A DNA stretch of 64,000 nt from Thiemannella venezuelensis. GTDB taxonomy: Bacteria; Actinomycetota; Actinomycetes; Streptosporangiales; Streptosporangiaceae. Shown here one piece after another: positions 1-64,000 of this stretch; within the stretch, counting starts at the first letter, position 1; every line of letters begins with the position of its first letter. Below the pieces are notes generated by a model. That model had not been told where the DNA came from. It did no database searches and worked only from the letters and a program-made list of their open reading frames with translations. The stretch lies in assembly GCF_014203605.1 (NCBI RefSeq), contig NZ_JACHJJ010000003.1:186001-250000 (forward strand), written 5' to 3'. Made by a program: the position numbers and the translations under genes.

Positions 1-1749
1 GAGCGAGACCTGGCCGCCGAGCCGGTAGAGCTTGAACCGGCGCTCCCCCTCCGGCGCGTCGTACGGCTCGTAGAGGTTCATCCCGATCTCCTCGGACGAC
101 CGGGCGAGCGCGTCCAGGCGGCGCAGGTCCGCGACCGCCATCCGGGGCGGGAAGTCGGCCTTGTAGCCCTCGGGGAACGCGGTGGCGTACCGGCGGATGA
201 GCCGGGGCGCCTCCTCCTCCGAGCTCAGCTCCGTGATGGCCGCGGCCAGGTCGTCCTCCCACGAGCGGGTGGTGGCGGCGAGCCTGCCCTCCAGCTCCTC
301 CGGGTCCACTCCGTCGGCCGTCAGCGGCCTGCCCCGCTCGCCGCGCACGACCACCTGGAGCCGGGCCAGCGCCGACTCGCCGATCATCGCGCTGTACTCG
401 GACGACTTGCCCTTCAGCGCCTTGAGGAGGATCTCCTGCATCTTGACGCGGACCTTGGTGGTGTAGCGGTCGCGCGGCAGGTAGATCAGGCACGAGATGT
501 AGCGGCCGTAGTCGTCCGGGCGGAGGAAGACCTTGACCTGCTTGCGCTCGCGGAGCCGGAGCACCCCGAGCGCGATCGGCTGGAGCTGCTCCACCGAGGT
601 CTGGAAGAGCTCGTCCCGGGGGAAGGTCTCCAGGATCTCGACGAGGTCCTTGCCGTCGTGGCTGTCGGGGGCGATCCCGGCCCGGTCGAGGACCGCAGCC
701 AGCTTGCGGCGGAGCACCGGGATGCGGGAGATCGACTCGTTGTAGGCCGCGTGGGTGAACAGCCCCAGGAAGCGCCGTTCGCCGACGACCTCGCCCTCGG
801 CGTCGAAGAGCTTCACGCCCACGTAGTCCAGGTAGGCGGGGCGGTGCACCGTGGCGCGGCTGTTGGCCTTGGTGATGATCAGCATGTTCTGCTTCTCGCG
901 GGCCTTGGCGCGCACCTCCGGCGGGAGCGCGGCGAAGCTGCCGGAGCCCACCTTGTCGTGGCGGAGGATGCCCAGCCCGGTCCCGGGCACCGCGTGCAGC
1001 TCGTCGCCGTGCTCTCCCCGCTCCAGGCGGTACTCGCGGTAGCCGATGAAGGTGAAGTGCCCGTCGGCCAGCCAGCGCATCAGCTCCAGGCTGTCCTCCA
1101 CCCCGGCCAGGTCCAGCGGGGGCGGGTTGACCGAGACGTCCTCCGCGGTCTGTACGGCCAGGGCCCGCATCTTGACGAAGTCCTCGACGGTGTAGCGCAC
1201 GTCCGACAGGACCCGCCGGAGGTCGCTCTCCAGCTGCCTGAGCACGGCCGGGTCGGACTGGCGGTCGATCTCGAAGTGCATCCAGGACTCGACGATCATC
1301 TGGCCGGTGACGTCCTCCTGGTCCCGGCCGAGCAGCTTGCCGGTCATGTCCCGGCGCACCCTCATCTGCGGGTGGATCACCAGGTGGACGCCGATGCCGT
1401 GGCGGTCGAGCTCCATCGTCACCGAGTCGACCAGGAAGGACATGTCGTCGGTGACCACCTCGACGACCGAGCCGCCGGGGTCCCAGCCGTGCTCCTCCAG
1501 GGTGGGCGTGTAGGCCCGCACCAGGGCCCGGCCCTGGGGGCGGTTCTCGGCGAGCTGCCGCTGGGCCGTGGCCGGACCGTACACGTCGACCGGGTCGCGG
1601 TCCAGCAGGTCCTCTGGCGCGACATGCCGGTAGTAGAGCCGGAGGAAGGCGAGCACCTCCTCGGCGTTCCTGTGGTCGCTGCCCGGTGTGTGCGCGCACA
1701 TCTGCGCGGCACCTCTCAGCAGCTCGTCCTTGGCCTCGTCGAGCGGCAT
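1..1749 (-). CDS. NAD-specific glutamate dehydrogenase, N-terminal 583 residues (partial)
   Basis: This would oxidise glutamate to 2-oxoglutarate and ammonia with NAD in the cytoplasm. The protein begins MPLDEAKDELLRGAAQMC and runs without a stop to the window edge, where it reads FKLYRLGGQVSL, a signature of the large (about 1,600-residue, '180-kDa') NAD-GDH family. Only the regulatory N-terminal third is visible; the catalytic domain lies outside the window. The start is fixed by an AAGGAG at 1760-1765, ten bases before the ATG at 1749. It is divergent from the exopolysaccharide operon, with about 890 bases between them. Family assignment is confident; the exact isoform is not. Confidence 0.9.
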   Translation of the reverse strand, partial: MPLDEAKDELLRGAAQMCAHTPGSDHRNAEEVLAFLRLYYRHVAPEDLLDRDPVDVYGPATAQRQLAENRPQGRALVRAYTPTLEEHGWDPGGSVVEVVTDDMSFLVDSVTMELDRHGIGVHLVIHPQMRVRRDMTGKLLGRDQEDVTGQMIVESWMHFEIDRQSDPAVLRQLESDLRRVLSDVRYTVEDFVKMRALAVQTAEDVSVNPPPLDLAGVEDSLELMRWLADGHFTFIGYREYRLERGEHGDELHAVPGTGLGILRHDKVGSGSFAALPPEVRAKAREKQNMLIITKANSRATVHRPAYLDYVGVKLFDAEGEVVGERRFLGLFTHAAYNESISRIPVLRRKLAAVLDRAGIAPDSHDGKDLVEILETFPRDELFQTSVEQLQPIALGVLRLRERKQVKVFLRPDDYGRYISCLIYLPRDRYTTKVRVKMQEILLKALKGKSSEYSAMIGESALARLQVVVRGERGRPLTADGVDPEELEGRLAATTRSWEDDLAAAITELSSEEEAPRLIRRYATAFPEGYKADFPPRMAVADLRRLDALARSSEEIGMNLYEPYDAPEGERRFKLYRLGGQVSL

Positions 1750-2640
1750 GTCGCTCTCACTCCTTTGTGAGGGGTTGTGCTCATTTTGTCCGGGCCCTAC
1801 ATCAGGCTGTAGTGCCCGCGGGGGAGAAGGTGATGCCCCGGCCTCGCGCACCGGGCGTCATCGGCGGCACGGCGAGCCCGTCGCGGGCGGGCAAATCTTC
1901 GGCAAGCCGCCGTGGATCGTCGTGTGACCCGTGACGGCCCGCCGTCACCCGCGGGGAACCGGGGGTTTCATGGTCACAGACGGTGGGTCCTCGCCAGGAG
2001 GGGGCGGTGGGACAAGCATCCCACACAAGGGATTCGCGGCCGTCGAACACCAGGACCCCCTCGTCGTGGAAACTCCGCCCTCCAGGCAGACCCCGCGGCA
2101 CAGCACCTCCAGCAGCCGTCCGTTCGGTCCTCGTTGACCGGGATACGGCACCGCTCCTGATACCACCCGAAAAGCCGGGGAACGTCAATGTGACGGCCCG
2201 TCACCATACCGGGGGCGGGCCCGCCCTCCCCGCCCCCGCCGCCGCCCCGCCCCGCGCCTCCCGGAACACCGCCGCCCGCTTTCCGATACCGGGGGAAATC
2301 TTGCGCCCGCCGGGATCGCGCTTTGTTCCGCGGCCGTTCCGGTATGCCCGTGCAAAAAAACAGGTCATACCCGCCCGCCTACGGCGACCTGCCACCACCT
2401 GCTGGGATCCAGGATTACCGCACCCGCCCTCGCTAGCATCGGAAAGTCTCCGGGACCAGCCCTTTCGTACCGGTGGAAGCGACAGGGCCCGTTATTGAAA
2501 AAGTCGTCCAGCAGGGATGGAAAAGATCCTCTTGCGAGGTCGCCGGTCAATTCCCGGCCTCAACGAGAATCGCCGACATGGGGGAATCTTGACCGTACTC
2601 GGGTTGATCGCGAAAGCAGCGCTCACCTATGGAGAGTCCG
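1750..2640. other. Long intergenic region between gdh and the exopolysaccharide operon
   Basis: About 890 bases carry no convincing gene on either strand; the open frames here are short and their translations look compositional. GC content falls and A-runs appear after about 2340 (for example 2354-2360 and 2498-2526), as expected of a leader or promoter region. It must hold the promoters of both divergent transcripts. A TTGACC at 2589-2594 could be a -35 element, but no matching -10 was found. No known riboswitch core was recognised by eye. Confidence 0.5.
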
Positions 2641-4167
2641 ATGACCACGACCGTCAGGGATAGCAGGGACCGCCGCACCTCCCACGGCACGGACGGCACG
2701 GGAGCGGGCGGCGCCACGACCGTGGTCCTCCCCAGCGCGAGGCGGGCCCGCAGCCCGTGGGAGAGCGCGCCTGCGGTGAGGACCGTGCGCCGGGCGCCGG
2801 GCGGCCTGCGGTCCGTCCCCTCTCCGGGCCTGCTCGGCGCCGACCTCGCCTGCATGGCCGCCGCCGTGGCCCTCACCGGCGGGGACGGCGCCGCCGTCGC
2901 CGCGTCGGCGGTCGTGCTGGCCGCGCTGAACGGGGTGCTCGGCCTGTACCGCCCGCGGCTCGCCGCCTCCGCCCTGGACGATCTCCCGGCGCTGGCCGGG
3001 GGCGGGACGGCCGCGGCGGCGCTCGCCACGGCCCTCGGCGCGGGGGTGCCGCCCGCAGGCGGGCTGCACGGCTGGATCGCGGCCGGCCTGCTCTACACCG
3101 TCCTCGCCTGCGGAGCCAGGGGCGCCGGCCGTGCGGCCGCCCGGAGCCGGTGGCTGGGACGCGGTGCCAGGCCCACGCTCCTGGTCGGGACCGGCGGCCA
3201 CGGCCGGCGGCTCGCGGCGGCCATGCTGGACCATCCGGAGTACGGGCTGGCGCCGATCGGCCTCCTCGACGACCGGGCGGACGCGGAACCCGCGCCGGCC
3301 GGTTCCGCCGGCGCTCGGCCGGGCGGGGAGCCCGCGTTCCTGCCGGTGCTCGGCGGGACCGGGCGGCTGGCCGAGACCCTGCTGATCCACCGTGTCCGCG
3401 CGGTGGTCATCACCTCCTCCCCCGCCGCCGGGCCGGCGGCCTGCCCGGTGGCCCGCGTCGCCGGGAGCCTCGGCTGCGAGGTCTTCCTCGCCCCGGAGCC
3501 GGGGGACCCCCTCACCGACTTCCTCCCCCTGTCCGAGCACGTCATGGGCTTCCCCGTGCTGCGGATGCGGCCCGCTCCGCAGTCCCGGCCGACCTGGCCG
3601 CTGAAGCGGCTCATGGACGTCGTCCTGGCCCTGGCCGGCCTGCTGGCTGCCGCCCCGGTGCTGGCGGTCTGCGCGCTGGCCGTACGCCGCGAGGGCGGGC
3701 CCGGCGTGCTGTTTCGGCAGCACCGGGTGGGGCTCGGCGGCCGCTGGTTCGAACTGCTCAAGCTGCGCACCCTCAAGCCCTCCGACTCGCACGAGTCCGC
3801 CACCCGCTGGAGCATCGCCGACGACCGGCGCGTCGGAACGGCCGGCAGGCTGCTACGCAGGACCTCGCTCGACGAACTGCCCCAGCTCTGGAACATCCTC
3901 CGGGGCGACATGAGCATCGTCGGGCCCCGGCCCGAGCGGCCCTTCTTCGTCGACCGCTTCTCCGCCGCCGTGCCCCACTACGGCAGCCGCCACCGCGTCC
4001 CCGCGGGGCTCACCGGCTGGGCCCAGATCCACGGGCTGCGCGGGGACACCTCCATCGAGGACCGCGTGAGGTTCGACAACCACTACATCGACACCTGGTC
4101 CCTCCGGTCCGACATAAAGATCATCATCCGTACCGCCGGATCCGTGCTCCGCCCCGGTGGGAGCTAG
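2641..4167 (+). CDS. Exopolysaccharide polyprenyl glycosylphosphotransferase (initiating sugar transferase)
   Basis: It probably starts repeat-unit assembly by moving a sugar-1-phosphate from a nucleotide sugar to undecaprenyl phosphate at the inner membrane face. Hydrophobic segments fill the N-terminal part; a nucleotide-binding-like middle segment has PTLLVGTGGHGRR near residue 175. The C-terminal bacterial sugar transferase domain (about residues 315-505) begins KRLMDVVLALAG and has FELLKLRTL, RRTSLDELPQLWNILRGDM, SIVGPRPERP and GLTGWAQIHG. An in-frame ATG exists at 2629, but 2641 is preferred because GGAG at 2632-2635 sits six bases before it. This is the first gene of a seven-gene operon and overlaps the next gene by 11 bases. 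The sugar transferred cannot be read from sequence. Confidence 0.9.
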   Translation: MTTTVRDSRDRRTSHGTDGTGAGGATTVVLPSARRARSPWESAPAVRTVRRAPGGLRSVPSPGLLGADLACMAAAVALTGGDGAAVAASAVVLAALNGVLGLYRPRLAASALDDLPALAGGGTAAAALATALGAGVPPAGGLHGWIAAGLLYTVLACGARGAGRAAARSRWLGRGARPTLLVGTGGHGRRLAAAMLDHPEYGLAPIGLLDDRADAEPAPAGSAGARPGGEPAFLPVLGGTGRLAETLLIHRVRAVVITSSPAAGPAACPVARVAGSLGCEVFLAPEPGDPLTDFLPLSEHVMGFPVLRMRPAPQSRPTWPLKRLMDVVLALAGLLAAAPVLAVCALAVRREGGPGVLFRQHRVGLGGRWFELLKLRTLKPSDSHESATRWSIADDRRVGTAGRLLRRTSLDELPQLWNILRGDMSIVGPRPERPFFVDRFSAAVPHYGSRHRVPAGLTGWAQIHGLRGDTSIEDRVRFDNHYIDTWSLRSDIKIIIRTAGSVLRPGGS

Positions 4168-5617
4168 CCGTGCGGGCGTCCCGGTGACCGCGCACCGGGC
4201 CTCGCCCCTGCTCTCGCGGGGACCGAGCGCGTTCGCCGCCGCGACGGTGCTCCTCGTCTGCGTCCCCCAGGAACGCGACGACCTGACCACCGCCTCCGAC
4301 GTGACCCCCGCCGACCTCGCCTCGGTCGCCCTGGTGGCGACGGCCGCGCTGGCGCTCCTCGCCTCCGGGCGGCGGCTGCCGGGACGGGTGTGGGTGACCG
4401 TCCCGGTGGCGGCCGCCGCCGTGGTGGCCACCCTCGCCTCGCAGGACGTCATGGCGGGCCTGCCCGGGCTGGCCCGCTACCTCCAGGTCTTCGTGCTGAT
4501 CCCGCTGGCCGTCGTCGCGGCGCTGCGGGACCGGACGGACCTGCGGCTGGTGGGCGGCGCGGTCGCCGGGGCCGCCCTGCTCCAGGCGGCGGTCGGCTCT
4601 TGGCAGGCCCTCACCGGGACGGGCGCCTCCTACGCGGGGGAGAACGTCCGGGCGGTCGGGACCTTCGGCGCCACCGGCGTCATGGGCATGGCGACAGTCA
4701 CCGGCTACGGGCTGATCGTCCTGCTCGCACTCGGCCTCGCCCTGCGCGGCCGGCGGCGGGCGGCGGCCCTGGCCGCCGCGGCCCTGCTGGTGCCGGCGCT
4801 GGTCTTCTCGCTGAGCCGGGGCACCTGGCTGGCGGTGCTGTGCGCCGCGCTCGCCATGACGGCCGTGCGCGCCCCCCGGACCGCGGCGCGCGCCGGTCTG
4901 CTCGCCGCGGCCGCCTGCGCGCTGCTGGCCGCCGCCGCGGCCCTCGGACCGGTCTCCGGACCGGGCCCCGCCGGATCGCACACCCTCACGCAGCGGTTCT
5001 CCTCGATCGGCTCGTCGTTCACCGACCCGGACCGGTCCGTGCGCGACCGCTACGGCCTGTGGGAGACAGCCGCCGGGATCTGGCGGGACCACCCCGTCAC
5101 CGGAGCCGGTCCGAGGATGTTCCCCGCCCTGCGCGACTCCCGCGCCCCCGTCCACCTGTCGTCGGGCAGCGACACCGCCGACCCGGTCAACGGCTTCCGG
5201 CGGCAGCCGCTGCTCTCCCCGCACAACATGTACCTCCTGGTGCTCAGCGAGCAGGGACTCGCGGGCATCACCGCCTTCTGCCTCTTCTTCGGGTGCGTGA
5301 CGATCTGGTCGATCCGGCGCGCCCGGTCCTCCCGCGGCCGCGCGGCGGGCCCCGTCCCGGCGGGCCCGGTCGCGGCGGGCCCCACCCCGGTGGGCCTGGT
5401 CGCGGTGGGCTTCCTCACCTGGCAGCTCACCGACTTCGCCTACTCCGACATCGGCGGCCCGTCGACGCTGGTCATGTCCGTGATGCTGGGGACCGCCCTG
5501 TGGTGGGCCGCCACGGACGGCTCCCCCGCCGCGGGCGCGCCCGCCTCCGCGGCCGGATCCGTTCCCGCCTCCGATGACGGCCCCCTCGCCCCCGCCTCCT
5601 CCGGGAGCTCCCGATGA
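4157..5617 (+). CDS. O-antigen ligase/polymerase (Wzy-like) membrane protein
   Basis: A polytopic membrane protein of about 486 residues with roughly ten hydrophobic helices and one long extracytoplasmic loop (about residues 270-355) that includes RDRYGLWETAAGIWRDHPVTGAG and LSPHNMYLLVLSEQGLAG. That loop is typical of the O-antigen ligase/Wzy_C family, which polymerises or transfers lipid-linked repeat units outside the membrane. The GTG at 4157 overlaps the upstream stop; an in-frame GTG at 4184 is an alternative and neither has a strong ribosome-binding site. The last 35 residues are Ala/Pro/Ser-rich. Its place between the initiating transferase and a flippase supports a polymerase role, but polymerase and ligase cannot be told apart here. 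Confidence 0.82.
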   Translation: MGASRAGVPVTAHRASPLLSRGPSAFAAATVLLVCVPQERDDLTTASDVTPADLASVALVATAALALLASGRRLPGRVWVTVPVAAAAVVATLASQDVMAGLPGLARYLQVFVLIPLAVVAALRDRTDLRLVGGAVAGAALLQAAVGSWQALTGTGASYAGENVRAVGTFGATGVMGMATVTGYGLIVLLALGLALRGRRRAAALAAAALLVPALVFSLSRGTWLAVLCAALAMTAVRAPRTAARAGLLAAAACALLAAAAALGPVSGPGPAGSHTLTQRFSSIGSSFTDPDRSVRDRYGLWETAAGIWRDHPVTGAGPRMFPALRDSRAPVHLSSGSDTADPVNGFRRQPLLSPHNMYLLVLSEQGLAGITAFCLFFGCVTIWSIRRARSSRGRAAGPVPAGPVAAGPTPVGLVAVGFLTWQLTDFAYSDIGGPSTLVMSVMLGTALWWAATDGSPAAGAPASAAGSVPASDDGPLAPASSGSSR

Positions 5618-7251
5618 CCCTGGCCGCGTCGCCGGTCCGCCCGCGCCGGGCCCTCATGCGGGGCCCTCGCCGGACCTCGCACCAGGGCGCCCACCGCATC
5701 CCCCGGCGGGGCGCCCGCAAAGGCGCCCACCGGAGCACCCGCCAGGGCCCGTTCCTGCGCGCCGCCGCCGTCACAGCGGCGCTCGTCGCGCTCGGCGCCG
5801 CCCTCGGGTTCGGCCGCGACCTGCTGCTCGCGCGGTTCTTCGGCGCGACCCCGGGCACGGACGCCTTCCTGGTGGCGTGGACCGTTCCGGAGACCGTGGC
5901 GCCGCTGCTCATCGAGGGGGCGCTGGCGTTCCTGCTCATCCCGGTGTTCAGCCGGGCGGTCGAGCAGGGCGGCGACGTCCGGCAGGTGGTCTCCGCCACG
6001 CTCCCGCGCGTCCTGGCGGGTCTCGTCCTGGCCGCCGGGGCGACGGCGCTCGGGGCGCCGCTGCTCGTCCAGGCGCTGGCGCCCGGCCTCACCGACCCCG
6101 GGCTCGCCGTGCGGTGCACGCGGATCGCCTCGGTCACCGTCCTGATGTTCGGGCTGGCCGGGTACCTGAGTGCGGCGCTCCGCTCCCACCAGGTGTTCGG
6201 CCCGCCCGCCGCGGTCAACGCCGCCTACAACACGGCCATCGTCGCCTCCGTCGTCGCCTTCCACGGGTCGCTGGGCGTGACCGGCGCCGCGCTGGGGGTG
6301 GCGTGCGGCAGCGCCCTCATGGTGGCGGTGCAGGCTCCCGCCTTCCTGCGGCACATCGGGCCTCCCCTCCGCGGGCCGGCCGGGGCGGCGGTCCTGCTGG
6401 GGCCGTTCGTGCCGATCGCCGTGTTCACCCTGCTCCGCCAGGGGCAGGTCTTCGTCGAGCGTTTCTTCGGCTCCTCCCTCCCGCCCGGCTCCATCTCCCA
6501 CCTGAACTACGCGCAGAAGATCGCGCAGGTGCCGATGACGCTCTCGCTCATCGTCGCCACGGTGACCTTCCCCGCGCTCGTGCGGAGCATCGCCGCCGGG
6601 GACGCCGGCGCGGCCCGCCGCCGGATCACCGGCGACCTCGCGCTGACCGGCGCGATCGCGCTGGCCGGTGCCGCCTTCGTCGCCGTGTTCGCCCCAGAGA
6701 TCGTCGCGCTGCTCCTGCAGCACGGGGCGTTCACCGAGGCGGACACGGCCGCGACCGCGCTGATCGTGCGCGTCTACTCCCTGGGGCTGCTCGGCCACAC
6801 GGCGGCGGGTGTGCTGGGCCGGGTGTTCTTCTGCGCCGAGCGGCCCTCCTGGTACCCGGCGGCCGCGATGGCCGCCGGCCTGGCCGCCACGGCCGCCCTG
6901 GCCTCCGTCGCCGCGCCCCGCTGGGGAACCGCGGGGATCACCGCGGCCAACGCCGCGGGCATCACGCTCGCCGCGGCGCTGCTCCTGCCGGGCCTGCGGC
7001 GGGGCGGCCCGGTGCCGTCCCTGCCGGTGCGCGCCGTCCTGCCGGCCCTCGCCCGCCCGGCCCTCGCGGCCGCGGCGGCGGCCGGGGCCGGCTGGGCCGC
7101 CCGGCCTCTCCTCGCGGGTTTTCCCGCCATCGTCGTCCTGACCCTCGGCGCAGCCGTGGTCGGGTTCGTGTTCGTCGTCGTGGCGGCAGCCACCGGACCC
7201 AAGGAGGTCGCGAGAATGATCGGCTTCACACCAGGAGGGGAGCGGCCATGA
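5614..7251 (+). CDS. MurJ/MviN-family lipid flippase, probable exopolysaccharide flippase
   Basis: A polytopic protein of 545 residues with the MATE-like MurJ/MviN fold. Family landmarks are GFGRDLLLARFFGATPGTDAFLVA near residue 65, IEGALAFLLIPVFSRAVE, FVERFFGSSLPPGSISHLNYAQKI and HGAFTEADTAATA. MurJ flips lipid II; inside an exopolysaccharide operon without a separate Wzx this paralogue probably flips the lipid-linked repeat unit. The first 48 residues form an Arg-rich cytoplasmic tail (RRGARKGAHR) made partly of short internal repeats. It overlaps the upstream gene by ATGA, with GGGAG at 5603-5607 as ribosome-binding site. It could instead be a second peptidoglycan flippase. Confidence 0.85.
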   Translation: MTLAASPVRPRRALMRGPRRTSHQGAHRIPRRGARKGAHRSTRQGPFLRAAAVTAALVALGAALGFGRDLLLARFFGATPGTDAFLVAWTVPETVAPLLIEGALAFLLIPVFSRAVEQGGDVRQVVSATLPRVLAGLVLAAGATALGAPLLVQALAPGLTDPGLAVRCTRIASVTVLMFGLAGYLSAALRSHQVFGPPAAVNAAYNTAIVASVVAFHGSLGVTGAALGVACGSALMVAVQAPAFLRHIGPPLRGPAGAAVLLGPFVPIAVFTLLRQGQVFVERFFGSSLPPGSISHLNYAQKIAQVPMTLSLIVATVTFPALVRSIAAGDAGAARRRITGDLALTGAIALAGAAFVAVFAPEIVALLLQHGAFTEADTAATALIVRVYSLGLLGHTAAGVLGRVFFCAERPSWYPAAAMAAGLAATAALASVAAPRWGTAGITAANAAGITLAAALLLPGLRRGGPVPSLPVRAVLPALARPALAAAAAAGAGWAARPLLAGFPAIVVLTLGAAVVGFVFVVVAAATGPKEVARMIGFTPGGERP

Positions 7252-7967
7252 CCGGGAAGCCGGAAGCCATGCCGTACGTCCTGATGTACCACTCGGTGCA
7301 GGAGTACGAGAGCGATCCGCTCCTCGTCACCGTCTCCCCCCGCCGGTTCACCGCGCAGATGGCCTGGCTGCGGCGGCAGGGGCTGCGCGGGGTGTCGATG
7401 CGCGACCTGCTCACCGCCGAGGCGTCCGGCCGGGCGCGGGGGATGGTCGGGCTCACCTTCGACGACGGGTACACCGACTTCGCCACCGAGGTGGTGCCCG
7501 TCCTGACGAGGTACGGCTTCACCGCGACCGTGTTCGCGGTCGCCGGGCACCTGGGCGGCCACAACGTCTGGGACGGGGACGGCCCGCGCAAGACGCTGAT
7601 GACCGCCGACGAGCTCCGGGAGGTCGCCCGCGCGGGCATGGAGGTCGCCTCGCACACCGTCAACCACATGCTCCTGGAGCTGGCCGACGACACCGAACTG
7701 GACCTCGAGCTCAAGGAGAGCCGGATGATCCTGGAGGAGGTGCTCGACCGGGACGTGACCGGCTTCGCCTACCCGTACGGTCTGGCGGGCGCCCGGGAGG
7801 TGGACGCGGTCCGCGCGGCGGGGTACTCCTACGCCTGCGCCATCTGGCGTTCCGAGCACAGCGGGCGGCACGCGCTGGCCCGCACCTACATCGGGGACAA
7901 GGACGGGCCGCTCCGGCTGCGGGCCAAGCGCGCCCGGCACCACCTGCGGTGGGGGCGTGCCCGATGA
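7248..7967 (+). CDS. Polysaccharide deacetylase (NodB/CE4 family)
   Basis: A 239-residue carbohydrate esterase 4 protein expected to remove N-acetyl groups from the polysaccharide or its precursor. Visible motifs are GLTFDDGYTDF (motif 1: catalytic Asp then metal Asp), SHTVNHMLLE (motif 2: two metal-binding His) and GFAYPYGLAG (motif 3). No signal peptide or membrane anchor is seen, so action in the cytoplasm on lipid-linked precursors or export by another route must be assumed. The ATG at 7248 overlaps the upstream stop and is preceded by AGGAGGGG at 7233-7240. The following glycosyltransferase is again joined by ATGA. Confidence 0.92.
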   Translation: MTGKPEAMPYVLMYHSVQEYESDPLLVTVSPRRFTAQMAWLRRQGLRGVSMRDLLTAEASGRARGMVGLTFDDGYTDFATEVVPVLTRYGFTATVFAVAGHLGGHNVWDGDGPRKTLMTADELREVARAGMEVASHTVNHMLLELADDTELDLELKESRMILEEVLDRDVTGFAYPYGLAGAREVDAVRAAGYSYACAIWRSEHSGRHALARTYIGDKDGPLRLRAKRARHHLRWGRAR

Positions 7968-9094
7968 AGGTCCTGCACGTCATCACCGGTCTCGCCGCGG
8001 GGGGCGCCGAGCAGCAGTTGCGGACGATGCTGCCGCACCTGGCCGCCCGGTGCGAGGTCGCCGTGCTCACGGGGGCGGGCGCCGTGGCCGAGGCCGTCGA
8101 GGCGGAGGGCATCCCCGTGCACCGCCTCGGCATGCGGGGCAACCTCGACCTGCGCGCGGTGGGCCGGCTGACCCGCCTGATGCGGGCGGGCCGCTACGAC
8201 GTGGTCCACACGCACCTGTACCGGGCCTGCGTGTACGGCAGGGTGGCGGCGCGCCTCGCGGGCGTGCCCGCAATCGTCGCGACCGAGCACTCGATCGGAG
8301 AGGGCCGGATCGAGGGCCGCCGCGCGGGCGCCGGAGTCCGCGCGCTGTACCGGGCCACCGAATCCATGGGCGGCGTGACCGTGGCGGTCTCCCGGATCGT
8401 GGCGGACCGGCTCGCCGGGTGGGGGGTGCCGCGCTCCCGGATCGAGGTGATCCCGAACGGCCTCGACGGCCAGGCCTTCCGCCACGACCCCCGGCTCGGC
8501 GGCCGGGCCCGGGCCCGGCTGGGCATCGCGCCGGGCGCGTTCGTGGTCGGCGGCGTGGGGCGGATGGAGGCCGGCAAGCGCTTCGACGTGCTGCTGCGGG
8601 CACTGCCGGGCTTCGTGGAGGCCGTGCTCCTGCTGGCCGGGGAGGGCTCCGCGCGGAGGGAGCTGGAGGAGCTCGCCCGCACACTGGGCGTGGCGCACCG
8701 GGTGGTGTTCACCGGCGAGTCGATGGACGTGCCGGCGCTGCTGTCGGCCATGGACGTGCTCGTCTCCCCGTCCCAGGAGGAGACGTTCGGCCTGGCCGTC
8801 ATCGAGGGGCTCGCCTCCGGGCTGCCCGTGTTCTACGCCGCCTGCCCCGCTCTGGACGAGCTGCCGCCGGACGCCGCGCCCGGGGCCCGGCGCATCCTCC
8901 CCGACCCGGACCATCTGCGCACCGAGCTGCGCACGCTCGCCGCCACCGGCCCCCTGCGGCTCCCGCCGCCCCGTGCCGTCGCGTACTACGACATCCGCCG
9001 CCACGCCGCCCGGACGGAGGCCCTGTACGAGCGCCTGCTGGGGCGGACCGCCCCGGTCTCGGGGCGCCACGCCAGGCAGAAGGAGTTCCGGTGA
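7964..9094 (+). CDS. Glycosyltransferase family 4
   Basis: A 376-residue GT-B enzyme expected to add a sugar to the lipid-linked repeat unit on the cytoplasmic face. The N-terminal acceptor domain starts MKVLHVITGLAAGGAEQQL, and HTHLYRACVYG follows. The donor domain has VGRMEAGKRFDVLL, VIPNGLD and the E-x7-E site in QEETFGLAVIEGLASGLP. The start at 7964 is chosen over an upstream in-frame GTG because the ATG overlaps the preceding stop as ATGA, like its neighbours, and gives the canonical N-terminus. Donor and acceptor cannot be predicted. Confidence 0.92.
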   Translation: MKVLHVITGLAAGGAEQQLRTMLPHLAARCEVAVLTGAGAVAEAVEAEGIPVHRLGMRGNLDLRAVGRLTRLMRAGRYDVVHTHLYRACVYGRVAARLAGVPAIVATEHSIGEGRIEGRRAGAGVRALYRATESMGGVTVAVSRIVADRLAGWGVPRSRIEVIPNGLDGQAFRHDPRLGGRARARLGIAPGAFVVGGVGRMEAGKRFDVLLRALPGFVEAVLLLAGEGSARRELEELARTLGVAHRVVFTGESMDVPALLSAMDVLVSPSQEETFGLAVIEGLASGLPVFYAACPALDELPPDAAPGARRILPDPDHLRTELRTLAATGPLRLPPPRAVAYYDIRRHAARTEALYERLLGRTAPVSGRHARQKEFR

Positions 9095-9744
9095 GCGGCC
9101 CGGCGGCCGGCCGCCGGCCCTGGTGGCCGCTGCCGGTCGCCCTGCTCCTGGGGGCTCTGGCGGGCCTGGCCTTCTCCCTGGGGAGAGGGCCCGTCTACAC
9201 CGCCGACGCCTACATCACGGTCGTCCCCGCCGATCCGGCCGCGACCGCCTCGGCGGTGAACTACGCCCAGGCCTACGCGCGGATCGCCACGGAGCCGGAG
9301 ATCCTGGCGGTGGCGGCGCACAACGCGGCGGCGGCCGGGGGCGGCGGCGCGTCTCCCGCGGCCGCCTCCGAACGGCTCCGGCGCGGGGTGCGGGCGTCGG
9401 CCTCGCCCGACGCCCCCCTGGTGGAGCTGAGCGCGTCCGCCGCCGACCCGGTGGCGGCCGCCGAGCAGGTCAACACGGTGGCGGACGCCCTGATCTCCTA
9501 TGCCGGCCATCATGCGGCCGCCACCCGGGTGCGCCTGGTCGGTTTCACCAAGGCGTTCCCCCCGGCCGCGCCCTCCACTCCCCCGCCGGTGCTCACCGCC
9601 GCGGTCGGCGCGGCGGGCGGCGTCCTGATCGGCGGCCTGGCCTGCCTCGCGCCCCCGGTCCCGATCCCCGCCGCCCGGGACCTGCCGCTGCTGCGGAGCC
9701 TGACGCGGCCTCGGCCCGCGCTCTCCGGGCGCGGCGCCCTGTGA
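9091..9744 (+). CDS. Wzz-like polysaccharide chain-length/co-polymerase membrane protein
   Basis: A 217-residue protein with two hydrophobic helices (about residues 12-30 and 162-185) bracketing an extracytoplasmic domain. The domain starts YTADAYITVVPADP and includes AEQVNTVADALISYAGHH, the arrangement of Wzz/YveK-type chain-length determinants. A Pro-rich PPAAPSTPPPV precedes the second helix, as is usual in that family. There is no cytoplasmic tyrosine-kinase domain. It presumably sets polymer length together with the Wzy-like protein. The GTG overlaps the upstream stop as GTGA, with AAGGAG at about 9079-9084. The sequence is short and divergent, so the call leans partly on context. Confidence 0.72.
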   Translation: MSGPAAGRRPWWPLPVALLLGALAGLAFSLGRGPVYTADAYITVVPADPAATASAVNYAQAYARIATEPEILAVAAHNAAAAGGGGASPAAASERLRRGVRASASPDAPLVELSASAADPVAAAEQVNTVADALISYAGHHAAATRVRLVGFTKAFPPAAPSTPPPVLTAAVGAAGGVLIGGLACLAPPVPIPAARDLPLLRSLTRPRPALSGRGAL

Positions 9745-10973
9745 GCGGCCCTGCGGGAGGCTCCGCGAGCGCCCTCGCGGAGAGTGCTGCGGAGAGCGCG
9801 ACGGGCGGCCCCGCGGGTGGCGGCGTCCCGTCGGTGCTGCACGTCGCCCAGCCCGTGGAGGGCGGGGTGGCGGGCTACGTGGCCGCCGCCGCGGCCGACC
9901 AGGCGCGGCGCGGCTGGGACGTGGCCGTCGCCTGCCCCGGGCGGGGGCGCCTGCCCGCCGACCTGGCCGCGCTCGGCGTCCGCTGGCTGGAGTGGGAGGC
10001 GGGCAGATCGCCGGGCCCCGGCGTGCCCGGCGAGGCCCGGCGGCTGCGCGCCCTGGTCCGCCAGACCTGTCCGCACGCCGTCCACCTGCACTCCTCGAAG
10101 GCCGGGCTGGCGGGCCGGCTGGCGCTCCGCGGCGCGGTCCCCACGCTCTTCCAGCCGCACGGCTGGTCCTGGCTGGCCGCCCGGGGGGCGACGGCGCGGG
10201 CCGCCCTGGCGTGGGAGCGCGCGGCCGCCCGGTGGACCGGTCTGCTCGTGTGCGTGGGTGAGGGGGAGGCGGCGCTCGCCCGCGGGCAGGGCCTGCGGGG
10301 TGAGGTCGCGGTCGTCCGCAACGGGGTGGACCTCGGCCGGTTCCGCCCGGCCGGAGCCGGGGCCCGTGCGGAGGCCCGCGCGCTGCTCGGCCTCCCCGGG
10401 CACGCTCCCCTGGCCCTGTGCGCCGGTCGGGTCACCCGGCAGAAGGGGCAGGACGTGCTCGCCGGGGCGTGGGACATGGTCGCGGCGGAGTGCCCGGACG
10501 CCCTCCTCGCGGTCGTCGGCGACGGCGACCTCCTGCCCTCCCTGCGCGCGTCGGCCGGGCCCGGGGTGGTGTTCGCCGGCGCCGTCGGCGACGTGCGCCC
10601 CTGGTACGCCGCGGCCGACCTGGTCGTGCTCCCCTCCCGCTGGGAGGGGCTGCCGCTGACGGCGCTGGAGGCGCTGGCGAGCGGCCTCGCGGTGGTCGCC
10701 TCCGACGTGCCGGGGCTCTCGGAGGTGGTCACCCGCAAGGTCGGCGCGCTCGTCCCGCCGGAGGACGCCGCCGCGCTCGCCCGGGCGGTCGCCGTACGCC
10801 TCCGTCAGCCCGCGCTCGCCCGGGAGGAGGGGGAGGCCGGCGTCCGCCGGGCCGGGGACTTCGACCTCCGGGTCTCGCTGGGCCGGCTGGCGGCGCTGAC
10901 GTCCGGGATCATCGGGAAGATGGGCGGGGTCGCCCGCGCCGGAGCGGGTGCGACCGGCGCGACCGCCGGGTAG
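9741..10973 (+). CDS. Glycosyltransferase family 4 (last gene of the operon)
   Basis: A 410-residue GT-B transferase. The first 33 residues are a low-complexity Gly/Ala/Ser leader; the Rossmann domain then begins VPSVLHVAQPVEGGVAGYV. Family features are FQPHGWSWLAARG, VVRNGVDLGRFRP, CAGRVTRQKGQDVL and the E-x7-E site in EGLPLTALEALASGL. It couples to the Wzz-like gene by GTGA. Its last 169 bases are antisense to the 3' end of the GH26-like gene, and a strong hairpin lies ten bases after its stop. It probably adds a later sugar of the repeat; specificity is unknown. Confidence 0.9.
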   Translation: MSGPAGGSASALAESAAESATGGPAGGGVPSVLHVAQPVEGGVAGYVAAAAADQARRGWDVAVACPGRGRLPADLAALGVRWLEWEAGRSPGPGVPGEARRLRALVRQTCPHAVHLHSSKAGLAGRLALRGAVPTLFQPHGWSWLAARGATARAALAWERAAARWTGLLVCVGEGEAALARGQGLRGEVAVVRNGVDLGRFRPAGAGARAEARALLGLPGHAPLALCAGRVTRQKGQDVLAGAWDMVAAECPDALLAVVGDGDLLPSLRASAGPGVVFAGAVGDVRPWYAAADLVVLPSRWEGLPLTALEALASGLAVVASDVPGLSEVVTRKVGALVPPEDAAALARAVAVRLRQPALAREEGEAGVRRAGDFDLRVSLGRLAALTSGIIGKMGGVARAGAGATGATAG

Positions 10974-12007
10974 GGCGGCTCCTCCGCCGGGGCCGCCGGT
11001 CTCCCCGGCCCCGGCGGAGTGCCCGGCTCCGCGGGCGGGCGCTCCAGGTAGCGGCGGAAGACCACCGCCGACTCCGGGTTCGCGGGGCACTGCCAGACCC
11101 CGTGCGGGCAGTAGTCGGAGATCGAGTGGTAGACGACGTCGTGGGAGGAGATCCACTCCAGCATCCCCCGGACGTACTCGGGGCGGTCGCCCCTGCGGAA
11201 CAGCCCCCACTCCGGGAACGAGATCGGTTTGCCGTGCGCCCGCGCGAAGTCCGCGTGGTACCGCATGCCGTACGGCTGGCCCACGTAGTCGGCGAAGGTC
11301 TCCCCGGGCGGCTGGTCGTAGGTGTCCATGCCGATGATGTCGACCACGTCGTCACCGGGATAGCACTCCGGCCACGGGATGGCGTCGGGGCCGCGGCTCG
11401 GCGCGAAGTCGAAGCGGAAGCGCTGCCCGGGCACCGCGCGCATCGTGGCGACGATCCGCCGCCAGTAGGCCTTCCACGCTCCGGGGTCGGGGGCGCAGCG
11501 GCTGGAGTAGGTCGTCCCGTTCATCTCCCAGCCTAGGACGATGATCGTGTCGGCGGCTCCGCCGTCGACCAGCCGGGCCGCCAGCGTCCGGAAGACGAGG
11601 TCGAACACGCCCTTCGCGCCTGCGCCGAGGAGCGCCGCGACCGCGGCGTCGGGCAGGCTCCCCTCGTTCGGCGCGATCATGGGGACGTTGAGCGCCAGGA
11701 TCCGTCCCGGCTTCTCCGCGCGCCAGCGGATCCAGGGGTCCAGGATGAAGTCCGGTCCCCGCAGGGCGAGCCAGTTCTCACCGGGGAGGTAGGTCCGGCC
11801 GACGGTCGTCTCCAGGTCGCCGAGCCAGGACTCGAAGGCGGGCAGGCGCTCGGTGCCGCGCGCGTCGGAGGCGAGGAAGACGCCGAAGGAGGCGGTCCGG
11901 CCCGACGGTCCCCGATCGCCGCCGGTGATCGTGGCGGGCAGCACCAGCACTCCCAGGAAGGCCGCCGCGGCGATCAGCCCGCGGAGGTGAGCCTTTCCGA
12001 TCCTCAT
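10805..12007 (-). CDS. Secreted GH26-like glycoside hydrolase
   Basis: A 400-residue protein with an N-terminal signal peptide or anchor (LIAAAAFLGVLVLPATI). The hydrolase domain spans about residues 38-310. LGWEMNGTTY carries the expected acid/base Glu and KPISFPEWGLF the expected nucleophile Glu of GH26 beta-mannanase-like enzymes; GMDTYDQPPGETFADYV follows family pattern. Convergent with the exopolysaccharide operon, it may trim or release the polymer, as hydrolases in synthase-dependent and Wzy clusters do. The last 90 residues are Pro/Ala/Arg-rich, probably disordered, and overlap the neighbouring glycosyltransferase by 169 bases. Confidence 0.8.
   Translation of the reverse strand: MRIGKAHLRGLIAAAAFLGVLVLPATITGGDRGPSGRTASFGVFLASDARGTERLPAFESWLGDLETTVGRTYLPGENWLALRGPDFILDPWIRWRAEKPGRILALNVPMIAPNEGSLPDAAVAALLGAGAKGVFDLVFRTLAARLVDGGAADTIIVLGWEMNGTTYSSRCAPDPGAWKAYWRRIVATMRAVPGQRFRFDFAPSRGPDAIPWPECYPGDDVVDIIGMDTYDQPPGETFADYVGQPYGMRYHADFARAHGKPISFPEWGLFRRGDRPEYVRGMLEWISSHDVVYHSISDYCPHGVWQCPANPESAVVFRRYLERPPAEPGTPPGPGRPAAPAEEPPYPAVAPVAPAPARATPPIFPMIPDVSAASRPSETRRSKSPARRTPASPSSRASAG
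10983..11020 (+). terminator. GC-rich hairpin ending the exopolysaccharide operon
   Basis: A perfect 14-bp inverted repeat (CTCCGCCGGGGCCG at 10983-10996 and its complement at 11007-11020) encloses a 10-base loop, starting nine bases past the glycosyltransferase stop. No T-run follows, as is common in high-GC actinomycetes. It lies within the coding region of the opposite-strand GH26-like gene, in the part coding for its low-complexity tail. Confidence 0.65.
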
Positions 12008-12233
12008 TTCCTCTCATCCCCCTGCCGCCCGTTCCCTCCGGTGGCCGCGACCCGCCGGACACGCCGTCCGCCCACGATATAGACCTGCGCTTGGGATATG
12101 CATTACGGCGCGTTTTCGCCGCGAGTCGGGGAGGAATGCCACTATCGGCAAGAATTTACGGAGGGCCGGCCCCGGAGGACGACTTCCCGGCGACTCACCG
12201 GCGCAATAGCACCCCCATAGCAGAATGGACTTC

Positions 12234-12239
12234 TATAAT
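12234..12239 (+). promoter_or_regulatory. Consensus -10 element before the ATP-grasp gene
   Basis: A perfect TATAAT stands out in an AT-richer stretch, 53 bases before the ATP-grasp start. No matching -35 hexamer is present at 17-18 bases, so it may be an activator-dependent promoter or chance. Confidence 0.35.
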
Positions 12240-12292
12240 AAACGGCCGACAACGAGGTCCGGATCACCTGACGCACCTGGCGGGCACATTCA

Positions 12293-13594
12293 ATGAACGC
12301 GACCGAACCGGCGGAGAACAGCGGGCCACGCGGCGGAACCACCCGGACGGGGGCGGGCCCGATCCGGATGGACGCGGGCACGCCGGCGCTGGTGCTCCGC
12401 CTGGACGACAACCTCTTCCACCACGGCACGCTGGCGGCCGTCCGCTCGCTGGGCCGAGCCGGAGTGGAGGTGCACGCGGTCCTGGAGGGACCGCACGCGC
12501 CGGCCGCCCGCTCCCGGCACCTCACCCGCATGTACCGCTGGCCGGACGGGCCGAGGACCCCCGAGGCGCTGGTCGCCGCGCTGGAGTCGATCGCGGCGCG
12601 CATCGGGCGCCGCGCGCTCCTCATCCCGATGGACGACGCGGGCGCCATCTTCACCGCCGAGCACGCCGCCGCGCTCCGCCCGTCGTTCCTGCTGCCCGAC
12701 CAGGTCCCGGAGCTGCCCCGGCGGCTGGCCGACAAGGCGGCGCTGGCCGAGCTGTGCGCGAGCCTGGACATCGCCCAGCCCGAGACCCGCGTGATCAGGA
12801 GCGAGGCCGACGCCGCCGCCGCGGCCTCCGGCCTCGGGCTGCCGCTGATGGCCAAGTGGGCCAAGCCCTGGCTGCTGCCGCCGGGGTCCGGGCTGCGCAG
12901 CACCGCCCCGGTCCGCACACCGCAGGCGGCCGCGCGGATCTTCGCCCAGGCCGCCGGGCACGGCAGCGAGCTGCTGTTCCAGCGCTTCGTACCCGGCGCC
13001 CCCGGCTCCGACTGGTTCTTCCAGGGCTACTTCGGCGCGGGCTCGTCGTGCCTGCTCGGCGGGGCCGGACGCAAGGAGCGCGCCTACCCGCCCCGCGCCG
13101 GCCTGACGACGCTGGGCCGGTGGCTGCCCAACCCCCGCGTCGAGGCGGCGGCGCACCGGATCGCCGCCGCCCTCGGCTACCGGGGCGTCCTCGACCTCGA
13201 CTTCCGCCACGACGCCGCCGCGGACGTCTACTACCTGCTGGACTTCAACCCCCGGCTGGGGGCGCAGTTCCGCCTGTTCACCGACGACGGCGGCCTGGAC
13301 CTCGTCCGCGCGCTCCATCTCGACCTCACCGGCGGGGCCGTGCCGGAGGGCCGGCCCGCGTACGGGCGCACCTATCTGGTCGAGAACTACGACGCTTTCC
13401 CCGCATTCCACGATCGGCGCACCGGGGAACTCACCTACGCGGGCTGGCTGCGCTCCGTCCGGGAGGCCGACGAGTTCGCCTGGTTCTCCGCCGAGGACTT
13501 CAAACCCTTTGTGGCGATGACGAGACAGACCCTGAAACGAGGCTTTACCCGCATCGCACGTCGCCACCGGAATTCCCCGGCCGGGTCGCGTTAG
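12293..13594 (+). CDS. ATP-grasp carboxylate-amine/thiol ligase-like protein
   Basis: A 433-residue protein of the carbamoyl-phosphate-synthase-like ATP-grasp group. A pre-ATP-grasp Rossmann part begins TPALVLRLDDNLFHHGTL; the ATP-grasp domain has PLMAKWAKPWLLPPG, LLFQRFVPGAPGSDW and DLDFRHDAAADVYYLLDFNPRLG, the last supplying metal-binding Asp/Glu/Asn-type positions. It probably joins a carboxylate to an amine. The first 25 residues are unlike the family; an in-frame ATG at 12368 is an alternative start. A flavoprotein gene follows 105 bases downstream, and the two may modify the polysaccharide or make a small molecule. Substrates are unknown. Confidence 0.75.
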   Translation: MNATEPAENSGPRGGTTRTGAGPIRMDAGTPALVLRLDDNLFHHGTLAAVRSLGRAGVEVHAVLEGPHAPAARSRHLTRMYRWPDGPRTPEALVAALESIAARIGRRALLIPMDDAGAIFTAEHAAALRPSFLLPDQVPELPRRLADKAALAELCASLDIAQPETRVIRSEADAAAAASGLGLPLMAKWAKPWLLPPGSGLRSTAPVRTPQAAARIFAQAAGHGSELLFQRFVPGAPGSDWFFQGYFGAGSSCLLGGAGRKERAYPPRAGLTTLGRWLPNPRVEAAAHRIAAALGYRGVLDLDFRHDAAADVYYLLDFNPRLGAQFRLFTDDGGLDLVRALHLDLTGGAVPEGRPAYGRTYLVENYDAFPAFHDRRTGELTYAGWLRSVREADEFAWFSAEDFKPFVAMTRQTLKRGFTRIARRHRNSPAGSR

Positions 13595-13699
13595 GCTTCG
13601 GCGGTGCTTCGCGGCCCGAACCGATCCGACGGGCCCGCATCCTCTTTTTCCGGGCCACCCCTGTCTTTTCTGGACACCCCTGACGACCAAGGAGAATTC

Positions 13700-14950
13700 A
13701 TGCGTGCGCCGATGATCGATGTCGCCATTGTCGGAGCGGGCCCTTACGGCCTCTCCGTGGCGGCCCACGCCACCGCGGCCGGGCTGGACGCCCGCGTCTA
13801 CGGCCGCCCGATGGAGGCCTGGGAGCGGCACATGCCACGCGGGATGCTGCTGAAGTCGGAGCCGTTCGCATCGAACCTGGCCGACCCGGGCGGGAGCTAC
13901 GGGCTGGAGGCCTACTGCCGGCCGCGGGGGCTCCCCTGCGCCTACGGCGAGCCCATCCCGGTGGAGACGTTCGTCGACTACGGCAGGTGGTTCCGGTCGC
14001 AGGCCGTCGGGGACGCGCTCGACTCCTCGCCGGTGACCAAGATCCGCGCGGACGGCGAGCTGTTCACCGTCGAGCTGGAGACCGGCGAGACCGTCCCGGC
14101 CCGGGCGGTCGTCCTGGCCCTGGGGTTCCTCCCCTTCGCCCACCGGCCCGCCGCGCTCGCCGGGCTGCCCCCGGAGGTGGCGACGCACAGCTCCGAGCAC
14201 CACGACCTGTCGCGGTTCGCCGGCCTCGACGTCACGGTGGTGGGCGCCGGGCAGTCCGCGCTGGAGACCGCGGCGCTCCTGCTGGAGGAGGGAGCGCGGC
14301 CCCGGGTGGTGGCCCGGGGGGACGCGCTGCGCTGGAACAGCGTGCCCGGCGGGCGCAGGTCGGCCCTCGACCGGGCCCTGGCCCCGGTCTCCGGGCTGGG
14401 CACGGGCTGGCGTTCCTGGGTCTGGTCGGAGCTGCCGGGCACGGTGCGCCACCTGCCCGCGGGCACCCGCCGGCACATCGTCAGGACGACTCTCGGCCCG
14501 GCGGGGTCGTGGTGGCTGCGCAGGCGTTTCGACGGGCACGTCCCGGTGGTCCTGGGGCGGACCCTGGAGGCCGCGGCGCACCGCGACGGTGTGAGCCTGA
14601 CGCTGCGGGACGGTGCGGGCATGCGGGGCACGCTCCGCACCGACCACGTGATCGCGGCCACCGGCTACGTGGTGGACGTCGGGCGGATCGGCATCCTCGA
14701 CGGGAGGCTCACCCGCGCGATCCGCAGGAGCGGGACCTCGCCGAGGCTGTCGAAGAACTTCGAGACGTCCGTCAGCGGCCTGTACGCCGTCGGTCTGGCC
14801 GCGGCCGACACCTTCGGCCCGGTCATGCGGTTCGTGCACGGCGCCGGGTTCGCCGCCCGCCGGGTCACCCGCGGCCTGGTCTCCTCCCTGGGGGGCCGGC
14901 CCTCGCCCGCCGCCGCGCCGGCGCGGTCCATGGAGCACGCCGCCCCCTGA
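13700..14950 (+). CDS. FAD/NAD(P)-binding oxidoreductase (N-hydroxylating monooxygenase-like)
   Basis: A 416-residue two-dinucleotide-binding flavoprotein. The FAD site is VAIVGAGPYGLSVAAHA near residue 8 and the NAD(P) site VTVVGAGQSALETAALL near residue 175; VIAATGYVVDVG near residue 315 is the ATG-type motif of flavin monooxygenase and lysine/ornithine N-oxygenase relatives. The start at 13700 follows AAGGAG at 13689-13694, which excludes an in-frame start 96 bases upstream. It is transcribed with the ATP-grasp gene. Without visible substrate-binding signatures it could be a monooxygenase or a simple reductase. Confidence 0.8.
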   Translation: MRAPMIDVAIVGAGPYGLSVAAHATAAGLDARVYGRPMEAWERHMPRGMLLKSEPFASNLADPGGSYGLEAYCRPRGLPCAYGEPIPVETFVDYGRWFRSQAVGDALDSSPVTKIRADGELFTVELETGETVPARAVVLALGFLPFAHRPAALAGLPPEVATHSSEHHDLSRFAGLDVTVVGAGQSALETAALLLEEGARPRVVARGDALRWNSVPGGRRSALDRALAPVSGLGTGWRSWVWSELPGTVRHLPAGTRRHIVRTTLGPAGSWWLRRRFDGHVPVVLGRTLEAAAHRDGVSLTLRDGAGMRGTLRTDHVIAATGYVVDVGRIGILDGRLTRAIRRSGTSPRLSKNFETSVSGLYAVGLAAADTFGPVMRFVHGAGFAARRVTRGLVSSLGGRPSPAAAPARSMEHAAP

Positions 14951-15042
14951 CCGGGACTCCCGACGTGACGCGAATGTGACCAACCGGACGGCTCGGGCAG
15001 ACGTCTCACCGGGCAGGTTGCAAGAGCCATCGGGAGAAGACC

Positions 15043-16557
15043 ATGGAATCCGCTCCGGCCGGACGGACACTGGACAGGCGCACGCTCCTGCGGATCGGCG
15101 GCATCGCCGCCCTCACCGCGGGAGCGGGGCTTCCCGCGCGGACCCGGGCCGCCGCGGAGACGGGGACGGCCGCGCGGACCGGCCCCCGGCCGTCGGACTG
15201 GCGGGCGCTGGAACGCGGGCTGGACGGCAGGCTCATCCGCCCGGGCGACGCCGCCTACGACGCCGCCCGCCGGCTGTTCAACCCCGCCCACGACGCGGTA
15301 CGGCCGGCGGGCGTGGCCTACTGCGCCAACCCGTCCGACGTGGCCGAGTGCGTGAACTTCGCCCGCCGGATGGGCGTGCCGCCCGCCGTACGGTCCGGGG
15401 GGCACTCCTACGCCGGCTGGTCCACCGGGACCGGCCTGGTCATCGACGTCTCCCCCATGAACGCGGTGAGCCACTCCTCCGGCCGGGCGACCGTGGGGGC
15501 GGGGGCCAAGCTCGTCGACGTCTACGACAGGCTGGCCGCGGACGGGGTGAGCATCCCCGCGGGTTCCTGCCCCACGGTCGGGATCAGCGGGCTGGCGCTG
15601 GGCGGCGGGATCGGCGTGGTCGCCAGGAAGTACGGCCTGACCTGCGACGTGATGGAGTCGGTACGGATCGTCACGGCCGACGGCCGGGTGCTGGAGTGCG
15701 ACGCGGACCGCAACCCCGACCTGCTGTGGGCCTCGCGCGGCGGGGGCGGCGGCAACCTGGGGGTGGCGGTCTCGTTCCGCTTCCGGACCCACCGCGCGCG
15801 GGAGGCCACGGTGTTCTTCCTGCGCTGGCCGTGGGCGAGGGCGGCCGGGGCCGTACGGGCCTGGCAGGCGTGGGCGCCGTCGGCGCCGGACGAGATGTGG
15901 TCCACCCTGCACCTGAGCCGCGAGGGCGGGACGGACCTGCAGCTCGTCGGGGTCCACCTGGGCGGGAAGGCGGAGTGCGAGCGGCTGCTCGACCGGCTGG
16001 CCGACCGGATCGGACCGGTCTCCTCCAGCTCCGTCCGGAAGACGTCCTACCTGCAGGCCATGATGACCATGGCGGGCTGCGCCGGCCTCTCCGTCTCCCA
16101 GTGCCACCAGGGCGGCTCCCTGCCCGGCCGGACCCGCGACGGGCGGCTGCCGCGCGACCGCTTCACGGCCAAGTCCCACCTGGCCTACCGCCCCGTCTCC
16201 GAGGCCGGGGCCAGGGCGCTGGTCGCCGAGGTGGCCAGGCCCGGCAGCCACACCGTGCTCCTGGACGCCCTCGGCGGCGCGGTCGGCCGCGTCCGCCCGG
16301 ACGCCACCGCCTTCCCGCACCGGGCCGCGCTGTACAGCGTGCAGTACTACGCGCACCGCGCCGGGGCGGCCGGGTGGACCAGGAACGCGCACGCCGCGAT
16401 GCGCCCGCACTTCGGCGACCACGCCTACGTCAACTACATCGACCCGGAACTGCGGGGCTGGCGCGGCGCCTACTACGGCGCCAATGCCGACCGCCTCGCC
16501 CGCATCAAGGCCGCCCGCGACCCCGGCCGCCTCTTCCGCCTTCCCCAGGGCATCTGA
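15043..16557 (+). CDS. Tat-exported FAD-linked oxidase (BBE-like, probably bicovalent FAD)
   Basis: A 504-residue VAO-family oxidase. The N-terminus has a Tat signal (TLDRRTLLRIGGIAAL) ending near ARTRAAAE, so it acts outside the membrane with FAD bound before export. The FAD domain has VRSGGHSYAGWS, whose His should form the 8-alpha-histidyl bond, and AGSCPTVGISGLALGGG, whose Cys matches the 6-S-cysteinyl ligand of berberine-bridge-type enzymes. The C-terminus (YVNYIDPELRGW...YYGANADRLARIK) is the BBE domain. Such enzymes oxidise oligosaccharides or alcohols; beside the polysaccharide genes a sugar substrate is attractive but unproven. Confidence 0.88.
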   Translation: MESAPAGRTLDRRTLLRIGGIAALTAGAGLPARTRAAAETGTAARTGPRPSDWRALERGLDGRLIRPGDAAYDAARRLFNPAHDAVRPAGVAYCANPSDVAECVNFARRMGVPPAVRSGGHSYAGWSTGTGLVIDVSPMNAVSHSSGRATVGAGAKLVDVYDRLAADGVSIPAGSCPTVGISGLALGGGIGVVARKYGLTCDVMESVRIVTADGRVLECDADRNPDLLWASRGGGGGNLGVAVSFRFRTHRAREATVFFLRWPWARAAGAVRAWQAWAPSAPDEMWSTLHLSREGGTDLQLVGVHLGGKAECERLLDRLADRIGPVSSSSVRKTSYLQAMMTMAGCAGLSVSQCHQGGSLPGRTRDGRLPRDRFTAKSHLAYRPVSEAGARALVAEVARPGSHTVLLDALGGAVGRVRPDATAFPHRAALYSVQYYAHRAGAAGWTRNAHAAMRPHFGDHAYVNYIDPELRGWRGAYYGANADRLARIKAARDPGRLFRLPQGI

Positions 16558-16563
16558 GCCGCC

Positions 16564-16624
16564 GCCCCGGCCCCGCCGGCGAGGACCTCCGGAGCCGTGC
16601 CGGACGGCGGGGGCGGGCCGGGGC
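16564..16624 (+). terminator. Probable hairpin after the BBE-like oxidase
   Basis: A 10-bp perfect stem (GCCCCGGCCC at 16564-16573 with GGGCCGGGGC at 16615-16624) closes a long GC-rich loop that can itself pair, seven bases past the stop. It is likely an intrinsic terminator of the T-run-less actinomycete kind. Confidence 0.45.
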
Positions 16625-16685
16625 CCGGTCCCGGAGCGACCCGGTGAAACCCGTTGCGCACCTCCCGGCCTCGTCGGCATGATCA

Positions 16686-17333
16686 ATGGGTATGCGGCAC
16701 TTTCCGGTCTTCCGGCTCCGGGTGAGCACTCCGCGCCTGGAACTGCGGCTCCCCTCGCTCGACGACCTGGACGACCTCGCGGACCTGGCCGTCGAGGGCA
16801 TCCACGACCCGGAGAGCATGCCGTTCCTGTTCCCCTGGACCGACGCCGAGCCCGCCCGGCGGGCCTGGAGCGCGATCAGCTTCCACTTCCGCACGTGGGC
16901 GTCCTGGACCCCGCAGGAGTGGACCTGCCCCTTCGTCGTGGTCTGCGACGGGCGGATCGCCGGGGTCCAGGAGGTCTCGGCCACCGACTTCGCGGTCACC
17001 CGGGAGGTCTCCAGCGGCTCCTGGCTCGGCAGGCGCTTCCACGGCCGGGGCATCGGGACCGAGATGCGCACCGCCGTCCTCCACCTCGCCTTCGACGGCC
17101 TGGACGCCCTCTCGGCGACCTCGGGCGCGTTCACCGACAACCACGCCTCCCTCGCGGTCTCCCGCAAACTCGGCTACCGAGACGACGGCGTCGACGTCCG
17201 CTCCCGCCGGGGCGGGCGCGCCGAGACCCGGCGGCTGCGCCTGTCCCGGGACGACTGGACCACGCCGCCGGGATTCGAGGTCCACGGCCTGGAGCCGTGC
17301 CTGCCCCTGTTCGGCGCCGGCCCTACGGAGTAG
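16686..17333 (+). CDS. GNAT-family N-acetyltransferase
   Basis: A 215-residue acetyltransferase of the RimJ/RimL type. It starts LRVSTPRLELRLPSLDDL and has the acetyl-CoA loop as LGRRFHGRGIGTEMRTAVLHLAF near residue 115, followed by DNHASLAVSRKLGYRDDG, the usual C-terminal motif. It probably acetylates a protein N-terminus or small amine. ATG codons at 16686 and 16692 are both possible; neither has a clear ribosome-binding site, so the transcript may be leaderless. It stands alone between two operons. Confidence 0.85.
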   Translation: MGMRHFPVFRLRVSTPRLELRLPSLDDLDDLADLAVEGIHDPESMPFLFPWTDAEPARRAWSAISFHFRTWASWTPQEWTCPFVVVCDGRIAGVQEVSATDFAVTREVSSGSWLGRRFHGRGIGTEMRTAVLHLAFDGLDALSATSGAFTDNHASLAVSRKLGYRDDGVDVRSRRGGRAETRRLRLSRDDWTTPPGFEVHGLEPCLPLFGAGPTE

Positions 17334-17468
17334 GCGGCTCCGCGGGGCCTCCGCCGGCCCTGTCCCCCGCCCGACGGCCCTGTCCCCACGGCCCTGTCCC
17401 GGGACACCGTCCCGTGCCCGCCGGGACGGGGGTGCGGGTACGGTGTGGCGACCGGACCCGGAGGAGCA

Positions 17469-19754
17469 GTGATCACAGCGGCGCGCATCGCGTGGGCGGT
17501 ATGCGCCCTGACCCTGGTCCTGGTCGTGCTCTCGGTGGTCCTGGCCCGGTTCAACGGCTACCACCTGATCGTCCAGAGCCACCAGCTGGTCGTGGTGGCG
17601 TGCGCGCTGGCGGGCGGGCTGATCGGGGCGCACCGCCCGGGCCATCCGGTGGGCCGGCTGCTCGCGCTCAGCGCGTTCTGCTTCGCGCTCTACGAGTGCT
17701 GCGGCCAGTACGCCGTCTACGGCGTGCTGACCCACGCGGCGGGCCCGGAGGGCCCGGGTGCCCCGCTCCCCGCCGGGCCCCTGCCCTTCGCCGAGGCGAT
17801 GGCCTGGCCGCAGGCCTGGCTCTGGATCCCGGCCAACTTCGCCCTCACCCTGGTGTCCCTGTTCTTCCCCGGCGGCGCGCTGCCCTCGCCCCGCTGGCGG
17901 TTGTTCGTCCGGTCGGCGACCGCGGTGATCGTTCCGGCCATGGTGGTGAGCTCCCTGCGCCCCGGGGAGAACGAGCAGGTCGGCACCGGCCCGGGGGTGC
18001 CGAACCCGCTCGGGATCGCGGCCCTGGCGGGACCCGCCCAGACCGCGGAGGCGGTGGCGCTGGCCGTGCAGGTGACCGTCTTCGCCGCGGGAGGGCTCAA
18101 CCTGCTGGTGCGGGCACGGCGCAGCACCGGCCAGGAGCGCGCGCAGATCAAGTGGCTGGCCTACGCGGTCGGGCTCGCCCTGCTGGTCGCCCACGCCCGG
18201 CTGGCGGCGGGGCTGACCGACGGCGACCCGCACCGCGTCTATCCCCCGATCTACTCGGGCTGGGAGCTCGCCGGCGTGCTCGGCGCGGCGCTCATCCCCG
18301 TCGCGATCTGCATCGCGATCCTGCGCCACCGGCTGTTCGACATCGACCTGGTGATCAACAGGACGCTGGTGTACGGGCTGCTCTCGGCCTGCGTGACCGG
18401 CGGCTACGTCCTCGTCGTCGGCTACCTCGGTGCGCTCCTGCCCTCCGCGGACCTGCCGGCCTCCGTGCTGGCCGCCGGGCTCGTGGCCCTCGCCTTCGCC
18501 CCGCTCCGGCAGCGCCTGCAGGGCTGGGTCAACCTGCTGATGTACGGCGAGCGGGACGACCCGCACGCGGCGCTCACCCGGCTGGCCCGCCGGCTGGAGG
18601 CCAGCGAGGAGCCGGACGCGGTGCTGTCCGGGGTCGCGCGGTCGGTGGCCGAGGCGCTGCGCCTGCCGTACGCGGCGGTGGAGACGGCCGCGGGCGTGCG
18701 GCACGCCTCCGGCCTTCCCGCGGGAGGCGGCGCGGAGGGCGGGTGGGCCGCGGAGCACGGCGCCGGCGGCCCCGGGGACGGCGGCCCGCCCCGGTCCGAG
18801 GGCGGCCTGCTCCGGCTGCCGCTGGTGTACGACGGCGAGCGGGTCGGCGATCTCATCCTGGCTCCGCGGACGGGCGAGAGCAGGTTCGGCCCGCGCGACC
18901 TGGCCGTCCTGACCGACCTGGCCCGGCAGGTGGCCGTGGCGGTGCACGCCGCGCGCCTCTCCGCCGACCTGCGCCGCTCCCGGGAGCGGCTGGTGATGGC
19001 CCGCGAGGAGGAGCGCCGCCGCATCCGGCACGACCTGCACGACGGTCTCGGGCCCACCCTGGCCGCGCTCACCATGCGCGCCGAGACCGCCTACGACCTG
19101 GCCGGGGACGAGAAGGTACGGCGGCTGCTGGCCGACATCGCCGACGACGCCGCGGCCGCCACGGCCGACGTGCGGGCCCTCGTGGACGGGCTGCGCCCGC
19201 CGGCGCTCGACGCCCTGGGGCTGCTCGGCGCGCTGCGCGCCCACGCGATCCGGCAGGCCCCCAGCCTGCGCGTCGCCGTCCACGCCCCGGACGAGCTGCC
19301 CGCGCTGCCCGCCGCCACCGAGGCCGCGGCCTACCGCATCGCGGCGGAGGCTCTGGCCAACGTCCGCCGGCACGCGGGCACGGCCGAGGCGGAGCTGCGG
19401 GTCGAGGTGACCGGGGCGGCGCTGGTGGTGGAGATCCTCGACCGCGGTCGCGGGATGCGGCCCGCCGGCCGGGAGGCGGATCCGGACGGCCCGGGCGGAA
19501 CCGGGGCGGGCGGGAGCGCCGCGGAGGGGGCTCGGGAGGGGGTCGGGCTGGTGTCGATGCGGGAGCGCGCCGCCGAGCTGGGAGGATCGTGCACGGTCGA
19601 GGAGCGCGCCGGAGGCGGGACCGGGGTCCGGGTCGTGCTCCCGACACGCATGGAAGGCAGCGCCGGTGACCGGGCCGCGCCACCGGGGCGGCCGGCGGGC
19701 CGCTCCGACGGGCAGGATCATGCTCCCGGCGCGTATCGGAGGGGGCATCCGTGA
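17469..19754 (+). CDS. Membrane sensor histidine kinase (NarL-system, HisKA_3)
   Basis: A 761-residue kinase. Residues 1-355 hold about seven to eight membrane helices; a GAF-like segment (about 375-490) precedes a dimerisation/phosphoacceptor helix EEERRRIRHDLHDGLGPTLA with the acceptor His of the HisKA_3 type. The ATPase domain has AAYRIAAEALANVRRHAG (N box), EILDRGRGM and GVGLVSMRERAAELGG. The GTG at 17469 is preferred to one at 17445 because GGAGG lies at 17460-17464. It couples by GTGA to its response regulator. The stimulus is unknown. Confidence 0.9.
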   Translation: MITAARIAWAVCALTLVLVVLSVVLARFNGYHLIVQSHQLVVVACALAGGLIGAHRPGHPVGRLLALSAFCFALYECCGQYAVYGVLTHAAGPEGPGAPLPAGPLPFAEAMAWPQAWLWIPANFALTLVSLFFPGGALPSPRWRLFVRSATAVIVPAMVVSSLRPGENEQVGTGPGVPNPLGIAALAGPAQTAEAVALAVQVTVFAAGGLNLLVRARRSTGQERAQIKWLAYAVGLALLVAHARLAAGLTDGDPHRVYPPIYSGWELAGVLGAALIPVAICIAILRHRLFDIDLVINRTLVYGLLSACVTGGYVLVVGYLGALLPSADLPASVLAAGLVALAFAPLRQRLQGWVNLLMYGERDDPHAALTRLARRLEASEEPDAVLSGVARSVAEALRLPYAAVETAAGVRHASGLPAGGGAEGGWAAEHGAGGPGDGGPPRSEGGLLRLPLVYDGERVGDLILAPRTGESRFGPRDLAVLTDLARQVAVAVHAARLSADLRRSRERLVMAREEERRRIRHDLHDGLGPTLAALTMRAETAYDLAGDEKVRRLLADIADDAAAATADVRALVDGLRPPALDALGLLGALRAHAIRQAPSLRVAVHAPDELPALPAATEAAAYRIAAEALANVRRHAGTAEAELRVEVTGAALVVEILDRGRGMRPAGREADPDGPGGTGAGGSAAEGAREGVGLVSMRERAAELGGSCTVEERAGGGTGVRVVLPTRMEGSAGDRAAPPGRPAGRSDGQDHAPGAYRRGHP

Positions 19755-20392
19755 TCAGGGTTCTGCTGGTCGACGATCACGCCGGGTTCCGCGCCGGGCT
19801 GCGGGCCCTGCTCTCGGCGGTCGAGGGCGTCGAGGTCGCCGACGAGGCGGCCAGCGGCGAGCAGGCGCTGGCCCTCGTCGGCCGGGCGCAGCCGGACGTG
19901 GTCCTGATGGACCTGACGATGCCCGGCATGGGCGGGATCGCGGCGACCGAGCGGCTGGTCCGCGACCACCCGCACGTCCGGGTGATCGTGCTGAGCATGT
20001 CGGACGACGACGACTCGGTGTTCGCCGCCATGCGGGCCGGGGCGCGCGGCTACGTCCTCAAGGGCGCGCGCAAGGCGGAGCTGGTCCGGTCCGTGCAGGC
20101 GGTCGCCGACGGCGAGGCCATCTTCGGCCCCGCCATCGCCGCCCGGATGGCGGAGTACTTCGCCGGGCGCGAGCGGGGCGGGCCCGCGCCCGGGGCGGCG
20201 CTGCCCGAGCTGACGCGGCGGGAGCGGGAGATCCTCGGGCTGGTCGCCGGGCACCTCACCAACCCGCAGATCGCGGCCAGGCTCGGGCTGAGCCAGAAGA
20301 CCGTGCGCAACCACGTGTCGGCGATCTTCACCAAGCTCCAGGTGGCGGACCGGGCCCAGGCGATCATGCGTGCGAGAGAGGCCGGTCTGTGA
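19751..20392 (+). CDS. NarL/LuxR-family response regulator
   Basis: A 213-residue regulator partnered with the upstream kinase. The receiver domain starts MIRVLLVDDHAGFRAGL; the phosphorylated Asp lies in DVVLMDLTMPGMGG and the conserved Lys in GYVLKGARKAEL. The C-terminal LuxR helix-turn-helix is LTRREREILGLVAGHLTNPQIAARL followed by LSQKTVRNHVSAIFTKLQV. Targets are not evident. Its last 29 bases overlap the convergent membrane-protein gene. Confidence 0.93.
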   Translation: MIRVLLVDDHAGFRAGLRALLSAVEGVEVADEAASGEQALALVGRAQPDVVLMDLTMPGMGGIAATERLVRDHPHVRVIVLSMSDDDDSVFAAMRAGARGYVLKGARKAELVRSVQAVADGEAIFGPAIAARMAEYFAGRERGGPAPGAALPELTRREREILGLVAGHLTNPQIAARLGLSQKTVRNHVSAIFTKLQVADRAQAIMRAREAGL

Positions 20393-21038
20393 GTTCCGCC
20401 CCCTGCCACTCCCGCTGCGGCATCCGCAGCACGCGGAGCGCGATCCAGCCGTAGGAGGCCAGGTGGAGCAGGGCGCCGGTGGACTGCACGGCGGGCGGCT
20501 GCTCCATGGTCACGAACGGCACGACCGTCCCCACCGCGGCCGCGACCGGCACCCACCACGGGGCCAGGCGGGTCGCGGCGAGCCCGATGAGGAGGGTGAA
20601 CAGGCCGATGTGGAGCAGGAAGCCGGGCAGCAGCATGCCGTACAGGAACCCCCAGAGCTCACCCGCCCGCTCGATCACCTTCTCGGCCTCGGCGTCGCGC
20701 AGGACCTGGGCCAGGGCCAGGTCGTAGAAGTCGGTGGTGAACAGGGTCAGGCCGTGCCCGGCGCCGACCAGCCCGAGCGCGGCGCCCGCGGCGCCGGTCC
20801 GGGGGGCGCGGTACTTCAGCAGGTGCGCCATGCCCAGGACGGCCGGGATGAGGCTGAGCGTCGCCCAGATGTAGAGCAGGGCGCTGACCTGGACGGCGGT
20901 CGCGTTCTCCCGGAAGATCCCGGGAGTGTGATCGGCCCCGGGGGGCGAGGTGAAGAAGGCCAGGAACTCGAAGGCGGGCCAGGCGAGCAGGGCGATTCCG
21001 GCGACCACCCTGCGGAATGAATCCGGATTTTTCATCAT
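20364..21038 (-). CDS. Six-helix membrane protein of unknown function
   Basis: A 224-residue protein with about six hydrophobic segments (for example LLAWPAFEFLAFF, LLYIWATLSLIPAVLGMAHLL and LLPGFLLHIGLFTLLIGLAA). No family motif is recognised. The start is taken at the MMKNPDSFRR methionine, where the hydrophobic protein begins; the open frame extends 100 codons further upstream but with unrelated composition. No ribosome-binding site precedes this start, so a leaderless transcript is possible. Confidence 0.6.
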   Translation of the reverse strand: MMKNPDSFRRVVAGIALLAWPAFEFLAFFTSPPGADHTPGIFRENATAVQVSALLYIWATLSLIPAVLGMAHLLKYRAPRTGAAGAALGLVGAGHGLTLFTTDFYDLALAQVLRDAEAEKVIERAGELWGFLYGMLLPGFLLHIGLFTLLIGLAATRLAPWWVPVAAAVGTVVPFVTMEQPPAVQSTGALLHLASYGWIALRVLRMPQREWQGAELTDRPLSHA

Positions 21039-21142
21039 GTAGTGGAGTAAAACCACCAAACGTCCCGGCTCTCTTGAGTCACCGTCCCGGTCAGCCGGGA
21101 GGAATGTCCTCCACACTCCGCATCCCGGCCCCGTCTCCGGCG

Positions 21143-22060
21143 TCAGCCGTACAGGGTGGGCAGATCCACGAGGAGAACGCGGGAGTCCTCGCCCGCCTCG
21201 GCCTGGAGCTGCTCGTCGAAGCCCGCCCCGCTGTAGCAGGTGAGCACCGCATCGTCCGCCCGGTGCCCCTGGGCCGTGAGGAGCTCGCGCGCCCGGCGGA
21301 GCCGGTCCAGATGCCCCAGCCCCATCACTTTGTCCCACTTGACCTCACCGATCGAGAGGACCCGCTGCCTCTCCTCGAGAAGTGCGGGCGTCATCACCAC
21401 GACATCCAGCTCGATCTTGTTGTTCTCCCGCTTCGAGTGGTCGACGAGGAGCGCGGAGCCGACCTCGCCCGGGGGTTCGTCGAAGAAGTCGTCGGCGAGG
21501 ATCGCCCAGTCCCGGCAGATCCGCTCGAAGTTCGGGCCCACGACCCGGGAGAGGAAACGCGGCTGCGACCCGCGCCACACCCGCTCGGCCTCGCCGAGTT
21601 CGAGTGCCGCCCAGCGCGGCCGCATGACCGACTGGTAGAAGGTGATGAGAGGCTCGGCGATGCGGTAGACGGGCTTCTTCCGCTGGATGACGTCGTGGTC
21701 CTTGACGATCAGCTGGCAGTCCACCAGCACATTGAGCGGATGGGCGATCTCCGCGGACTTGCGGCCCACGGAGGCGGCGATCCCGCCGTTGGTGGCGTTC
21801 CCGGCGGCGATCGCGCCGAGAACGGAGTTGTAGAGCCCTGGGTCCCGCGCCTCGACCTCCTCCGCGAGGAGATACCGCGCTTCGCGAAACAGGGGGACCT
21901 GCGGGTTGAGGACCGTACGGCAGACCCAGTCGTCGAAGTCGGCCAGGCCCCGGGGGACGTCGTTGCGGACGAACTGGCGGCCGTAGGCAGGCGTGCCGCC
22001 GACGATCGCGTGCAGGAGCGCCGCGAGCTTCGGGTCGTCGGCCCCCCAGAATCCGGCGCC
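21143..22060 (-). pseudogene. 5'-truncated DUF234-type ATPase
   Basis: Reading upstream from the stop at 21143, family-like protein is continuous to about 22050: FWGADDPKLAALLHAIVGGT, RYLLAEEVEARDPGLYNSVL, AIAAGNATNGGIA, GRKSAEIAHPLNVLVD, FYQSVMRPRWAALE and a restriction-like DUF234 tail (KIELDVVVMTP, IGEVKWDKVM). This is the C-terminal half of the AAA ATPase/DUF234 family. The N-terminal ATPase with Walker A and B is absent, and no ATG or GTG lies in the frame between 22051 and its upstream stop at 22274-22276. The only start is an internal GTG at 21769, giving 208 residues. The break adjoins the mercury-type promoter. Confidence 0.75.
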
Positions 22061-22148
22061 GTGGCGGCCGCCGCGTCGGCGGCACCGGCGGCGACCGCAG
22101 CAGGGCCTTGGCGGAGCCCGTACCGGGTCTCGGCCCGACAGGTCGTGT

Positions 22149-22231
22149 GTTTCCGGAAGCGGCGTCGAAGGGCCGCTTCCTGGCCGGAAGCCGCGTTCGG
22201 CGTCTGCTTCCGGAAACGAGCCATTCCGGAA
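22149..22231. repeat. Cluster of TTCCGGAA palindromes
   Basis: TTCCGGAA occurs at 22151-22158, 22208-22215 and 22224-22231. The first two are parts of a 12-bp inverted repeat, GTTTCCGGAAGC at 22149-22160 and its exact complement at 22206-22217. A fourth imperfect dyad, GCTTCC-N5-GGAAGC, lies at 22175-22191. The cluster sits between the truncated ATPase and the mercury-type promoter; it could be an operator array or recombination scar. Confidence 0.5.
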
Positions 22232-22248
22232 GCAGAGGCCACGGGGAC

Positions 22249-22280
22249 TTGCAACCTGTACCCCGGTACAGCCCTACCGT
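22249..22280 (+). promoter_or_regulatory. MerR-type promoter/operator (mercury-like core)
   Basis: TTGCAA at 22249-22254 and TACCGT at 22275-22280 are separated by an over-long 20-base spacer filled by the dyad CTGTACC-CC-GGTACAG (22256-22271). Its core, GTAC-N4-GTAC, has the geometry of the mercury MerR operator of Tn501, and the long spacer is the hallmark of promoters activated by MerR-family DNA distortion. The next gene starts 30 bases downstream. Confidence 0.75.
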
Positions 22281-22309
22281 CGAAGTACGACATCGACCTG
22301 GAGACCGTC

Positions 22310-23152
22310 ATGGCAGATCAGAGCACGAGTGGCGGGTGCACGTGCTGCGCCCCCGCCCCCGCCTCAACCACCATCTCAACCGGCGCCGCGGCGGTGCGGG
22401 CGCGATTGCTGGCCGGCGCCGAGCAGCTGGGCATCGCCGGCCCGGCGCTCACCGAGCTGGCCGACCTGTTCGACGGCGGAGACTGCGCCGCGGTGCAGCA
22501 GCGCCTGGCCGCCCTGGTGGCCGAGCGGCTGCAGGCGGCCGAGCAGGCCGTGGTCGAGCAGATCGAGCACACCGCGCTCCGGCAGCACCAGGCCGGCGCC
22601 GCCGGAGCAGACGGCCAAGCGGTCGCCGCGCTGCAGAGCACCACGGCCGAGCTGACCGGCCAGGTCGCCCGGTTGCAGGCCGCCGCCCAGCACCTGGCCG
22701 CCCCGGCCCGCACCGGGGCCTGCGAGGCGCAGTGCGCGTGCCTGAGCGCCGCCTCGGCGATCACCACCCCGCGGATCCCGGTCGCCCGCGCCGCGCTGAC
22801 CCTCGCCGACGACGTCGCGGCCGACGGGCCGGACATCGTGTGCACCCTGGGCGGCGGCGTCGAGGCGATGCGCGAGCGGGTCAGCCAGTGGCAGGCCGCA
22901 CTCGCCCCCGCCACCGGGCGCACACCGATCGCGGGCGGGCTGCAGTTGACCTACGCCCATGACGAGGCCCTTGCCGCGGAGCTGGCCCGGCTGGCGGCCG
23001 CCGAGTTCGCCTGCTGCTCGTTTTTCACCTTCACCCTGACCGTCGGCCCCGGCGGTATGACCTTCGCCGTGACCGCACCGCCGGCCGCCGGAGAGCTGGT
23101 GACCGCGGTGTTCGGCACCGCCGATGCCGCTGCTGCCCGAAAGAGCGTGTGA
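22310..23152 (+). CDS. MerR-family effector-domain protein lacking the DNA-binding HTH
   Basis: A 280-residue protein. Residues about 29-90 (LLAGAEQLGIAGPALTELAD, LFDGGDCAAVQQRLAALV) match the region after the winged helix in actinobacterial MerR proteins, including the long dimer helix; CEAQCACLS supplies candidate metal ligands. The C-terminal half has AAEFACCSFFTFTLTVGPGG, a domain usually fused to actinobacterial MerR regulators. The HTH is missing and replaced by a Cys-rich start (GGCTCC). It is the first gene behind a mercury-type operator and is followed by a rhodanese fragment and a MerT-like protein. It may be a metal-sensing co-regulator or mercury sponge, or an eroded regulator. 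Confidence 0.65.
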   Translation: MADQSTSGGCTCCAPAPASTTISTGAAAVRARLLAGAEQLGIAGPALTELADLFDGGDCAAVQQRLAALVAERLQAAEQAVVEQIEHTALRQHQAGAAGADGQAVAALQSTTAELTGQVARLQAAAQHLAAPARTGACEAQCACLSAASAITTPRIPVARAALTLADDVAADGPDIVCTLGGGVEAMRERVSQWQAALAPATGRTPIAGGLQLTYAHDEALAAELARLAAAEFACCSFFTFTLTVGPGGMTFAVTAPPAAGELVTAVFGTADAAAARKSV

Positions 23153-23316
23153 TGGAGACGATCACCCGCGAGCAGCTGCGCGTCCTGCTGGAGGCCGGCG
23201 CGGTGGCGCTGATCGAGGCCCTGCCGGCCGCCGCCTATGCGGCCGAGCACCTCCCCGGCGCCCTCAACGTGCCCGGAGCGCTGAGCGCCGAGCTGGCCGA
23301 AGGAGATGCCCGATGA
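23152..23316 (+). CDS. Half-length rhodanese-like protein (54 residues)
   Basis: The short product starts METITREQLRVLLEAGAVAL and has AEHLPGALNVPGAL, the central motif of rhodanese domains. It stops before the active-site loop, so the catalytic Cys is absent and sulfur transfer is not expected. It overlaps the preceding stop by one base (TGATG) and the next start by ATGA. Full rhodanese domains have about 100 residues, so this is a truncation kept in frame within an operon, or a decaying gene still useful for translational coupling. Confidence 0.6.
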   Translation: METITREQLRVLLEAGAVALIEALPAAAYAAEHLPGALNVPGALSAELAEGDAR

Positions 23317-23657
23317 CGCCGCCCCAGAACCGCCCCGCCCTGCCGCTGGCCGCCGCCGAACGGCCGACACACGATCACGGCCGTGCGCCGGGCGACGGCG
23401 CACCCCCGAGGCGCAGCAAGGTCGCCGCCGCGTTGGCGGTGGCGGCGTGTGCGGCCTGCTGCGCGCTGCCGTTGCTGATCGCGGGCGGGCTGCTGACCGG
23501 CGCCGGCGCCGCGCTGGTGGAGAACGCCCTGCTGGCCGTGGCCGGGCTGCTGCTGGCCGCCGCGGCGGGCATGTGGTGGCTGCACCGGCGCCGCACCGCC
23601 CGCACGGCCGCCGCCTCCGGGACCGGCTGCGGATGTGGAGGCGGCTGCGGGTGCTGA
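23313..23657 (+). CDS. MerT/MerF-like small metal membrane protein
   Basis: A 114-residue protein with two membrane helices. The first (AACAACCALPLLIAGGLL) carries the paired Cys typical of MerT/MerF mercuric ion transporters; the C-terminus ends in a Cys-rich tail, TGCGCGGGCGC, a likely cytoplasmic metal-binding site. An N-terminal HDHGRAPGDG may also bind metal. AAGGAG at 23299-23304 and an ATGA overlap set the start. No mercuric reductase lies in the window, so mercury as substrate is inferred from the Cys pair and the upstream operator. Confidence 0.65.
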   Translation: MTPPQNRPALPLAAAERPTHDHGRAPGDGAPPRRSKVAAALAVAACAACCALPLLIAGGLLTGAGAALVENALLAVAGLLLAAAAGMWWLHRRRTARTAAASGTGCGCGGGCGC

Positions 23658-23728
23658 CCGGCCATCACCGCGCCGCGGCCGCGGGCCGGTCCTGGTCCGG
23701 CTCGCGGCCTGTGCTGGGATAGCCGGTC

Positions 23729-24061
23729 ATGACGCTTCTCCGCTCGCTGGTGCTGTTCGCCCTGTCCGCCGTGTTCGAGATCGGCGGCGCCTGGCTGATC
23801 TGGCAGGGCTGGCGCGAGCACCGCGGCCCGGCCTGGATCGCCGCCGGGATCCTCGCCCTGGCCGCCTACGGGTTCGTGGCCACCTTCCAGCCCGACGCCC
23901 ACTTCGGCCGGATCCTGGCCGCCTACGGCGGCGTGTTCGTCGCCGGATCCCTGGCCTGGGGAATCGTCGCCGACGGCTTCCGCCCCGACCGGTGGGACGT
24001 GATCGGCGCGCTCATCTGCCTGGTGGGGGTGGCGGTCATCATGTACGCCCCGCGCGGATGA
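23729..24061 (+). CDS. YnfA (UPF0060) family membrane protein
   Basis: A 110-residue protein with four helices that fits the YnfA family throughout: [20 protein letters not shown] at the start, a [14 protein letters not shown] motif ([20 protein letters not shown]), [18 protein letters not shown] and a final helix. YnfA proteins resemble small multidrug resistance transporters; the substrate is uncertain. It lies 71 bases after the MerT-like gene on the same strand and could belong to the same transcript. Confidence 0.92.
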
Positions 24062-24120
24062 CCGTCCCCGGCCGCCGGTGATCCGCCCGGCGGACCTCCC
24101 CTCCCCCTGACCGGACCCTG

Positions 24121-24369
24121 ATGCCCGCTCTGCCGCTTGCCGCGATCCCCAGCCCGCCCGAGGGCGTCTGGTACCCGGGGCCGATACCGATCCGCGGCTA
24201 CACGATCTGCATCCTGCTCGGCGTCGTGGTCGCCGTCGTCATCGCCGAGCGCCGCTGGCGGGATCGCGGCGGCGTGCCGGGCGCCCGCGAACCGCCGGGC
24301 CGTACCCCGGGCCACGCGCCGCCGGACCGTGACCCGGCGGCGCGGGACGGCGTCAGGGCTCCGGGGTGA
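24121..24369 (+). pseudogene. lgt 5' fragment (prolipoprotein diacylglyceryl transferase)
   Basis: The first about 53 codons match the N-terminus of Lgt: AIPSPPEGVWYPGPIPIRGY, then a first helix TICILLGVVVAVVIAERRW and RDRGGVPGA. After that the frame runs into unrelated Arg/Pro-rich translation and stops inside the convergent acetoacetyl-CoA synthetase gene. The catalytic core (HGGL, Arg and Tyr residues) is missing, so it cannot be active. It is the right-hand broken gene of the 21143-24369 patch. Confidence 0.75.
24315..24344 (-). terminator. Hairpin downstream of acetoacetyl-CoA synthetase
   Basis: A perfect 11-bp stem (CGCGCCGCCGG at 24315-24325 with its complement at 24334-24344) and an 8-base loop lie nine bases past the stop of the minus-strand gene. 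There is no T-run. Confidence 0.6.
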
Positions 24370-26353
24370 AGCAGTACAGCACCTCGGGGTTGGCCATGGC
24401 GTCGAGGTTGGCGGCCTTCTCCGGGGGGACGCCGAGGAGGATCTTGCGGACCGGGACCTCCAGCTTCTTGCCGCTCAGCGTGCGCGGGATGCCGGGGACC
24501 TCGGTGATCTCGTTGGGCACGTGCCGGGGCGAGAGCTCCTCCCGCAGGGTCTTGCGCAGGCGCATCACCAGGTCGTCGGTGAGTTCGGCGTCCTCGGCCA
24601 TGGTGACGTAGAGCAGCAGGCGGCCCTCCTGGCCGAGCTGGCCGGTGTCGATCACCAGGCTGTCGGCGATCTCCTCGAAGCGCTCGACCACGCGGTAGAA
24701 CTCGCTGGTGCCCATCCGCACCCCGCCGCGGTTCAGCGTCGAGTCGGAACGCCCGTAGATCACGCAGCCGCCGTCGGGGAGGATCTTGATCCAGTCGCCG
24801 TGCCGCCAGACGCCCGGGTAGTCGGCGAAGTAGCTCTCCCGGTAGCGGGAGCCGTCGGGGTCGTTCCAGAACATGACCGGCATGGAGGGCATCGGCTGGG
24901 TCAGCACCAGCTCCCCCACCTCTCCGGTCACGGCCTTGCCCGACGGGTCGAACGACTCCACCTTCGCGCCCAGGCAGCGGCACGGGATGACCCCGGCGTC
25001 GACCGGGAGCAGCGGCACCGCGCCGACGAAGCCGGTGCACACGTCGGTGCCGCCGGAGAACGAGCCGAGCTGGACCTCCGGCAGCGCCTCGTGCACCCAG
25101 GCGAACCCCTCGGGGGGCAGCGGCGAGCCGGTCGAGCCCAGGCCGCGCAGCCTCTCCAGCCCCTCGGGCTTCAGGCCCGCCTTCATCGAGGCGACGATGT
25201 ACGGCGCGCCGGTGCCGAAGTAGGTGACGCCCTCCTCGGCGGCCAGCCGCCACAGCGCGTCGGTCCCGGGATGGGTCGCCGAGCCGTCGTAGAGCACCAC
25301 GGCCGAGCCGACCAGCAGGCCGCCGATGAGGTAGTTCCACATCATCCAGCCGGTCGTGGTGTACCAGAAGAACACGTCGTCGGGGCCGAGGTCCTGGTGG
25401 AAGGAGAGCGCCTTGAGATGCTCCAGGACCACACCGCCGTGGCCGTGCACGATCGGCTTGGGCAGGCCGGTGGTGCCGGAGGAGTAGACGATCCAGAGCG
25501 GGTGGCCGAACGGGACCGGCTCGAAGGCCAGGGGCTCGGCGGCCGAACGCAGCTCCTCCCAGCCCACGACGGCGTGGCCCGGGTCGTCCTGCGGGCCCGC
25601 GGGCGCGTCCGCCGCCCCGCCCGCCGCCGTGCCCGCCGCCGACGCTCCGGCCGCGCCCGCCGTACCCGCCGCCTGTGCGGGCAGGCGCACCCGGGCGGCG
25701 AGGCTCGGCAGGCTGGCGGCGATGTCGCCGGCCACCTCGGCCCGGTCGAAGTGCCTGCCGTTGTAGTCGTAGCCGTCCGCCGTGATCAGCACCTTGGGCT
25801 CGATCTGGGTGAAGCGGTCGATCACGCTGGGCGCGCCGAAGTCCGGGGAGCAGGAGGACCAGATCGCCCCGAGGGAGGCGGTGGCGAGGAAGGCGACGAG
25901 CGTCTCGGGCACGTTCGGGGCGTAGGCGGCGACCCGGTCGCCCCTGCCCACCCCCAGCTGGGCCAGTCCCGCGCGGACCCGCGCCACCTCGCCGGCCAGC
26001 TCGCCGAGCGTGAGCGTGCGCCGCCCGCCCGACTCGTCGCGGGAGACCACCGCGAGCCGGTCCGGCTCCGCCGCGGCACGGCGCAGCGCGTTCTCCGCGT
26101 AGTTCAGCGTCGATCCGGTGAACCATTCGGCGCCGGGCATCGTCCCAGATATGACGGGCCCGTCACCACGAGCTCCGGCCACCTCGAAGTAGTCCCAGAC
26201 GGAGGTCCAGAACTCGGCCGGGGCGTCCACCGACCACTGCCACAGACCCTGGTAGTCGACCGGCCGCCCGAGCCACTCCATGTACCGGGCGACCTTCGCG
26301 TTCCGCATGATCTCCGGCGTGGGTTCCCAGAGCCGCGTACCTTCCTCAACCAT
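24353..26353 (-). CDS. acsA: Acetoacetate--CoA ligase
   Basis: A 666-residue acyl-CoA synthetase that activates acetoacetate with ATP and CoA, linking ketone bodies or polyhydroxyalkanoate breakdown to central metabolism. The N-terminus (GRPVDYQGLWQWSVDAPAEFW, MPGAEWFTGSTLNYAENAL) is diagnostic of acetoacetyl-CoA synthetase rather than acetyl-CoA synthetase. The AMP-binding core has IVYSSGTTGLPKPIVHGHGG, and RSDSTLNRGGVRMGTSEFYR follows; the C-terminus has LSGKKLEVPVRKIL with the catalytic Lys. An Ala/Gly-rich insertion of about 35 residues lies near residue 225. The start at 26353 is chosen over upstream in-frame codons because family similarity begins there. Confidence 0.93.
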   Translation of the reverse strand: MVEEGTRLWEPTPEIMRNAKVARYMEWLGRPVDYQGLWQWSVDAPAEFWTSVWDYFEVAGARGDGPVISGTMPGAEWFTGSTLNYAENALRRAAAEPDRLAVVSRDESGGRRTLTLGELAGEVARVRAGLAQLGVGRGDRVAAYAPNVPETLVAFLATASLGAIWSSCSPDFGAPSVIDRFTQIEPKVLITADGYDYNGRHFDRAEVAGDIAASLPSLAARVRLPAQAAGTAGAAGASAAGTAAGGAADAPAGPQDDPGHAVVGWEELRSAAEPLAFEPVPFGHPLWIVYSSGTTGLPKPIVHGHGGVVLEHLKALSFHQDLGPDDVFFWYTTTGWMMWNYLIGGLLVGSAVVLYDGSATHPGTDALWRLAAEEGVTYFGTGAPYIVASMKAGLKPEGLERLRGLGSTGSPLPPEGFAWVHEALPEVQLGSFSGGTDVCTGFVGAVPLLPVDAGVIPCRCLGAKVESFDPSGKAVTGEVGELVLTQPMPSMPVMFWNDPDGSRYRESYFADYPGVWRHGDWIKILPDGGCVIYGRSDSTLNRGGVRMGTSEFYRVVERFEEIADSLVIDTGQLGQEGRLLLYVTMAEDAELTDDLVMRLRKTLREELSPRHVPNEITEVPGIPRTLSGKKLEVPVRKILLGVPPEKAANLDAMANPEVLYCFTPEP

Positions 26354-26558
26354 GCTCCCATCCTCGCCGGGACCCGTACGGATGTCATCCCCGGGGGCCC
26401 ACATGCGGCGGCCGGGGATGTGTGGGCCTCCCACGTAGCCGCCCGGCGCGCGCCCTGCGCCCCGGCCGGGCGAGCCGAGTCGCAGGGCGCCTGGTCAGAA
26501 GGGGCGCGGCCAGGAGGGCGCGGCCGGAGAAGGCCCGGTGAAGGCGGCCAGGGCGCGG

Positions 26559-27437
26559 TCAGAGGGCCGGAGAGCGCAGGTGCTCCACGGCGGCCCGGGC
26601 GGCGGTGCCGATCACCGCGTCGGCGCGCGGCTGGTTCTGGGCGGTGCCGTACGAGCGGGTGAAGACCGCGACGGCGTAGCGTCCGCCGTCGGGGTACTCC
26701 ACGACCCCGGCCTCGTTGCGGAGCGTGGGCAGCGTGCCGGTCTTGCCGCTGACCGCGACGTCGTCGTAGGGGAAACCCGAGGCGAGCCGGTGCGGCCAGA
26801 CCTGCAGGCCCAGCAGGCGGCGCATCCACGCGCAGGAGGCGGGCGTGGCCGCCTCGTCCCGCCAGATCGCGGCGAGCAGCGCGGCCGTCTCGCGCGGCGT
26901 GCTGCGGTTGGTGCGGGCGGGGTCGAGGACCCGCAGCCGGGAGATCACCGCCGGGTCCGTCGGCATGTCCTCCCGGCCGGAGTCCGCCACGACGCTCGCG
27001 AACAGCCCGGCGCAGTCGTGCTCCACCCACGTCCCGTCCAGGCCGAATCCGGCCAGCATGGTGTTGACCGCCGCCAGGCCGACCCGGCCGGCCAGGGTGT
27101 CGGCGGCGGTGTTGTCGCTCACCGCGATCATCAGGTAGGCCAGGTCGCGCAGGGAGACCGTCACGTCGTCGGCCATCGCCGACACCCCGGTGGGCCCGGG
27201 GGTGTGGCGGTCCGCCATGACCGTGACCCGCTCGGCCGGGTCCAGCAGTCCCCGGTCCGCCTGGCGGAAGAACTCCACCATCAGAGCGATCTTGAACACC
27301 GAGGCCAGGACCACGGGCTCGTCCGCGCCGCAGGAGACCTCCGCCCCGGTGTCCACGTCCACGGCGTGCAGGAGACCGGTCACGCCCGCCGCGCGGAACA
27401 GCCCCGCGAAGTCGGGCCCGCCGTTCGTACCGGTCAC
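26559..27437 (-). CDS. Class A beta-lactamase-like serine hydrolase without a clear Glu166 motif
   Basis: A 292-residue penicillin-recognising serine hydrolase. ASVFKIALMVEFF carries the Ser-x-x-Lys site, AVSDNTAADTL the Ser-Asp-Asn loop and VSGKTGTL the Lys-Thr-Gly triad. The E-x-x-L-N omega-loop that supplies the deacylating Glu of class A enzymes is not recognisable; this region reads RLRVLDPARTNRSTPRET and is longer than usual. No signal peptide is seen. The GTG at 27437 overlaps the LysR stop as GTGA, so the two are co-translated. It may be a peptidase or esterase rather than a true beta-lactamase. Confidence 0.82.
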   Translation of the reverse strand: MTGTNGGPDFAGLFRAAGVTGLLHAVDVDTGAEVSCGADEPVVLASVFKIALMVEFFRQADRGLLDPAERVTVMADRHTPGPTGVSAMADDVTVSLRDLAYLMIAVSDNTAADTLAGRVGLAAVNTMLAGFGLDGTWVEHDCAGLFASVVADSGREDMPTDPAVISRLRVLDPARTNRSTPRETAALLAAIWRDEAATPASCAWMRRLLGLQVWPHRLASGFPYDDVAVSGKTGTLPTLRNEAGVVEYPDGGRYAVAVFTRSYGTAQNQPRADAVIGTAARAAVEHLRSPAL

Positions 27438-28354
27438 GCCAGGAACCCCGAGGAGGGCCTGGCCCGCACCTGGCGCACCGGCGCCGCGCCGTCGTCCGTC
27501 ATCCCGGCATTCTCCTTCAGCACCCGTACGGCCACCGCCCCGAAGGCCACCGCCGCCGGGCTCGCCTCCCCACGCCAGGCGGTCGAGATCCGCCAGGCCA
27601 GCGGGGCGCCCAGCAGCGGCCTCCAGCGTAGGCCCGGCAGCTCCACCCGGGGCCCGAAGGCGACGGCCGCACCGGCCATGACCAGTCCGAGGGTCTGGGC
27701 CTCGTGCACCTCCTCCGGGACGAACCCGTGGCGGCGGCACTCGGCGAGCGTCTCCTCGTGCAGCCCCGGCTCGCCGGGGAACAGGACCAGCCGCCGTCCG
27801 GCCAGGTCGGCCAGGTGCACCGAGGGCGCCGCGGCGAGCGGGTCCGACGCGGCCAGCACGACCCCGGGGCGCTGGACGAGCACCGGGCCGAGGTTCAGGC
27901 CGGGGGCGGCGACGGGGTGGCGGAGCACGCCCACGTCCAGGGCTCCGGAGGCGAGGGCGGCGGCCTGGTCGGCGCTCCACAGCTCCGCGGGTGCGAGCCG
28001 TACGTCGTCGCCGGCCTCCTCGAAGCCGGCGATCAGCGCCGCGATCACCGCCGAGCCCAGGTCGGGCGGGACTCCGACCCGGAGCACCGCGCCCTCCCCG
28101 CGCCCGGCGAGCACGCGCAACCGGTCGACCCGGACGAGGATCTCCCCGGCCTCGGCCAGGATCGCCCGCCCCGCCCCGGTCAGCCGCACCTGGCGGCTGG
28201 AGCGGTCGAACAGCCGCACGCCCAGCTCCTCCTCCAGCCGCCGGATGCGCTGGCTGAGCGGCGGCTGGGCCATGCCGAGCCGGGCGGCCGCGTTGCCGAA
28301 GTGCAGTTCCTCCGCGACGACGGTGAAGTAGCGCAGATGCTTCACCAGGTCCAT
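27434..28354 (-). CDS. LysR-family transcriptional regulator
   Basis: A 306-residue regulator. The N-terminal HTH is LRYFTVVAEELHFGNAAARL followed by GMAQPPLSQRIRRLEEELG; the effector domain has VLRVGVPPDLGSAVIAALI and LDVGVLRHPV. It lies upstream of, and overlaps, the serine hydrolase gene on the same strand, so regulator and target are made together rather than divergently. A 7-bp inverted repeat ten bases before its start is a likely autoregulatory site. The last 20 residues are extra to the fold. Confidence 0.9.
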   Translation of the reverse strand: MDLVKHLRYFTVVAEELHFGNAAARLGMAQPPLSQRIRRLEEELGVRLFDRSSRQVRLTGAGRAILAEAGEILVRVDRLRVLAGRGEGAVLRVGVPPDLGSAVIAALIAGFEEAGDDVRLAPAELWSADQAAALASGALDVGVLRHPVAAPGLNLGPVLVQRPGVVLAASDPLAAAPSVHLADLAGRRLVLFPGEPGLHEETLAECRRHGFVPEEVHEAQTLGLVMAGAAVAFGPRVELPGLRWRPLLGAPLAWRISTAWRGEASPAAVAFGAVAVRVLKENAGMTDDGAAPVRQVRARPSSGFLA

Positions 28355-28363
28355 GAACAGGAA

Positions 28364-28383
28364 TTATATCCTTTTCGATATAA
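28364..28383. promoter_or_regulatory. Likely LysR operator
   Basis: TTATATC-N6-GATATAA is a perfect 7-bp inverted repeat of T-N11-A type in an AT-rich island just before the LysR start, standing out sharply from surrounding DNA. The adjacent sequence to about 28430 is also AT-rich and has a second CCTTTTCGA-like element at 28421-28429. Confidence 0.55.
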
Positions 28384-28760
28384 ATTTATGGTCAATATCA
28401 ACATCGGACATCGATGCGATCCTTTTCGAGCGCCGGCACCGGCGGTTCCGGGCCGACCCGAAGCTGCCGGGGGCCGACTTCGGGATCACCGGCGGCGGCG
28501 CCGAGGCGGGCGCCGAGGTGCGCTTCCGCGCCCGGCTGGAGGGGCCGGTGGACCGGGCCTACGACGGCTCCCTCCCCTGGCCGGGCACGACCGGGCCTGG
28601 CGGGTGCGGTGGACCCCGGCCTCCCTCGTCGCGCTCCGGTCCTCGACCGGCGAGATCCCGTCCGCGGCCAACGGACCCGGCGACGCTAGACTGGGGTGAC
28701 AGAGGCGGGCCCTGCCGGATCCCCCGGACCGTCCCCCGGCACGTTGCGATAGGTGGAGTG
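28384..28760. other. Gene-free stretch with possible remnant of a penicillin-binding-protein domain
   Basis: About 380 bases lie between the LysR operator and the MEDS-STAS gene. Plus-strand translation gives EVRFRARLEGPVDRAYDGSL up to about 28575, then in another frame GHDRAWRVRWTPASLVAL from about 28582. Together these look like the end of an NTF2-like domain of the kind that begins MecA-type penicillin-binding proteins, broken by a frameshift. The resemblance is short and could be chance. Confidence 0.25.
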
Positions 28761-29636
28761 ATGCGCCAGGTCAAGGACGTGCGGTTGGGCGACCACCTGT
28801 GCCTGGCGTTCACGCACGAGGCCGAGCAGCGCGAGGTGTCGGTCACGTTCGTGACCGCCGGCCTGGCGCGCGGCGAGCGGGTGCTGTACCTCACCGACGA
28901 TCCCACGCCCGACCGGGTTCGGCACTGGTTGGAGGAGGCCGGCGTCGACGTCGCGGCGGTGACGGCGGCCGGGCAGCTGGGAGTGCGGCCGGCCCGGGAG
29001 GGCTACCTGGTCTCCGGCCGGTTCGACCCCGACGCGATGATCACCGCACTGCGCGGCGAGGTGGCCGGCAGTCTGGCGGCCGGGTTCTCCGGGTTCCGGA
29101 TCAGCGGCGAGATGGGCTGGGCCCTGCGGGGGGTGGCCGGTGCCGAGCGCCTGGAGGAGTACGAACGGCGCATCACCGCGCTGTTCCACGAGGGCATGTC
29201 GGCGGCGATCTGCCAGTACGACACACGTGTGTTCCCCCCCGATCGGCTGGACGCGCTGACCGGCTGCCACCCGGAGCAGGTGCAGATGAACGCGTTGCTG
29301 CAGGACGGCCCGCTGCGCGTCACGCCCGCCTTCGACTCCGAGGGGAGACCGGTCCTGCGCGTCTCCGGCGCGATCGACCGGGACACCGCCGCGGCCTGGG
29401 ACGCGGCCCTGCAGAGCGCGGTCGGCGAGGACGGCGACGTCCGGGTCGACATGGGCGGGCTGGAGTTCATCGACGTGGCCGGCCTTCGCGTGCTGGTCCG
29501 TACGGCCGCCGCCCTGCCGGACGGGCGGTGCCTCCGGGTGCTCCGCCTCGCGCCGGCACTGGACAAGGTCATCCGCATGGTGGGCTGGGACCGGACCAGC
29601 GGCCTGGTCATCGACTCGGAGGTGGCGTCCGCATGA
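28761..29636 (+). CDS. MEDS-domain sensor fused to a STAS domain
   Basis: A 291-residue protein. Residues about 7-165 form an MEDS domain (LGDHLCLAFTHEAEQREVSV, LARGERVLYLTDDPTP), a putative ligand sensor first noted in DcmR-type proteins. Residues about 195-287 are a STAS domain (VSGAIDRDTAAAWDAAL, LEFIDVAGLRVLVRTA). The Ser phosphorylated in SpoIIAA-like antagonists is replaced: FIDVAG instead of the usual D-S-S/T-G. It overlaps the MEDS-kinase gene downstream by ATGA, so the two should act together, probably in anti-sigma control. The start follows AGGTGG at 28751-28756. Confidence 0.85.
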   Translation: MRQVKDVRLGDHLCLAFTHEAEQREVSVTFVTAGLARGERVLYLTDDPTPDRVRHWLEEAGVDVAAVTAAGQLGVRPAREGYLVSGRFDPDAMITALRGEVAGSLAAGFSGFRISGEMGWALRGVAGAERLEEYERRITALFHEGMSAAICQYDTRVFPPDRLDALTGCHPEQVQMNALLQDGPLRVTPAFDSEGRPVLRVSGAIDRDTAAAWDAALQSAVGEDGDVRVDMGGLEFIDVAGLRVLVRTAAALPDGRCLRVLRLAPALDKVIRMVGWDRTSGLVIDSEVASA

Positions 29637-30589
29637 CCGCTGTCACCGGCCAGGCCGCCGCGGCGGCGCCGGAACTGATCCACCACGCGCTGGTCTACGG
29701 CAGCGACGAGGCGTTCCTGTCGGCCACCACCGGGTTCTGCCGGGACGGGCTGGCCGGCGGCGACCGGGTGCTGGCCGTGACCACCCCGGCCAACATCGGC
29801 CTGCTGGAGGACGCCCTGGGCCCGGCCGCCGCAGGCGTGGAGTTCGTCGCCGCCGACGACTGGTACGGCGCCCCGGGCCGGACCCTGGCCGCCTACGGCC
29901 GGTACGTCGACGCGCACAAGGTGCGCCACCGGCGGGTGCGCATCATCGGCGAGCCGGTCTGGCACGGGCGCAGCCCGGCGGAGGAGGCCGAGTGGACGCG
30001 CTACGAATCGGTGATCAACGCCGCGTTCGCCGGCAGCCCGGCCTGGATCGTGTGCCCCTACGACGAGCGGACGCTGCCCGAGCGCATCGTCGCCGACGCC
30101 CGCCGTACCCATCCGAAGCTGCTGACCGGCTCCGCCGAGCACGACAGCCACGCCTACACCGACCCGGCCGCGTTCGCCCACGCCTCCGACCACCTGCCGC
30201 TGCCGCCGCCCGCCGGGGCCGGTGAGGAGATCCGCTTCGACGCCGACCTCGGCCGGATGCGGCAGCGGGTGGCGGCCCGTGCGGCGGCGCTCGGTCTGTC
30301 CGCCGGGCAGATCGACCGGCTGCTGCTGGCCGTCAACGAGGTCGCCGCCAACGCCGTCCAGCACGGCGGCGGGCACGGCCGGATCCTGCTGTGGGCCGAC
30401 GCCGCCGGCATCGGCTGCGACGTCGCCGACCCGGGGCGGTTGAGCACGCCGTTCCCCGGCTACCTGCCGCCCGACCCGCTCGCCGACCGCGGCCACGGCC
30501 TGTGGGTGGTGCGCCAGCTCTGCGAGCTGCTGGAGATCCGCACCGGCCGGAACGGCACCCAGGTCCGCCTGCACCTGGCCCGCGGCTGA
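29633..30589 (+). CDS. MEDS-domain sensor fused to an anti-sigma-type ATPase/kinase
   Basis: A 318-residue protein. The first about 180 residues form an MEDS domain (HHALVYGSDEAFLSATTGFC, RVRIIGEPVWHG, ESVINAAFAGSPAWIVCPYD). The C-terminal GHKL ATPase domain (about 205-315) has the N box LLAVNEVAANAVQHGGG, CDVADPGRL and DRGHGLWVVRQLCELLE, as in RsbW/SpoIIAB-type anti-sigma kinases. It is coupled by ATGA to the MEDS-STAS gene. No sigma-factor gene is nearby, so the target lies elsewhere or the pair works on other proteins. Confidence 0.88.
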   Translation: MTAVTGQAAAAAPELIHHALVYGSDEAFLSATTGFCRDGLAGGDRVLAVTTPANIGLLEDALGPAAAGVEFVAADDWYGAPGRTLAAYGRYVDAHKVRHRRVRIIGEPVWHGRSPAEEAEWTRYESVINAAFAGSPAWIVCPYDERTLPERIVADARRTHPKLLTGSAEHDSHAYTDPAAFAHASDHLPLPPPAGAGEEIRFDADLGRMRQRVAARAAALGLSAGQIDRLLLAVNEVAANAVQHGGGHGRILLWADAAGIGCDVADPGRLSTPFPGYLPPDPLADRGHGLWVVRQLCELLEIRTGRNGTQVRLHLARG

Positions 30590-30600
30590 CGGCCGGGGCC

Positions 30601-31359
30601 CTACCCGGCCTTGCGGGCGGGTGAGGTGAGCCCGGCCACCGCGGCCACCACCTCGGAGGGGTTCGACAGGTCGGGCAGGACCACGTCGGCGCCGGCCTCG
30701 TGCAGTTCGGCCGGGAGGGAGCGCCCGGTGGCCACCGCGATCATCGCGGCCCCGGCGATCCTCGCGGCCTGGACGTCCCTGGCCGAGTCGCCGACGAGCA
30801 CGGTGTTGCTCCCGTCGAAGACGGCGCCGTACGCGCGCTTGGCCCGGCCCTGGGCCACCTGGAGCAGGGTGGCCTTGGGGTAGACCTCCTCGCCGTACCC
30901 GCCGACCTCGACGTCCAGGTGCTTGTGCAGCCCGAACGCGGTCAGCTTGTGCACGGCGTTGCTCTTGATCGTCCCGGTGAGCACCGACTGGACGGTGCCG
31001 TCGAGCCGGGAGACCGCCTTGAGCGCCTCCCTCGCCCCGGGCATCGCCCGGCCCTCCTTGGCCAGGCGGCCGCGGCGGGCCGCGAAGGCCGTGGCCAGCG
31101 CGTCCAGGAACCTCGGCAGGTGCTCGTCCTCGGCGGCGATCCCGTTGATCGCCAGCGTCTCGAAGATGATCTCCGAGTCGGGGCGGCCGTTGTGCTGGGT
31201 GAGCTTCACCAGGGGGCGGCCGGTGACCTGGCGGAAGGCCTCGGCGTACGCGTCGCGGGTGACGATGGACACGTCGACCAGGGTGAGGTCGACGTTCCAG
31301 AGAACGAGGCGGTTGATCGTGGCCTCCGGGACTGGGCGGGGATGCCAGGGTACGGCCAC
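30601..31359 (-). CDS. HAD-superfamily protein with Asn in place of the nucleophile Asp
   Basis: A 252-residue protein with HAD phosphatase architecture: motif I region LVLWNVDLTLVDVS, motif II SVLTGTIKSNA, a Lys in EEVYPKATLL and motif IV VLVGDSARDVQAA. Phosphoglycolate phosphatase-like members use D-x-D in motif I; here the first Asp is Asn (codon AAC, 31311-31313 on the plus strand as gtt). The second Asp and the other motifs are intact, so the protein may bind substrate without normal catalysis, or be a deamidated or altered enzyme. The GTG at 31359 is the only sensible start. A second HAD gene lies 55 bases upstream. Confidence 0.82.
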   Translation of the reverse strand: MAVPWHPRPVPEATINRLVLWNVDLTLVDVSIVTRDAYAEAFRQVTGRPLVKLTQHNGRPDSEIIFETLAINGIAAEDEHLPRFLDALATAFAARRGRLAKEGRAMPGAREALKAVSRLDGTVQSVLTGTIKSNAVHKLTAFGLHKHLDVEVGGYGEEVYPKATLLQVAQGRAKRAYGAVFDGSNTVLVGDSARDVQAARIAGAAMIAVATGRSLPAELHEAGADVVLPDLSNPSEVVAAVAGLTSPARKAG

Positions 31360-31414
31360 CGCCGCACCCTGACCGCCACCGATGCCTAAATCATCCGATT
31401 TATACGTAATCCGA

Positions 31415-32050
31415 TTACGCGTAGTCGAGGGCGTCCGCGAGGGTGTCCACGACCGGCACCCCGAACGCCTCCAGGTCCCTGCGGCTGGTCATGCCGCCGG
31501 TGTAGAGCACCGCGCGGGCCCCGACGTGCCGGGCGGCGTGCGCGTCGTCCACGCTGTCGCCGATCACGAGCACGTTCTCCGGGGCGACGCCCAGCTCAGC
31601 GAGGTGAGCCACCATGGACTCCGCCTTGTGCCCGCCGGAGGCGGTGCTCAGCAGGCCGTCGACCCGGGTGAAGTGCCGGTCGATGCCGTACTCGGCGATC
31701 TTGGCGACCAGCATCTCGTGCCGCCACATGGACAGCAGCGACTGGCTGCCGCCCTCCCGCTCCCAGCTCCTCAGGGTGGACTCCGCGTCGGCGGCGAGGC
31801 CGCACTCCAGCATCAGCCGGTGGTAGTGCTCGTGGAAGCCCTCGTCCATCCGCTCCCACTCGCCCTCCTCCAGCGGGCGCCCGAGCATGCGCTCGTAGGC
31901 CGTCCAGATCGGGCGGGTGTAGACCGCGCGGAAGCCGTCGACATCGTAGGAGCCGAGGCCGTACGGCTCGAAGACCGCGTTGGTCGCCGCCACGACGGCG
32001 TCGATGTCGTGGAAGAGCGTGCCGTTCCAGTCCCAAACAATGTGTCTCAT
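31415..32050 (-). CDS. HAD-superfamily phosphatase (phosphoglycolate phosphatase-like)
   Basis: A 211-residue hydrolase. Motif I is HIVWDWNGTLFHD with the nucleophile Asp, motif II is within DGLLST, the Lys within GGHKAESMV and motif IV VLVIGDSVDDAHAA. The cap domain is alpha-helical (HEHYHRLMLECGLAADAEST). It starts at the ATG at 32050. This and the 30601-31359 gene are adjacent, same-strand HAD proteins of different subgroups; an AT-rich 55-base gap containing ATCCGATT repeats (31391-31420) separates them and may hold a promoter for the second gene. Confidence 0.87.
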   Translation of the reverse strand: MRHIVWDWNGTLFHDIDAVVAATNAVFEPYGLGSYDVDGFRAVYTRPIWTAYERMLGRPLEEGEWERMDEGFHEHYHRLMLECGLAADAESTLRSWEREGGSQSLLSMWRHEMLVAKIAEYGIDRHFTRVDGLLSTASGGHKAESMVAHLAELGVAPENVLVIGDSVDDAHAARHVGARAVLYTGGMTSRRDLEAFGVPVVDTLADALDYA

Positions 32051-32101
32051 ATGCCCGTGACTCTACCTAATCAGCCCAGCTCAGGCACCTGATCAACCCT
32101 C

Positions 32102-32608
32102 TCAGCCGACCAGGTCGGGGATCTCCTGGGTGGCGTACCAGAGCAGTTCGTGGGCCTCGGCGCCGTCCACGGTGAACCGGGCGTCGTCGTCGCCGCCGTC
32201 GGCCGCGGGCAGCGCGGCGAGGGCGGACTCGACGTCCTCGGCCGCCGCCTGATCGTCCACGTGCACCGCGGCGATCTTCTCCATCGGGACCGCGCGCGCG
32301 AGCCGCACCCGCGCGCGCTCCCGCAGGTCGGTGCCCATGCCGACGTCGTCGTCCGGCACCTCGGCGGCGATCACCACCCGGCGGGCGGCCACCTCCACCC
32401 CGTCGGCCCGGTCGGCGGCCAGCATCCGCAGGGATGCCCTGGCCGCCTCCGTCAGGGCGACGTACTCCAGTTCCTCGGTGTCACCCGAGGCGTACCACTC
32501 GGTCAGCGCGGGGGTCACCGCGTAGCCGGTCAGCGGGGCCGGGCCGAGCTCCTTCACGGTGGCCACACGGGCCAGCGCCGGGAGCGTGCACGGCAGGTAG
32601 ACGCGCAT
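32102..32608 (-). CDS. DUF6912-like conserved actinobacterial protein
   Basis: A 168-residue cytoplasmic protein starting MRVYLPCTLPALARVATVKE, the characteristic opening of a small actinobacterial family of unknown function. VALTEAARASLRMLAADR and RRVVIAAEVPDDD follow, and the acidic C-terminal part ends EAHELLWYATQEIPDLV. The start at 32608 is taken because similarity begins there; upstream in-frame codons are unlike the family. It lies between two HAD genes on the same strand. No function is proposed. Confidence 0.7.
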   Translation of the reverse strand: MRVYLPCTLPALARVATVKELGPAPLTGYAVTPALTEWYASGDTEELEYVALTEAARASLRMLAADRADGVEVAARRVVIAAEVPDDDVGMGTDLRERARVRLARAVPMEKIAAVHVDDQAAAEDVESALAALPAADGGDDDARFTVDGAEAHELLWYATQEIPDLVG

Positions 32609-32788
32609 CTTGCCTCGATCTGTCCTCTGCGACGGCGGCGCCGTCCGGCGCCGATCATCCACCGAGTCTGCCAGTCCCGGCACCCCGGTCGCGAGGTACG
32701 GCGCCGCCCGGCGAGCCGGATCCGGGCGGGGGACGGAGCCCGCGGCGCGGTGGCGCCGGATCCCACAGGGCGGGCGCGGCCCGCGGTC

Positions 32789-33448
32789 TCACAGGGCGGG
32801 CGCGGTCCGCAGCGGGATGCTGAGGAGGGTCTCCAGCTCGGTGATGGTCGTCTCCGGGTCCCGGTGGTGCACGCCGACGATGCCCAGCGCGCGGGCGGCC
32901 GTGATGTTGGCCTCGATGTCGTCGATGAACACGCACTCCGCGCCGGAGAGCCCGACCACGCCCAGGGTGTGCTCGAAGATCCGCGGCTCCGGCTTGCGCA
33001 TGCCGACCTCGCCGGAGATGACGATCTCGTCGAAGATCCCGTCCCAGCTGTCGCGGGGGTAGTCGTTGGCCCAGGAGTTGGAGAGCAGGCAGGTCTTCAG
33101 CCCGGCGGCGCGGGCCGCGGCCAGCATGTCGTACATCGGCTGGACCGGCTGGAACCCGGCGAACATCCTGGTCAGCAGCCCTTCGGCCACCGGCGGCACG
33201 CCGTCCGTGGTGAGCAGCCGCTCGGCCAGGTCGCGCTCGAAGTCCAGGGCGGAGATCTCGCCCCGCTCCAGCGCGTGGATCGTGTTCTCGCCGCTCACCG
33301 AGCCCTCGTACGCGTGCATGATCAGCTCGCGCATCACGTCGCGATAGTGGATCGCGTCGATGCGCTCGGCGACGATCCACGCCTCGATCGCCTCGTGCAG
33401 GCCCGTGGTGAGCACGCCACCCCAGTCGATCAGCACACCCTTGAGCAT
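32789..33448 (-). CDS. HAD-superfamily hydrolase, subfamily IA
   Basis: A 219-residue protein. Motif I is LKGVLIDWGGVLTTG with the nucleophile Asp, motif II TCLLSNSWAND, then GEVGMRKPEPRIFEHTL with the conserved Lys, and motif IV ECVFIDDIEANITAA. It resembles the phosphatase domain of soluble epoxide hydrolase and haloacid-dehalogenase-like phosphatases. The ATG at 33448 follows GAGGAGG. It is the third HAD gene within 3 kb; the three are not close paralogues. Confidence 0.88.
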   Translation of the reverse strand: MLKGVLIDWGGVLTTGLHEAIEAWIVAERIDAIHYRDVMRELIMHAYEGSVSGENTIHALERGEISALDFERDLAERLLTTDGVPPVAEGLLTRMFAGFQPVQPMYDMLAAARAAGLKTCLLSNSWANDYPRDSWDGIFDEIVISGEVGMRKPEPRIFEHTLGVVGLSGAECVFIDDIEANITAARALGIVGVHHRDPETTITELETLLSIPLRTAPAL

Positions 33449-33574
33449 CTCGCCTCCTCGTTGGAACCTGTTACAGAGTAGGCGCAGCCGCCCGGACGGC
33501 GGGAGCGGGGTGCGGCCCTCGCCCACCGCGCCGGGAACGGGGTACGGCTACCGGTCCACGCGGCGGGAGCGGGG

Positions 33575-34897
33575 TCAGCGGGCTCTGCGGTTGATCAGGG
33601 AGGCGAGTGCGCGGTGCTCGGCCGAGCGCAGCGTCCGCTCCGCCTCGGCGGGGTCGGCGACCGGCGCCTTCCGCAGAATGCCCCGGGCGGCCTTCAGCGT
33701 CAGCAGCCGCCGTACGGACTCGTCGAGCCGCTCGGCGGAGATCCTGCCGGACTCCACGGCGGCCAGCACCGCCGCGTGCGCCTTGCGGTAGTCCGGCGGC
33801 ATCAGCAGCAGGTCCGCCCCGGCCAGCACGGCCCGCACGGCCACCTCCCCGTCGCCGTACTTCTTGCGCACGCCCTCCATGTCCAGCGCGTCGGTGGAGA
33901 CGACCCCGTCGAAGCCGAGCTTCTGCCGGAGCAGCCCGGTCAGGATCGGCTTGGAGAGCGTGGCCGGGTCGCCGGACGGGTCGAGCCTGGGCATGACCAC
34001 GTGGGCGCTCATGATCATGTCGACGTCCTCGCCGATGGCCGCGGCGAACGGCGGCGCGTCCAGCTTCTCCCACTGGGAGCGGGAGTGCCTGATCACGGGG
34101 AGGCCGGAGTGGCTGTCCACGTTGGTGTCGCCGTGGCCGGGGAAGTGCTTGGCGGTGGCGGCGACCCCGGCGTCGTGGAAGCCCCGGACCGCCGCGGCGA
34201 CCATCGGCGCGACCTTCTTCGGGTCCGAGCCGTAGGCGCGCGGGCCGATCACCGGGTTGCGCGGGTTGACGTTCACGTCGGCGACCGGGGCGAAGTCGAG
34301 GTTGACGCCGAGCGCCCGCAGCTCGGCGCCCGTGGCCTCGGCCGCCCGGCGGGCCAGCGACGGGTCGCCGGTGGAACCGATCACCGAGGCGCCGGGAAGC
34401 TTGGTGACCAGCGGCGCGAGCCGGGACACCTGGCCGTTCTCCTGGTCGGCGCCGATCAGCAGCGGGATCTCGGGAGAGGCCTGCTGCAGGCCGTTGGTCA
34501 GGGCGACGAGCTGGCCGACGTTCTTGACGTTCTCCGCCCAGGGGAACAGGATCACGCCGCCGGGGCGGTACTTGGCGATCATCCCGGCCGGGGTGTCCAC
34601 GCCGAAGCGGGCCCGGTTCTCCCCCGAGACCGTGTCGGCCGCGGGGCCGTACAGGACCGGCATGAAGAGCTGGCCGACCTTCTCCCCGGTGCTCATCCCC
34701 GCGAGCACGGCCTCCACCCCGGAGGCGGGCGTCGCCGGGGGCGAGGAGGTGCCGGGGGTCCGGGAGGCCGCGGTGGGCACGGTGGGCGCGGTGGCCCCCG
34801 GGGCGGGCGCGGTGGCCGCCCCCGATCCCGCCGCGCACCCGGCGGCCACCATCGCCGCGATCACTGCAAGACCCGCCGTACGCATGCTCCGAACCAT
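33575..34897 (-). CDS. nagZ: Lipoprotein beta-N-acetylhexosaminidase, GH3 (NagZ-like)
   Basis: About 440 residues with a lipobox (IAAMVAAGCAAG) and a Thr/Pro/Ala linker, so it is anchored outside the membrane. The GH3 domain has LLIGADQENGQVSRL, AKHFPGHGDTNVDSHSGLPV with the Asp-His general acid loop of NagZ enzymes, and GVVSTDALDM with the nucleophile Asp. It should release N-acetylglucosamine from chitin or peptidoglycan fragments. It precedes a full GlcNAc phosphotransferase locus on the same strand, so release and uptake are plausibly linked. Starts at 34906, 34897 and 34885 are all possible. Confidence 0.88.
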   Translation of the reverse strand: MVRSMRTAGLAVIAAMVAAGCAAGSGAATAPAPGATAPTVPTAASRTPGTSSPPATPASGVEAVLAGMSTGEKVGQLFMPVLYGPAADTVSGENRARFGVDTPAGMIAKYRPGGVILFPWAENVKNVGQLVALTNGLQQASPEIPLLIGADQENGQVSRLAPLVTKLPGASVIGSTGDPSLARRAAEATGAELRALGVNLDFAPVADVNVNPRNPVIGPRAYGSDPKKVAPMVAAAVRGFHDAGVAATAKHFPGHGDTNVDSHSGLPVIRHSRSQWEKLDAPPFAAAIGEDVDMIMSAHVVMPRLDPSGDPATLSKPILTGLLRQKLGFDGVVSTDALDMEGVRKKYGDGEVAVRAVLAGADLLLMPPDYRKAHAAVLAAVESGRISAERLDESVRRLLTLKAARGILRKAPVADPAEAERTLRSAEHRALASLINRRAR

Positions 34898-34996
34898 GCC
34901 GACCACGCTATCCGCGCCGGCGGCCGGACGCTCCGGTTACCGGCGTGTCGGAAGGGAGCGACCGGAGCGCCGGCCGCGGGACTCGGGGCCGGCGCC

Positions 34997-36679
34997 TCAC
35001 AGGGCCAGCTCCGCCAGGCCCGGCAGGTGCGAGCGGGCGGCGGCGCGCGCCGGGGCCGGGGAGACGGCCGCCCTGGCCGCCTGGGCGGCGAGCGTGCACT
35101 GCTCCCGGGTGTGCCGCGCCAGCACGGCCCGTACGGCGGGCAGCGAGGCGGCCGCCATCGAGAGCGAGGTGACGCCGAGGCCGACCAGCACGCAGGCGAG
35201 CACCGGGTCGCCGGCGGCCTCCCCGCAGACCCCGCACGGCTTGCCCTGCCCGGCGGCCCCGGCGGCGGCCATGGCGACCAGGTCGAGCAGGGCGGGCTGC
35301 CAGGCGTCCTGGAGCGCGGTCAGCGCGCCCAGCTGGCGGTCGGCGGCGAAGGCGTACTGGGCCAGGTCGTTGGTGCCGACGGAGAAGAAGTCGGCCTCGG
35401 CCGCCAGGTCGGCGGCGCGCAGGGCGGCCGAGGGGATCTCGACCATGACGCCCGCGGACGGCAGCCCGGCCTCCCGGCAGGCGGCCGCGAACCGCGCCGC
35501 CTCCTCCGCGGTCGCCACCATCGGGGCCATCGCCTGGACCCTGGCGGAGGCCTGGGCGGCGGCCCGCGCCAGGGCCTCCAGCTGCTCGCGCATCATCTCC
35601 GGATGCGCCTGGAAGAGCCGTGATCCGCGCACTCCCAGCGCCGGGTTCGGCTCCGCCGCCTTCGCCGGCAGGAAGGCCAGCGGCTTGTCCGCCCCCGCGT
35701 CCAGCGTCCGCACCACCACCGGCCCCCCGGGGAACGCCTTCAGCACCTCCGCGTACGCCGCCTCCTGCTCCTGCGCCGACGGCGCCTGCTCCCGGCCCAG
35801 GAAGAGGAACTCGGTCCGGTAGAGCCCGACGCCCTCGGCGCCGTGCTCCAGCGCGCTCTCCACCTCGCCCGGCCCCCCGATGTTGGCCAGGAGCGGGACC
35901 GGGTGGCCGTCCGCGGTGGCCCCGAGCCCGTTGCCCGCCGCGAGCACGGCCTCGCGGGCCGCGGCGGCCCTGCGGGCGGCCTCCACCTCCTGTTCGGACG
36001 GCGAGAGCCGTACCAGCCCGGAGGCTCCGTCGACGAGCACCGGCGTGCCCGCGGCGATGGCCGTGGCGCCCGGGCAGGCCACGACGGCGGGCACGCCCAT
36101 CGCCCTGGCGATGATCGCGGTGTGGCTGGTCGGCCCGCCCTCCTCCGTGACGAAGGCGGCCACCACGTCCCGGGAGAGCAGCGCGGTGTCGGCCGGGGCC
36201 AGGTCGCGGGCGACGAGCACGTACGGCTCCGCGGTCCGGTCCGGCACGCCGGGCACGGGCAGGCCGTCGAGGACGGCGATCGTCCGGTCCCTGACGTCGT
36301 CGAGGTCGGCGACCCGCGCGCCCAGGTAGCCCCCGGCCCCGGCGAGCATCTCCCGGTAGCGCCCGAACCCCTCGTAGACCGCGCGGGAGGCGCTCGCGCC
36401 CGCGCCGACCAGCTCGGCCACCTCTGCCGCCAGGCCGGGATCGCGGGCCATCAGGGCCTGGGCGTCCAGGACCTTCTGCCCCTCGCCTCCCGCCAGGGCT
36501 CCCCTCCGCTCCAGGTCCCGTGCGACCTGCTCCAGCGCGTCCGCGGCCCTGGCCCGCTCCGCCTCGGCGTCCCCGCCGTGCCGGGCACCGGGCGGGGGCA
36601 CCGGGATCTCGTGGACGACGACGTGGCCGGCTCCGAAGCCGACGCCCGGGCTGACCCCCACGCCCGTGAACGTGCTCAC
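34997..36679 (-). CDS. ptsI: Phosphoenolpyruvate-protein phosphotransferase, PTS Enzyme I
   Basis: A 560-residue Enzyme I, which autophosphorylates from phosphoenolpyruvate and passes phosphate to HPr. The N-terminus is STFTGVGVSPGVGFG; the phospho-His lies in TEEGGPTSHTAIIARAMG. The C-terminal PEP-binding barrel has GVGLYRTEFLFLGR, LDAGADKPLAFL, GVMVEIPSAAL, DFFSVGTNDLAQYAFA and CGVCGEAAGDP. The GTG at 36679 overlaps the ptsH stop as GTGA, so the two are translationally coupled. Confidence 0.96.
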   Translation of the reverse strand: MSTFTGVGVSPGVGFGAGHVVVHEIPVPPPGARHGGDAEAERARAADALEQVARDLERRGALAGGEGQKVLDAQALMARDPGLAAEVAELVGAGASASRAVYEGFGRYREMLAGAGGYLGARVADLDDVRDRTIAVLDGLPVPGVPDRTAEPYVLVARDLAPADTALLSRDVVAAFVTEEGGPTSHTAIIARAMGVPAVVACPGATAIAAGTPVLVDGASGLVRLSPSEQEVEAARRAAAAREAVLAAGNGLGATADGHPVPLLANIGGPGEVESALEHGAEGVGLYRTEFLFLGREQAPSAQEQEAAYAEVLKAFPGGPVVVRTLDAGADKPLAFLPAKAAEPNPALGVRGSRLFQAHPEMMREQLEALARAAAQASARVQAMAPMVATAEEAARFAAACREAGLPSAGVMVEIPSAALRAADLAAEADFFSVGTNDLAQYAFAADRQLGALTALQDAWQPALLDLVAMAAAGAAGQGKPCGVCGEAAGDPVLACVLVGLGVTSLSMAAASLPAVRAVLARHTREQCTLAAQAARAAVSPAPARAAARSHLPGLAELAL

Positions 36680-36933
36680 GGAGCCGAGGCGATGTCCGCG
36701 AGCCGGTCGAGAAGCTCCTCGGCGCCCTCCCCCTCGGCCCTGATCACCACGCTGTCGCCCTGGCGGACGTCGAGCGAGAGGACCCCGAGGATGCTCTTGG
36801 CGTTCACCGGCTGCCCGCCGGCCTTGGCGACGGTGACGTCCAGGGACGACTTGGCCGCGGTCTGCACGAACGTCGCGGCGGGGCGGGCGTGCAGGCCGAC
36901 CTCGGCCTTGACGGTGACTTGGCGCTCTGCCAC
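36676..36933 (-). CDS. ptsH: PTS phosphocarrier protein HPr
   Basis: An 85-residue HPr. The phosphorylated His is in VGLHARPAATFV (His15) and the Ser46-type site in NAKSILGVLSLDV. It carries phosphate from Enzyme I to EIIA. It starts at a GTG preceded by AGGAGG. Whether Ser46 is used depends on an HPr kinase that is not in this window. A dre-like palindrome lies 23 bases before its start. Confidence 0.96.
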   Translation of the reverse strand: MAERQVTVKAEVGLHARPAATFVQTAAKSSLDVTVAKAGGQPVNAKSILGVLSLDVRQGDSVVIRAEGEGAEELLDRLADIASAP

Positions 36934-36955
36934 GGGTCCTCCTGAATGGCTCGGC

Positions 36956-36975
36956 CCGGCGGTCTAGACCGCCGG
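36956..36975. promoter_or_regulatory. dre-like palindrome upstream of ptsHI
   Basis: CCGGCGGTCTAGACCGCCGG is a perfect 20-bp palindrome. Its core GGTCTAGACC matches the centre of the DasR-responsive element (TGGTCTAGACCA) of streptomycetes. It sits 23-42 bases before the ptsH start, so binding should block ptsHI transcription or elongation from upstream. Confidence 0.65.
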
Positions 36976-37111
36976 TCGCTCGTATGGTCGGCGGGACCGG
37001 TCGGCTCCCGCCGGGCCTGCCGCCGCCGGACCCGCGCAGAGGCGGGCGGTCGCGACGCCCACGCACCTCATACCCGCCGCCCCGGGCGCAATCCCGGCGG
37101 TCGCCGGCCCC

Positions 37112-37558
37112 CTATCTCCACTCGAACAACTCGTCGCCGGCGCCCACGGTTCCCTCCGCGAGCCCGGTGACGGATCCCTCGGAGGCGTCCAGCGCCACCA
37201 CCGGGCAGACCGGCGACCGGCCGCCCGCCTCGACCGCGGCCGGGTCCCAGGCCACCACGGGCTGGCCGGCGCGCACCCGGTCGCCCTCGGCGGCCAGCGG
37301 CTCGAACCCCTCGCCCCGCAGTTGCACGGTGTCGATCCCGAGGTGCACGAGGATCCCCCGGCCGTCGTCCCCCACGACGACGAAGGCGTGCGGGTGCAGT
37401 TTGACGATCTTCCCGTCGATGGGGGAGAGCGCGCGACCGGGCTCCCTGGCCGGGTCGATCGCCGCCCCCGGGCCGACCAGCCCTCCGGAGAACACCGGGT
37501 CGGGCACCGCCTCCAGGCCCACGGCCGCCCCCGCGACCGGAGCCAGAACAGTGGTCAT
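37112..37558 (-). CDS. crr: PTS glucose/GlcNAc-family EIIA component
   Basis: A 148-residue EIIA of the glucose superfamily. It starts TTVLAPVAGAAVGLEAVPDPVF; the phosphorylated His is in RGILVHLGIDTVQLRGEGF and the second active-site His in KLHPHAFVVVG. It transfers phosphate from HPr to the EIIB protein. The ATG at 37558 is preferred to the adjacent GTG because GGAGG lies seven bases before it. It sits between ptsH and the EIIB gene in the same orientation. Confidence 0.94.
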   Translation of the reverse strand: MTTVLAPVAGAAVGLEAVPDPVFSGGLVGPGAAIDPAREPGRALSPIDGKIVKLHPHAFVVVGDDGRGILVHLGIDTVQLRGEGFEPLAAEGDRVRAGQPVVAWDPAAVEAGGRSPVCPVVALDASEGSVTGLAEGTVGAGDELFEWR

Positions 37559-37606
37559 CACACCCCCTCCGCGGCCCCCGCCGCGGCGGGGGCGGCCCGG
37601 CCTCGG

Positions 37607-37843
37607 TCAGCCGATGACGTCCTCGATGTCACTGGCGATCGTGTCGGCCTCGGGACCCACCACCACCTGGACGACGTTCCCCGCGGCCATGACGCCGTGG
37701 ACTCCGGCCGCCTTGAGGGCGGCCTGGTCGACCTTGGAGGCGTCGAGCACCTCGGTCCTGAGCCTGGTGATGCACGGTTCGATCGCGATGATGTTGTCCG
37801 CACCGCCGAGACCCGCGATGATCGCGTCGGCGTCTGCCGCCAT
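37607..37843 (-). CDS. nagF: PTS EIIB component, glucose/GlcNAc type
   Basis: A 78-residue EIIB. The phosphorylated Cys is in AIEPCITRLRTEVLDAS, and the family pattern continues with VMAAGNVVQVVVGPEAD. It passes phosphate from EIIA to the sugar during uptake by the EIIC permeases, which here are separate proteins, as in streptomycete NagF/NagE. AGGAGGG precedes the ATG. The gene symbol is inferred by analogy with Streptomyces. Confidence 0.9.
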   Translation of the reverse strand: MAADADAIIAGLGGADNIIAIEPCITRLRTEVLDASKVDQAALKAAGVHGVMAAGNVVQVVVGPEADTIASDIEDVIG

Positions 37844-37908
37844 GTCGCCCTCCTAGCGTTGCCGGTCCTGGGGCCAAGGCCATGACCAGGCTAAACGACG
37901 CAACCGTC

Positions 37909-38943
37909 TCAGTCCGTCTGGGTGACCTTGTTGAGGCCGCGCGGCGCGTCGGGGTCGATGCCCAGCCGGCGCGCGAGGGCCTCGGTCAGCAGCTGCCCGG
38001 GGACGACGAGGCCGAGCGGGGCGACCCACTCCGGCAGGTCCGGACCGTTCAGCGCGGCCGTGCCCGCCGCGGCGAGCGCGGTGCCGCCGCCGACGGTGAA
38101 GGCCGCGGCGCCGGCGCCGGTGACCCGCTCGGCGAGCGCCACGGTGCCGGCCAGGGTCGGGCCCTGGTCCGCCGCGACCAGGATCGCCGGGGTGTCGGCG
38201 TCGACCACGGCGATCGGGCCGTGCAGCAGGTCGGCGTAGGACAGGCCCATGGCGTGCAGGTAGCAGGCCTCCTTGAGCTTGAGCGCGGTCTCCAGCGCGG
38301 TGGAGAAGGCGAGGCCCCGGCCGGAGACCACGACGCCCGGCTTGTCGGCCAGGCCGTCGACGACCGCGTCCAGGTCGCCCGGGTCGCCGACCAGCTTCTC
38401 CACGGCCTCGGGGACCCGCCGCAGGTCGGCGGGGTCGACGTCGGCGCCCAGGCCGAGGGCGAGTACGGCGAGCGCGGCGAGCTGCGTGGTGTAGGTCTTG
38501 GTGGCCGGGACGGCCTTCTCCTCGCCGGCGAGCGTGCACAGGGCGAGGTCGGCGGCCTGGGCCAGCGGGCTCTGCTCGCCGCCGTTGGTGATCGCCAGGG
38601 TCCTGGCTCCGCAGTCCTTCGCCCAGGCCAGGGTCTCGACGATCTCCTCGGTCCGGCCGGACTGGGACAGGCCGACCGCCAGCACGCCGTCGAGGTCCAG
38701 CCTGCGCCGGTAGGTGGTGGCGATCGAGGGGGCGGCGAGGGTGGACAGGCGGCCCGCGTGTGCCTCGGCGAGGTAACGGCCGTAGACTGCGGCGTTGTCG
38801 GAGGTGCCACGGGCGATGAACAGCAGCTGACGCGTCTGCCCCGCGAGCCGTTCCACCTCCCCGATCCTGGGGAGAAGGGCGTCCAGCGTGGCCTGCAGCG
38901 CAGCGGGCTGCTCGGCGATCTCGCTGCGCATCTTGGTCGTCAT
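37909..38943 (-). CDS. Double-SIS-domain aminosugar-phosphate enzyme (NagB-II/AgaS-like)
   Basis: A 344-residue protein with two sugar isomerase domains. The first has LLFIARGTSDNAAVYGRYLA and GLSQSGRTEEIVETL; the second has VVVSGRGLAFSTALETALKL, EACYLHAMGLSYADLLHGP and a C-terminal LNKVTQT, as in the isomerase half of GlmS. Without a glutaminase domain it is probably a glucosamine-6-phosphate deaminase acting on the product of PTS uptake, which would feed glycolysis. A deacetylase (NagA) is not in the window. It shares the divergent operator region with the GntR gene. Confidence 0.82.
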   Translation of the reverse strand: MTTKMRSEIAEQPAALQATLDALLPRIGEVERLAGQTRQLLFIARGTSDNAAVYGRYLAEAHAGRLSTLAAPSIATTYRRRLDLDGVLAVGLSQSGRTEEIVETLAWAKDCGARTLAITNGGEQSPLAQAADLALCTLAGEEKAVPATKTYTTQLAALAVLALGLGADVDPADLRRVPEAVEKLVGDPGDLDAVVDGLADKPGVVVSGRGLAFSTALETALKLKEACYLHAMGLSYADLLHGPIAVVDADTPAILVAADQGPTLAGTVALAERVTGAGAAAFTVGGGTALAAAGTAALNGPDLPEWVAPLGLVVPGQLLTEALARRLGIDPDAPRGLNKVTQTD

Positions 38944-39010
38944 CTCGCGCTCATCCTTCGGTTGGGACAGGCGCGATCGGGCCGTTATCGATCCGTCGCC
39001 GGTCCGTACG

Positions 39011-39053
39011 TTGACACCCTTTTCCGGCCTGTGGTCTAGTCCGGACTAGACCA
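39011..39053 (+). promoter_or_regulatory. gntR promoter overlapping a double dre-like palindrome
   Basis: TTGACA at 39011-39016 and TCTAGT at 39035-39040 (18-base spacer) form a promoter whose -10 lies inside the perfect 22-bp palindrome at 39032-39053. The palindrome holds two TGGTCTAG half-patterns in opposite orientation, with CTAG centres ten bases apart, one helical turn. It serves both the divergent SIS/PTS genes and the GntR gene. Confidence 0.68.
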
Positions 39054-39105
39054 GTGCAAACCATAGCTCATCGGACATAGTGGAATCGAGAGGGGAGGAG
39101 ACCCC

Positions 39106-39846
39106 TTGGCGCAGATCGATCCGGACAGCCCGGTACCCAAGTACTTCCAGCTCCGGGAGATCCTGCTCGACCTGATCGAGAGCCACGAGCTGGCCATCGG
39201 CACGGCGATCCCGTCCGAGCGCGAGCTCTGCCAGCGCTTCGGGCTGTCGCGGATGACGGTACGGCAGGCGGTCGACCACCTGGTCTCCGAGGGCCGTCTG
39301 CAGCGCGTCGCGGGCAAGGGCACCTTCGTGGCCCGCCCCAAGATCGAGATGGCGCTCCGGCTGACCTCGTTCAGCGACGAGATGCGCGCCCGGGGCATGG
39401 AGCCCGGCTCCCGCGACCTGGACCGCCGGGTGGTCCGGGCCAGCGCCCACCTCGCACGCGAGCTCGGCATCCAGCCCGGCGACGAGGTGCACTTCATCGA
39501 GCGGCTGCGCACCGCCGCCGACGAGCCCATGTGCATCGAGCGCTCCCACATCCCGGTCGCCCTCGCACCCGACCTCGGCGAGCACGACCTGACCGGCCGC
39601 TCCCTGTACTCCATGCTGGAGACCCACTACGGCCTGGTGCTCGACGCCGGCGAGCTCACCATCGACGCCGGGATCGCCGACCCCGACGACGCCGACCTGC
39701 TGAAGCTCCCGCGCGGCGGAGCCGTGCTCCTGCTCCAGCAGCGCTCGTTCGCCGGAGGCGTCTGCGCCGAGCTCGGGATCTCCACCTACCGCGCCGACCG
39801 CTACCAGCTGCGCACCATCCTGGAGACGCCGGCGCGCCGCAGCTGA
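39106..39846 (+). CDS. dasR: GntR/HutC-family repressor, DasR/NagR-like
   Basis: A 246-residue regulator. The winged helix is PVPKYFQLREILLDLIESHE with IPSERELCQRFGLSRMTVRQAV and RVAGKGTFVARPK; the UTRA effector domain has LTSFSDEMRARGMEPGSRDL and VHFIERLRTAADEPMCIERS. DasR/NagR proteins bind glucosamine-6-phosphate or GlcNAc-6-phosphate and repress PTS and chitin genes. The start is TTG at 39106 with a GGGGAGGAG ribosome-binding site. Neighbouring genes and dre-like palindromes support the DasR-type role; other GntR proteins of the genome cannot be excluded. Confidence 0.82.
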   Translation: MAQIDPDSPVPKYFQLREILLDLIESHELAIGTAIPSERELCQRFGLSRMTVRQAVDHLVSEGRLQRVAGKGTFVARPKIEMALRLTSFSDEMRARGMEPGSRDLDRRVVRASAHLARELGIQPGDEVHFIERLRTAADEPMCIERSHIPVALAPDLGEHDLTGRSLYSMLETHYGLVLDAGELTIDAGIADPDDADLLKLPRGGAVLLLQQRSFAGGVCAELGISTYRADRYQLRTILETPARRS

Positions 39847-39882
39847 CCTCCTCTGAGCTCCCACCCCCCGGAGGAAAGTCCG

Positions 39883-41220
39883 ATGAGCTCCACCCCGGCG
39901 GACGCGGGCCGGCCCGCCTCCGCCCCGGCCTGGTCCGCCGTGATGAGCGTGCTCCAGCGCCTCGGCCGCTCCCTCATGCTCCCGATCGCGGTCCTGCCCG
40001 CGGCGGGGCTGCTGCTCCGGCTCGGCCAGGACGACCTGCTGGGCCGCAGCGACAACGCCTTCCTCGACCGGGTGGCGGGCGTCTTCGCCGCCGCCGGGGA
40101 CACGCTCTTCGACAACCTGCCGCTGCTGTTCGCGATCGGCGTGGCCATCGGCTTCGCCCGCAAGGCCGACGGCTCCACCGCCCTGGCCGCGCTCGTCGGC
40201 TACCTCGTCTTCCACGCCGTCAGCATGAACATGTTCTTCACGCTGTTCGACGACGAGCTGAAGAAGTCGATCACCACCCAGGTCTTCGACCCGGCGAACC
40301 CGGGCGCGCCCACCGCGGTGCTCGACCCCGGCGCGCAGAATCCGACCCGGGTCCTCGGCGGCATCGTCATCGGCATCACCGCGGCCCTGCTCTGGCAGCG
40401 CTTCCACCGCACCAAGCTCCCGACCGCCCTGGCCTTCTTCAGCGGCCGGCGCCTGGTGCCGATCATCACCGCCTTCGCCGGGCTGGTGCTCGGCGTGCTC
40501 TTCGGCTTCGTCTGGCCGGTCCTGGGCGGCTGGGTCCGCGCCTTCGGCGCCTGGCTCGCGGAGAACAGCACCCTGGGCGCCGGGATCTACGGCATGGTCA
40601 ACCGCGCCCTGCTCCCCCTGGGCCTGCACCACATCGTCAACAACGTCGTGTGGACCCAGGTCCCCGAGTGCGTGACGGAGACCGGCAAGCGGCTCGCCGG
40701 CGACCTGGTCTGCTTCAACAACGGCGTGCAGGGCTACGGCGGCTTCGAGGCCGGGTTCTACCCGGTCCTGATGTTCGGCCTGCCCGCCGCGGCGCTCGCC
40801 ATCTGGCGGGCCGCCCCGGCGCACCGCCGTACCGCGGTCGGCTCCATCATGGTCTCCGCGGCGCTCACCGCGTTCCTCACCGGGATCACCGAGCCGATCG
40901 AGTTCGCCTTCATCTTCGTGGCGCCGGTCCTGTTCGTGGTGCACATCGTCCTGACCGGCGTCTCCCTCGCCGTCGCCTCCGCGCTGGGCGCCAAACTCGC
41001 CTTCAGCTTCTCCTCCGGCCTGATCGACCTCGGCCTGTACGGCACCGCCGCCAACGCGCGGGGGATCCCGGTCGTCATCGCCATGGGCCTGGTCTACGCG
41101 GTGGTCTACTACGCCGTGTTCGGCTTCCTGATCAGACGCCTGAACATCATGACCCCCGGCCGCGAACCCGAGCCCGACGCGGAGTCCGGCGAGGCGCCCC
41201 CTCCCGCCAGGCCCGCCTGA
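39883..41220 (+). CDS. nagE: PTS EIIC permease, N-acetylglucosamine type (copy 1)
   Basis: A 445-residue permease with about ten helices. It has SVLQRLGRSLMLPIAVLPAA, PLLFAIGVAIGFARKADGST, GLHHIVNNVVW and ITEPIEFAFIFVAP, all typical of glucose-superfamily EIIC. No EIIB or EIIA is fused, so it relies on the separate EIIB and EIIA proteins. CCGGAGGAAAG precedes the start, 36 bases after the regulator. It should import and phosphorylate GlcNAc. A second EIIC gene follows. Confidence 0.92.
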   Translation: MSSTPADAGRPASAPAWSAVMSVLQRLGRSLMLPIAVLPAAGLLLRLGQDDLLGRSDNAFLDRVAGVFAAAGDTLFDNLPLLFAIGVAIGFARKADGSTALAALVGYLVFHAVSMNMFFTLFDDELKKSITTQVFDPANPGAPTAVLDPGAQNPTRVLGGIVIGITAALLWQRFHRTKLPTALAFFSGRRLVPIITAFAGLVLGVLFGFVWPVLGGWVRAFGAWLAENSTLGAGIYGMVNRALLPLGLHHIVNNVVWTQVPECVTETGKRLAGDLVCFNNGVQGYGGFEAGFYPVLMFGLPAAALAIWRAAPAHRRTAVGSIMVSAALTAFLTGITEPIEFAFIFVAPVLFVVHIVLTGVSLAVASALGAKLAFSFSSGLIDLGLYGTAANARGIPVVIAMGLVYAVVYYAVFGFLIRRLNIMTPGREPEPDAESGEAPPPARPA

Positions 41221-41326
41221 CCCCTCCCTCCGGGGACGCGGCCCCGGAGCCCCGTGTAGTCCGGCGCCCCGAGTGGTACATACCGGCTGTGCCCCCCGCA
41301 CGCCACCACGGACGCGGGGGTTCAGG

Positions 41327-42658
41327 ATGGGCACGGCAGCCGTCGAACGCGGGCCATCGGCATGGTCGTCCGTCCTCTCGGTCCTCCAGCGCGTGGGGCG
41401 CTCCCTGATGATGCCCATCGCCGTGCTGCCCGCGGCGGGGCTGCTGCTCCGCTTCGGCCAGGACGACCTGCTGGGCCGCAGCGACAACGCCTTCCTCGAC
41501 CGGGTGGCGGGCGTCTTCGCCGCCGCCGGCGGAGCGCTCTTCGACAACCTGCCGCTGCTGTTCGCGATCGGCGTGGCCATCGGCTTCGCCCGCAAGGCCG
41601 ACGGCTCCACCGCCCTGGCCGCGCTCGTCGGCTACCTCGTCTTCGACCGGGTCTCCAGGACCCTGTTCTTCGCCGCCGCACCGGACTCCGCGGTGCACCG
41701 GAAGGTCGCGCTCACCGTCGCCGGCCCCGACGGGCAGCCCGCTCCCCTGCTCAACCTCGGAGCGCAGAACCCCACCGGCGTCCTCGGCGGCATCGTCATC
41801 GGCATCACCGCGGCCCTGCTCTGGCAGCGCTACTACCGGACCCGGCTCCCCGCCTGGCTCGCCTTCTTCGGCGGCCGCCGGTTCGTCCCGATCGCCACCG
41901 CGGTCGCCGCGCTCCTCCTCGGCGTGCTCTTCGGCCTGCTCTGGCTCCCGGTCGGCGACTGGCTGGTCACCGTGGGAGACTGGCTCTCCGCCCACGGCAC
42001 CGAGGGCGCCGGCCTCTACGGCGTGGCCAACCGCCTGCTCATCCCGGTCGGCCTGCACCACTTCCTCAACACGATCGTCTGGTTCACCCTGCCCGAGTGC
42101 CGGGCCGGGGACGGCGGCGCCACCCGGAGCGCCGCGGGCGACCTGAACTGCTACTTCGCGGGCCAGGACGGGGCGGGGATCTTCATGACCGGTTTCTTCC
42201 CCGTCATGATGTTCGGCCTGCTCGGAGCGGCCGTCGCGATGTGGCGGGCGGCCCCGCCGCACCGGCGCGCGACCGTCGGCGGCATCATGCTCTCCGCCGG
42301 GCTCACCGCGTTCCTCACCGGGATCACCGAGCCGATCGAGTTCGCCTTCGTCTTCGTCGCGCCGGCCCTGTTCGTGGTGCACGCCCTGCTCACCGGCGTC
42401 TCGATGGCCCTGATGGCCGAGTTCGGGGCCCGGCTCGGGTTCACCTTCTCCGCGGGCGGCATCGACATGCTCCTCAACGCCGGCAAGTCGAACACCCACG
42501 GACTCGGCCTGATCATCGGGTTCGGCCTGGTCTACCTCGTCGTCTACTACCTGCTGTTCACGGTGATGATCAGGAGGCTGAACCTGGCCACCCCGGGCCG
42601 CGGGCCCGAGGACGGCGAGCCGTCCGGTACGGCCGGCTCAGGGCCAGGCGCGGCCTGA
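41327..42658 (+). CDS. nagE: PTS EIIC permease, N-acetylglucosamine type (copy 2)
   Basis: A 443-residue EIIC paralogue of the preceding permease, with the same landmarks: SVLQRVGRSLMMPIAVLPAA, GLHHFLNTIVW and ITEPIEFAFVFVAP. DNA of the first 200 codons is partly identical to copy 1 in long blocks, while the loop after YLVF and the C-terminal half differ. The start at 41327 is taken because the shared N-terminus begins there; upstream in-frame codons are unlike the family. It may differ in sugar preference. A weak dre-like AGTGGTACATACC lies at 41271-41283. Confidence 0.9.
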   Translation: MGTAAVERGPSAWSSVLSVLQRVGRSLMMPIAVLPAAGLLLRFGQDDLLGRSDNAFLDRVAGVFAAAGGALFDNLPLLFAIGVAIGFARKADGSTALAALVGYLVFDRVSRTLFFAAAPDSAVHRKVALTVAGPDGQPAPLLNLGAQNPTGVLGGIVIGITAALLWQRYYRTRLPAWLAFFGGRRFVPIATAVAALLLGVLFGLLWLPVGDWLVTVGDWLSAHGTEGAGLYGVANRLLIPVGLHHFLNTIVWFTLPECRAGDGGATRSAAGDLNCYFAGQDGAGIFMTGFFPVMMFGLLGAAVAMWRAAPPHRRATVGGIMLSAGLTAFLTGITEPIEFAFVFVAPALFVVHALLTGVSMALMAEFGARLGFTFSAGGIDMLLNAGKSNTHGLGLIIGFGLVYLVVYYLLFTVMIRRLNLATPGRGPEDGEPSGTAGSGPGAA

Positions 42659-42724
42659 GGCGTTTCGGCTGTCCGCCGGAGGGCGTGAGCGGTTCCGGAA
42701 CCCGGCTCCGTCCGGAGGGCACCG

Positions 42725-42756
42725 CTCCAGCTTCAGGGGATCTTCTCCCCCTGGAG
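42725..42756 (+). terminator. Probable terminator after the second EIIC gene
   Basis: CTCCAG (42725-42730) pairs with CTGGAG (42751-42756), with an inner GGGG/CCCC stem. A perfect palindrome GGTTCCGGAACC (42691-42702) lies just upstream and may add to the structure. Confidence 0.45.
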
Positions 42757-42862
42757 GGACGAAACGGCTGCGGTTCCCGGAAAGTTGGCGCGGGACGTAT
42801 CTGGGCGGCGGACCGGAAACTCCTAGATGCGTCAGGTCAACAGACGAGAACCCGGAGTCTCC

Positions 42863-43372
42863 ATGCCACGCCCCCTGCGGCCGGTGCCGCTCCCCCGGAT
42901 CGTGTCCTCCCCCTCGGCGGAGCCGCCCTACGACGACGAGCGCCCGCCCGGCCGCGCCGAGGCCGCCCCGCCGTACGTGCGGGGGACGCTCGCCCTGGCC
43001 CGCGAGCCGGAGCCCGCCGAGTCCCCCATCCGGCGGCCGCTGATCTGGGGGCCGCCGGGAGCGGTCCCGGACGAGCGGCGGCTGCGGGCACTCGGGCAGG
43101 CCTTCGCCGAGATCCTGGCCGGCCGGCGCCCGCCCTCCAGCGTGTCCCGCCACACGACCGAGCGGACCCAGGCCGAGCTGGTCCGCGCCGGGAAGGTCTT
43201 CGACTGCCCGCGTCCGCCCCGGGCCGGACGGCTGCACCTGTCCCAGCCCCGGGACGGGGTGGTGGAGATGTGCGTGCTCGTGCGCTGCGGCGAGCGGCAC
43301 CGCGGACTGGCGCTCAGACTTGAGCGCAGGGGCGTGCAGTGGCTCTGCACCGAGTTCGAGACGACGCCCTGA
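42863..43372 (+). CDS. Rv3235-like conserved actinobacterial protein
   Basis: A 169-residue protein. The N-terminal half is Pro/Arg-rich; the conserved part starts ERRLRALGQAFAEILAGRRPPSSV and continues TTERTQAELVR and VEMCVLVRCGERHRGLALRL. This pattern and a position convergent with secA match Mycobacterium tuberculosis Rv3235 and its relatives, whose function is unknown. The ATG at 42863 follows GGAG by five bases and is preferred to an ATG at 42827. Confidence 0.75.
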   Translation: MPRPLRPVPLPRIVSSPSAEPPYDDERPPGRAEAAPPYVRGTLALAREPEPAESPIRRPLIWGPPGAVPDERRLRALGQAFAEILAGRRPPSSVSRHTTERTQAELVRAGKVFDCPRPPRAGRLHLSQPRDGVVEMCVLVRCGERHRGLALRLERRGVQWLCTEFETTP

Positions 43373-43382
43373 CGCCGGAGAC

Positions 43383-43421
43383 GCGCAGGGCCCGCACCCG
43401 TGACGGGTGCGGGCCCTGCGC
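43383..43421. terminator. Strong bidirectional hairpin between Rv3235-like gene and secA
   Basis: A perfect 18-bp stem with a three-base TGA loop (GCGCAGGGCCCGCACCCG and its complement) fills the 55-base gap between the two convergent stops and should end both transcripts. Confidence 0.85.
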
Positions 43422-43427
43422 GGCGGG

Positions 43428-46226
<2,799 letters not shown>

Positions 46227-46482
46227 TTTAGGTAAAGCTCCTCGCAGGTCTTCCGCGGCCTTCAGGGGCCCGGATGAGGACGAGACATGGTTCTCCGCTG
46301 CCATCGTAGGCGGTTCCACCACCAGACACAGCCACCATGAACGACGCTCTCGCCGCCTCTACGGTTCCCTGTGCCCGTTTTGAGGAGTAAGAACACCAAT
46401 GATGGGGTATGCGGCACCTATCACCTCCGGCGCCGGAGATAGAGCCCGCGAGCGCCTCACCGTCCATGAGGAGACACGACCA

Positions 46483-46731
46483 ATGGCGGAGACACCCGAG
46501 GTCAGCCACGGCGGCCGGGCCTCGTCCTGGCTGGCCGTCACCGTGAGCGTACTCGGCTTCGCCATCGGCGGGATCGCGCTGACGGCCGGCCCCAACTGGT
46601 TCGTGTTCTGGATGGGCGCGGCGGTCTGCGTGCTGGGCGGAATCCTCCTGCTGGCCTTCGGCGCCTTCGAGGACGTCATCCTCGACTCCCCGCGCGCCCC
46701 CTTCGGCCGCAGGGAAGGCGTCCTCGACTAG
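46483..46731 (+). CDS. Small two-helix membrane protein (HGxxxxxW family)
   Basis: An 82-residue protein starting MAETPEVSHGGRASSWLAVTV, followed by two helices (VLGFAIGGIAL and WFVFWMGAAVCVLGGILLLAF) and a charged tail. It resembles a small actinobacterial family that begins with an HG...W motif; function is unknown. GAGGAG at 46468-46473 sits nine bases before this ATG. An in-frame ATG at 46399 also has a GAGGAG, at eleven bases, and cannot be fully excluded. Divergent from secA. Confidence 0.65.
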   Translation: MAETPEVSHGGRASSWLAVTVSVLGFAIGGIALTAGPNWFVFWMGAAVCVLGGILLLAFGAFEDVILDSPRAPFGRREGVLD

Positions 46732-46861
46732 CCCCGCCGTCCGCGCACCACGTCCCCCTCCTCCCTTGACACCGGCATAACATTTTCGTCGGTGTGAGTC
46801 GCTACGCTCGGCCCATGCCGACCCGCCGCGCGACGACGCGCCGCCTCCCCCTGGAGCAGCC

Positions 46862-48040
46862 GTGACCCTCACGCTCCCGGCCGACGAGGCCCGCCGGATC
46901 ATCCTGCGCGCCCAGGGCTTCCTGTGCGCCGAGGGCCGCCGAGGCGGCCCGTCCGCGGCCCTGCGCCGCCTGGGCGCCGTGCAGCTCGACACGATCTCCG
47001 TGCTGGCCCGCTCCCACGAGCTCGTCGCCTACGCGCGCCTGGGCGCCGTCGGCAGACGGCAGGTGGAGCGGGCCTACTGGGACGAGCCCGCCCGCGCCTT
47101 CGAGTACTGGTGCCACGCCGCCTGCGTCCTGCCCATCGAGGACTGGCCGCTCTACGCCTTCCGGCGCCGCGCGTTCCGCGAGCGGAGGTACCGCTGGCAC
47201 GAGGTCCCCCCGACCGTGGACAAGGTCCTGGAGCAGGTCCGCCTGAACGGCCCCGTCACGACCGCCGACATCGGCGGCGCCAAGAACGGCGGGCCCTGGT
47301 GGGACTGGTCCGACTCCAAGATCGCGATCGAGTGGCTGCTGGACACCGGCCAGGTCGTCTGCACCCGGCGCGTCGGCTGGCGCCGCGTCTACGAGCTGGC
47401 CGAGCGCGCCGTCCCCGGTCATCTCCTGGGGGAGGACCTGTCCGACGCCGAGTGCGTCACCCGCCTCGCCCGCCTGGCCGGCCGCGCCCTCGGCGTCGCC
47501 ACCCGCGCGGACCTGGTCGACTTCCTCCGGCTCAACGCCTCGCACGCCGCGCTGCTGGACGCGGCCCTGCTCGACGGCGGCACCGGTCTCGTCCCGGTCC
47601 GCGTGCCCGGCTGGCCCGAGCGCTCCGCGAGCGCCTGGGCCGATCCCGCCGCCCTGGAGGGCAGTCCCCGCGGCCGCCACCGCACGACCCTGCTCTCGCC
47701 GTTCGACTCCCTCGTCTGGGACCGCGCCCGCACCGCCCGCGTCTTCGGCTTCAACCACCGCCTGGAGGCCTACGTCCCCAAGGACAAGCGGGTCCACGGC
47801 TACTTCGCGATGCCCGTCCTGGCCGGCGGCCGCCTGATCGGCCGCGTCGACCCGGCGCGCGAGGGCTCCACCCTCGTCGCCCGCCAGATCGGCCTGGAGC
47901 CCGGGGTCGACCCGCGCAAGGCCGCCGGGCCGCTGGCCGAGGCCCTCCGCGAGGCCGCGAGCTGGGTCGGCTGCGACGCCGTCCGCATCGACCGCGCGGA
48001 GCCCGTCCTGCGGGAGGCGCTCCTGGCGGAGATCCCGTGA
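46862..48040 (+). CDS. Winged-helix DNA glycosylase, YcaQ/AlkX-like
   Basis: A 392-residue protein of the HTH_42 family that includes E. coli YcaQ and Streptomyces AlkX/AlkZ, which unhook interstrand crosslinks or excise alkylated bases. The catalytic Q-x-D motif is in LGAVQLDTISVLARS. Family features GPWWDWSDSKIAIEWLLDTGQV, RRVGWRRVYELAERA and LLSPFDSLVWDRART follow. The start is GTG at 46862. An inverted repeat TGACACCG...CGGTGTGA (46768-46798) lies upstream. Sequence alone does not decide between the YcaQ and AlkZ substrate classes, but Q-x-D favours YcaQ. Confidence 0.87.
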   Translation: MTLTLPADEARRIILRAQGFLCAEGRRGGPSAALRRLGAVQLDTISVLARSHELVAYARLGAVGRRQVERAYWDEPARAFEYWCHAACVLPIEDWPLYAFRRRAFRERRYRWHEVPPTVDKVLEQVRLNGPVTTADIGGAKNGGPWWDWSDSKIAIEWLLDTGQVVCTRRVGWRRVYELAERAVPGHLLGEDLSDAECVTRLARLAGRALGVATRADLVDFLRLNASHAALLDAALLDGGTGLVPVRVPGWPERSASAWADPAALEGSPRGRHRTTLLSPFDSLVWDRARTARVFGFNHRLEAYVPKDKRVHGYFAMPVLAGGRLIGRVDPAREGSTLVARQIGLEPGVDPRKAAGPLAEALREAASWVGCDAVRIDRAEPVLREALLAEIP

Positions 48041-48082
48041 GCGGGGGGCGGGGAGCGGGCCGCCCACGGGATCGGCCGCCGG

Positions 48083-48784
48083 TCAGGTGATCTCCAGCAT
48101 CCGCTCGCGGACCGCGTAGACCACCGCCTCCATCCGGGAGTGCAGCTGGAGCTTGTCCAGGATGTTGCGGACGTGGTTCTTCACGGTGTTCTCGGAGATG
48201 AACAGCTGCTTGGCGATCTCGCGGTTGTTCATCCCCTTGGCCACCAGGCGGAGCACCTCCATCTCCCGGTCGGTCAGCCGGGGGACGGGCAGCTGCGGAG
48301 GCCGCTCGGCCTCCTTCCGGCTCATGGTCGCGAACTCGCTGATGAGCTTGGCGGCCATGGCCGGATTGATCAGCGACTGCCCTTCGTGGACGCCGCGCAC
48401 GACCTCGGGGACCTCGTCGAGCTGCACGTTCTTCAGCAGGTACCCGGTGGCCCCCGCCTTGATCGCCTCGAAGAGGTCCTCCTCCTCGTCGCTCACCGTC
48501 AACATGATGATCCGGACGCTGGGCGCCGAGGCCTTGATCTCCCTCGTGGCCTCGATGCCGCTGCGCCGGGGCATCCGGACGTCCATGAGCACGACGTCCG
48601 GTGTCAGGCGGTCGGCGAGCTCGACCGCTTCCTGACCGTCGCTCGCCTCGCCGACCACCTCGATGTCCGCCTCCGCGGCCAGCGCCATCTCCAGGCTGCG
48701 GCGGATCAGCGCGTGATCGTCAACGATCAGCACACGGATCGGGTCGCCGCCGGCAGGGCGGGCCGCCTCGTCGGGTTCCGTCAC
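48083..48784 (-). CDS. Orphan NarL/LuxR-family response regulator
   Basis: A 233-residue regulator. The receiver begins IRVLIVDDHALIRRSLEMAL, with the phosphoacceptor Asp in DVVLMDVRMPRRSG and the Lys in GYLLKNVQLDEV. The HTH is LTDREMEVLRLVAKGMNNREI followed by FISENTVKNHVRNILDKL. No kinase gene is adjacent. Its place between secA-side genes and hpf recurs in many actinomycetes, as expected for a core regulator. An acidic, Pro-containing N-terminal extension of about 15 residues precedes the fold. Confidence 0.92.
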   Translation of the reverse strand: MTEPDEAARPAGGDPIRVLIVDDHALIRRSLEMALAAEADIEVVGEASDGQEAVELADRLTPDVVLMDVRMPRRSGIEATREIKASAPSVRIIMLTVSDEEEDLFEAIKAGATGYLLKNVQLDEVPEVVRGVHEGQSLINPAMAAKLISEFATMSRKEAERPPQLPVPRLTDREMEVLRLVAKGMNNREIAKQLFISENTVKNHVRNILDKLQLHSRMEAVVYAVRERMLEIT

Positions 48785-48878
48785 GCCTCCTCCTCGGGGG
48801 GCCAGAGCCGTTGGACCGCCATGATTACACGGCTTTCAGGGTCCTCGGGATGGTCGGAGAGGTCTCAGAGCACCGCGA

Positions 48879-49538
48879 TCAGGGCTCGACGAGCCGCAAC
48901 ACGCCGTAGTCGTAGCCTTGCCGCAGGTAAACGACGCTGGGATGTCCGCTCTCCTTGTCTCGGAAGAGGTAGAAGTCGTGCCCGACGAGTTCCATCTCCA
49001 GGAGCGCCTGGTCGATGGTCATCGGCTCTGCTTCGTGGAACTTCTCGCGGACCACCAGAGGTCCGTCGCCCTCCATCTCGATCGGGACGATCGTCTTGTC
49101 CTCGGGGAGGTCGAAGTCGACCTCCAGGTCCTGCTCCGCCGGCTTGGCCTGGGCCGGGACCGTCTCGGACTCGAGGGAGCGGGCGAGTGCGGAGGCGGTC
49201 AGCTCGGCGACCGACGGCGGGACGTGGTTTCCGTGGTGGACCTTGCGCCGGTCGGCGATGCGCCGGAGCCTTCCTTCGAGCTTGCCGAGGGCCAGGTCCA
49301 GGGCGACGAAGCGGTCGTCCGCCGAGGCCTCCGCCCGTACCGCGGGGCCGCGGGAGTGGATCGTGAGCTCGACCCGCTCGCGCTGCTCTGGGATGCGCGG
49401 GTTGCGCTCCTTGGACACCTCCACGTCAACGCGGATGAGCTTGTGGTCCAGACGCTCGATCCTGGCCAGCTTGGTCGTCACATGGTCGCGGAATCGGTCA
49501 CTCACTCCGGTGTGCCGACCCTTGACGATGATGTCCAT
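48879..49538 (-). CDS. hpf: Ribosome hibernation-promoting factor, long form
   Basis: A 219-residue long HPF that dimerises 70S ribosomes into inactive 100S particles in stress or stationary phase. The N-terminal RaiA/S30AE domain begins MDIIVKGRHTGVSDRFRDHV and the C-terminal dimerisation domain has EPMTIDQALLEMELVGHDFYLF followed by VVYLRQGYDYGVLRL. An acidic linker joins them. A purine-rich GGGGGG-type site lies just before the ATG. The downstream LuxR regulator may share its transcript. Confidence 0.95.
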   Translation of the reverse strand: MDIIVKGRHTGVSDRFRDHVTTKLARIERLDHKLIRVDVEVSKERNPRIPEQRERVELTIHSRGPAVRAEASADDRFVALDLALGKLEGRLRRIADRRKVHHGNHVPPSVAELTASALARSLESETVPAQAKPAEQDLEVDFDLPEDKTIVPIEMEGDGPLVVREKFHEAEPMTIDQALLEMELVGHDFYLFRDKESGHPSVVYLRQGYDYGVLRLVEP

Positions 49539-50056
49539 GCACAGCCCCCCTTCGGCTCTCGACGGTGGAACAGCGACACCCGCTCGGCCGACCTGGTCTT
49601 CGTCCCCACATCCGCCTGCTGAGGGTTTCGCAGCTCTCTGCCACTACTGCCCTTCTCTTCTGGCGAGGAACATCTGGCTCCTCGGGAAGGCAGGACTTAC
49701 CTCTAAGCCGCACCGTGATCGATCGACAAAGAGTCGTCTTACGTGGACCGTTTCGCCTGCGGCTGGCATCGGCTAACCCGGCCGGCCCCCTTGCGGGAGT
49801 CGGCCCGGCGCAACCACGGACCCGAGCGGGTGCCATGCTCCGACGCTATCCGTATCCCGGCCGAATGTCAGCCTGGCGATCGGCCAGAGGATCACTTTGT
49901 GTGATTTTCTTAGGATTCCTCCTCCTGCCGGGATGACCGCTTTCCGCGCGGGCCGCCCTTTATGTGAAGGGTTCTCGCGTCCGCAGAGCCGATCCGCGTC
50001 CCTGATTGGGACGGGGAGGCGCAGGTCCGAAGCGAGACCGATATCCGGGCGATTCT
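49539..50056. other. Intergenic region upstream of hpf
   Basis: About 520 bases without a credible gene. It holds the hpf promoter on the minus strand and the 3' side of the comF transcript. An ATCAC-N5-GTGAT dyad at 49889-49903 lies in an AT-richer stretch (49880-49925), and another AT-rich stretch covers about 49700-49745. No RNA gene was recognised. Confidence 0.45.
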
Positions 50057-50761
50057 TTACTCTCCGTCACCGTTTCCGGTCCGGCCCCTGCGGCGTGTCG
50101 CGGCGAGCGTCACGGCGAGCGGAGCCTGCACCCCCGCCGCCCGGAGGGCCCGGGCCGCCTCGGCGAGCGTGGCCCCGGTGGTGACGACGTCGTCGACGAG
50201 CACGACCACCCCTGCGCCGTCCCAGGAGCCCGCCAGGACGTCGCCCCACCGGGGGGAGACCCGATATGCCAGAGCCAGGTTCTCGGCCCTCTGGAGCGAG
50301 CTCAGGCCCGCCTGGTCGGCCGGTCGGCGCCGGTGGGCCAGCATCCCGGCCACGATCACGGGCCAGCCGGCGGTCCGGAGGTAGCCGGCCGCCAGCTCCG
50401 CCAGCCGGGTCACCGGGTCGTGCCCGCGCCGCCGCAGGGCGGGACGGGCGCTGGGAACGGGGACGAGGACCACGGGGTGGGCGCCCACCGCGGTGCCCGC
50501 CGTCAGGGCCAGCGCCCCGGCCAGCGGGCGGGCGAGAGCCGTACGGCCCCGCTCCTTGTAGGAGATGATCGCCCGGCGTGCGGCGCCGGCGTAGTCGGAG
50601 GCGGACCAGCATTCGGGAAGCCCCGGCGGGGCCGGGACCGGCATCCGGCACGCGGGCTCGCCGCGGAGCTCCGCGGAGCAGGCCGGGCAGACGAGCGCGC
50701 CGGGTGCGTCGCATCCGGCGCAGCGTGGCGGCAGGACCAGGTCGAGCAGAGCGGTCGTCAC
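50057..50761 (-). CDS. ComF-family phosphoribosyltransferase-like protein
   Basis: A 234-residue protein. The N-terminal zinc-ribbon-like part has PPRCAGCDAPGALVCPACSAEL; the C-terminal type I PRTase domain has VVLVPVPSARPALRRRGHDP and the PRPP loop VVVLVDDVVTTGATLAEAAR. ComF is needed for natural DNA uptake in competent bacteria; in actinomycetes its role is unclear. It follows lpqB by 54 bases on the same strand and completes the mtrA-mtrB-lpqB-comF order. Confidence 0.92.
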   Translation of the reverse strand: MTTALLDLVLPPRCAGCDAPGALVCPACSAELRGEPACRMPVPAPPGLPECWSASDYAGAARRAIISYKERGRTALARPLAGALALTAGTAVGAHPVVLVPVPSARPALRRRGHDPVTRLAELAAGYLRTAGWPVIVAGMLAHRRRPADQAGLSSLQRAENLALAYRVSPRWGDVLAGSWDGAGVVVLVDDVVTTGATLAEAARALRAAGVQAPLAVTLAATRRRGRTGNGDGE

Positions 50762-50815
50762 GGCTCCACGGTGCCAGGTCCCACCGACAGACCGGCCGCA
50801 GGTCCGGCGGCCTGC

Positions 50816-52657
50816 TCAGCCCAGGGGGAACGCCGGGTGGGACGGGCCGTCCTCGACGAAGCCGGTGGAGCCGTTCTCGTCCTTGACCAGGGGCTGCCAC
50901 TTGGCCGAGTCCCAGTAGAGGATCTGCCGCTTCTTCCCGTCCGCGGCCCCGGCCAGCAGGGCGCGGTCCAGGGCGGTGATGCTCTCGATGCCGGCGTAGG
51001 GGACCAGGGGCTTGGACTCACCGGTCAGCGAGGCCTCCAGCAGCTCGGACTTGCCGGTGAGCACGTAGAGGGTCTTCCCGTCCTTCCAGGCGATGTCCTT
51101 GATCTTCTGCTTGTCGTCGACGCGGTCCACCGGCCACAGGTTGTCGATGCGGCTGCCCGCCCCCTCGCCGACGACGGTGCCGATCATGACCTCCTCGTCG
51201 CCCTGCCCGTCCCTGACCGCCACCGCGACGTGCACGCCGTCACGGGCGACCTTCAGCGCGGTCACCTCGACCTCGTCCAGGTCGTGCGCGGAGACGCGAT
51301 ACTGCTTCACCTCCTGCTTGGCGTCGTCGTAGTAGTGCCGCAGCACCACCGAGGTCCCGGGCTCCGGGTGGGTCACGGTCCACAGCGAGTGGTAGCGGTC
51401 CCAGGAGGGCGGGGCGAGGTCGGTGCCGGTCACCCACTCCTTCCACTGCCCGTCCGGGACGAGCGGCACGACCGAGATGCTCCTGCGGTCCTCGGAGAGC
51501 GCCGCCACCTGCTTCAGGACGTGCCCGCTGACCGCCGGGCGGATGCGCGGGCTCTTCTCCGCGCCCGCCTCACCCGCCACCGGTTCGCCGACGTTCTCCT
51601 TGCCGAGCTGGTGCAGGGTGCCGTCCTGCAGGTAGATCGGGCGCACGTCCGCCGGGGTCGTCCACGGGTCGAACCCCAGCTGCTTCTGGGCGTCGATCAT
51701 CAGCGGCGAGCCGGGGTAGTAGGACTCGCCGTTCACCCGCACCTCGAAGCTCGAACCGCTGACGATCTCCGAGAGCGTCCAGGAGAGCTGGGCGGACATC
51801 GCCGCGACGTTGTCGGAGCTCACCCTCTTGGTCAGGTTGACGACGACGCGGTCGTTCTCGGTGGTGACGTCGATGAGCCGGGTGTCCTGCGCGAAGGCGG
51901 TCTGGACGGCGCCCTGCAGCGCCCCGCTCGCCCCCGCGAGCAGCCGCTCCACCGTGGCCTTGGCCCGGGTGGAGGCGGGGTTCACCGGTATCTGGACCTG
52001 GTCGATCACCAGGCCCTTGCGCTTGGAGTCCAGGAAGTAGAGGTCCACCCCGCGGTAGGCGCGCTCGGCGTCCGCCTTCGACAGCAGCAGCCCGTCGGGG
52101 CCCGCGTCGATCCGCCAGCGCTTCCCGCCGTCCCTGACGAGGGTGAAGGGCTCCCTCAGGTCACCGCTGCTCGGGCGGTACAGGCCGTCCCGGCCGATGG
52201 TCGCCGTGACGGTGCCCTTGAGCGTGACCCGGACCTCGGTCGTGTCGTCCGCCACGGGCTCGTCGGCCTCGATCCCGTCCTGCTCGTAGATCGTCACCTC
52301 GCCCGACGGCCTCCACCTCCCCGCGAAGCCGCCGGTGAGGTACTGGCGTGCCACCGCGTGCCCGGGATCGCCGGTGCTCGCCATCGCGGCGAGGAACCCC
52401 CTGACGAGCTGCTCGGGGTCCCACTCGTCGTTCGGCGGCATGGCGATGCCCCGCGCGTACGGGGAGTCCAGCGGGTTGCCGCGTCCCGCGTCCTCCACCG
52501 CCCCGGCCCTGACGCCGGTGGGGATGACGGCGCAGGCCCCGGTCGCGCAGACCAGCATGAGGGCCGCGAGGGCCGCGGCCGCGGCCCGCAGGCCCCGGCC
52601 CCTCCGGGGTCCCCCGGCCCCGGACTCCCTGGCCGGCCCGGACTCCCTAGTCGGCAT
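50816..52657 (-). CDS. lpqB: LpqB-family lipoprotein (GerMN domain and beta-propeller)
   Basis: A 613-residue lipoprotein: lipobox AALMLVCATGACAVIPTG after an Arg-rich start, then an LpqB N-terminal domain (WDPEQLVRGFLAAMASTGDPG), a GerMN domain (GLVIDQVQIPVNPASTRAKATV) and a C-terminal propeller. LpqB works with the MtrAB system in cell-wall homeostasis and division, probably by touching the MtrB sensor. It overlaps the mtrB stop by 11 bases. GGGGGA precedes the ATG. Confidence 0.95.
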   Translation of the reverse strand: MPTRESGPARESGAGGPRRGRGLRAAAAALAALMLVCATGACAVIPTGVRAGAVEDAGRGNPLDSPYARGIAMPPNDEWDPEQLVRGFLAAMASTGDPGHAVARQYLTGGFAGRWRPSGEVTIYEQDGIEADEPVADDTTEVRVTLKGTVTATIGRDGLYRPSSGDLREPFTLVRDGGKRWRIDAGPDGLLLSKADAERAYRGVDLYFLDSKRKGLVIDQVQIPVNPASTRAKATVERLLAGASGALQGAVQTAFAQDTRLIDVTTENDRVVVNLTKRVSSDNVAAMSAQLSWTLSEIVSGSSFEVRVNGESYYPGSPLMIDAQKQLGFDPWTTPADVRPIYLQDGTLHQLGKENVGEPVAGEAGAEKSPRIRPAVSGHVLKQVAALSEDRRSISVVPLVPDGQWKEWVTGTDLAPPSWDRYHSLWTVTHPEPGTSVVLRHYYDDAKQEVKQYRVSAHDLDEVEVTALKVARDGVHVAVAVRDGQGDEEVMIGTVVGEGAGSRIDNLWPVDRVDDKQKIKDIAWKDGKTLYVLTGKSELLEASLTGESKPLVPYAGIESITALDRALLAGAADGKKRQILYWDSAKWQPLVKDENGSTGFVEDGPSHPAFPLG

Positions 52658-54389
52658 CGCGTCCCCCGTCGGCCGTCGCCGGCGTCAGCATCGGCGTCAT
52701 CTGTCCCCGCCATGTCCGCCGCATCTCCACCTCCGGCGGCACCAGCGGCAGCGGCGACCCCCTCAGCTCCGTCCCGGCCGCCCGGGGCAGCGAGAGCCGG
52801 AACTGCGAGCCCTCCCCCGGTGATCCCCACGCCTGGAGCCAGCCGCCGTGCAGCATGGCGTCCTCGCGGGAGATGGCCAGGCCGAGCCCGGTGCCGCCGA
52901 TGGTCCGCGCGCGGGACGGGTCGGCCCGCCAGAAGCGGTCGAAGACCATGTTCTCCTCGCCCGGCTTCAGGCCCACCCCGTGGTCCCGTACGGCCACCGC
53001 CACCGCGTCCCGGTCGGCGCCGACCGAGACGACGATGTCCCGGCCCTCGCCGTGCTCGATCGCGTTGAACAGCAGGTTGCGCAGGATGCGCTCGACGCGG
53101 CGGCTGTCCATCTCGGCCATGCAGGGCTCACCCGGCAGGCGCAGGTCGAAGCGGGTGGAGTGGCGCTCGGCGAGGGCCTCCGAGTCGGCGACCGCGCGCA
53201 GCACCACGTCCCTGACGTCGACCGAGTCGACGTCGAGCGTGGCCGCGCCCGCGTCGTAGCGGCTGATCTCCAGCAGGTCGGCGAGCATCGACTCGAACCG
53301 CTCCAGCTGGTTCTGCATCAGCTCGGCCGAGCGCGCCGCCATCGGGTCGAAGTCCTCGCGGGCGTCGTAGAGCAGGTCCGCGGCCATCCGCACGGTGGTC
53401 AGCGGGGTGCGCAGCTCGTGCGAGACGTCGGAGACGAACTGCCGCTGCACCTGGGAGAGCTCCTCCAGCTGGTGGATCTTCAGCGCCAGGTTCGCCGCCA
53501 TCTCGTTGAAGGAGATGGCCAGGCGGGCGAGGTCGTCCTCGCCGCGCACCCTGAGCCGCTCGTCCAGCCGCCCGGCGGCCAGCCGCTCCGCGGCCTGGCG
53601 CGTGAGCCGTACCGGGGTGACCACCTGGCGGGTGACCAGCGAGGCGATCGCGGCGAGCAGGAGCACCAGCCCGACGCCGACCACGACGAGCATCTGCCGG
53701 ACGGAGGTGAGGGTCTTCTCCTCCTTGTCCAGCGGGACCAGATGGTAGATCTCGTATCCGTCGTCGACCAGGGGGGTGCCCGTGGTGTCCAGGCGCGTGC
53801 CGATCACCAGGCCGGGGACCGGCCGGCCCTCGCGGCCCTCGTAGTACAGGTCGCTGAACCAGGGGCTGTTCTCGCCGGCGTCCTTCTTGAGCACCTCCTC
53901 GCGCATCTTCTCCGTCACGCTGCGCTCGTCGATGTTCATCGTGCCGAAGAAGGCTCCCGGCAGCCTCCTGTTGCGGATCACCACCGAGTAGCGGCCGGCC
54001 GACCCCGCCCGGTTCGCCAGCGCCTCGGTCGCCTCGCCCAGCGGGCTCTCCCCGCTGTGCTGGAGCGTCTTGCCGGTGTCCCCCGACTGCTTGGACGCCT
54101 CGCTCTCCGGCTGGGCGAGGAAGCCGAGGACCGTCCTGCGGTCGGCCTGCGCCTCGCTCGTCGCGGCCCGCACGCGGTCGTTCAGCACGGACGCGCTGAT
54201 CTGCTGCTCCAGGAAGACCCCGAGCACGGCGACCACCGCGATGGAGATGACCAGCGTGCTGGTGACCACGCGGAGCTGCAGGGACCGCCAGAAGACCCGG
54301 CGCAGGCGGCCGGCCGCGCGCCGGGTGCGCCGCCGTACGCCCCGCGCCAGCTGGCGCGGGGTACGGCGGCGCTTCTTCACGGGAGGCAT
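52647..54389 (-). CDS. mtrB: Sensor histidine kinase MtrB
   Basis: A 580-residue kinase. An Arg-rich N-terminal tail precedes helix 1 (VVTSTLVISIAVVAVLGVFL); the extracytoplasmic sensor runs to helix 2 near residue 220, followed by a HAMP domain. The phosphoacceptor His is in QFVSDVSHELRTPLTTVRMA; the ATPase domain has the N box LRNLLFNAIEHGEG, VRDHGVGL and GGTGLGLAISREDAM. With MtrA it controls cell division and osmotic or wall stress. It starts 34 bases after mtrA. Confidence 0.96.
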   Translation of the reverse strand: MPPVKKRRRTPRQLARGVRRRTRRAAGRLRRVFWRSLQLRVVTSTLVISIAVVAVLGVFLEQQISASVLNDRVRAATSEAQADRRTVLGFLAQPESEASKQSGDTGKTLQHSGESPLGEATEALANRAGSAGRYSVVIRNRRLPGAFFGTMNIDERSVTEKMREEVLKKDAGENSPWFSDLYYEGREGRPVPGLVIGTRLDTTGTPLVDDGYEIYHLVPLDKEEKTLTSVRQMLVVVGVGLVLLLAAIASLVTRQVVTPVRLTRQAAERLAAGRLDERLRVRGEDDLARLAISFNEMAANLALKIHQLEELSQVQRQFVSDVSHELRTPLTTVRMAADLLYDAREDFDPMAARSAELMQNQLERFESMLADLLEISRYDAGAATLDVDSVDVRDVVLRAVADSEALAERHSTRFDLRLPGEPCMAEMDSRRVERILRNLLFNAIEHGEGRDIVVSVGADRDAVAVAVRDHGVGLKPGEENMVFDRFWRADPSRARTIGGTGLGLAISREDAMLHGGWLQAWGSPGEGSQFRLSLPRAAGTELRGSPLPLVPPEVEMRRTWRGQMTPMLTPATADGGRDAD

Positions 54390-54423
54390 GTCGGGATCCG
54401 GGGGGAGGGCGGCCGGGCTCGGC

Positions 54424-55101
54424 TCAGGCCGGGCCGGCCTTGTAGCCCACGCCGCGGACCGTCACCACGATCTCCGGGTGCTCCGGATCCTTCTCGATCT
54501 TGGCGCGGAGCCGCTGGACGTGCACGTTGACCAGCCGGGTGTCGGCCGCGTGCCGGTAGCCCCAGACCTGCTCCAGCAGGACCTCCCGGGTGAAGACCTG
54601 GCGGGGCTTGCGGGCGAGCGCGACCAGCAGGTCGAACTCGAGCGGCGTGAGGTTGATGGTCTCCTCGGCCCGCTTGACGGAGTGGCCGGCGACGTCGATG
54701 GTGATGTCGCCGATCTGCAGGATCTCCGGGGTCGGCTCGTCGGTGCGGCGCAGCCGCGCGCGGACCCTGGCCACGAGCTCCTTGGGCTTGAACGGCTTGA
54801 CGATGTAGTCGTCGGCCCCGGACTCCAGCCCGAGCACCACGTCGATGGTGTCGCTCTTGGCCGTCAGCATGACGATGGGAACGCCGGACTCGGCGCGGAT
54901 CCTGCGGCAGACGTCGATGCCGTCGGCGCCGGGCAGCATCAGGTCCAGCAGGACCAGGTCCGGCCGAGTGTCGCGGAACGCGTCGAGCGCCTTGTCCCCG
55001 TCGGAGACGAAGGAAGGTTCGAAACCCTCTCCGCGCAGCACGATGCCGAGCATCTCGGCGAGAGCGGCGTCGTCGTCGACGACCAGCACGCGTCCTTTCA
55101 T
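54424..55101 (-). CDS. mtrA: Response regulator MtrA (OmpR family)
   Basis: A 225-residue regulator. The receiver is GRVLVVDDDAALAEMLGIVL with Asp in DLVLLDLMLPGADG and Lys in DDYIVKPFKPKEL; the winged-helix DNA-binding domain has INLTPLEFDLLVALARKPRQ and HAADTRLVNVHVQRLRAKIE. This matches actinobacterial MtrA almost throughout. A possible promoter (TTCAGT, 17 bases, TAGAAA) lies on the minus strand within 55102-55170. It is the first gene of the mtrAB-lpqB-comF unit. Confidence 0.97.
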   Translation of the reverse strand: MKGRVLVVDDDAALAEMLGIVLRGEGFEPSFVSDGDKALDAFRDTRPDLVLLDLMLPGADGIDVCRRIRAESGVPIVMLTAKSDTIDVVLGLESGADDYIVKPFKPKELVARVRARLRRTDEPTPEILQIGDITIDVAGHSVKRAEETINLTPLEFDLLVALARKPRQVFTREVLLEQVWGYRHAADTRLVNVHVQRLRAKIEKDPEHPEIVVTVRGVGYKAGPA

Positions 55102-55440
55102 GGCCCCTCATTCGTTTTACGCAGCTAGGGAGTTTCTACGGCAAACCGTATGATTACTGAAGGTTACCCTTGCCCGACCACCGGATGGCACAGTCAGATG
55201 GTCGGCATCCGGATGCCGAATTTTAGGCCCGCGCGGTGCGGAGTGTGCGGCGGCGCCCCCGGATGGCCGCTTCCGGCCTCGGCACCCCGATGCCGGATGG
55301 GAGCGGTCACCCCCCAGTCTGCGGTAAACGGCGCTGCTCGGCCATCCCCATGGCCTCTCTCGCCGTCCCCGGCCGTGCAATCGCGGCGAACAATCCCCCC
55401 GAACAGCCCAATCAGCGGCCCCTCGTGCCAGGATTGGGAT
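55102..55440. other. Divergent promoter region between mtrA and the MoxR operon
   Basis: A gene-free region of 339 bases with AT-rich DNA next to mtrA (55108-55170) and GATGCCG repeats at 55211-55217 and 55290-55296 (CGGATGCCG/CCGATGCCGGATG). It should hold the mtrA promoter and that of the membrane-protein gene. Confidence 0.45.
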
Positions 55441-56859
55441 ATGTCAGACGGTCACGGCTTCAACCCCGACACGCCACCGGGCTGGGCGTCCAACCAGCCC
55501 CCGCCCTACGGCGGCCAGGGGCCGGAGCCGTGGGCCACTCCCGGCTCCGGCGGCACTCCCCCCAAGAGCCCGGGGAACCCGTACGGCGGAGCACCCGGCC
55601 CGTACGACCGGCAACCCGGCGGAGCAGGGCCCCACGGCCAGCAGCCCTACGGCGGGGCACCCGGCTCCTACGGCCAGCAGCCCTACGGCGGGGCACCGGG
55701 TCCCTACGGGTACGGCGCCCCGGCCTACGGGGCCCCGCCCGCGCTCAAGCCCGGCATCATCCCGCTGCGCCCGCTCGCCCTGGGCGACATCTACAACGGC
55801 GCGGTCCAGTTCATCCGGAGCAACCCCAGGGCCACCCTGGGCCTGTCCGCGGCGGTGACCGCCGTCTCCGCGATCATCGGGCTGCTCGTGCAGCTCCCGA
55901 CCCTGGGCATGCTGGCCGACGCCGCCGCGGACCCGACCGCGTTCACCCGGGACCCCTCGCAGCTCTTCGGCGCCTTCACCACCTTCTTCCTGGGCACCCT
56001 CGTCGGCGCCGTCCTCCAGATGATCGCGATCATCGTGCTGAGCGGCATGCTCACCAGCGTGCTGGGCCGCTCCGTGTTCGGCGAGCCGGTCTCCGTGGGA
56101 CAGGCCTGGCGGCTGACCGCCGGCCGGATCCTGCCGCTGCTGGGACTGGCGCTGCTCCAGGTCCTCATGGTCTTCGGGCTCATGATCGCGCTCGTCGCGG
56201 TGGCCACCGTGCTGATCAGTGTGATCATCGCGGCGGAGGCGCCGGTCGCGCTCGCCGTCGTGGTGGGCCTCGTCCTCGGCCTCGGCAGCATCGCCGGCGC
56301 GATCTTCCTCTACACCAAGCTCAGCCTCGCCGGACCGGTGATCGTGCTGGAGCGCGCCGGGGCGTTCACCGCCATCGGCCGGTCGTTCCGCCTGGTCAAG
56401 GGCGACTTCTGGCGGGTCTTCGGCATCCTGCTCCTCACCGCGATCATCGCGGGCCTGGTCGGCGGAGCCGTGAGCGTGCCGTTCTCCCTCACCAGCGGGC
56501 TGATCTCCCCCACCGACCAGGATTTCGAGACGGCGCTGACGGTCTCCCTGATCCTGAGCTCGCTGGGCGCCATCGTCTCCGGGACGATCACCAACCCCTT
56601 CTCCGCCGCCGTCACCGCGCTCCTCTACACCGACCGGCGGATGCGCGCCGAGGCGTTCGACCTGGTCCTCCAGACCGCCGCCACGGACCGCCAGCGCGGC
56701 GTGCACGGTCCGGCCGCCGAGGACCTGTGGCACCCGTCCCACGCCGCGGGCGCCCAGCCCTACGGCTACGGCTACGGCTACGGCCAGCCGCCCCAGGGAC
56801 CGCAGGGCCCCCACGGCTACGGCCACCCGCCCCAGGATCCGGGAGCCTGGCCCCGGTGA
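55441..56859 (+). CDS. Membrane protein with Pro/Gly/Tyr-rich tails (GPDPase-memb-like)
   Basis: A 472-residue protein. Residues 1-100 are disordered and built from repeats of PYGGAPG and QQPYGG; about six helices follow from residue 120 (AVTAVSAIIGLLVQLPTLGML, MIAIIVLSGMLTSVLG, ILLLTAIIAGLVGG) in the pattern of the membrane domain of glycerophosphoryl diester phosphodiesterase-like proteins. A second YGYGYGYGQPPQ tail ends it. No catalytic domain is present. It opens the MoxR operon and overlaps the next gene by GTGA. Confidence 0.78.
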   Translation: MSDGHGFNPDTPPGWASNQPPPYGGQGPEPWATPGSGGTPPKSPGNPYGGAPGPYDRQPGGAGPHGQQPYGGAPGSYGQQPYGGAPGPYGYGAPAYGAPPALKPGIIPLRPLALGDIYNGAVQFIRSNPRATLGLSAAVTAVSAIIGLLVQLPTLGMLADAAADPTAFTRDPSQLFGAFTTFFLGTLVGAVLQMIAIIVLSGMLTSVLGRSVFGEPVSVGQAWRLTAGRILPLLGLALLQVLMVFGLMIALVAVATVLISVIIAAEAPVALAVVVGLVLGLGSIAGAIFLYTKLSLAGPVIVLERAGAFTAIGRSFRLVKGDFWRVFGILLLTAIIAGLVGGAVSVPFSLTSGLISPTDQDFETALTVSLILSSLGAIVSGTITNPFSAAVTALLYTDRRMRAEAFDLVLQTAATDRQRGVHGPAAEDLWHPSHAAGAQPYGYGYGYGQPPQGPQGPHGYGHPPQDPGAWPR

Positions 56860-57485
56860 TCTCCGACGTCCCGGTCGACATCACGCGGGAGGACGCCCGG
56901 GAGGCGGCCGTCCGCGAGCTGGCCACGTCGATCTACCCCAAGGAATCCTGGTGGGACCGGTTCCTGGAGGGGGTGAGGGACTGGCTGTCCGACCTGATCG
57001 ACTCCGCCTCCGGCGTGCCCGGCGGCTGGTTCTCGATCATCCTGCTGGTCCTCGTCATCCTCGGCGTCGCCCTGCCCGTCCTGTCGATGGCCCGCAGGGC
57101 CAGCCGCGCCCGGACGGGTGGCGGCGCCGGCGAACTGCTCGGCGGGCGCGCCCGCACCGCGGCCGAGCACCGCGCCGTCGCCGAGGCCCACGCGGCCGCG
57201 GGCCGGTGGTCCGAGGCGATCAGGGAGCGGCTGCGGGCCATCGCCCGCACCCTGGAGGACCGGGCCCTCCTCGAACGGCTGCCCGGCCGTACCGCGGACG
57301 AGCTGGCCGCCGAGGCCGGCCGGATGCTCCCCGGCGCCGCCGCCGCGCTGGCCGAGGGCGCCCGCCTCTTCGACGACGTCACCTACGGCGACCTGCCCGG
57401 CACCGCCGAGGGCTACCGGCGCATGGCCGACCTCGACGACCTCGTCCTCCAGGCCAGGCCGGCGCTGTCGGGAGCCCCGGGATGA
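56856..57485 (+). CDS. DUF4129 domain protein
   Basis: A 209-residue protein: an N-terminal segment (ISDVPVDITREDAREAAVRE) and an amphipathic piece, one membrane helix (WFSIILLVLVILGVALPVL), then the DUF4129 domain (AAGRWSEAIRERLRAIARTLEDR, GRTADELAAEAGRMLP, ARLFDDVTYGDLPGTAEGYRRM). The family is linked by gene order to MoxR/DUF58 systems and transglutaminase proteins; its role is unknown. Coupled by GTGA and ATGA to its neighbours. Confidence 0.85.
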   Translation: MISDVPVDITREDAREAAVRELATSIYPKESWWDRFLEGVRDWLSDLIDSASGVPGGWFSIILLVLVILGVALPVLSMARRASRARTGGGAGELLGGRARTAAEHRAVAEAHAAAGRWSEAIRERLRAIARTLEDRALLERLPGRTADELAAEAGRMLPGAAAALAEGARLFDDVTYGDLPGTAEGYRRMADLDDLVLQARPALSGAPG

Positions 57486-58714
57486 CCCCGGACGCGCCCG
57501 CCTCCGCGCCCGTGCCGGAGGCCGCTCCCGTGAGCGCGCCCGGCGCCCCCCTCCCGGGCGTCCCGTCCCCCGGCGCCCCGTCCCCGAGCGCGCCGGCCTC
57601 ACCGCGCGCGCAGGACCTCTGGCGGCGCTGGCGGGGGGTGCTCGGCGTCCTGGCGTTCATGGTCGTGCTCGCCGCGCTGACCGCGCTGGTCACCCAGCCG
57701 CGGCCCGGCGGCTACCTCGACCCCGAGGCGACGACCCCGGGGGGCGCGCACGCCCTCGCCCGGCTCCTGCGCGACCAGGGCGTGGAGGTACGGCCCGCGC
57801 GCACCGTCGACGAGGCCCGCGAGCTGGCCGCCCCCGACTCGCTGCTGCTGGTGACGAGGACCGAGTTCCTCGCCGCCGGGTGGCTGATGGACGACCTCGC
57901 CACGGTGCCCGGCGACCGCCTGCTCGTCGAGCCCGTGACCCAGGCGCTGCAGTCGCTCGCCCCCGGCCTCGGCGCGGGCGCGCTGACCGACGTGGAGCCG
58001 CGCGCTCCGGGCTGCGCGCTGCCCGCCGCGGTGAAGGCGGGCACCGCGGTGACCGGCGGCGTCTCCTACAACGCCCCCTCCGGCGCGACGAGCTGCTACG
58101 GCGGCGGCGTGATCCGCTACACCGACGGCGGCAGGACCGTCACCGTCCTCGGCTCCGGCGAGTTCATGAGCAACCGGCGGCTGGCCGAGGAGGGCGACGC
58201 CGCCCTCGCGATGAACCTGGCGGGCACCCGTCCGGTCGTGGTCTGGCTGGCGCCCACGTTCCCGCAGGCGGGTCCGGCCGACGGCGAGACCTCCCTGGCG
58301 GACCTGATCCCGCCGGGGGTCACGTGGGCCGCCGTGCAGCTGCTCGCGGCCGTCGTGCTGGTCGCCCTCTGGCGGGTCCGCAGGCTCGGACCGGTGGTCG
58401 CCGAACGGCTCCCGGTCGTGGTGCGCGCGGCGGAGACCGCCGAGGGGCGGGGACGCCTCTACCGGTCCCGCGGAGCCCGCGACCGGGCTGCGGCGGCCCT
58501 GCGGGCCGCGGCGCTGGACCGGATCGTCCCGCGTCTCGGGCTGGCCGGCGACGTCACCCCGGCGGGGGTCGTGGCCGCCGTCGCCATGCGGACCGGGCAG
58601 GATGCACAGCAGGCGGGAGCCGTGCTGTACGGCGCGGCGCCCGGAGACGACGCGGGGCTCGTGGCCCTGGCCCGGCACCTCGACGCCCTGGAAAGACAGG
58701 TACGAGACTCGTGA
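57482..58714 (+). CDS. DUF4350 domain protein
   Basis: A 410-residue membrane protein. A Pro/Ala-rich N-terminus precedes helix 1 (GVLGVLAFMVVLAALTALV); the outer DUF4350 domain has PGGAHALARLLRDQGVEVRP and FMSNRRLAEEGDAALAMNL, and a second helix (AAVQLLAAVVLVALWRV) is followed by a cytoplasmic part. It is a standard member of the DUF4129-DUF4350-MoxR-DUF58 set. Its stop overlaps the first of the 68-bp repeat ORFs as GTGA. Confidence 0.87.
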   Translation: MTPDAPASAPVPEAAPVSAPGAPLPGVPSPGAPSPSAPASPRAQDLWRRWRGVLGVLAFMVVLAALTALVTQPRPGGYLDPEATTPGGAHALARLLRDQGVEVRPARTVDEARELAAPDSLLLVTRTEFLAAGWLMDDLATVPGDRLLVEPVTQALQSLAPGLGAGALTDVEPRAPGCALPAAVKAGTAVTGGVSYNAPSGATSCYGGGVIRYTDGGRTVTVLGSGEFMSNRRLAEEGDAALAMNLAGTRPVVVWLAPTFPQAGPADGETSLADLIPPGVTWAAVQLLAAVVLVALWRVRRLGPVVAERLPVVVRAAETAEGRGRLYRSRGARDRAAAALRAAALDRIVPRLGLAGDVTPAGVVAAVAMRTGQDAQQAGAVLYGAAPGDDAGLVALARHLDALERQVRDS

Positions 58715-58782
58715 GCGAGCGGAGCGAGCGAGCCATGGACACAGCAGCGTCGCGAACGCGACCGACGGAGGAGGCCGCGTGA
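58711..58782 (+). CDS. Repeat micro-ORF 1 (23 residues)
   Basis: Reads MSERSERAMDTAASRTRPTE then EAA and stop. Its GTG overlaps the DUF4350 stop as GTGA and its own stop overlaps the next GTG. The upstream ribosome-binding site is weak compared with those of copies 2 and 3. Whether the peptide is made or useful is unknown; it may serve only to keep ribosomes moving to moxR. Confidence 0.5.
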   Translation: MSERSERAMDTAASRTRPTEEAA

Positions 58783-58850
58783 GCGAGCGGAGCGAGCGAG
58801 CCATGGACACAGCAGCGTCGCGAACGCGACCGACGGAGGAGGCCGCGTGA
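58779..58850 (+). CDS. Repeat micro-ORF 2 (23 residues)
   Basis: Identical to micro-ORF 1, shifted by one reading frame. GGAGGAGG at 58767-58774, inside the previous unit, stands four bases before its GTG. GTGA overlaps occur at both ends. Confidence 0.5.
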   Translation: MSERSERAMDTAASRTRPTEEAA

Positions 58851-58918
58851 GCGAGCGGAGCGAGCGAGCCATGGACACAGCAGCGTCGCGAACGCGACCG
58901 ACGGAGGAGGCCGCGTGA
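58847..58918 (+). CDS. Repeat micro-ORF 3 (23 residues)
   Basis: Third identical copy, in the remaining reading frame, with its own GGAGGAGG at 58835-58842. It ends in a GTGA overlap with the 12-residue ORF that leads into moxR. Confidence 0.5.
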   Translation: MSERSERAMDTAASRTRPTEEAA

Positions 58919-58953
58919 GCGAGCACATCAGCACGGGGGAGAAGAACGCGTGA
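58915..58953 (+). CDS. Coupling micro-ORF before moxR (12 residues)
   Basis: Reads MSEHISTGEKNA and stops at a TGA that overlaps the moxR GTG. It shares its first ten bases with the 68-bp unit and is probably the ancestral linker into which the units expanded. GGAGGAGG of unit 3 is its ribosome-binding site; GGGGGAG within it serves moxR. Confidence 0.45.
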   Translation: MSEHISTGEKNA

Positions 58954-59996
58954 CCATGCCCGGGGCGGGGCCCGATCCGAGCCCCCAGCAGACCATCGCC
59001 TACCCGAACCGGATCCCCGGCGCGGACCGGGGCCCGGCCGGCGGCCCGGGCGGTGACGCGGCCCGCGCCTCGCTCGGCGCGCTGCGCGCCGAGGTCGCCA
59101 AGGCCGTCGTCGGCCAGGACGCCGTGGTCACCGGCCTGGTGATCGCCCTGCTCTGCCGGGGCCACGTGCTGCTCGAAGGCGTGCCCGGCGTCGCCAAGAC
59201 CCTGCTGGTCCGGACCATGGCCACGGCGCTGTCCATGGACTTCAAGCGCGTGCAGTTCACCCCGGACCTGATGCCGGGAGACGTGACGGGTTCGCTGGTC
59301 TACGACGCGAAGACCTCGGAGTTCGAGTTCCACGAGGGTCCGGTCTTCACCAACCTGCTGCTCGCCGACGAGATCAACCGCACACCGCCCAAGACCCAGG
59401 CCGCCCTGCTGGAGGCCATGGAGGAGCGGCAGGTCAGCGTCGAGGGAACACCCCGCAGACTGCCCGACCCGTTCATCGTCGCGGCCACCCAGAACCCGGT
59501 CGAGTACGAGGGCACCTACCAGCTCCCCGAGGCCCAGCTCGACCGGTTCCTGCTCAAGCTCACCGTGCCGCTCCCCTCGCGCGAGCAGGAGATCGCGGTG
59601 CTGGAGCGGCACGCGCACGGCTTCGACCCCAGGGACCTGTCCCAGATCAAGGCGGTGACCTCGGCAGAGGACCTGGCCGTGGGGCGCGCGGCGGTCGCCC
59701 AGGTGCACGTGGGCCCCGAGGTCCTCGGCTACGCCGTGGACATCGCCCGCGCCACCCGGCAGTCGCCGTCCCTGCGCATGGGCGTCTCCCCGCGCGGCGC
59801 GACCGCGCTGCTGGGCGCCTCCCGGGCCTGGGCCTGGCTGTCGGGCCGCGGCTACGTCACCCCGGACGACATCAAGGCGCTGGCCCTGCCCGCGCTCCGG
59901 CACCGGATCCAGCTCCGGCCCGAGGCCGAGCTGGAAGGCGCGACCCCCGACGGCGTCCTCGACGGCATCCTCGCCGCCGTCCCCGTGCCGCGCTGA
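58950..59996 (+). CDS. MoxR-family AAA+ ATPase
   Basis: A 348-residue AAA+ protein. Walker A is LLEGVPGVAKTLLVRTM, Walker B TNLLLADEINRTPPKTQAALLEAM, with sensor regions in FIVAATQNPVEYEGTYQLPEAQLDRF and MGVSPRGATALL. MoxR ATPases act as chaperones that assemble or activate partners, often with VWA-like DUF58 proteins, which follow here. The GTG at 58950 has GGGGGAG eight bases upstream. An N-terminal Pro/Gly-rich extension of about 40 residues is present. Confidence 0.95.
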   Translation: MTMPGAGPDPSPQQTIAYPNRIPGADRGPAGGPGGDAARASLGALRAEVAKAVVGQDAVVTGLVIALLCRGHVLLEGVPGVAKTLLVRTMATALSMDFKRVQFTPDLMPGDVTGSLVYDAKTSEFEFHEGPVFTNLLLADEINRTPPKTQAALLEAMEERQVSVEGTPRRLPDPFIVAATQNPVEYEGTYQLPEAQLDRFLLKLTVPLPSREQEIAVLERHAHGFDPRDLSQIKAVTSAEDLAVGRAAVAQVHVGPEVLGYAVDIARATRQSPSLRMGVSPRGATALLGASRAWAWLSGRGYVTPDDIKALALPALRHRIQLRPEAELEGATPDGVLDGILAAVPVPR

Positions 59997-61318
59997 TGGC
60001 GCTCACCGGACGCACCGGGCTGCTCGCCGCCGTGAGCGCGCTCGCGGTGCTGTTCGCCCCGCAGCCGGGCGCCGCCGTCCTCGGGCTGCTCCTGCTCCTG
60101 GCGGCGCTGGTCACGGTGGACCTGCTGCTCGCCGGGTCCGTCCGCCCGCTCCGGCTGGAGCGCGCGGGGGAGCGCAGGGTACGGCTCGGCGACTCCGTCG
60201 AGATGGTCCTGACCGTGGAGAACCCGGGGCGGCGGCGGGTCCGCGGCCGGGTCAGGGACGCCTGGCCGCCCAGCGCCCGCGCGCGGCCGGCGGAGCAGCC
60301 GCTGGACGTCCCCGCCGGGGAGCGCCGCCGGATCGTCACCACGCTGGCCCCGCTCCGGCGGGGCGACCGGGAGTCCGCCGGGGTCACCGTCCGCTCGGTC
60401 GGGCCGCTGGGCCTGGCCGCGCGGCAGGGCTCGCACGCCGTGCCGTGGACGGTCCGGGTGCTGCCGCCCTTCCTCAGCCGGACCCACCTGCCGGCCAAGC
60501 TCTCCCGGCTGCGGGAGCTGGAGGGGCGCAACCCCGTGCTGATCCGCGGCCAGGGCACCGAGTTCGACTCCCTCCGGGAGTACGTGGCCGGCGACGACGT
60601 GCGCTCCATCGACTGGCGGGCGACCGCCCGGCGCAGCGACGTCGTGGTGCGGACCTGGCGGCCCGAGCGGGACCGGCGCGTGCTGATCGTGCTCGACACC
60701 AGCCGTACCTCGGCCGGGCGCGTCGGGCTGGACCCGGCCTCCGGCGACCCGTCCGGCTGGCCCCGCCTCGACTGGTCGATGGACGCCGCGCTGCTGCTCG
60801 CCGCGCTCGCGGCCCGCGCCGGGGACCGGGTGGACTTCCTCGCCCACGACCGCGCGGTCCGCGCCTGGGTGCCCGGCGCCTCCCGCACCGAGCTGCTGTC
60901 CGTCCTGGTCAACGCCATGGCGCCGATGGAGGCGGAGCTGGTCGAGGCCGACTCCGAGGGCATGGTCACCGCGATCATGTCCAGGGCCGCCCACCGCTGC
61001 CTGGTGGTGCTGCTCACCGACCTGAACCCGGCCTCCCTGGAGGAGGGCCTGCTCCCGGTACTCCCCCAGCTCGCCTCCCGCCACCTGGTCCTGCTCGCCG
61101 CGGTCTCCGACCCGCGGGTCGCCGCCATGGCCGAGGGCAGGGACACGCTGGAGCAGGTCTACGACGCGGCCGCGGCCGAGCACCTGCGCGGCGAGCGGCG
61201 GCGGATGACCTCGCGGCTGCGCCGCCACGGCGTCGAGGTCGTCGACGCGCTCCCCGACCAGCTCGCGCCCGCCCTCGCCGACGCCTACCTGGCCCTGAAG
61301 GCCGCCGGACGGCTCTGA
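59996..61318 (+). CDS. DUF58 protein (VWA-like partner of MoxR)
   Basis: A 440-residue protein. Two N-terminal helices (GLLAAVSALAVLFAPQPG, AAVLGLLLLLAALVTVDLLLA) precede a beta-rich part; DUF58 is marked by GTEFDSLREYVAGDDVRSIDWRATARR and a von Willebrand A-like VLIVLDTSRTSAG motif resembling MIDAS. It overlaps the moxR stop by one base (TGATG). MoxR-DUF58 pairs are thought to remodel cell-envelope or secretion complexes. Confidence 0.92.
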   Translation: MALTGRTGLLAAVSALAVLFAPQPGAAVLGLLLLLAALVTVDLLLAGSVRPLRLERAGERRVRLGDSVEMVLTVENPGRRRVRGRVRDAWPPSARARPAEQPLDVPAGERRRIVTTLAPLRRGDRESAGVTVRSVGPLGLAARQGSHAVPWTVRVLPPFLSRTHLPAKLSRLRELEGRNPVLIRGQGTEFDSLREYVAGDDVRSIDWRATARRSDVVVRTWRPERDRRVLIVLDTSRTSAGRVGLDPASGDPSGWPRLDWSMDAALLLAALAARAGDRVDFLAHDRAVRAWVPGASRTELLSVLVNAMAPMEAELVEADSEGMVTAIMSRAAHRCLVVLLTDLNPASLEEGLLPVLPQLASRHLVLLAAVSDPRVAAMAEGRDTLEQVYDAAAAEHLRGERRRMTSRLRRHGVEVVDALPDQLAPALADAYLALKAAGRL

Positions 61319-61331
61319 ACGGATGTCCGGT

Positions 61332-61577
61332 TCAGGCCGCCGAAGAGTGGCCGCCGGTGGATGTCTCGTCCGGCTGGGGACGGTGATGCGGCGTGAAGAC
61401 GAAAGTCGAGTCGCCGTCGTCCAGTCGGATGCTCAGGGAGGCGTCCGGGGCTCCGGCGAGGCGGGTCAGCAGGGCGAGAGTGGGTACGGAGTCGCCGCCT
61501 TCGATGGTGGAGATCTGCGGTTGGGTCATGCCTGCGCGGCGGGCCGGCTCGGTCTGGGGGAGGACCTCCACGGGCAC
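61332..61577 (-). pseudogene. 5'-truncated XRE-family regulator
   Basis: The 81-residue frame contains the second half of an XRE helix-turn-helix: RRAGMTQPQISTIEGGDSVP followed by TLALLTRLAGAPDASLSIRL. The first helices of the fold are missing, and the sequence before RRAGM is unrelated. It is likely a remnant of an antitoxin-like regulator left after rearrangement. It lies between the DUF58 gene and a degenerate copy of the SpoIIM-gene tail. Confidence 0.6.
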
Positions 61578-61603
61578 CCGAGGCCGGCCTGTACCGATTC
61601 AGG

Positions 61604-61695
61604 CCGTCAGCCAGCCGGGACGACGTCGAGGGCGCGCTCGACGTCCCGGACCGCCCGCCTGAAGTACACCGCGCAGCAAGGAAGGCCGCCTGCGT
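61604..61695. repeat. Degenerate duplicate of the SpoIIM-gene 3' end
   Basis: The run GCCGTCAGCC-GCCGGGACGACGTCG-GGGCGCGCTCGACGTCC, then GGACCGCCCG and GAAGTAC-CC, recurs at 63365-63480 over the 3' end of the SpoIIM-family gene with a few changes and an 18-base gap. The translation VERA-DVVPAG is kept in both on the minus strand. The copy here is broken and not part of an intact gene. Confidence 0.75.
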
Positions 61696-61758
61696 CGCGG
61701 GCGGTTCTCCGGCCGGTGTACGGCTCATCCCACGAATCTAGGATCCCTAGGCAAAAAC

Positions 61759-61787
61759 TTGCTATATTAGTTATAGTCGAATATATC
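61759..61787 (+). promoter_or_regulatory. Promoter of the TetR-hydrolase operon
   Basis: TTGCTA (61759-61764) and TATATC (61782-61787) are separated by 17 bases in a strikingly AT-rich segment (61751-61790). The TetR gene starts 22 bases after the -10. Overlapping TATA-rich dyads around 61765-61786 could be the TetR operator. Confidence 0.55.
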
Positions 61788-61808
61788 TAGGGTGAGGATG
61801 GTGCGGGT

Positions 61809-62402
61809 ATGGCGCGGGCAGGGTTGACCGCGGACCGGGTGACGCTCGCCGGCGCCGAGCTGGCCGACGAGGTCGGGCTTGAGCACGTGACCATGTCGGC
61901 GGTGGCGCGGCGGCTCGGGGTGAAGGACGCCAGCCTCTACGCGCACGTCCGCAACCTGGAGGACCTGCGCGGGCGGATCGCGCTGCTGGCGGCGGACGAG
62001 AAGACCGTCCGCATCGCGGAGGCCACCGCCGGGCGGGCCGGGAAGGACGCGCTGGCGGCGTACGCGAACGCCTGGCGGGAGTACGCCCACGACCACCCGG
62101 GCCGGTACACGGCGACGCAGATCCCGATGAAGATCGACCCGGAGCTCCTCGCCAGGGCGCCCGGGCCGCGGCGCGCGGTCGAGCTGACCTACAGCATGCT
62201 GCGCGCGTACGCCCTGGACGAGCCCGACCTGACCGACGCGGTCCGGCTGGTGCGCAGCGCCCTCCACGGCTTCGTCAACCTCGAGGCCGCGGGCGGGTTC
62301 GCGCACGCCCGCCCGGCCGGGGACTCCTGGGTCCGCTGCCTCGACGCCCTGCACACCCTCCTGGAGCGCTGGCCCGCACACCGTGAAGGAGACGCGCCAT
62401 GA
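61809..62402 (+). CDS. TetR/AcrR-family transcriptional regulator
   Basis: A 197-residue regulator. The HTH is LADEVGLEHVTMSAVARRLG followed by VKDASLYAHVRNLEDLRGRI; the C-terminal ligand domain has DHPGRYTATQIPMK and FVNLEAAGGFAHARP, as in the WHG subgroup. It overlaps the alpha/beta hydrolase start by ATGA, so the hydrolase is its probable target, with autorepression at the AT-rich promoter. Confidence 0.93.
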   Translation: MARAGLTADRVTLAGAELADEVGLEHVTMSAVARRLGVKDASLYAHVRNLEDLRGRIALLAADEKTVRIAEATAGRAGKDALAAYANAWREYAHDHPGRYTATQIPMKIDPELLARAPGPRRAVELTYSMLRAYALDEPDLTDAVRLVRSALHGFVNLEAAGGFAHARPAGDSWVRCLDALHTLLERWPAHREGDAP

Positions 62403-63238
62403 CCGAGCCGGCCATCGGCCGCCTGCGCGCGGACGGCGCCACCCTGCGCTACGAGGTGCGCGGCAGCGGCCCGCTTCTGCTGCTGATCCCCGGCGGCACC
62501 GGCGGCGCGGCCTCCTTCGACGGCGTCGCCGACGGCCTGGCCGCCGATCACACGGTCGCGTCCTACGACCCGCGCGGCCTGTCCCGCAGCCCGCTGGACG
62601 ACCCGCAGGCCCCGCAGCGGGTCGCGCAGCACGCCGACGACGCGCTCCGGCTGCTGGATCTGCTGTCCCCGGACAGGCCCGCCCGCGTGGTCGGCTGCAG
62701 TTCGGGGGCGATCGTCGCGCTGCACCTGCTCGCCACCCGTCCCGAGCGGATCGAACGCGTCGTGGCGCACGAACCGCCGGTGGTGGAGGTGCTGCCGGAC
62801 GCCGCCGAGCACCGCGCGCTGCTCGCCCGCGTCCAGGACACGTTCCGCCGCGACGGGCCGATGCCTGCTGCGGCCGTCTTCGCGGCCGGCCTCAGGCGGC
62901 CCGGCGCCGATCCCGCCGGCGCCCGGGCGGCCACCGGACCACCGCCTCAGGCGACCGCGCGAGTCGAGCGGACGATGGCGGACATGCCCTACTTCCTCGG
63001 GCGCATCGTACCGAGCTTCATGGCCTACACCCCGGACGTGGACCGGCTGGAGGCCCTGTCGGACCGACTCGTGCTCGCGGGCGGAGCGGACTCACGCGGT
63101 GAACTGCCCTACCGTCCCGCCGCCTTCCTGGCCGAGCGGTTCGGCACCGAGCTCGTCCACTTCCCCGGCGGGCACACGGGCCTCAGCACGCACCCCGCCG
63201 AGTTCGGGGAGCTGCTCCGCGAGGTGCTGAGCGCTTAG
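62399..63238 (+). CDS. Alpha/beta hydrolase
   Basis: A 279-residue serine hydrolase. The oxyanion strand is LLLIPGGTGGAASF, the nucleophile elbow VVGCSSGAIVALHLL (Ser of G-x-S-x-G), an acid in the strand near LVLAGGADS and the His in HFPGGHTGLST. Substrate is unknown; as the sole partner of a TetR regulator it may degrade the inducing compound. It ends 130 bases before the convergent SpoIIM-family gene. Confidence 0.92.
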   Translation: MTEPAIGRLRADGATLRYEVRGSGPLLLLIPGGTGGAASFDGVADGLAADHTVASYDPRGLSRSPLDDPQAPQRVAQHADDALRLLDLLSPDRPARVVGCSSGAIVALHLLATRPERIERVVAHEPPVVEVLPDAAEHRALLARVQDTFRRDGPMPAAAVFAAGLRRPGADPAGARAATGPPPQATARVERTMADMPYFLGRIVPSFMAYTPDVDRLEALSDRLVLAGGADSRGELPYRPAAFLAERFGTELVHFPGGHTGLSTHPAEFGELLREVLSA

Positions 63239-63368
63239 CGCCCCGGGTTGAAGGGCCTCCGCACGAAGCTCCGGGCGGTGCCCGGCCCACGGAGCCGACC
63301 GTCCTTCGGGCCCGCACGGACGCCGGTGGCCTCGGGGCCGCCGCGCGCGGGCCGTACCGGCCGGGCCG

Positions 63369-64000
63369 TCAGCCCGCCGGGACGACGTCGGGGGCGCGCT
63401 CGACGTCCCCGCTCTCGCCCTCCCGGACCGCCCGGCGGCCGAAGTACGCCACGTAGCCGAGGAAGGCGGCCTCGGCGGCCACCCCGATGCCGATCCGCGC
63501 CCAGGTCGGCAGCGGGGACGGGGTGACCAGCGCCTCGATCAGGCCGGAGACGAGCAGCACGACGACCAGGCCGATCGCGACACTGACGATCACGCGTCCC
63601 TGCTCGGCCAGCGCCTGGCCGCGCGGGCGCGGCCCGGGGTCGACGGCGGTCCAGCCGAGCTTCAGGCCCGCCCCCGCGGCGAGGAAGACGGCGGTGAGCT
63701 CCAGCAGCCCGTGCGGGATGATCAGCCCGAAGAAGATGTCGCTCTTGCCCGCCGCCGCCATCAGGCCTCCCGTGACCCCGACGTTGAGCGCGTTCATCAG
63801 CAGGACGTACAGGATCGGCACGCCCAGCAGGACCGAGAACGCGATGCACTGCGCCGCCACCCAGGCGTTGTTCGTCCACACGTGCGCGGCGAAGGAGCCC
63901 GCGGGGTTCTCGCTGTAGTAGTCGGCGAAGTCGTGCTCGACGAGCTGCCGGATCTCCTCGGGGGTGCCGAGGACCGCCTGCACCTCGGGGCTGCCCGCCA
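63369..64000 (-). CDS. Stage II sporulation protein M family membrane protein (partial)
   Basis: The C-terminal 206 or so residues of a SpoIIM-family protein: VWTNNAWVAAQCIAFSVLLG, FGLIIPHGLLELTAVFLAAGAGL and helices VIVSVAIGLVVVLLVSGLIEA. The frame stays open to the window edge (AGSPEVQAVLGTPEEI), so the N-terminus lies outside. SpoIIM-like proteins commonly flank MoxR/DUF58 genes in actinomycetes; their role there is not known. Its 3' end is duplicated at 61604-61695. Confidence 0.87.
   Translation of the reverse strand, partial: AGSPEVQAVLGTPEEIRQLVEHDFADYYSENPAGSFAAHVWTNNAWVAAQCIAFSVLLGVPILYVLLMNALNVGVTGGLMAAAGKSDIFFGLIIPHGLLELTAVFLAAGAGLKLGWTAVDPGPRPRGQALAEQGRVIVSVAIGLVVVLLVSGLIEALVTPSPLPTWARIGIGVAAEAAFLGYVAYFGRRAVREGESGDVERAPDVVPAG

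Follow-up and report, generated by a model that had tools for sequence, protein, structure and literature searches.

A tandem coding array upstream of moxR in Thiemannella venezuelensis is probably an expanded copy of a dispersed, MIRU-like unit

What accounts for a tandem array of identical short coding units, joined by start/stop overlaps, between a DUF4350 gene and moxR in Thiemannella venezuelensis? The array lies in the 64,000-nucleotide stretch of DNA analysed here (the window) and is probably an expanded copy of a dispersed, apparently mobile unit resembling the mycobacterial interspersed repetitive units (MIRUs), which were reportedly described by Supply et al. in 1997. Such a unit would insert just 5' of the xTGA overlap of operon neighbours and would be passed by re-starting ribosomes, and in many units an arm would gate the downstream start. 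Bearing on this reading are the dispersal of the unit, its empty sites, a frame rule, copy-number differences between species, and pairing and covariation in several subfamilies.

The features of the array are collected in Table 1. Each of the three units in 58711-58914, identical when read directly from the sequence, consists of GTG, 22 further codons and TGA (MSERSERAMDTAASRTRPTEEAA), with GGAGGAGG four bases 5' of the next GTG. GTGA occurs at every link in the order DUF4350 gene, three 68-bp units, 35-bp unit and moxR: the DUF4350 stop TGA falls in the first GTGA (58711-58714), while the 35-bp unit, which has its first ten bases in common with the 68-bp units, ends in the GTGA that provides the moxR start (58950). 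TRF reported 58710-58924 with a period of 68, 3.2 copies and 100% matches, the top of 26 scores in the window, and Pfam identified DUF4350 (E 3e-22) and the MoxR-type ATPase (AAA_3, E 1e-64). Direct reading and TRF agree with a preliminary description of this DNA, which had reported three identical 68-bp units with a 23-codon ORF, their own Shine-Dalgarno and GTGA links, and direct reading of 58915-58949 likewise bears out its 12-codon ORF bridging to moxR. The 35-bp unit is probably a deletion derivative of the full unit. With up to three mismatches, the 21-base unit head occurs in the window at these three places only, against 0.07 expected by chance, and Rfam gave no match at E<=1 for 57000-60500. 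The copy number of three is taken from one draft assembly of 85 contigs. A second tandem repeat (55582-55709, 36 bp x 3.7 copies) is located upstream of the DUF4350 gene, inside long open frames.

Table 1. Features of the array between the DUF4350 gene and moxR, in window coordinates.
Feature	Position	Strand	Details and basis
DUF4350 gene, upstream of the array	57482..58714	+	Pfam
68-bp unit 1	58711..58778	+	23-codon ORF, own Shine-Dalgarno
GGAGGAGG (Shine-Dalgarno) of unit 1	58767..58774	+	in units 2 and 3: 58835-58842 and 58903-58910
68-bp unit 2	58779..58846	+	same sequence as unit 1
68-bp unit 3	58847..58914	+	same sequence as unit 1
Predicted hairpin, left arm, unit 3 (TCGC-GA-ACGCG-A-CC)	58886..58899	+	minimum-free-energy fold (no better than shuffles) and family covariation
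Predicted hairpin, right arm: Shine-Dalgarno end, GTGA overlap, next bases	58909..58922	+	minimum-free-energy fold
35-bp short unit	58915..58949	+	12-codon ORF (MSEHISTGEKNA)
moxR, downstream gene, AAA_3 ATPase	58950..59996	+	start inside GTGA; Pfam

The unit is far from restricted to this junction. Its family occupies at least 15 loci of the 8.18-Mb window genome, where BLAST found 19 places and a sequence-only model 51 matches at E<=1, 29 of them at E<=1e-4. The flanks in this genome are unrelated (purF/purM type, purQ/purL type, crcB-crcB, FAA hydrolase-enolase superfamily, trpC), and the genes behind units include rapZ, purM, purL and GlnR types, crcB, trpC, a T2SSE ATPase gene and others, among them the lipoyl synthase behind L304 (Pfam). 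The preliminary description had assigned the element to moxR, an assignment that this dispersal does not support, leaving nothing specific to moxR behind the idea that it tunes moxR expression. A search of related genomes, which that description had proposed, located the family at E<=1e-6 in 40 of the 150 sampled genomes of the taxonomic family (19 of 68 genera); an absence of the unit, or of its coupling, in all relatives, which would have counted against the description, was not observed, the unit being present in relatives. The exact head TGAGYGAGCGNAGCGAGCGARCC was found in at least 118 stretches from at least 23 named actinobacterial genera, each with a well-formed unit (in Planomonospora and Thermocatellispora partly via loci of identical sequence), and hosts of the family include Planomonospora, Planobispora, Nonomuraea, Nocardia and Micromonospora. 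The head is rare in a phylum-wide sample: with only 12 candidates scored per genome, the family model found one of 396 genomes, the window genome, and a strict head pattern found five of 396 including the window genome, a reversed control pattern finding none. No match at E<=1e-5 was obtained by blastn of the three-unit stretch against plasmid and phage collections, and the strict pattern had no match in viral contigs. Many of the head matches in Streptomyces represent one orthologous place. At this conserved place (L111, L124, L130, L149 and others) the same head is preceded by GAAGTAGTACGACA or GAAGTAGTAAGAGA and the ORF is mostly of 39-46 codons; this copy looks like a fixed, domesticated unit.

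Most units in the window genome follow a long frame. Among 18 distinct places (19 rows were tabulated, L019 and L044 being one place and L046 giving no head), 13 have an open frame of 250 codons or more that is closed by the left TGA, and the rapZ place also has a long upstream frame (UvrC, 499 codons) when taken from its true first unit. The upstream frames at L004, L015 and L018 have no Pfam match, so that some may be spurious. The units at L016, L019, L045 and L047 have no upstream frame of at least 250 codons. A -10-like box was seen by eye before the unit start at L016 and L019 (trpC), and these two units may open a message.

The lengths of the units follow a frame rule. With the right end set from the Shine-Dalgarno and xTGA, and the ORF thus left out of use, 170 of 201 distinct units have a length of 2 mod 3, 28 of 0 mod 3 and three of 1 mod 3, a count that leaves out 60 of 299 core hits for want of a boundary, includes boundary mis-calls (L106 and L123 in the 1-mod-3 class and, in the 0-mod-3 class, at least L129, whose ORF gives 80 bp) and does not represent independent events, since related units share lengths. 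Of the 2-mod-3 units, 168 end exactly in the right xTGA; 27 of the 28 0-mod-3 units are without an in-frame stop, and instead of being coupled to the next gene, units of this class would form an in-frame fusion with it. Spacing within tandem arrays shows the same preference (33 of 40 intervals 2 mod 3, seven 0 mod 3 and none 1 mod 3), and the rule is obeyed by forms of 59, 65 (ORF-defined), 68, 71, 77, 80, 83 and 89 bp. In the array at L004 a 66-bp unit reads in frame into a 68-bp unit, their sum of 134 again being 2 mod 3. The frame rule thus holds across the family with few exceptions. At L287 and L331 (G134) a second GTGA in the head shortens the ORF to six codons, with the start/stop overlap retained.

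These properties suggest how an operon could accommodate such a unit. The unit start, usually GTG, would also supply the stop of the upstream gene, and the unit would contribute its own Shine-Dalgarno and a short ORF and, in most cases, measure 2 mod 3. A ribosome finishing the upstream gene could then re-start on the unit ORF, translate it and re-start again on the downstream gene. Coupling by re-start would make the insertion tolerable, and nearly neutral for the host, and tandem growth harmless, extra copies keeping to the 2 mod 3 rule. Deviations from the consensus in the ORF head are more frequent at the third base of codons (89 of 155 over the positions counted); because units had been sampled for their resemblance to the head, this excess was not used to argue for a functional peptide.

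Orthologous junctions devoid of units define the point of insertion. At moxR, 24 of the 27 orthologous loci that lack a unit have a plain xTGA overlap in the moxR frame, the count including the duplicated junction of L236, while L239 and L245 have no overlap and the call at L241 lies elsewhere. In L236 (reverse strand, near 2620-2720) duplication of the native junction has given a new short coupled ORF without a mobile unit. For gatC-gatA, 54 genomes have the gene and 30 loci were read; 28 are empty and two (L411 and L436) have a unit exactly before ATGAG, that of L436 being 72 bp and therefore in frame with gatA. At pyrB-pyrC (30 loci of 54 genomes, gene names by Pfam), 21 loci are empty, eight have a unit, recognised by eye only at L448, and one has a 15-bp remnant. 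The remnant (GTGAGTGAGCGCGGC, L458) stands before pyrC and in frame with it. All eight pyrC units begin with GTGA and the gene with ATGA, indicating that the unit brings its own first base; among 162 gene-proximal units, the right base is A in 22 of the 24 with a left A and in 35 of the 138 with a left G. Insertion at moxR, gatA and pyrC is therefore precise and at a pre-existing xTGA start/stop overlap, and such sites suggest that the units have moved, presumably by way of some moving agent.

In the excerpts consulted from published accounts, MIRUs occur in many mycobacteria, are apparently mobile, lie at start codons and have an ORF coupled at -4 nt spacing (PMC12548453); they are 40-100 bp long, tandem and interspersed, at 41 places in the M. 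tuberculosis H37Rv chromosome, 12 of them polymorphic (PMC2734929), with one locus having 77-bp and 53-bp units (PMC2453075), lengths that are also 2 mod 3, and the MIRUs of senX3-regX3 are reportedly confined to M. leprae and the M. tuberculosis complex (PMC4213456). The family described here shares the length of 40-100 bp, tandem arrangement and dispersal over the genome, the short ORF overlapping its neighbours by 4 nt (xTGA, in 168 of 170 2-mod-3 units, with 28 of 201 units mostly reading on in frame), insertion at start codons in operons (empty overlaps at three junctions) and variation in copy number, here between species. The family works like MIRUs, the likeness being one of anatomy. 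As the comparison is by description and the host range differs, being mycobacteria in the excerpt of PMC12548453 and at least 23 actinobacterial genera here, the family is not called MIRU itself. No description of such units outside mycobacteria was found in the open-access literature. In genus g71 a further model (R2) matched seven of 40 genomes at E<=0.01, the matches at L263 and L264 looking like chance, and model R3, built from seven of the R2 hits, matched 22 of 118 at E<=1e-5. Through a large MIRU-like family in soil-type actinomycetes, in which empty sites are clean and arms often fit the target, the movement and harmlessness of MIRU-type units become testable in safe laboratory strains.

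The inner arm of the unit is often the reverse complement of the downstream gene start (start codon and codons 2-3), as read at the junctions, and the predicted hairpin of arm and downstream start surrounds the ribosome-binding site. This match between arm and downstream start is new here and, like the empty sites and the MIRU likeness, was absent from the preliminary description; unlike the features shared with MIRUs, it does not appear in the excerpts of the MIRU accounts (PMC12548453, PMC2734929, PMC2453075, PMC4213456). Lying within the short ORF, the arm would pair with the end of the Shine-Dalgarno and with the downstream gene's start codon and codons 2-3, which would probably close the downstream start to free ribosomes until a ribosome on the short ORF opened it. 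The arrangement resembles short-ORF termination-reinitiation, or bicistronic design, with a hidden ribosome-binding site, in which a short ORF brings the ribosome to an overlapping start and a hairpin covers that start; unlike such designs, the module here is dispersed, tandemly expandable and often fitted to the host gene.

The fit of arm to gene exceeds that obtained with swapped gene starts. Past xTGA, consecutive complementarity in 45 arm-bearing units came to 65 bases versus 34.2 (sd 4.5) with genes swapped, 44 of 89 units being without a TCA-type arm. Over 123 distinct genes the best stem score was 7.72 with the unit's own gene versus 6.62 (sd 0.08) with gene starts swapped, and when swaps were confined to genes with the same first six bases (n=113) it was 7.76 versus 7.44 (sd 0.05; maximum of 300 swaps, 7.59); contiguous Watson-Crick stems of at least 12 occur in eight of the 123. 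Per base, with the arm placed from the unit end and xTGA alone (n=104 of 123), matches were in excess at gene nt5 (71 vs 50.1; 0/2000), nt6 (54 vs 44.0; 10/2000) and nt7 (47 vs 33.5; 6/2000) and not significant from nt8 to nt15, while a stricter threshold (n=43) gave 17 vs 9.7 (11/2000) at nt8. In genus g4 (G099 and G140) both the start base and nt5 match in 17 of the 17 genes kept, with 14 Watson-Crick and three GU pairs at nt6 and ten and four, respectively, at nt7; these 17 rows remained from 25 listed ids after near-identical gene starts (at most 4 of 15 bases different) and missing boundaries were dropped, the long-arm units L324 and L334 being among the rows dropped. L070, L071, L073, L076 and L082 were left out of the within-genus test. 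For genus g53, where one of the 16 rows (L310, 73 bp) has a mis-called boundary, the arm was not seen to follow the gene beyond a weak trend at nt5 (8/16, 126/5000), and by eye these units have a possible CCTCC/GGAGG hairpin over the Shine-Dalgarno.

Pairing was also assessed by covariation. A 65-bp subfamily in genus g71, with the structure taken from the fold of one member and 21 units used of 26 core hits given by a strict core from 73 g71 loci, has 87.4% of 231 cells paired vs 75.6%, 20 cells changed on both sides vs 5.7, and a covariation of 0.244 vs 0.077 (each 0/500), with weaker measures at 5 vs 3.1 for pairs with both-side change (22/500) and 9 vs 7.2 for further pair types (58/500). 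A shifted partner, used as a sliding control, lowers pairing to 25-42%. In 53 family units (those of the 123 with a length of 68 or 71 and this Shine-Dalgarno type), pairing amounts to 80.0% vs 68.9% (0/1000), with 81.8% vs 61.2% for gene codons 2-3 and 67.9% vs 49.7% for the unit-internal part (each 0/1000), and the number of pairs with both-side change is as in shuffles (580/1000). Related sequences can exceed shuffles without structure, an objection best answered by the sliding control and by the comparison of distinct genes within one genus. Pairing or covariation of the hairpin was thus found in several subfamilies and not in g53. The predicted fold of the window unit has the same shape, its arm pairing interrupted by a GA/GA internal loop and a single A.C mismatch. 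Among the eight stretches of a fold test, the window unit shows no advantage over shuffles (z -0.35 and 0.06), and two 65-bp units gave z -0.19 and -0.79; with z near shuffles, folding energy was rejected as evidence for both. Two long-arm units fold clearly better than shuffles (z -4.30 and -3.33), the L285 stretch, which ends short of the start codon, gave z -1.64, and the L231 stretch (wrong coordinates) was uninformative. RNAalifold on the first 14 units returned a weak, mixed structure (-9.12 kcal/mol, covariation term -0.25).

The matched arm may have been made at the DNA level, either copied from the target at insertion or as an inverted repeat completed by template switching, with RNA gating a by-product or absent, and we give this a substantial chance, a little short of even. 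The completion of imperfect inverted repeats by template switching is known as quasipalindrome correction. An origin in DNA would suit the 17 units before 17 genes of one genus that all agree at the start base and nt5, and about six matching bases would be hard to gain by single mutations. At gatA, the empty relatives (28 of 30 loci) read ATGAG with a Ser-Leu-Ile start, so this start is ancestral and the arm fits a target that was present beforehand; moreover, each arm fits its own allele (AGC in L411, AGT in L436), and the two carriers lie far apart in a FastTree tree of the gatA flanks (one region), within a 25-tip clade in which 23 tips are empty and the sisters are empty. Either two insertions or one insertion with several exact losses could have produced this pattern. 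Some arms have drifted from the start, at pyrC (TGATCAT, GACCAT, CACCAT) and at a lipoyl synthase-type gene (L304 etc.; GGTCATG, GGTCGTG, GGTCGCG, GGTCCCG; lipoyl synthase by Pfam at L304, the other loci assigned by gene start, by eye). Such drift speaks against strong, enduring selection on the start-codon portion. Against an origin in DNA, the element-internal stem also covaries, in the 65-bp subfamily and in the family set, as selection on the hairpin would give, and in g53 the possible hairpin over the Shine-Dalgarno stands in place of a start-matched arm. The two gatA units are, in addition, mutually nearest over the whole unit (55 vs 49), and only marginally so outside the arm (mutual score 50 vs 48 for three other 71-bp units), so that one shared insertion followed by losses has some likelihood. 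Were the arm copied from the target, this would be an unfamiliar way for a mobile element to fit its landing site. Tentatively, and with rather more reserve, it may be proposed that coding mini-elements of many actinobacterial genera insert at start codons and take up an inverted copy of the host gene start at or soon after insertion, forming a lock opened only by the upstream ribosome, a combination of target-copying insertion and obligatory coupling.

Guide sequences of IS200/IS605 elements pair with their target, and the arm could by analogy be a guide that permits insertion only where it pairs with the start region. The inner sequence pairs with the target flank in both cases, the pairing here being longer and the unit short and coding. 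Insertion at xTGA at all three compared junctions would agree with guiding, as would the closeness to each other of several 71-bp units before ATG genes and of the two gatA units, which are each other's nearest by the whole-unit scores above. Most arm-bearing units, however, have differing arms, and the arm would have to change before each move, making a guide unlikely.

On the reading of the array as an expanded copy of a mobile unit, copy number could change without breaking the coupling. Full units at moxR number three in the window genome (G000), two in its only congener in the set (G001) and none in G016 and G045; the 35-bp unit is present in the first three, and G045 has no unit of any kind. 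Together with the family-wide frame rule, this series sustains the earlier view of a self-contained, frame-preserving and expandable coupling cassette. A GTGAGCAAG gene likewise has one unit in L274 and four in L291, copy-number variation being seen between species only. The series at moxR could alternatively reflect an adaptive dial, in which more units raise or lower the output of moxR or another gene and selection sets their number, and in M. tuberculosis, according to an excerpt of PMC2734929, longer MIRU-VNTR arrays tended to go with higher mRNA of the gene behind them. Against this, units stand before unrelated genes, and those at moxR are identical within a species and different between the two species (G000 and G001), as slippage and homogenisation would give; a dial appears improbable. 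Local tandem duplication of the native junction without any mobile element, as exemplified by the 89-bp (2 mod 3) tandem duplication of its own DUF4350/moxR junction in L236, is ruled out as the origin of the units, and is highly improbable for the array, by the dispersal of close relatives of the moxR unit at many unrelated loci and by the dissimilarity of this unit to the native junction. The longest array seen in the window genome is that at uvrC-rapZ (L003/L005, G000:C7:259381-259942), which comprises six complete units (one of them 59 bp long) and, between partial units, an N gap, and is an assembly trouble spot.
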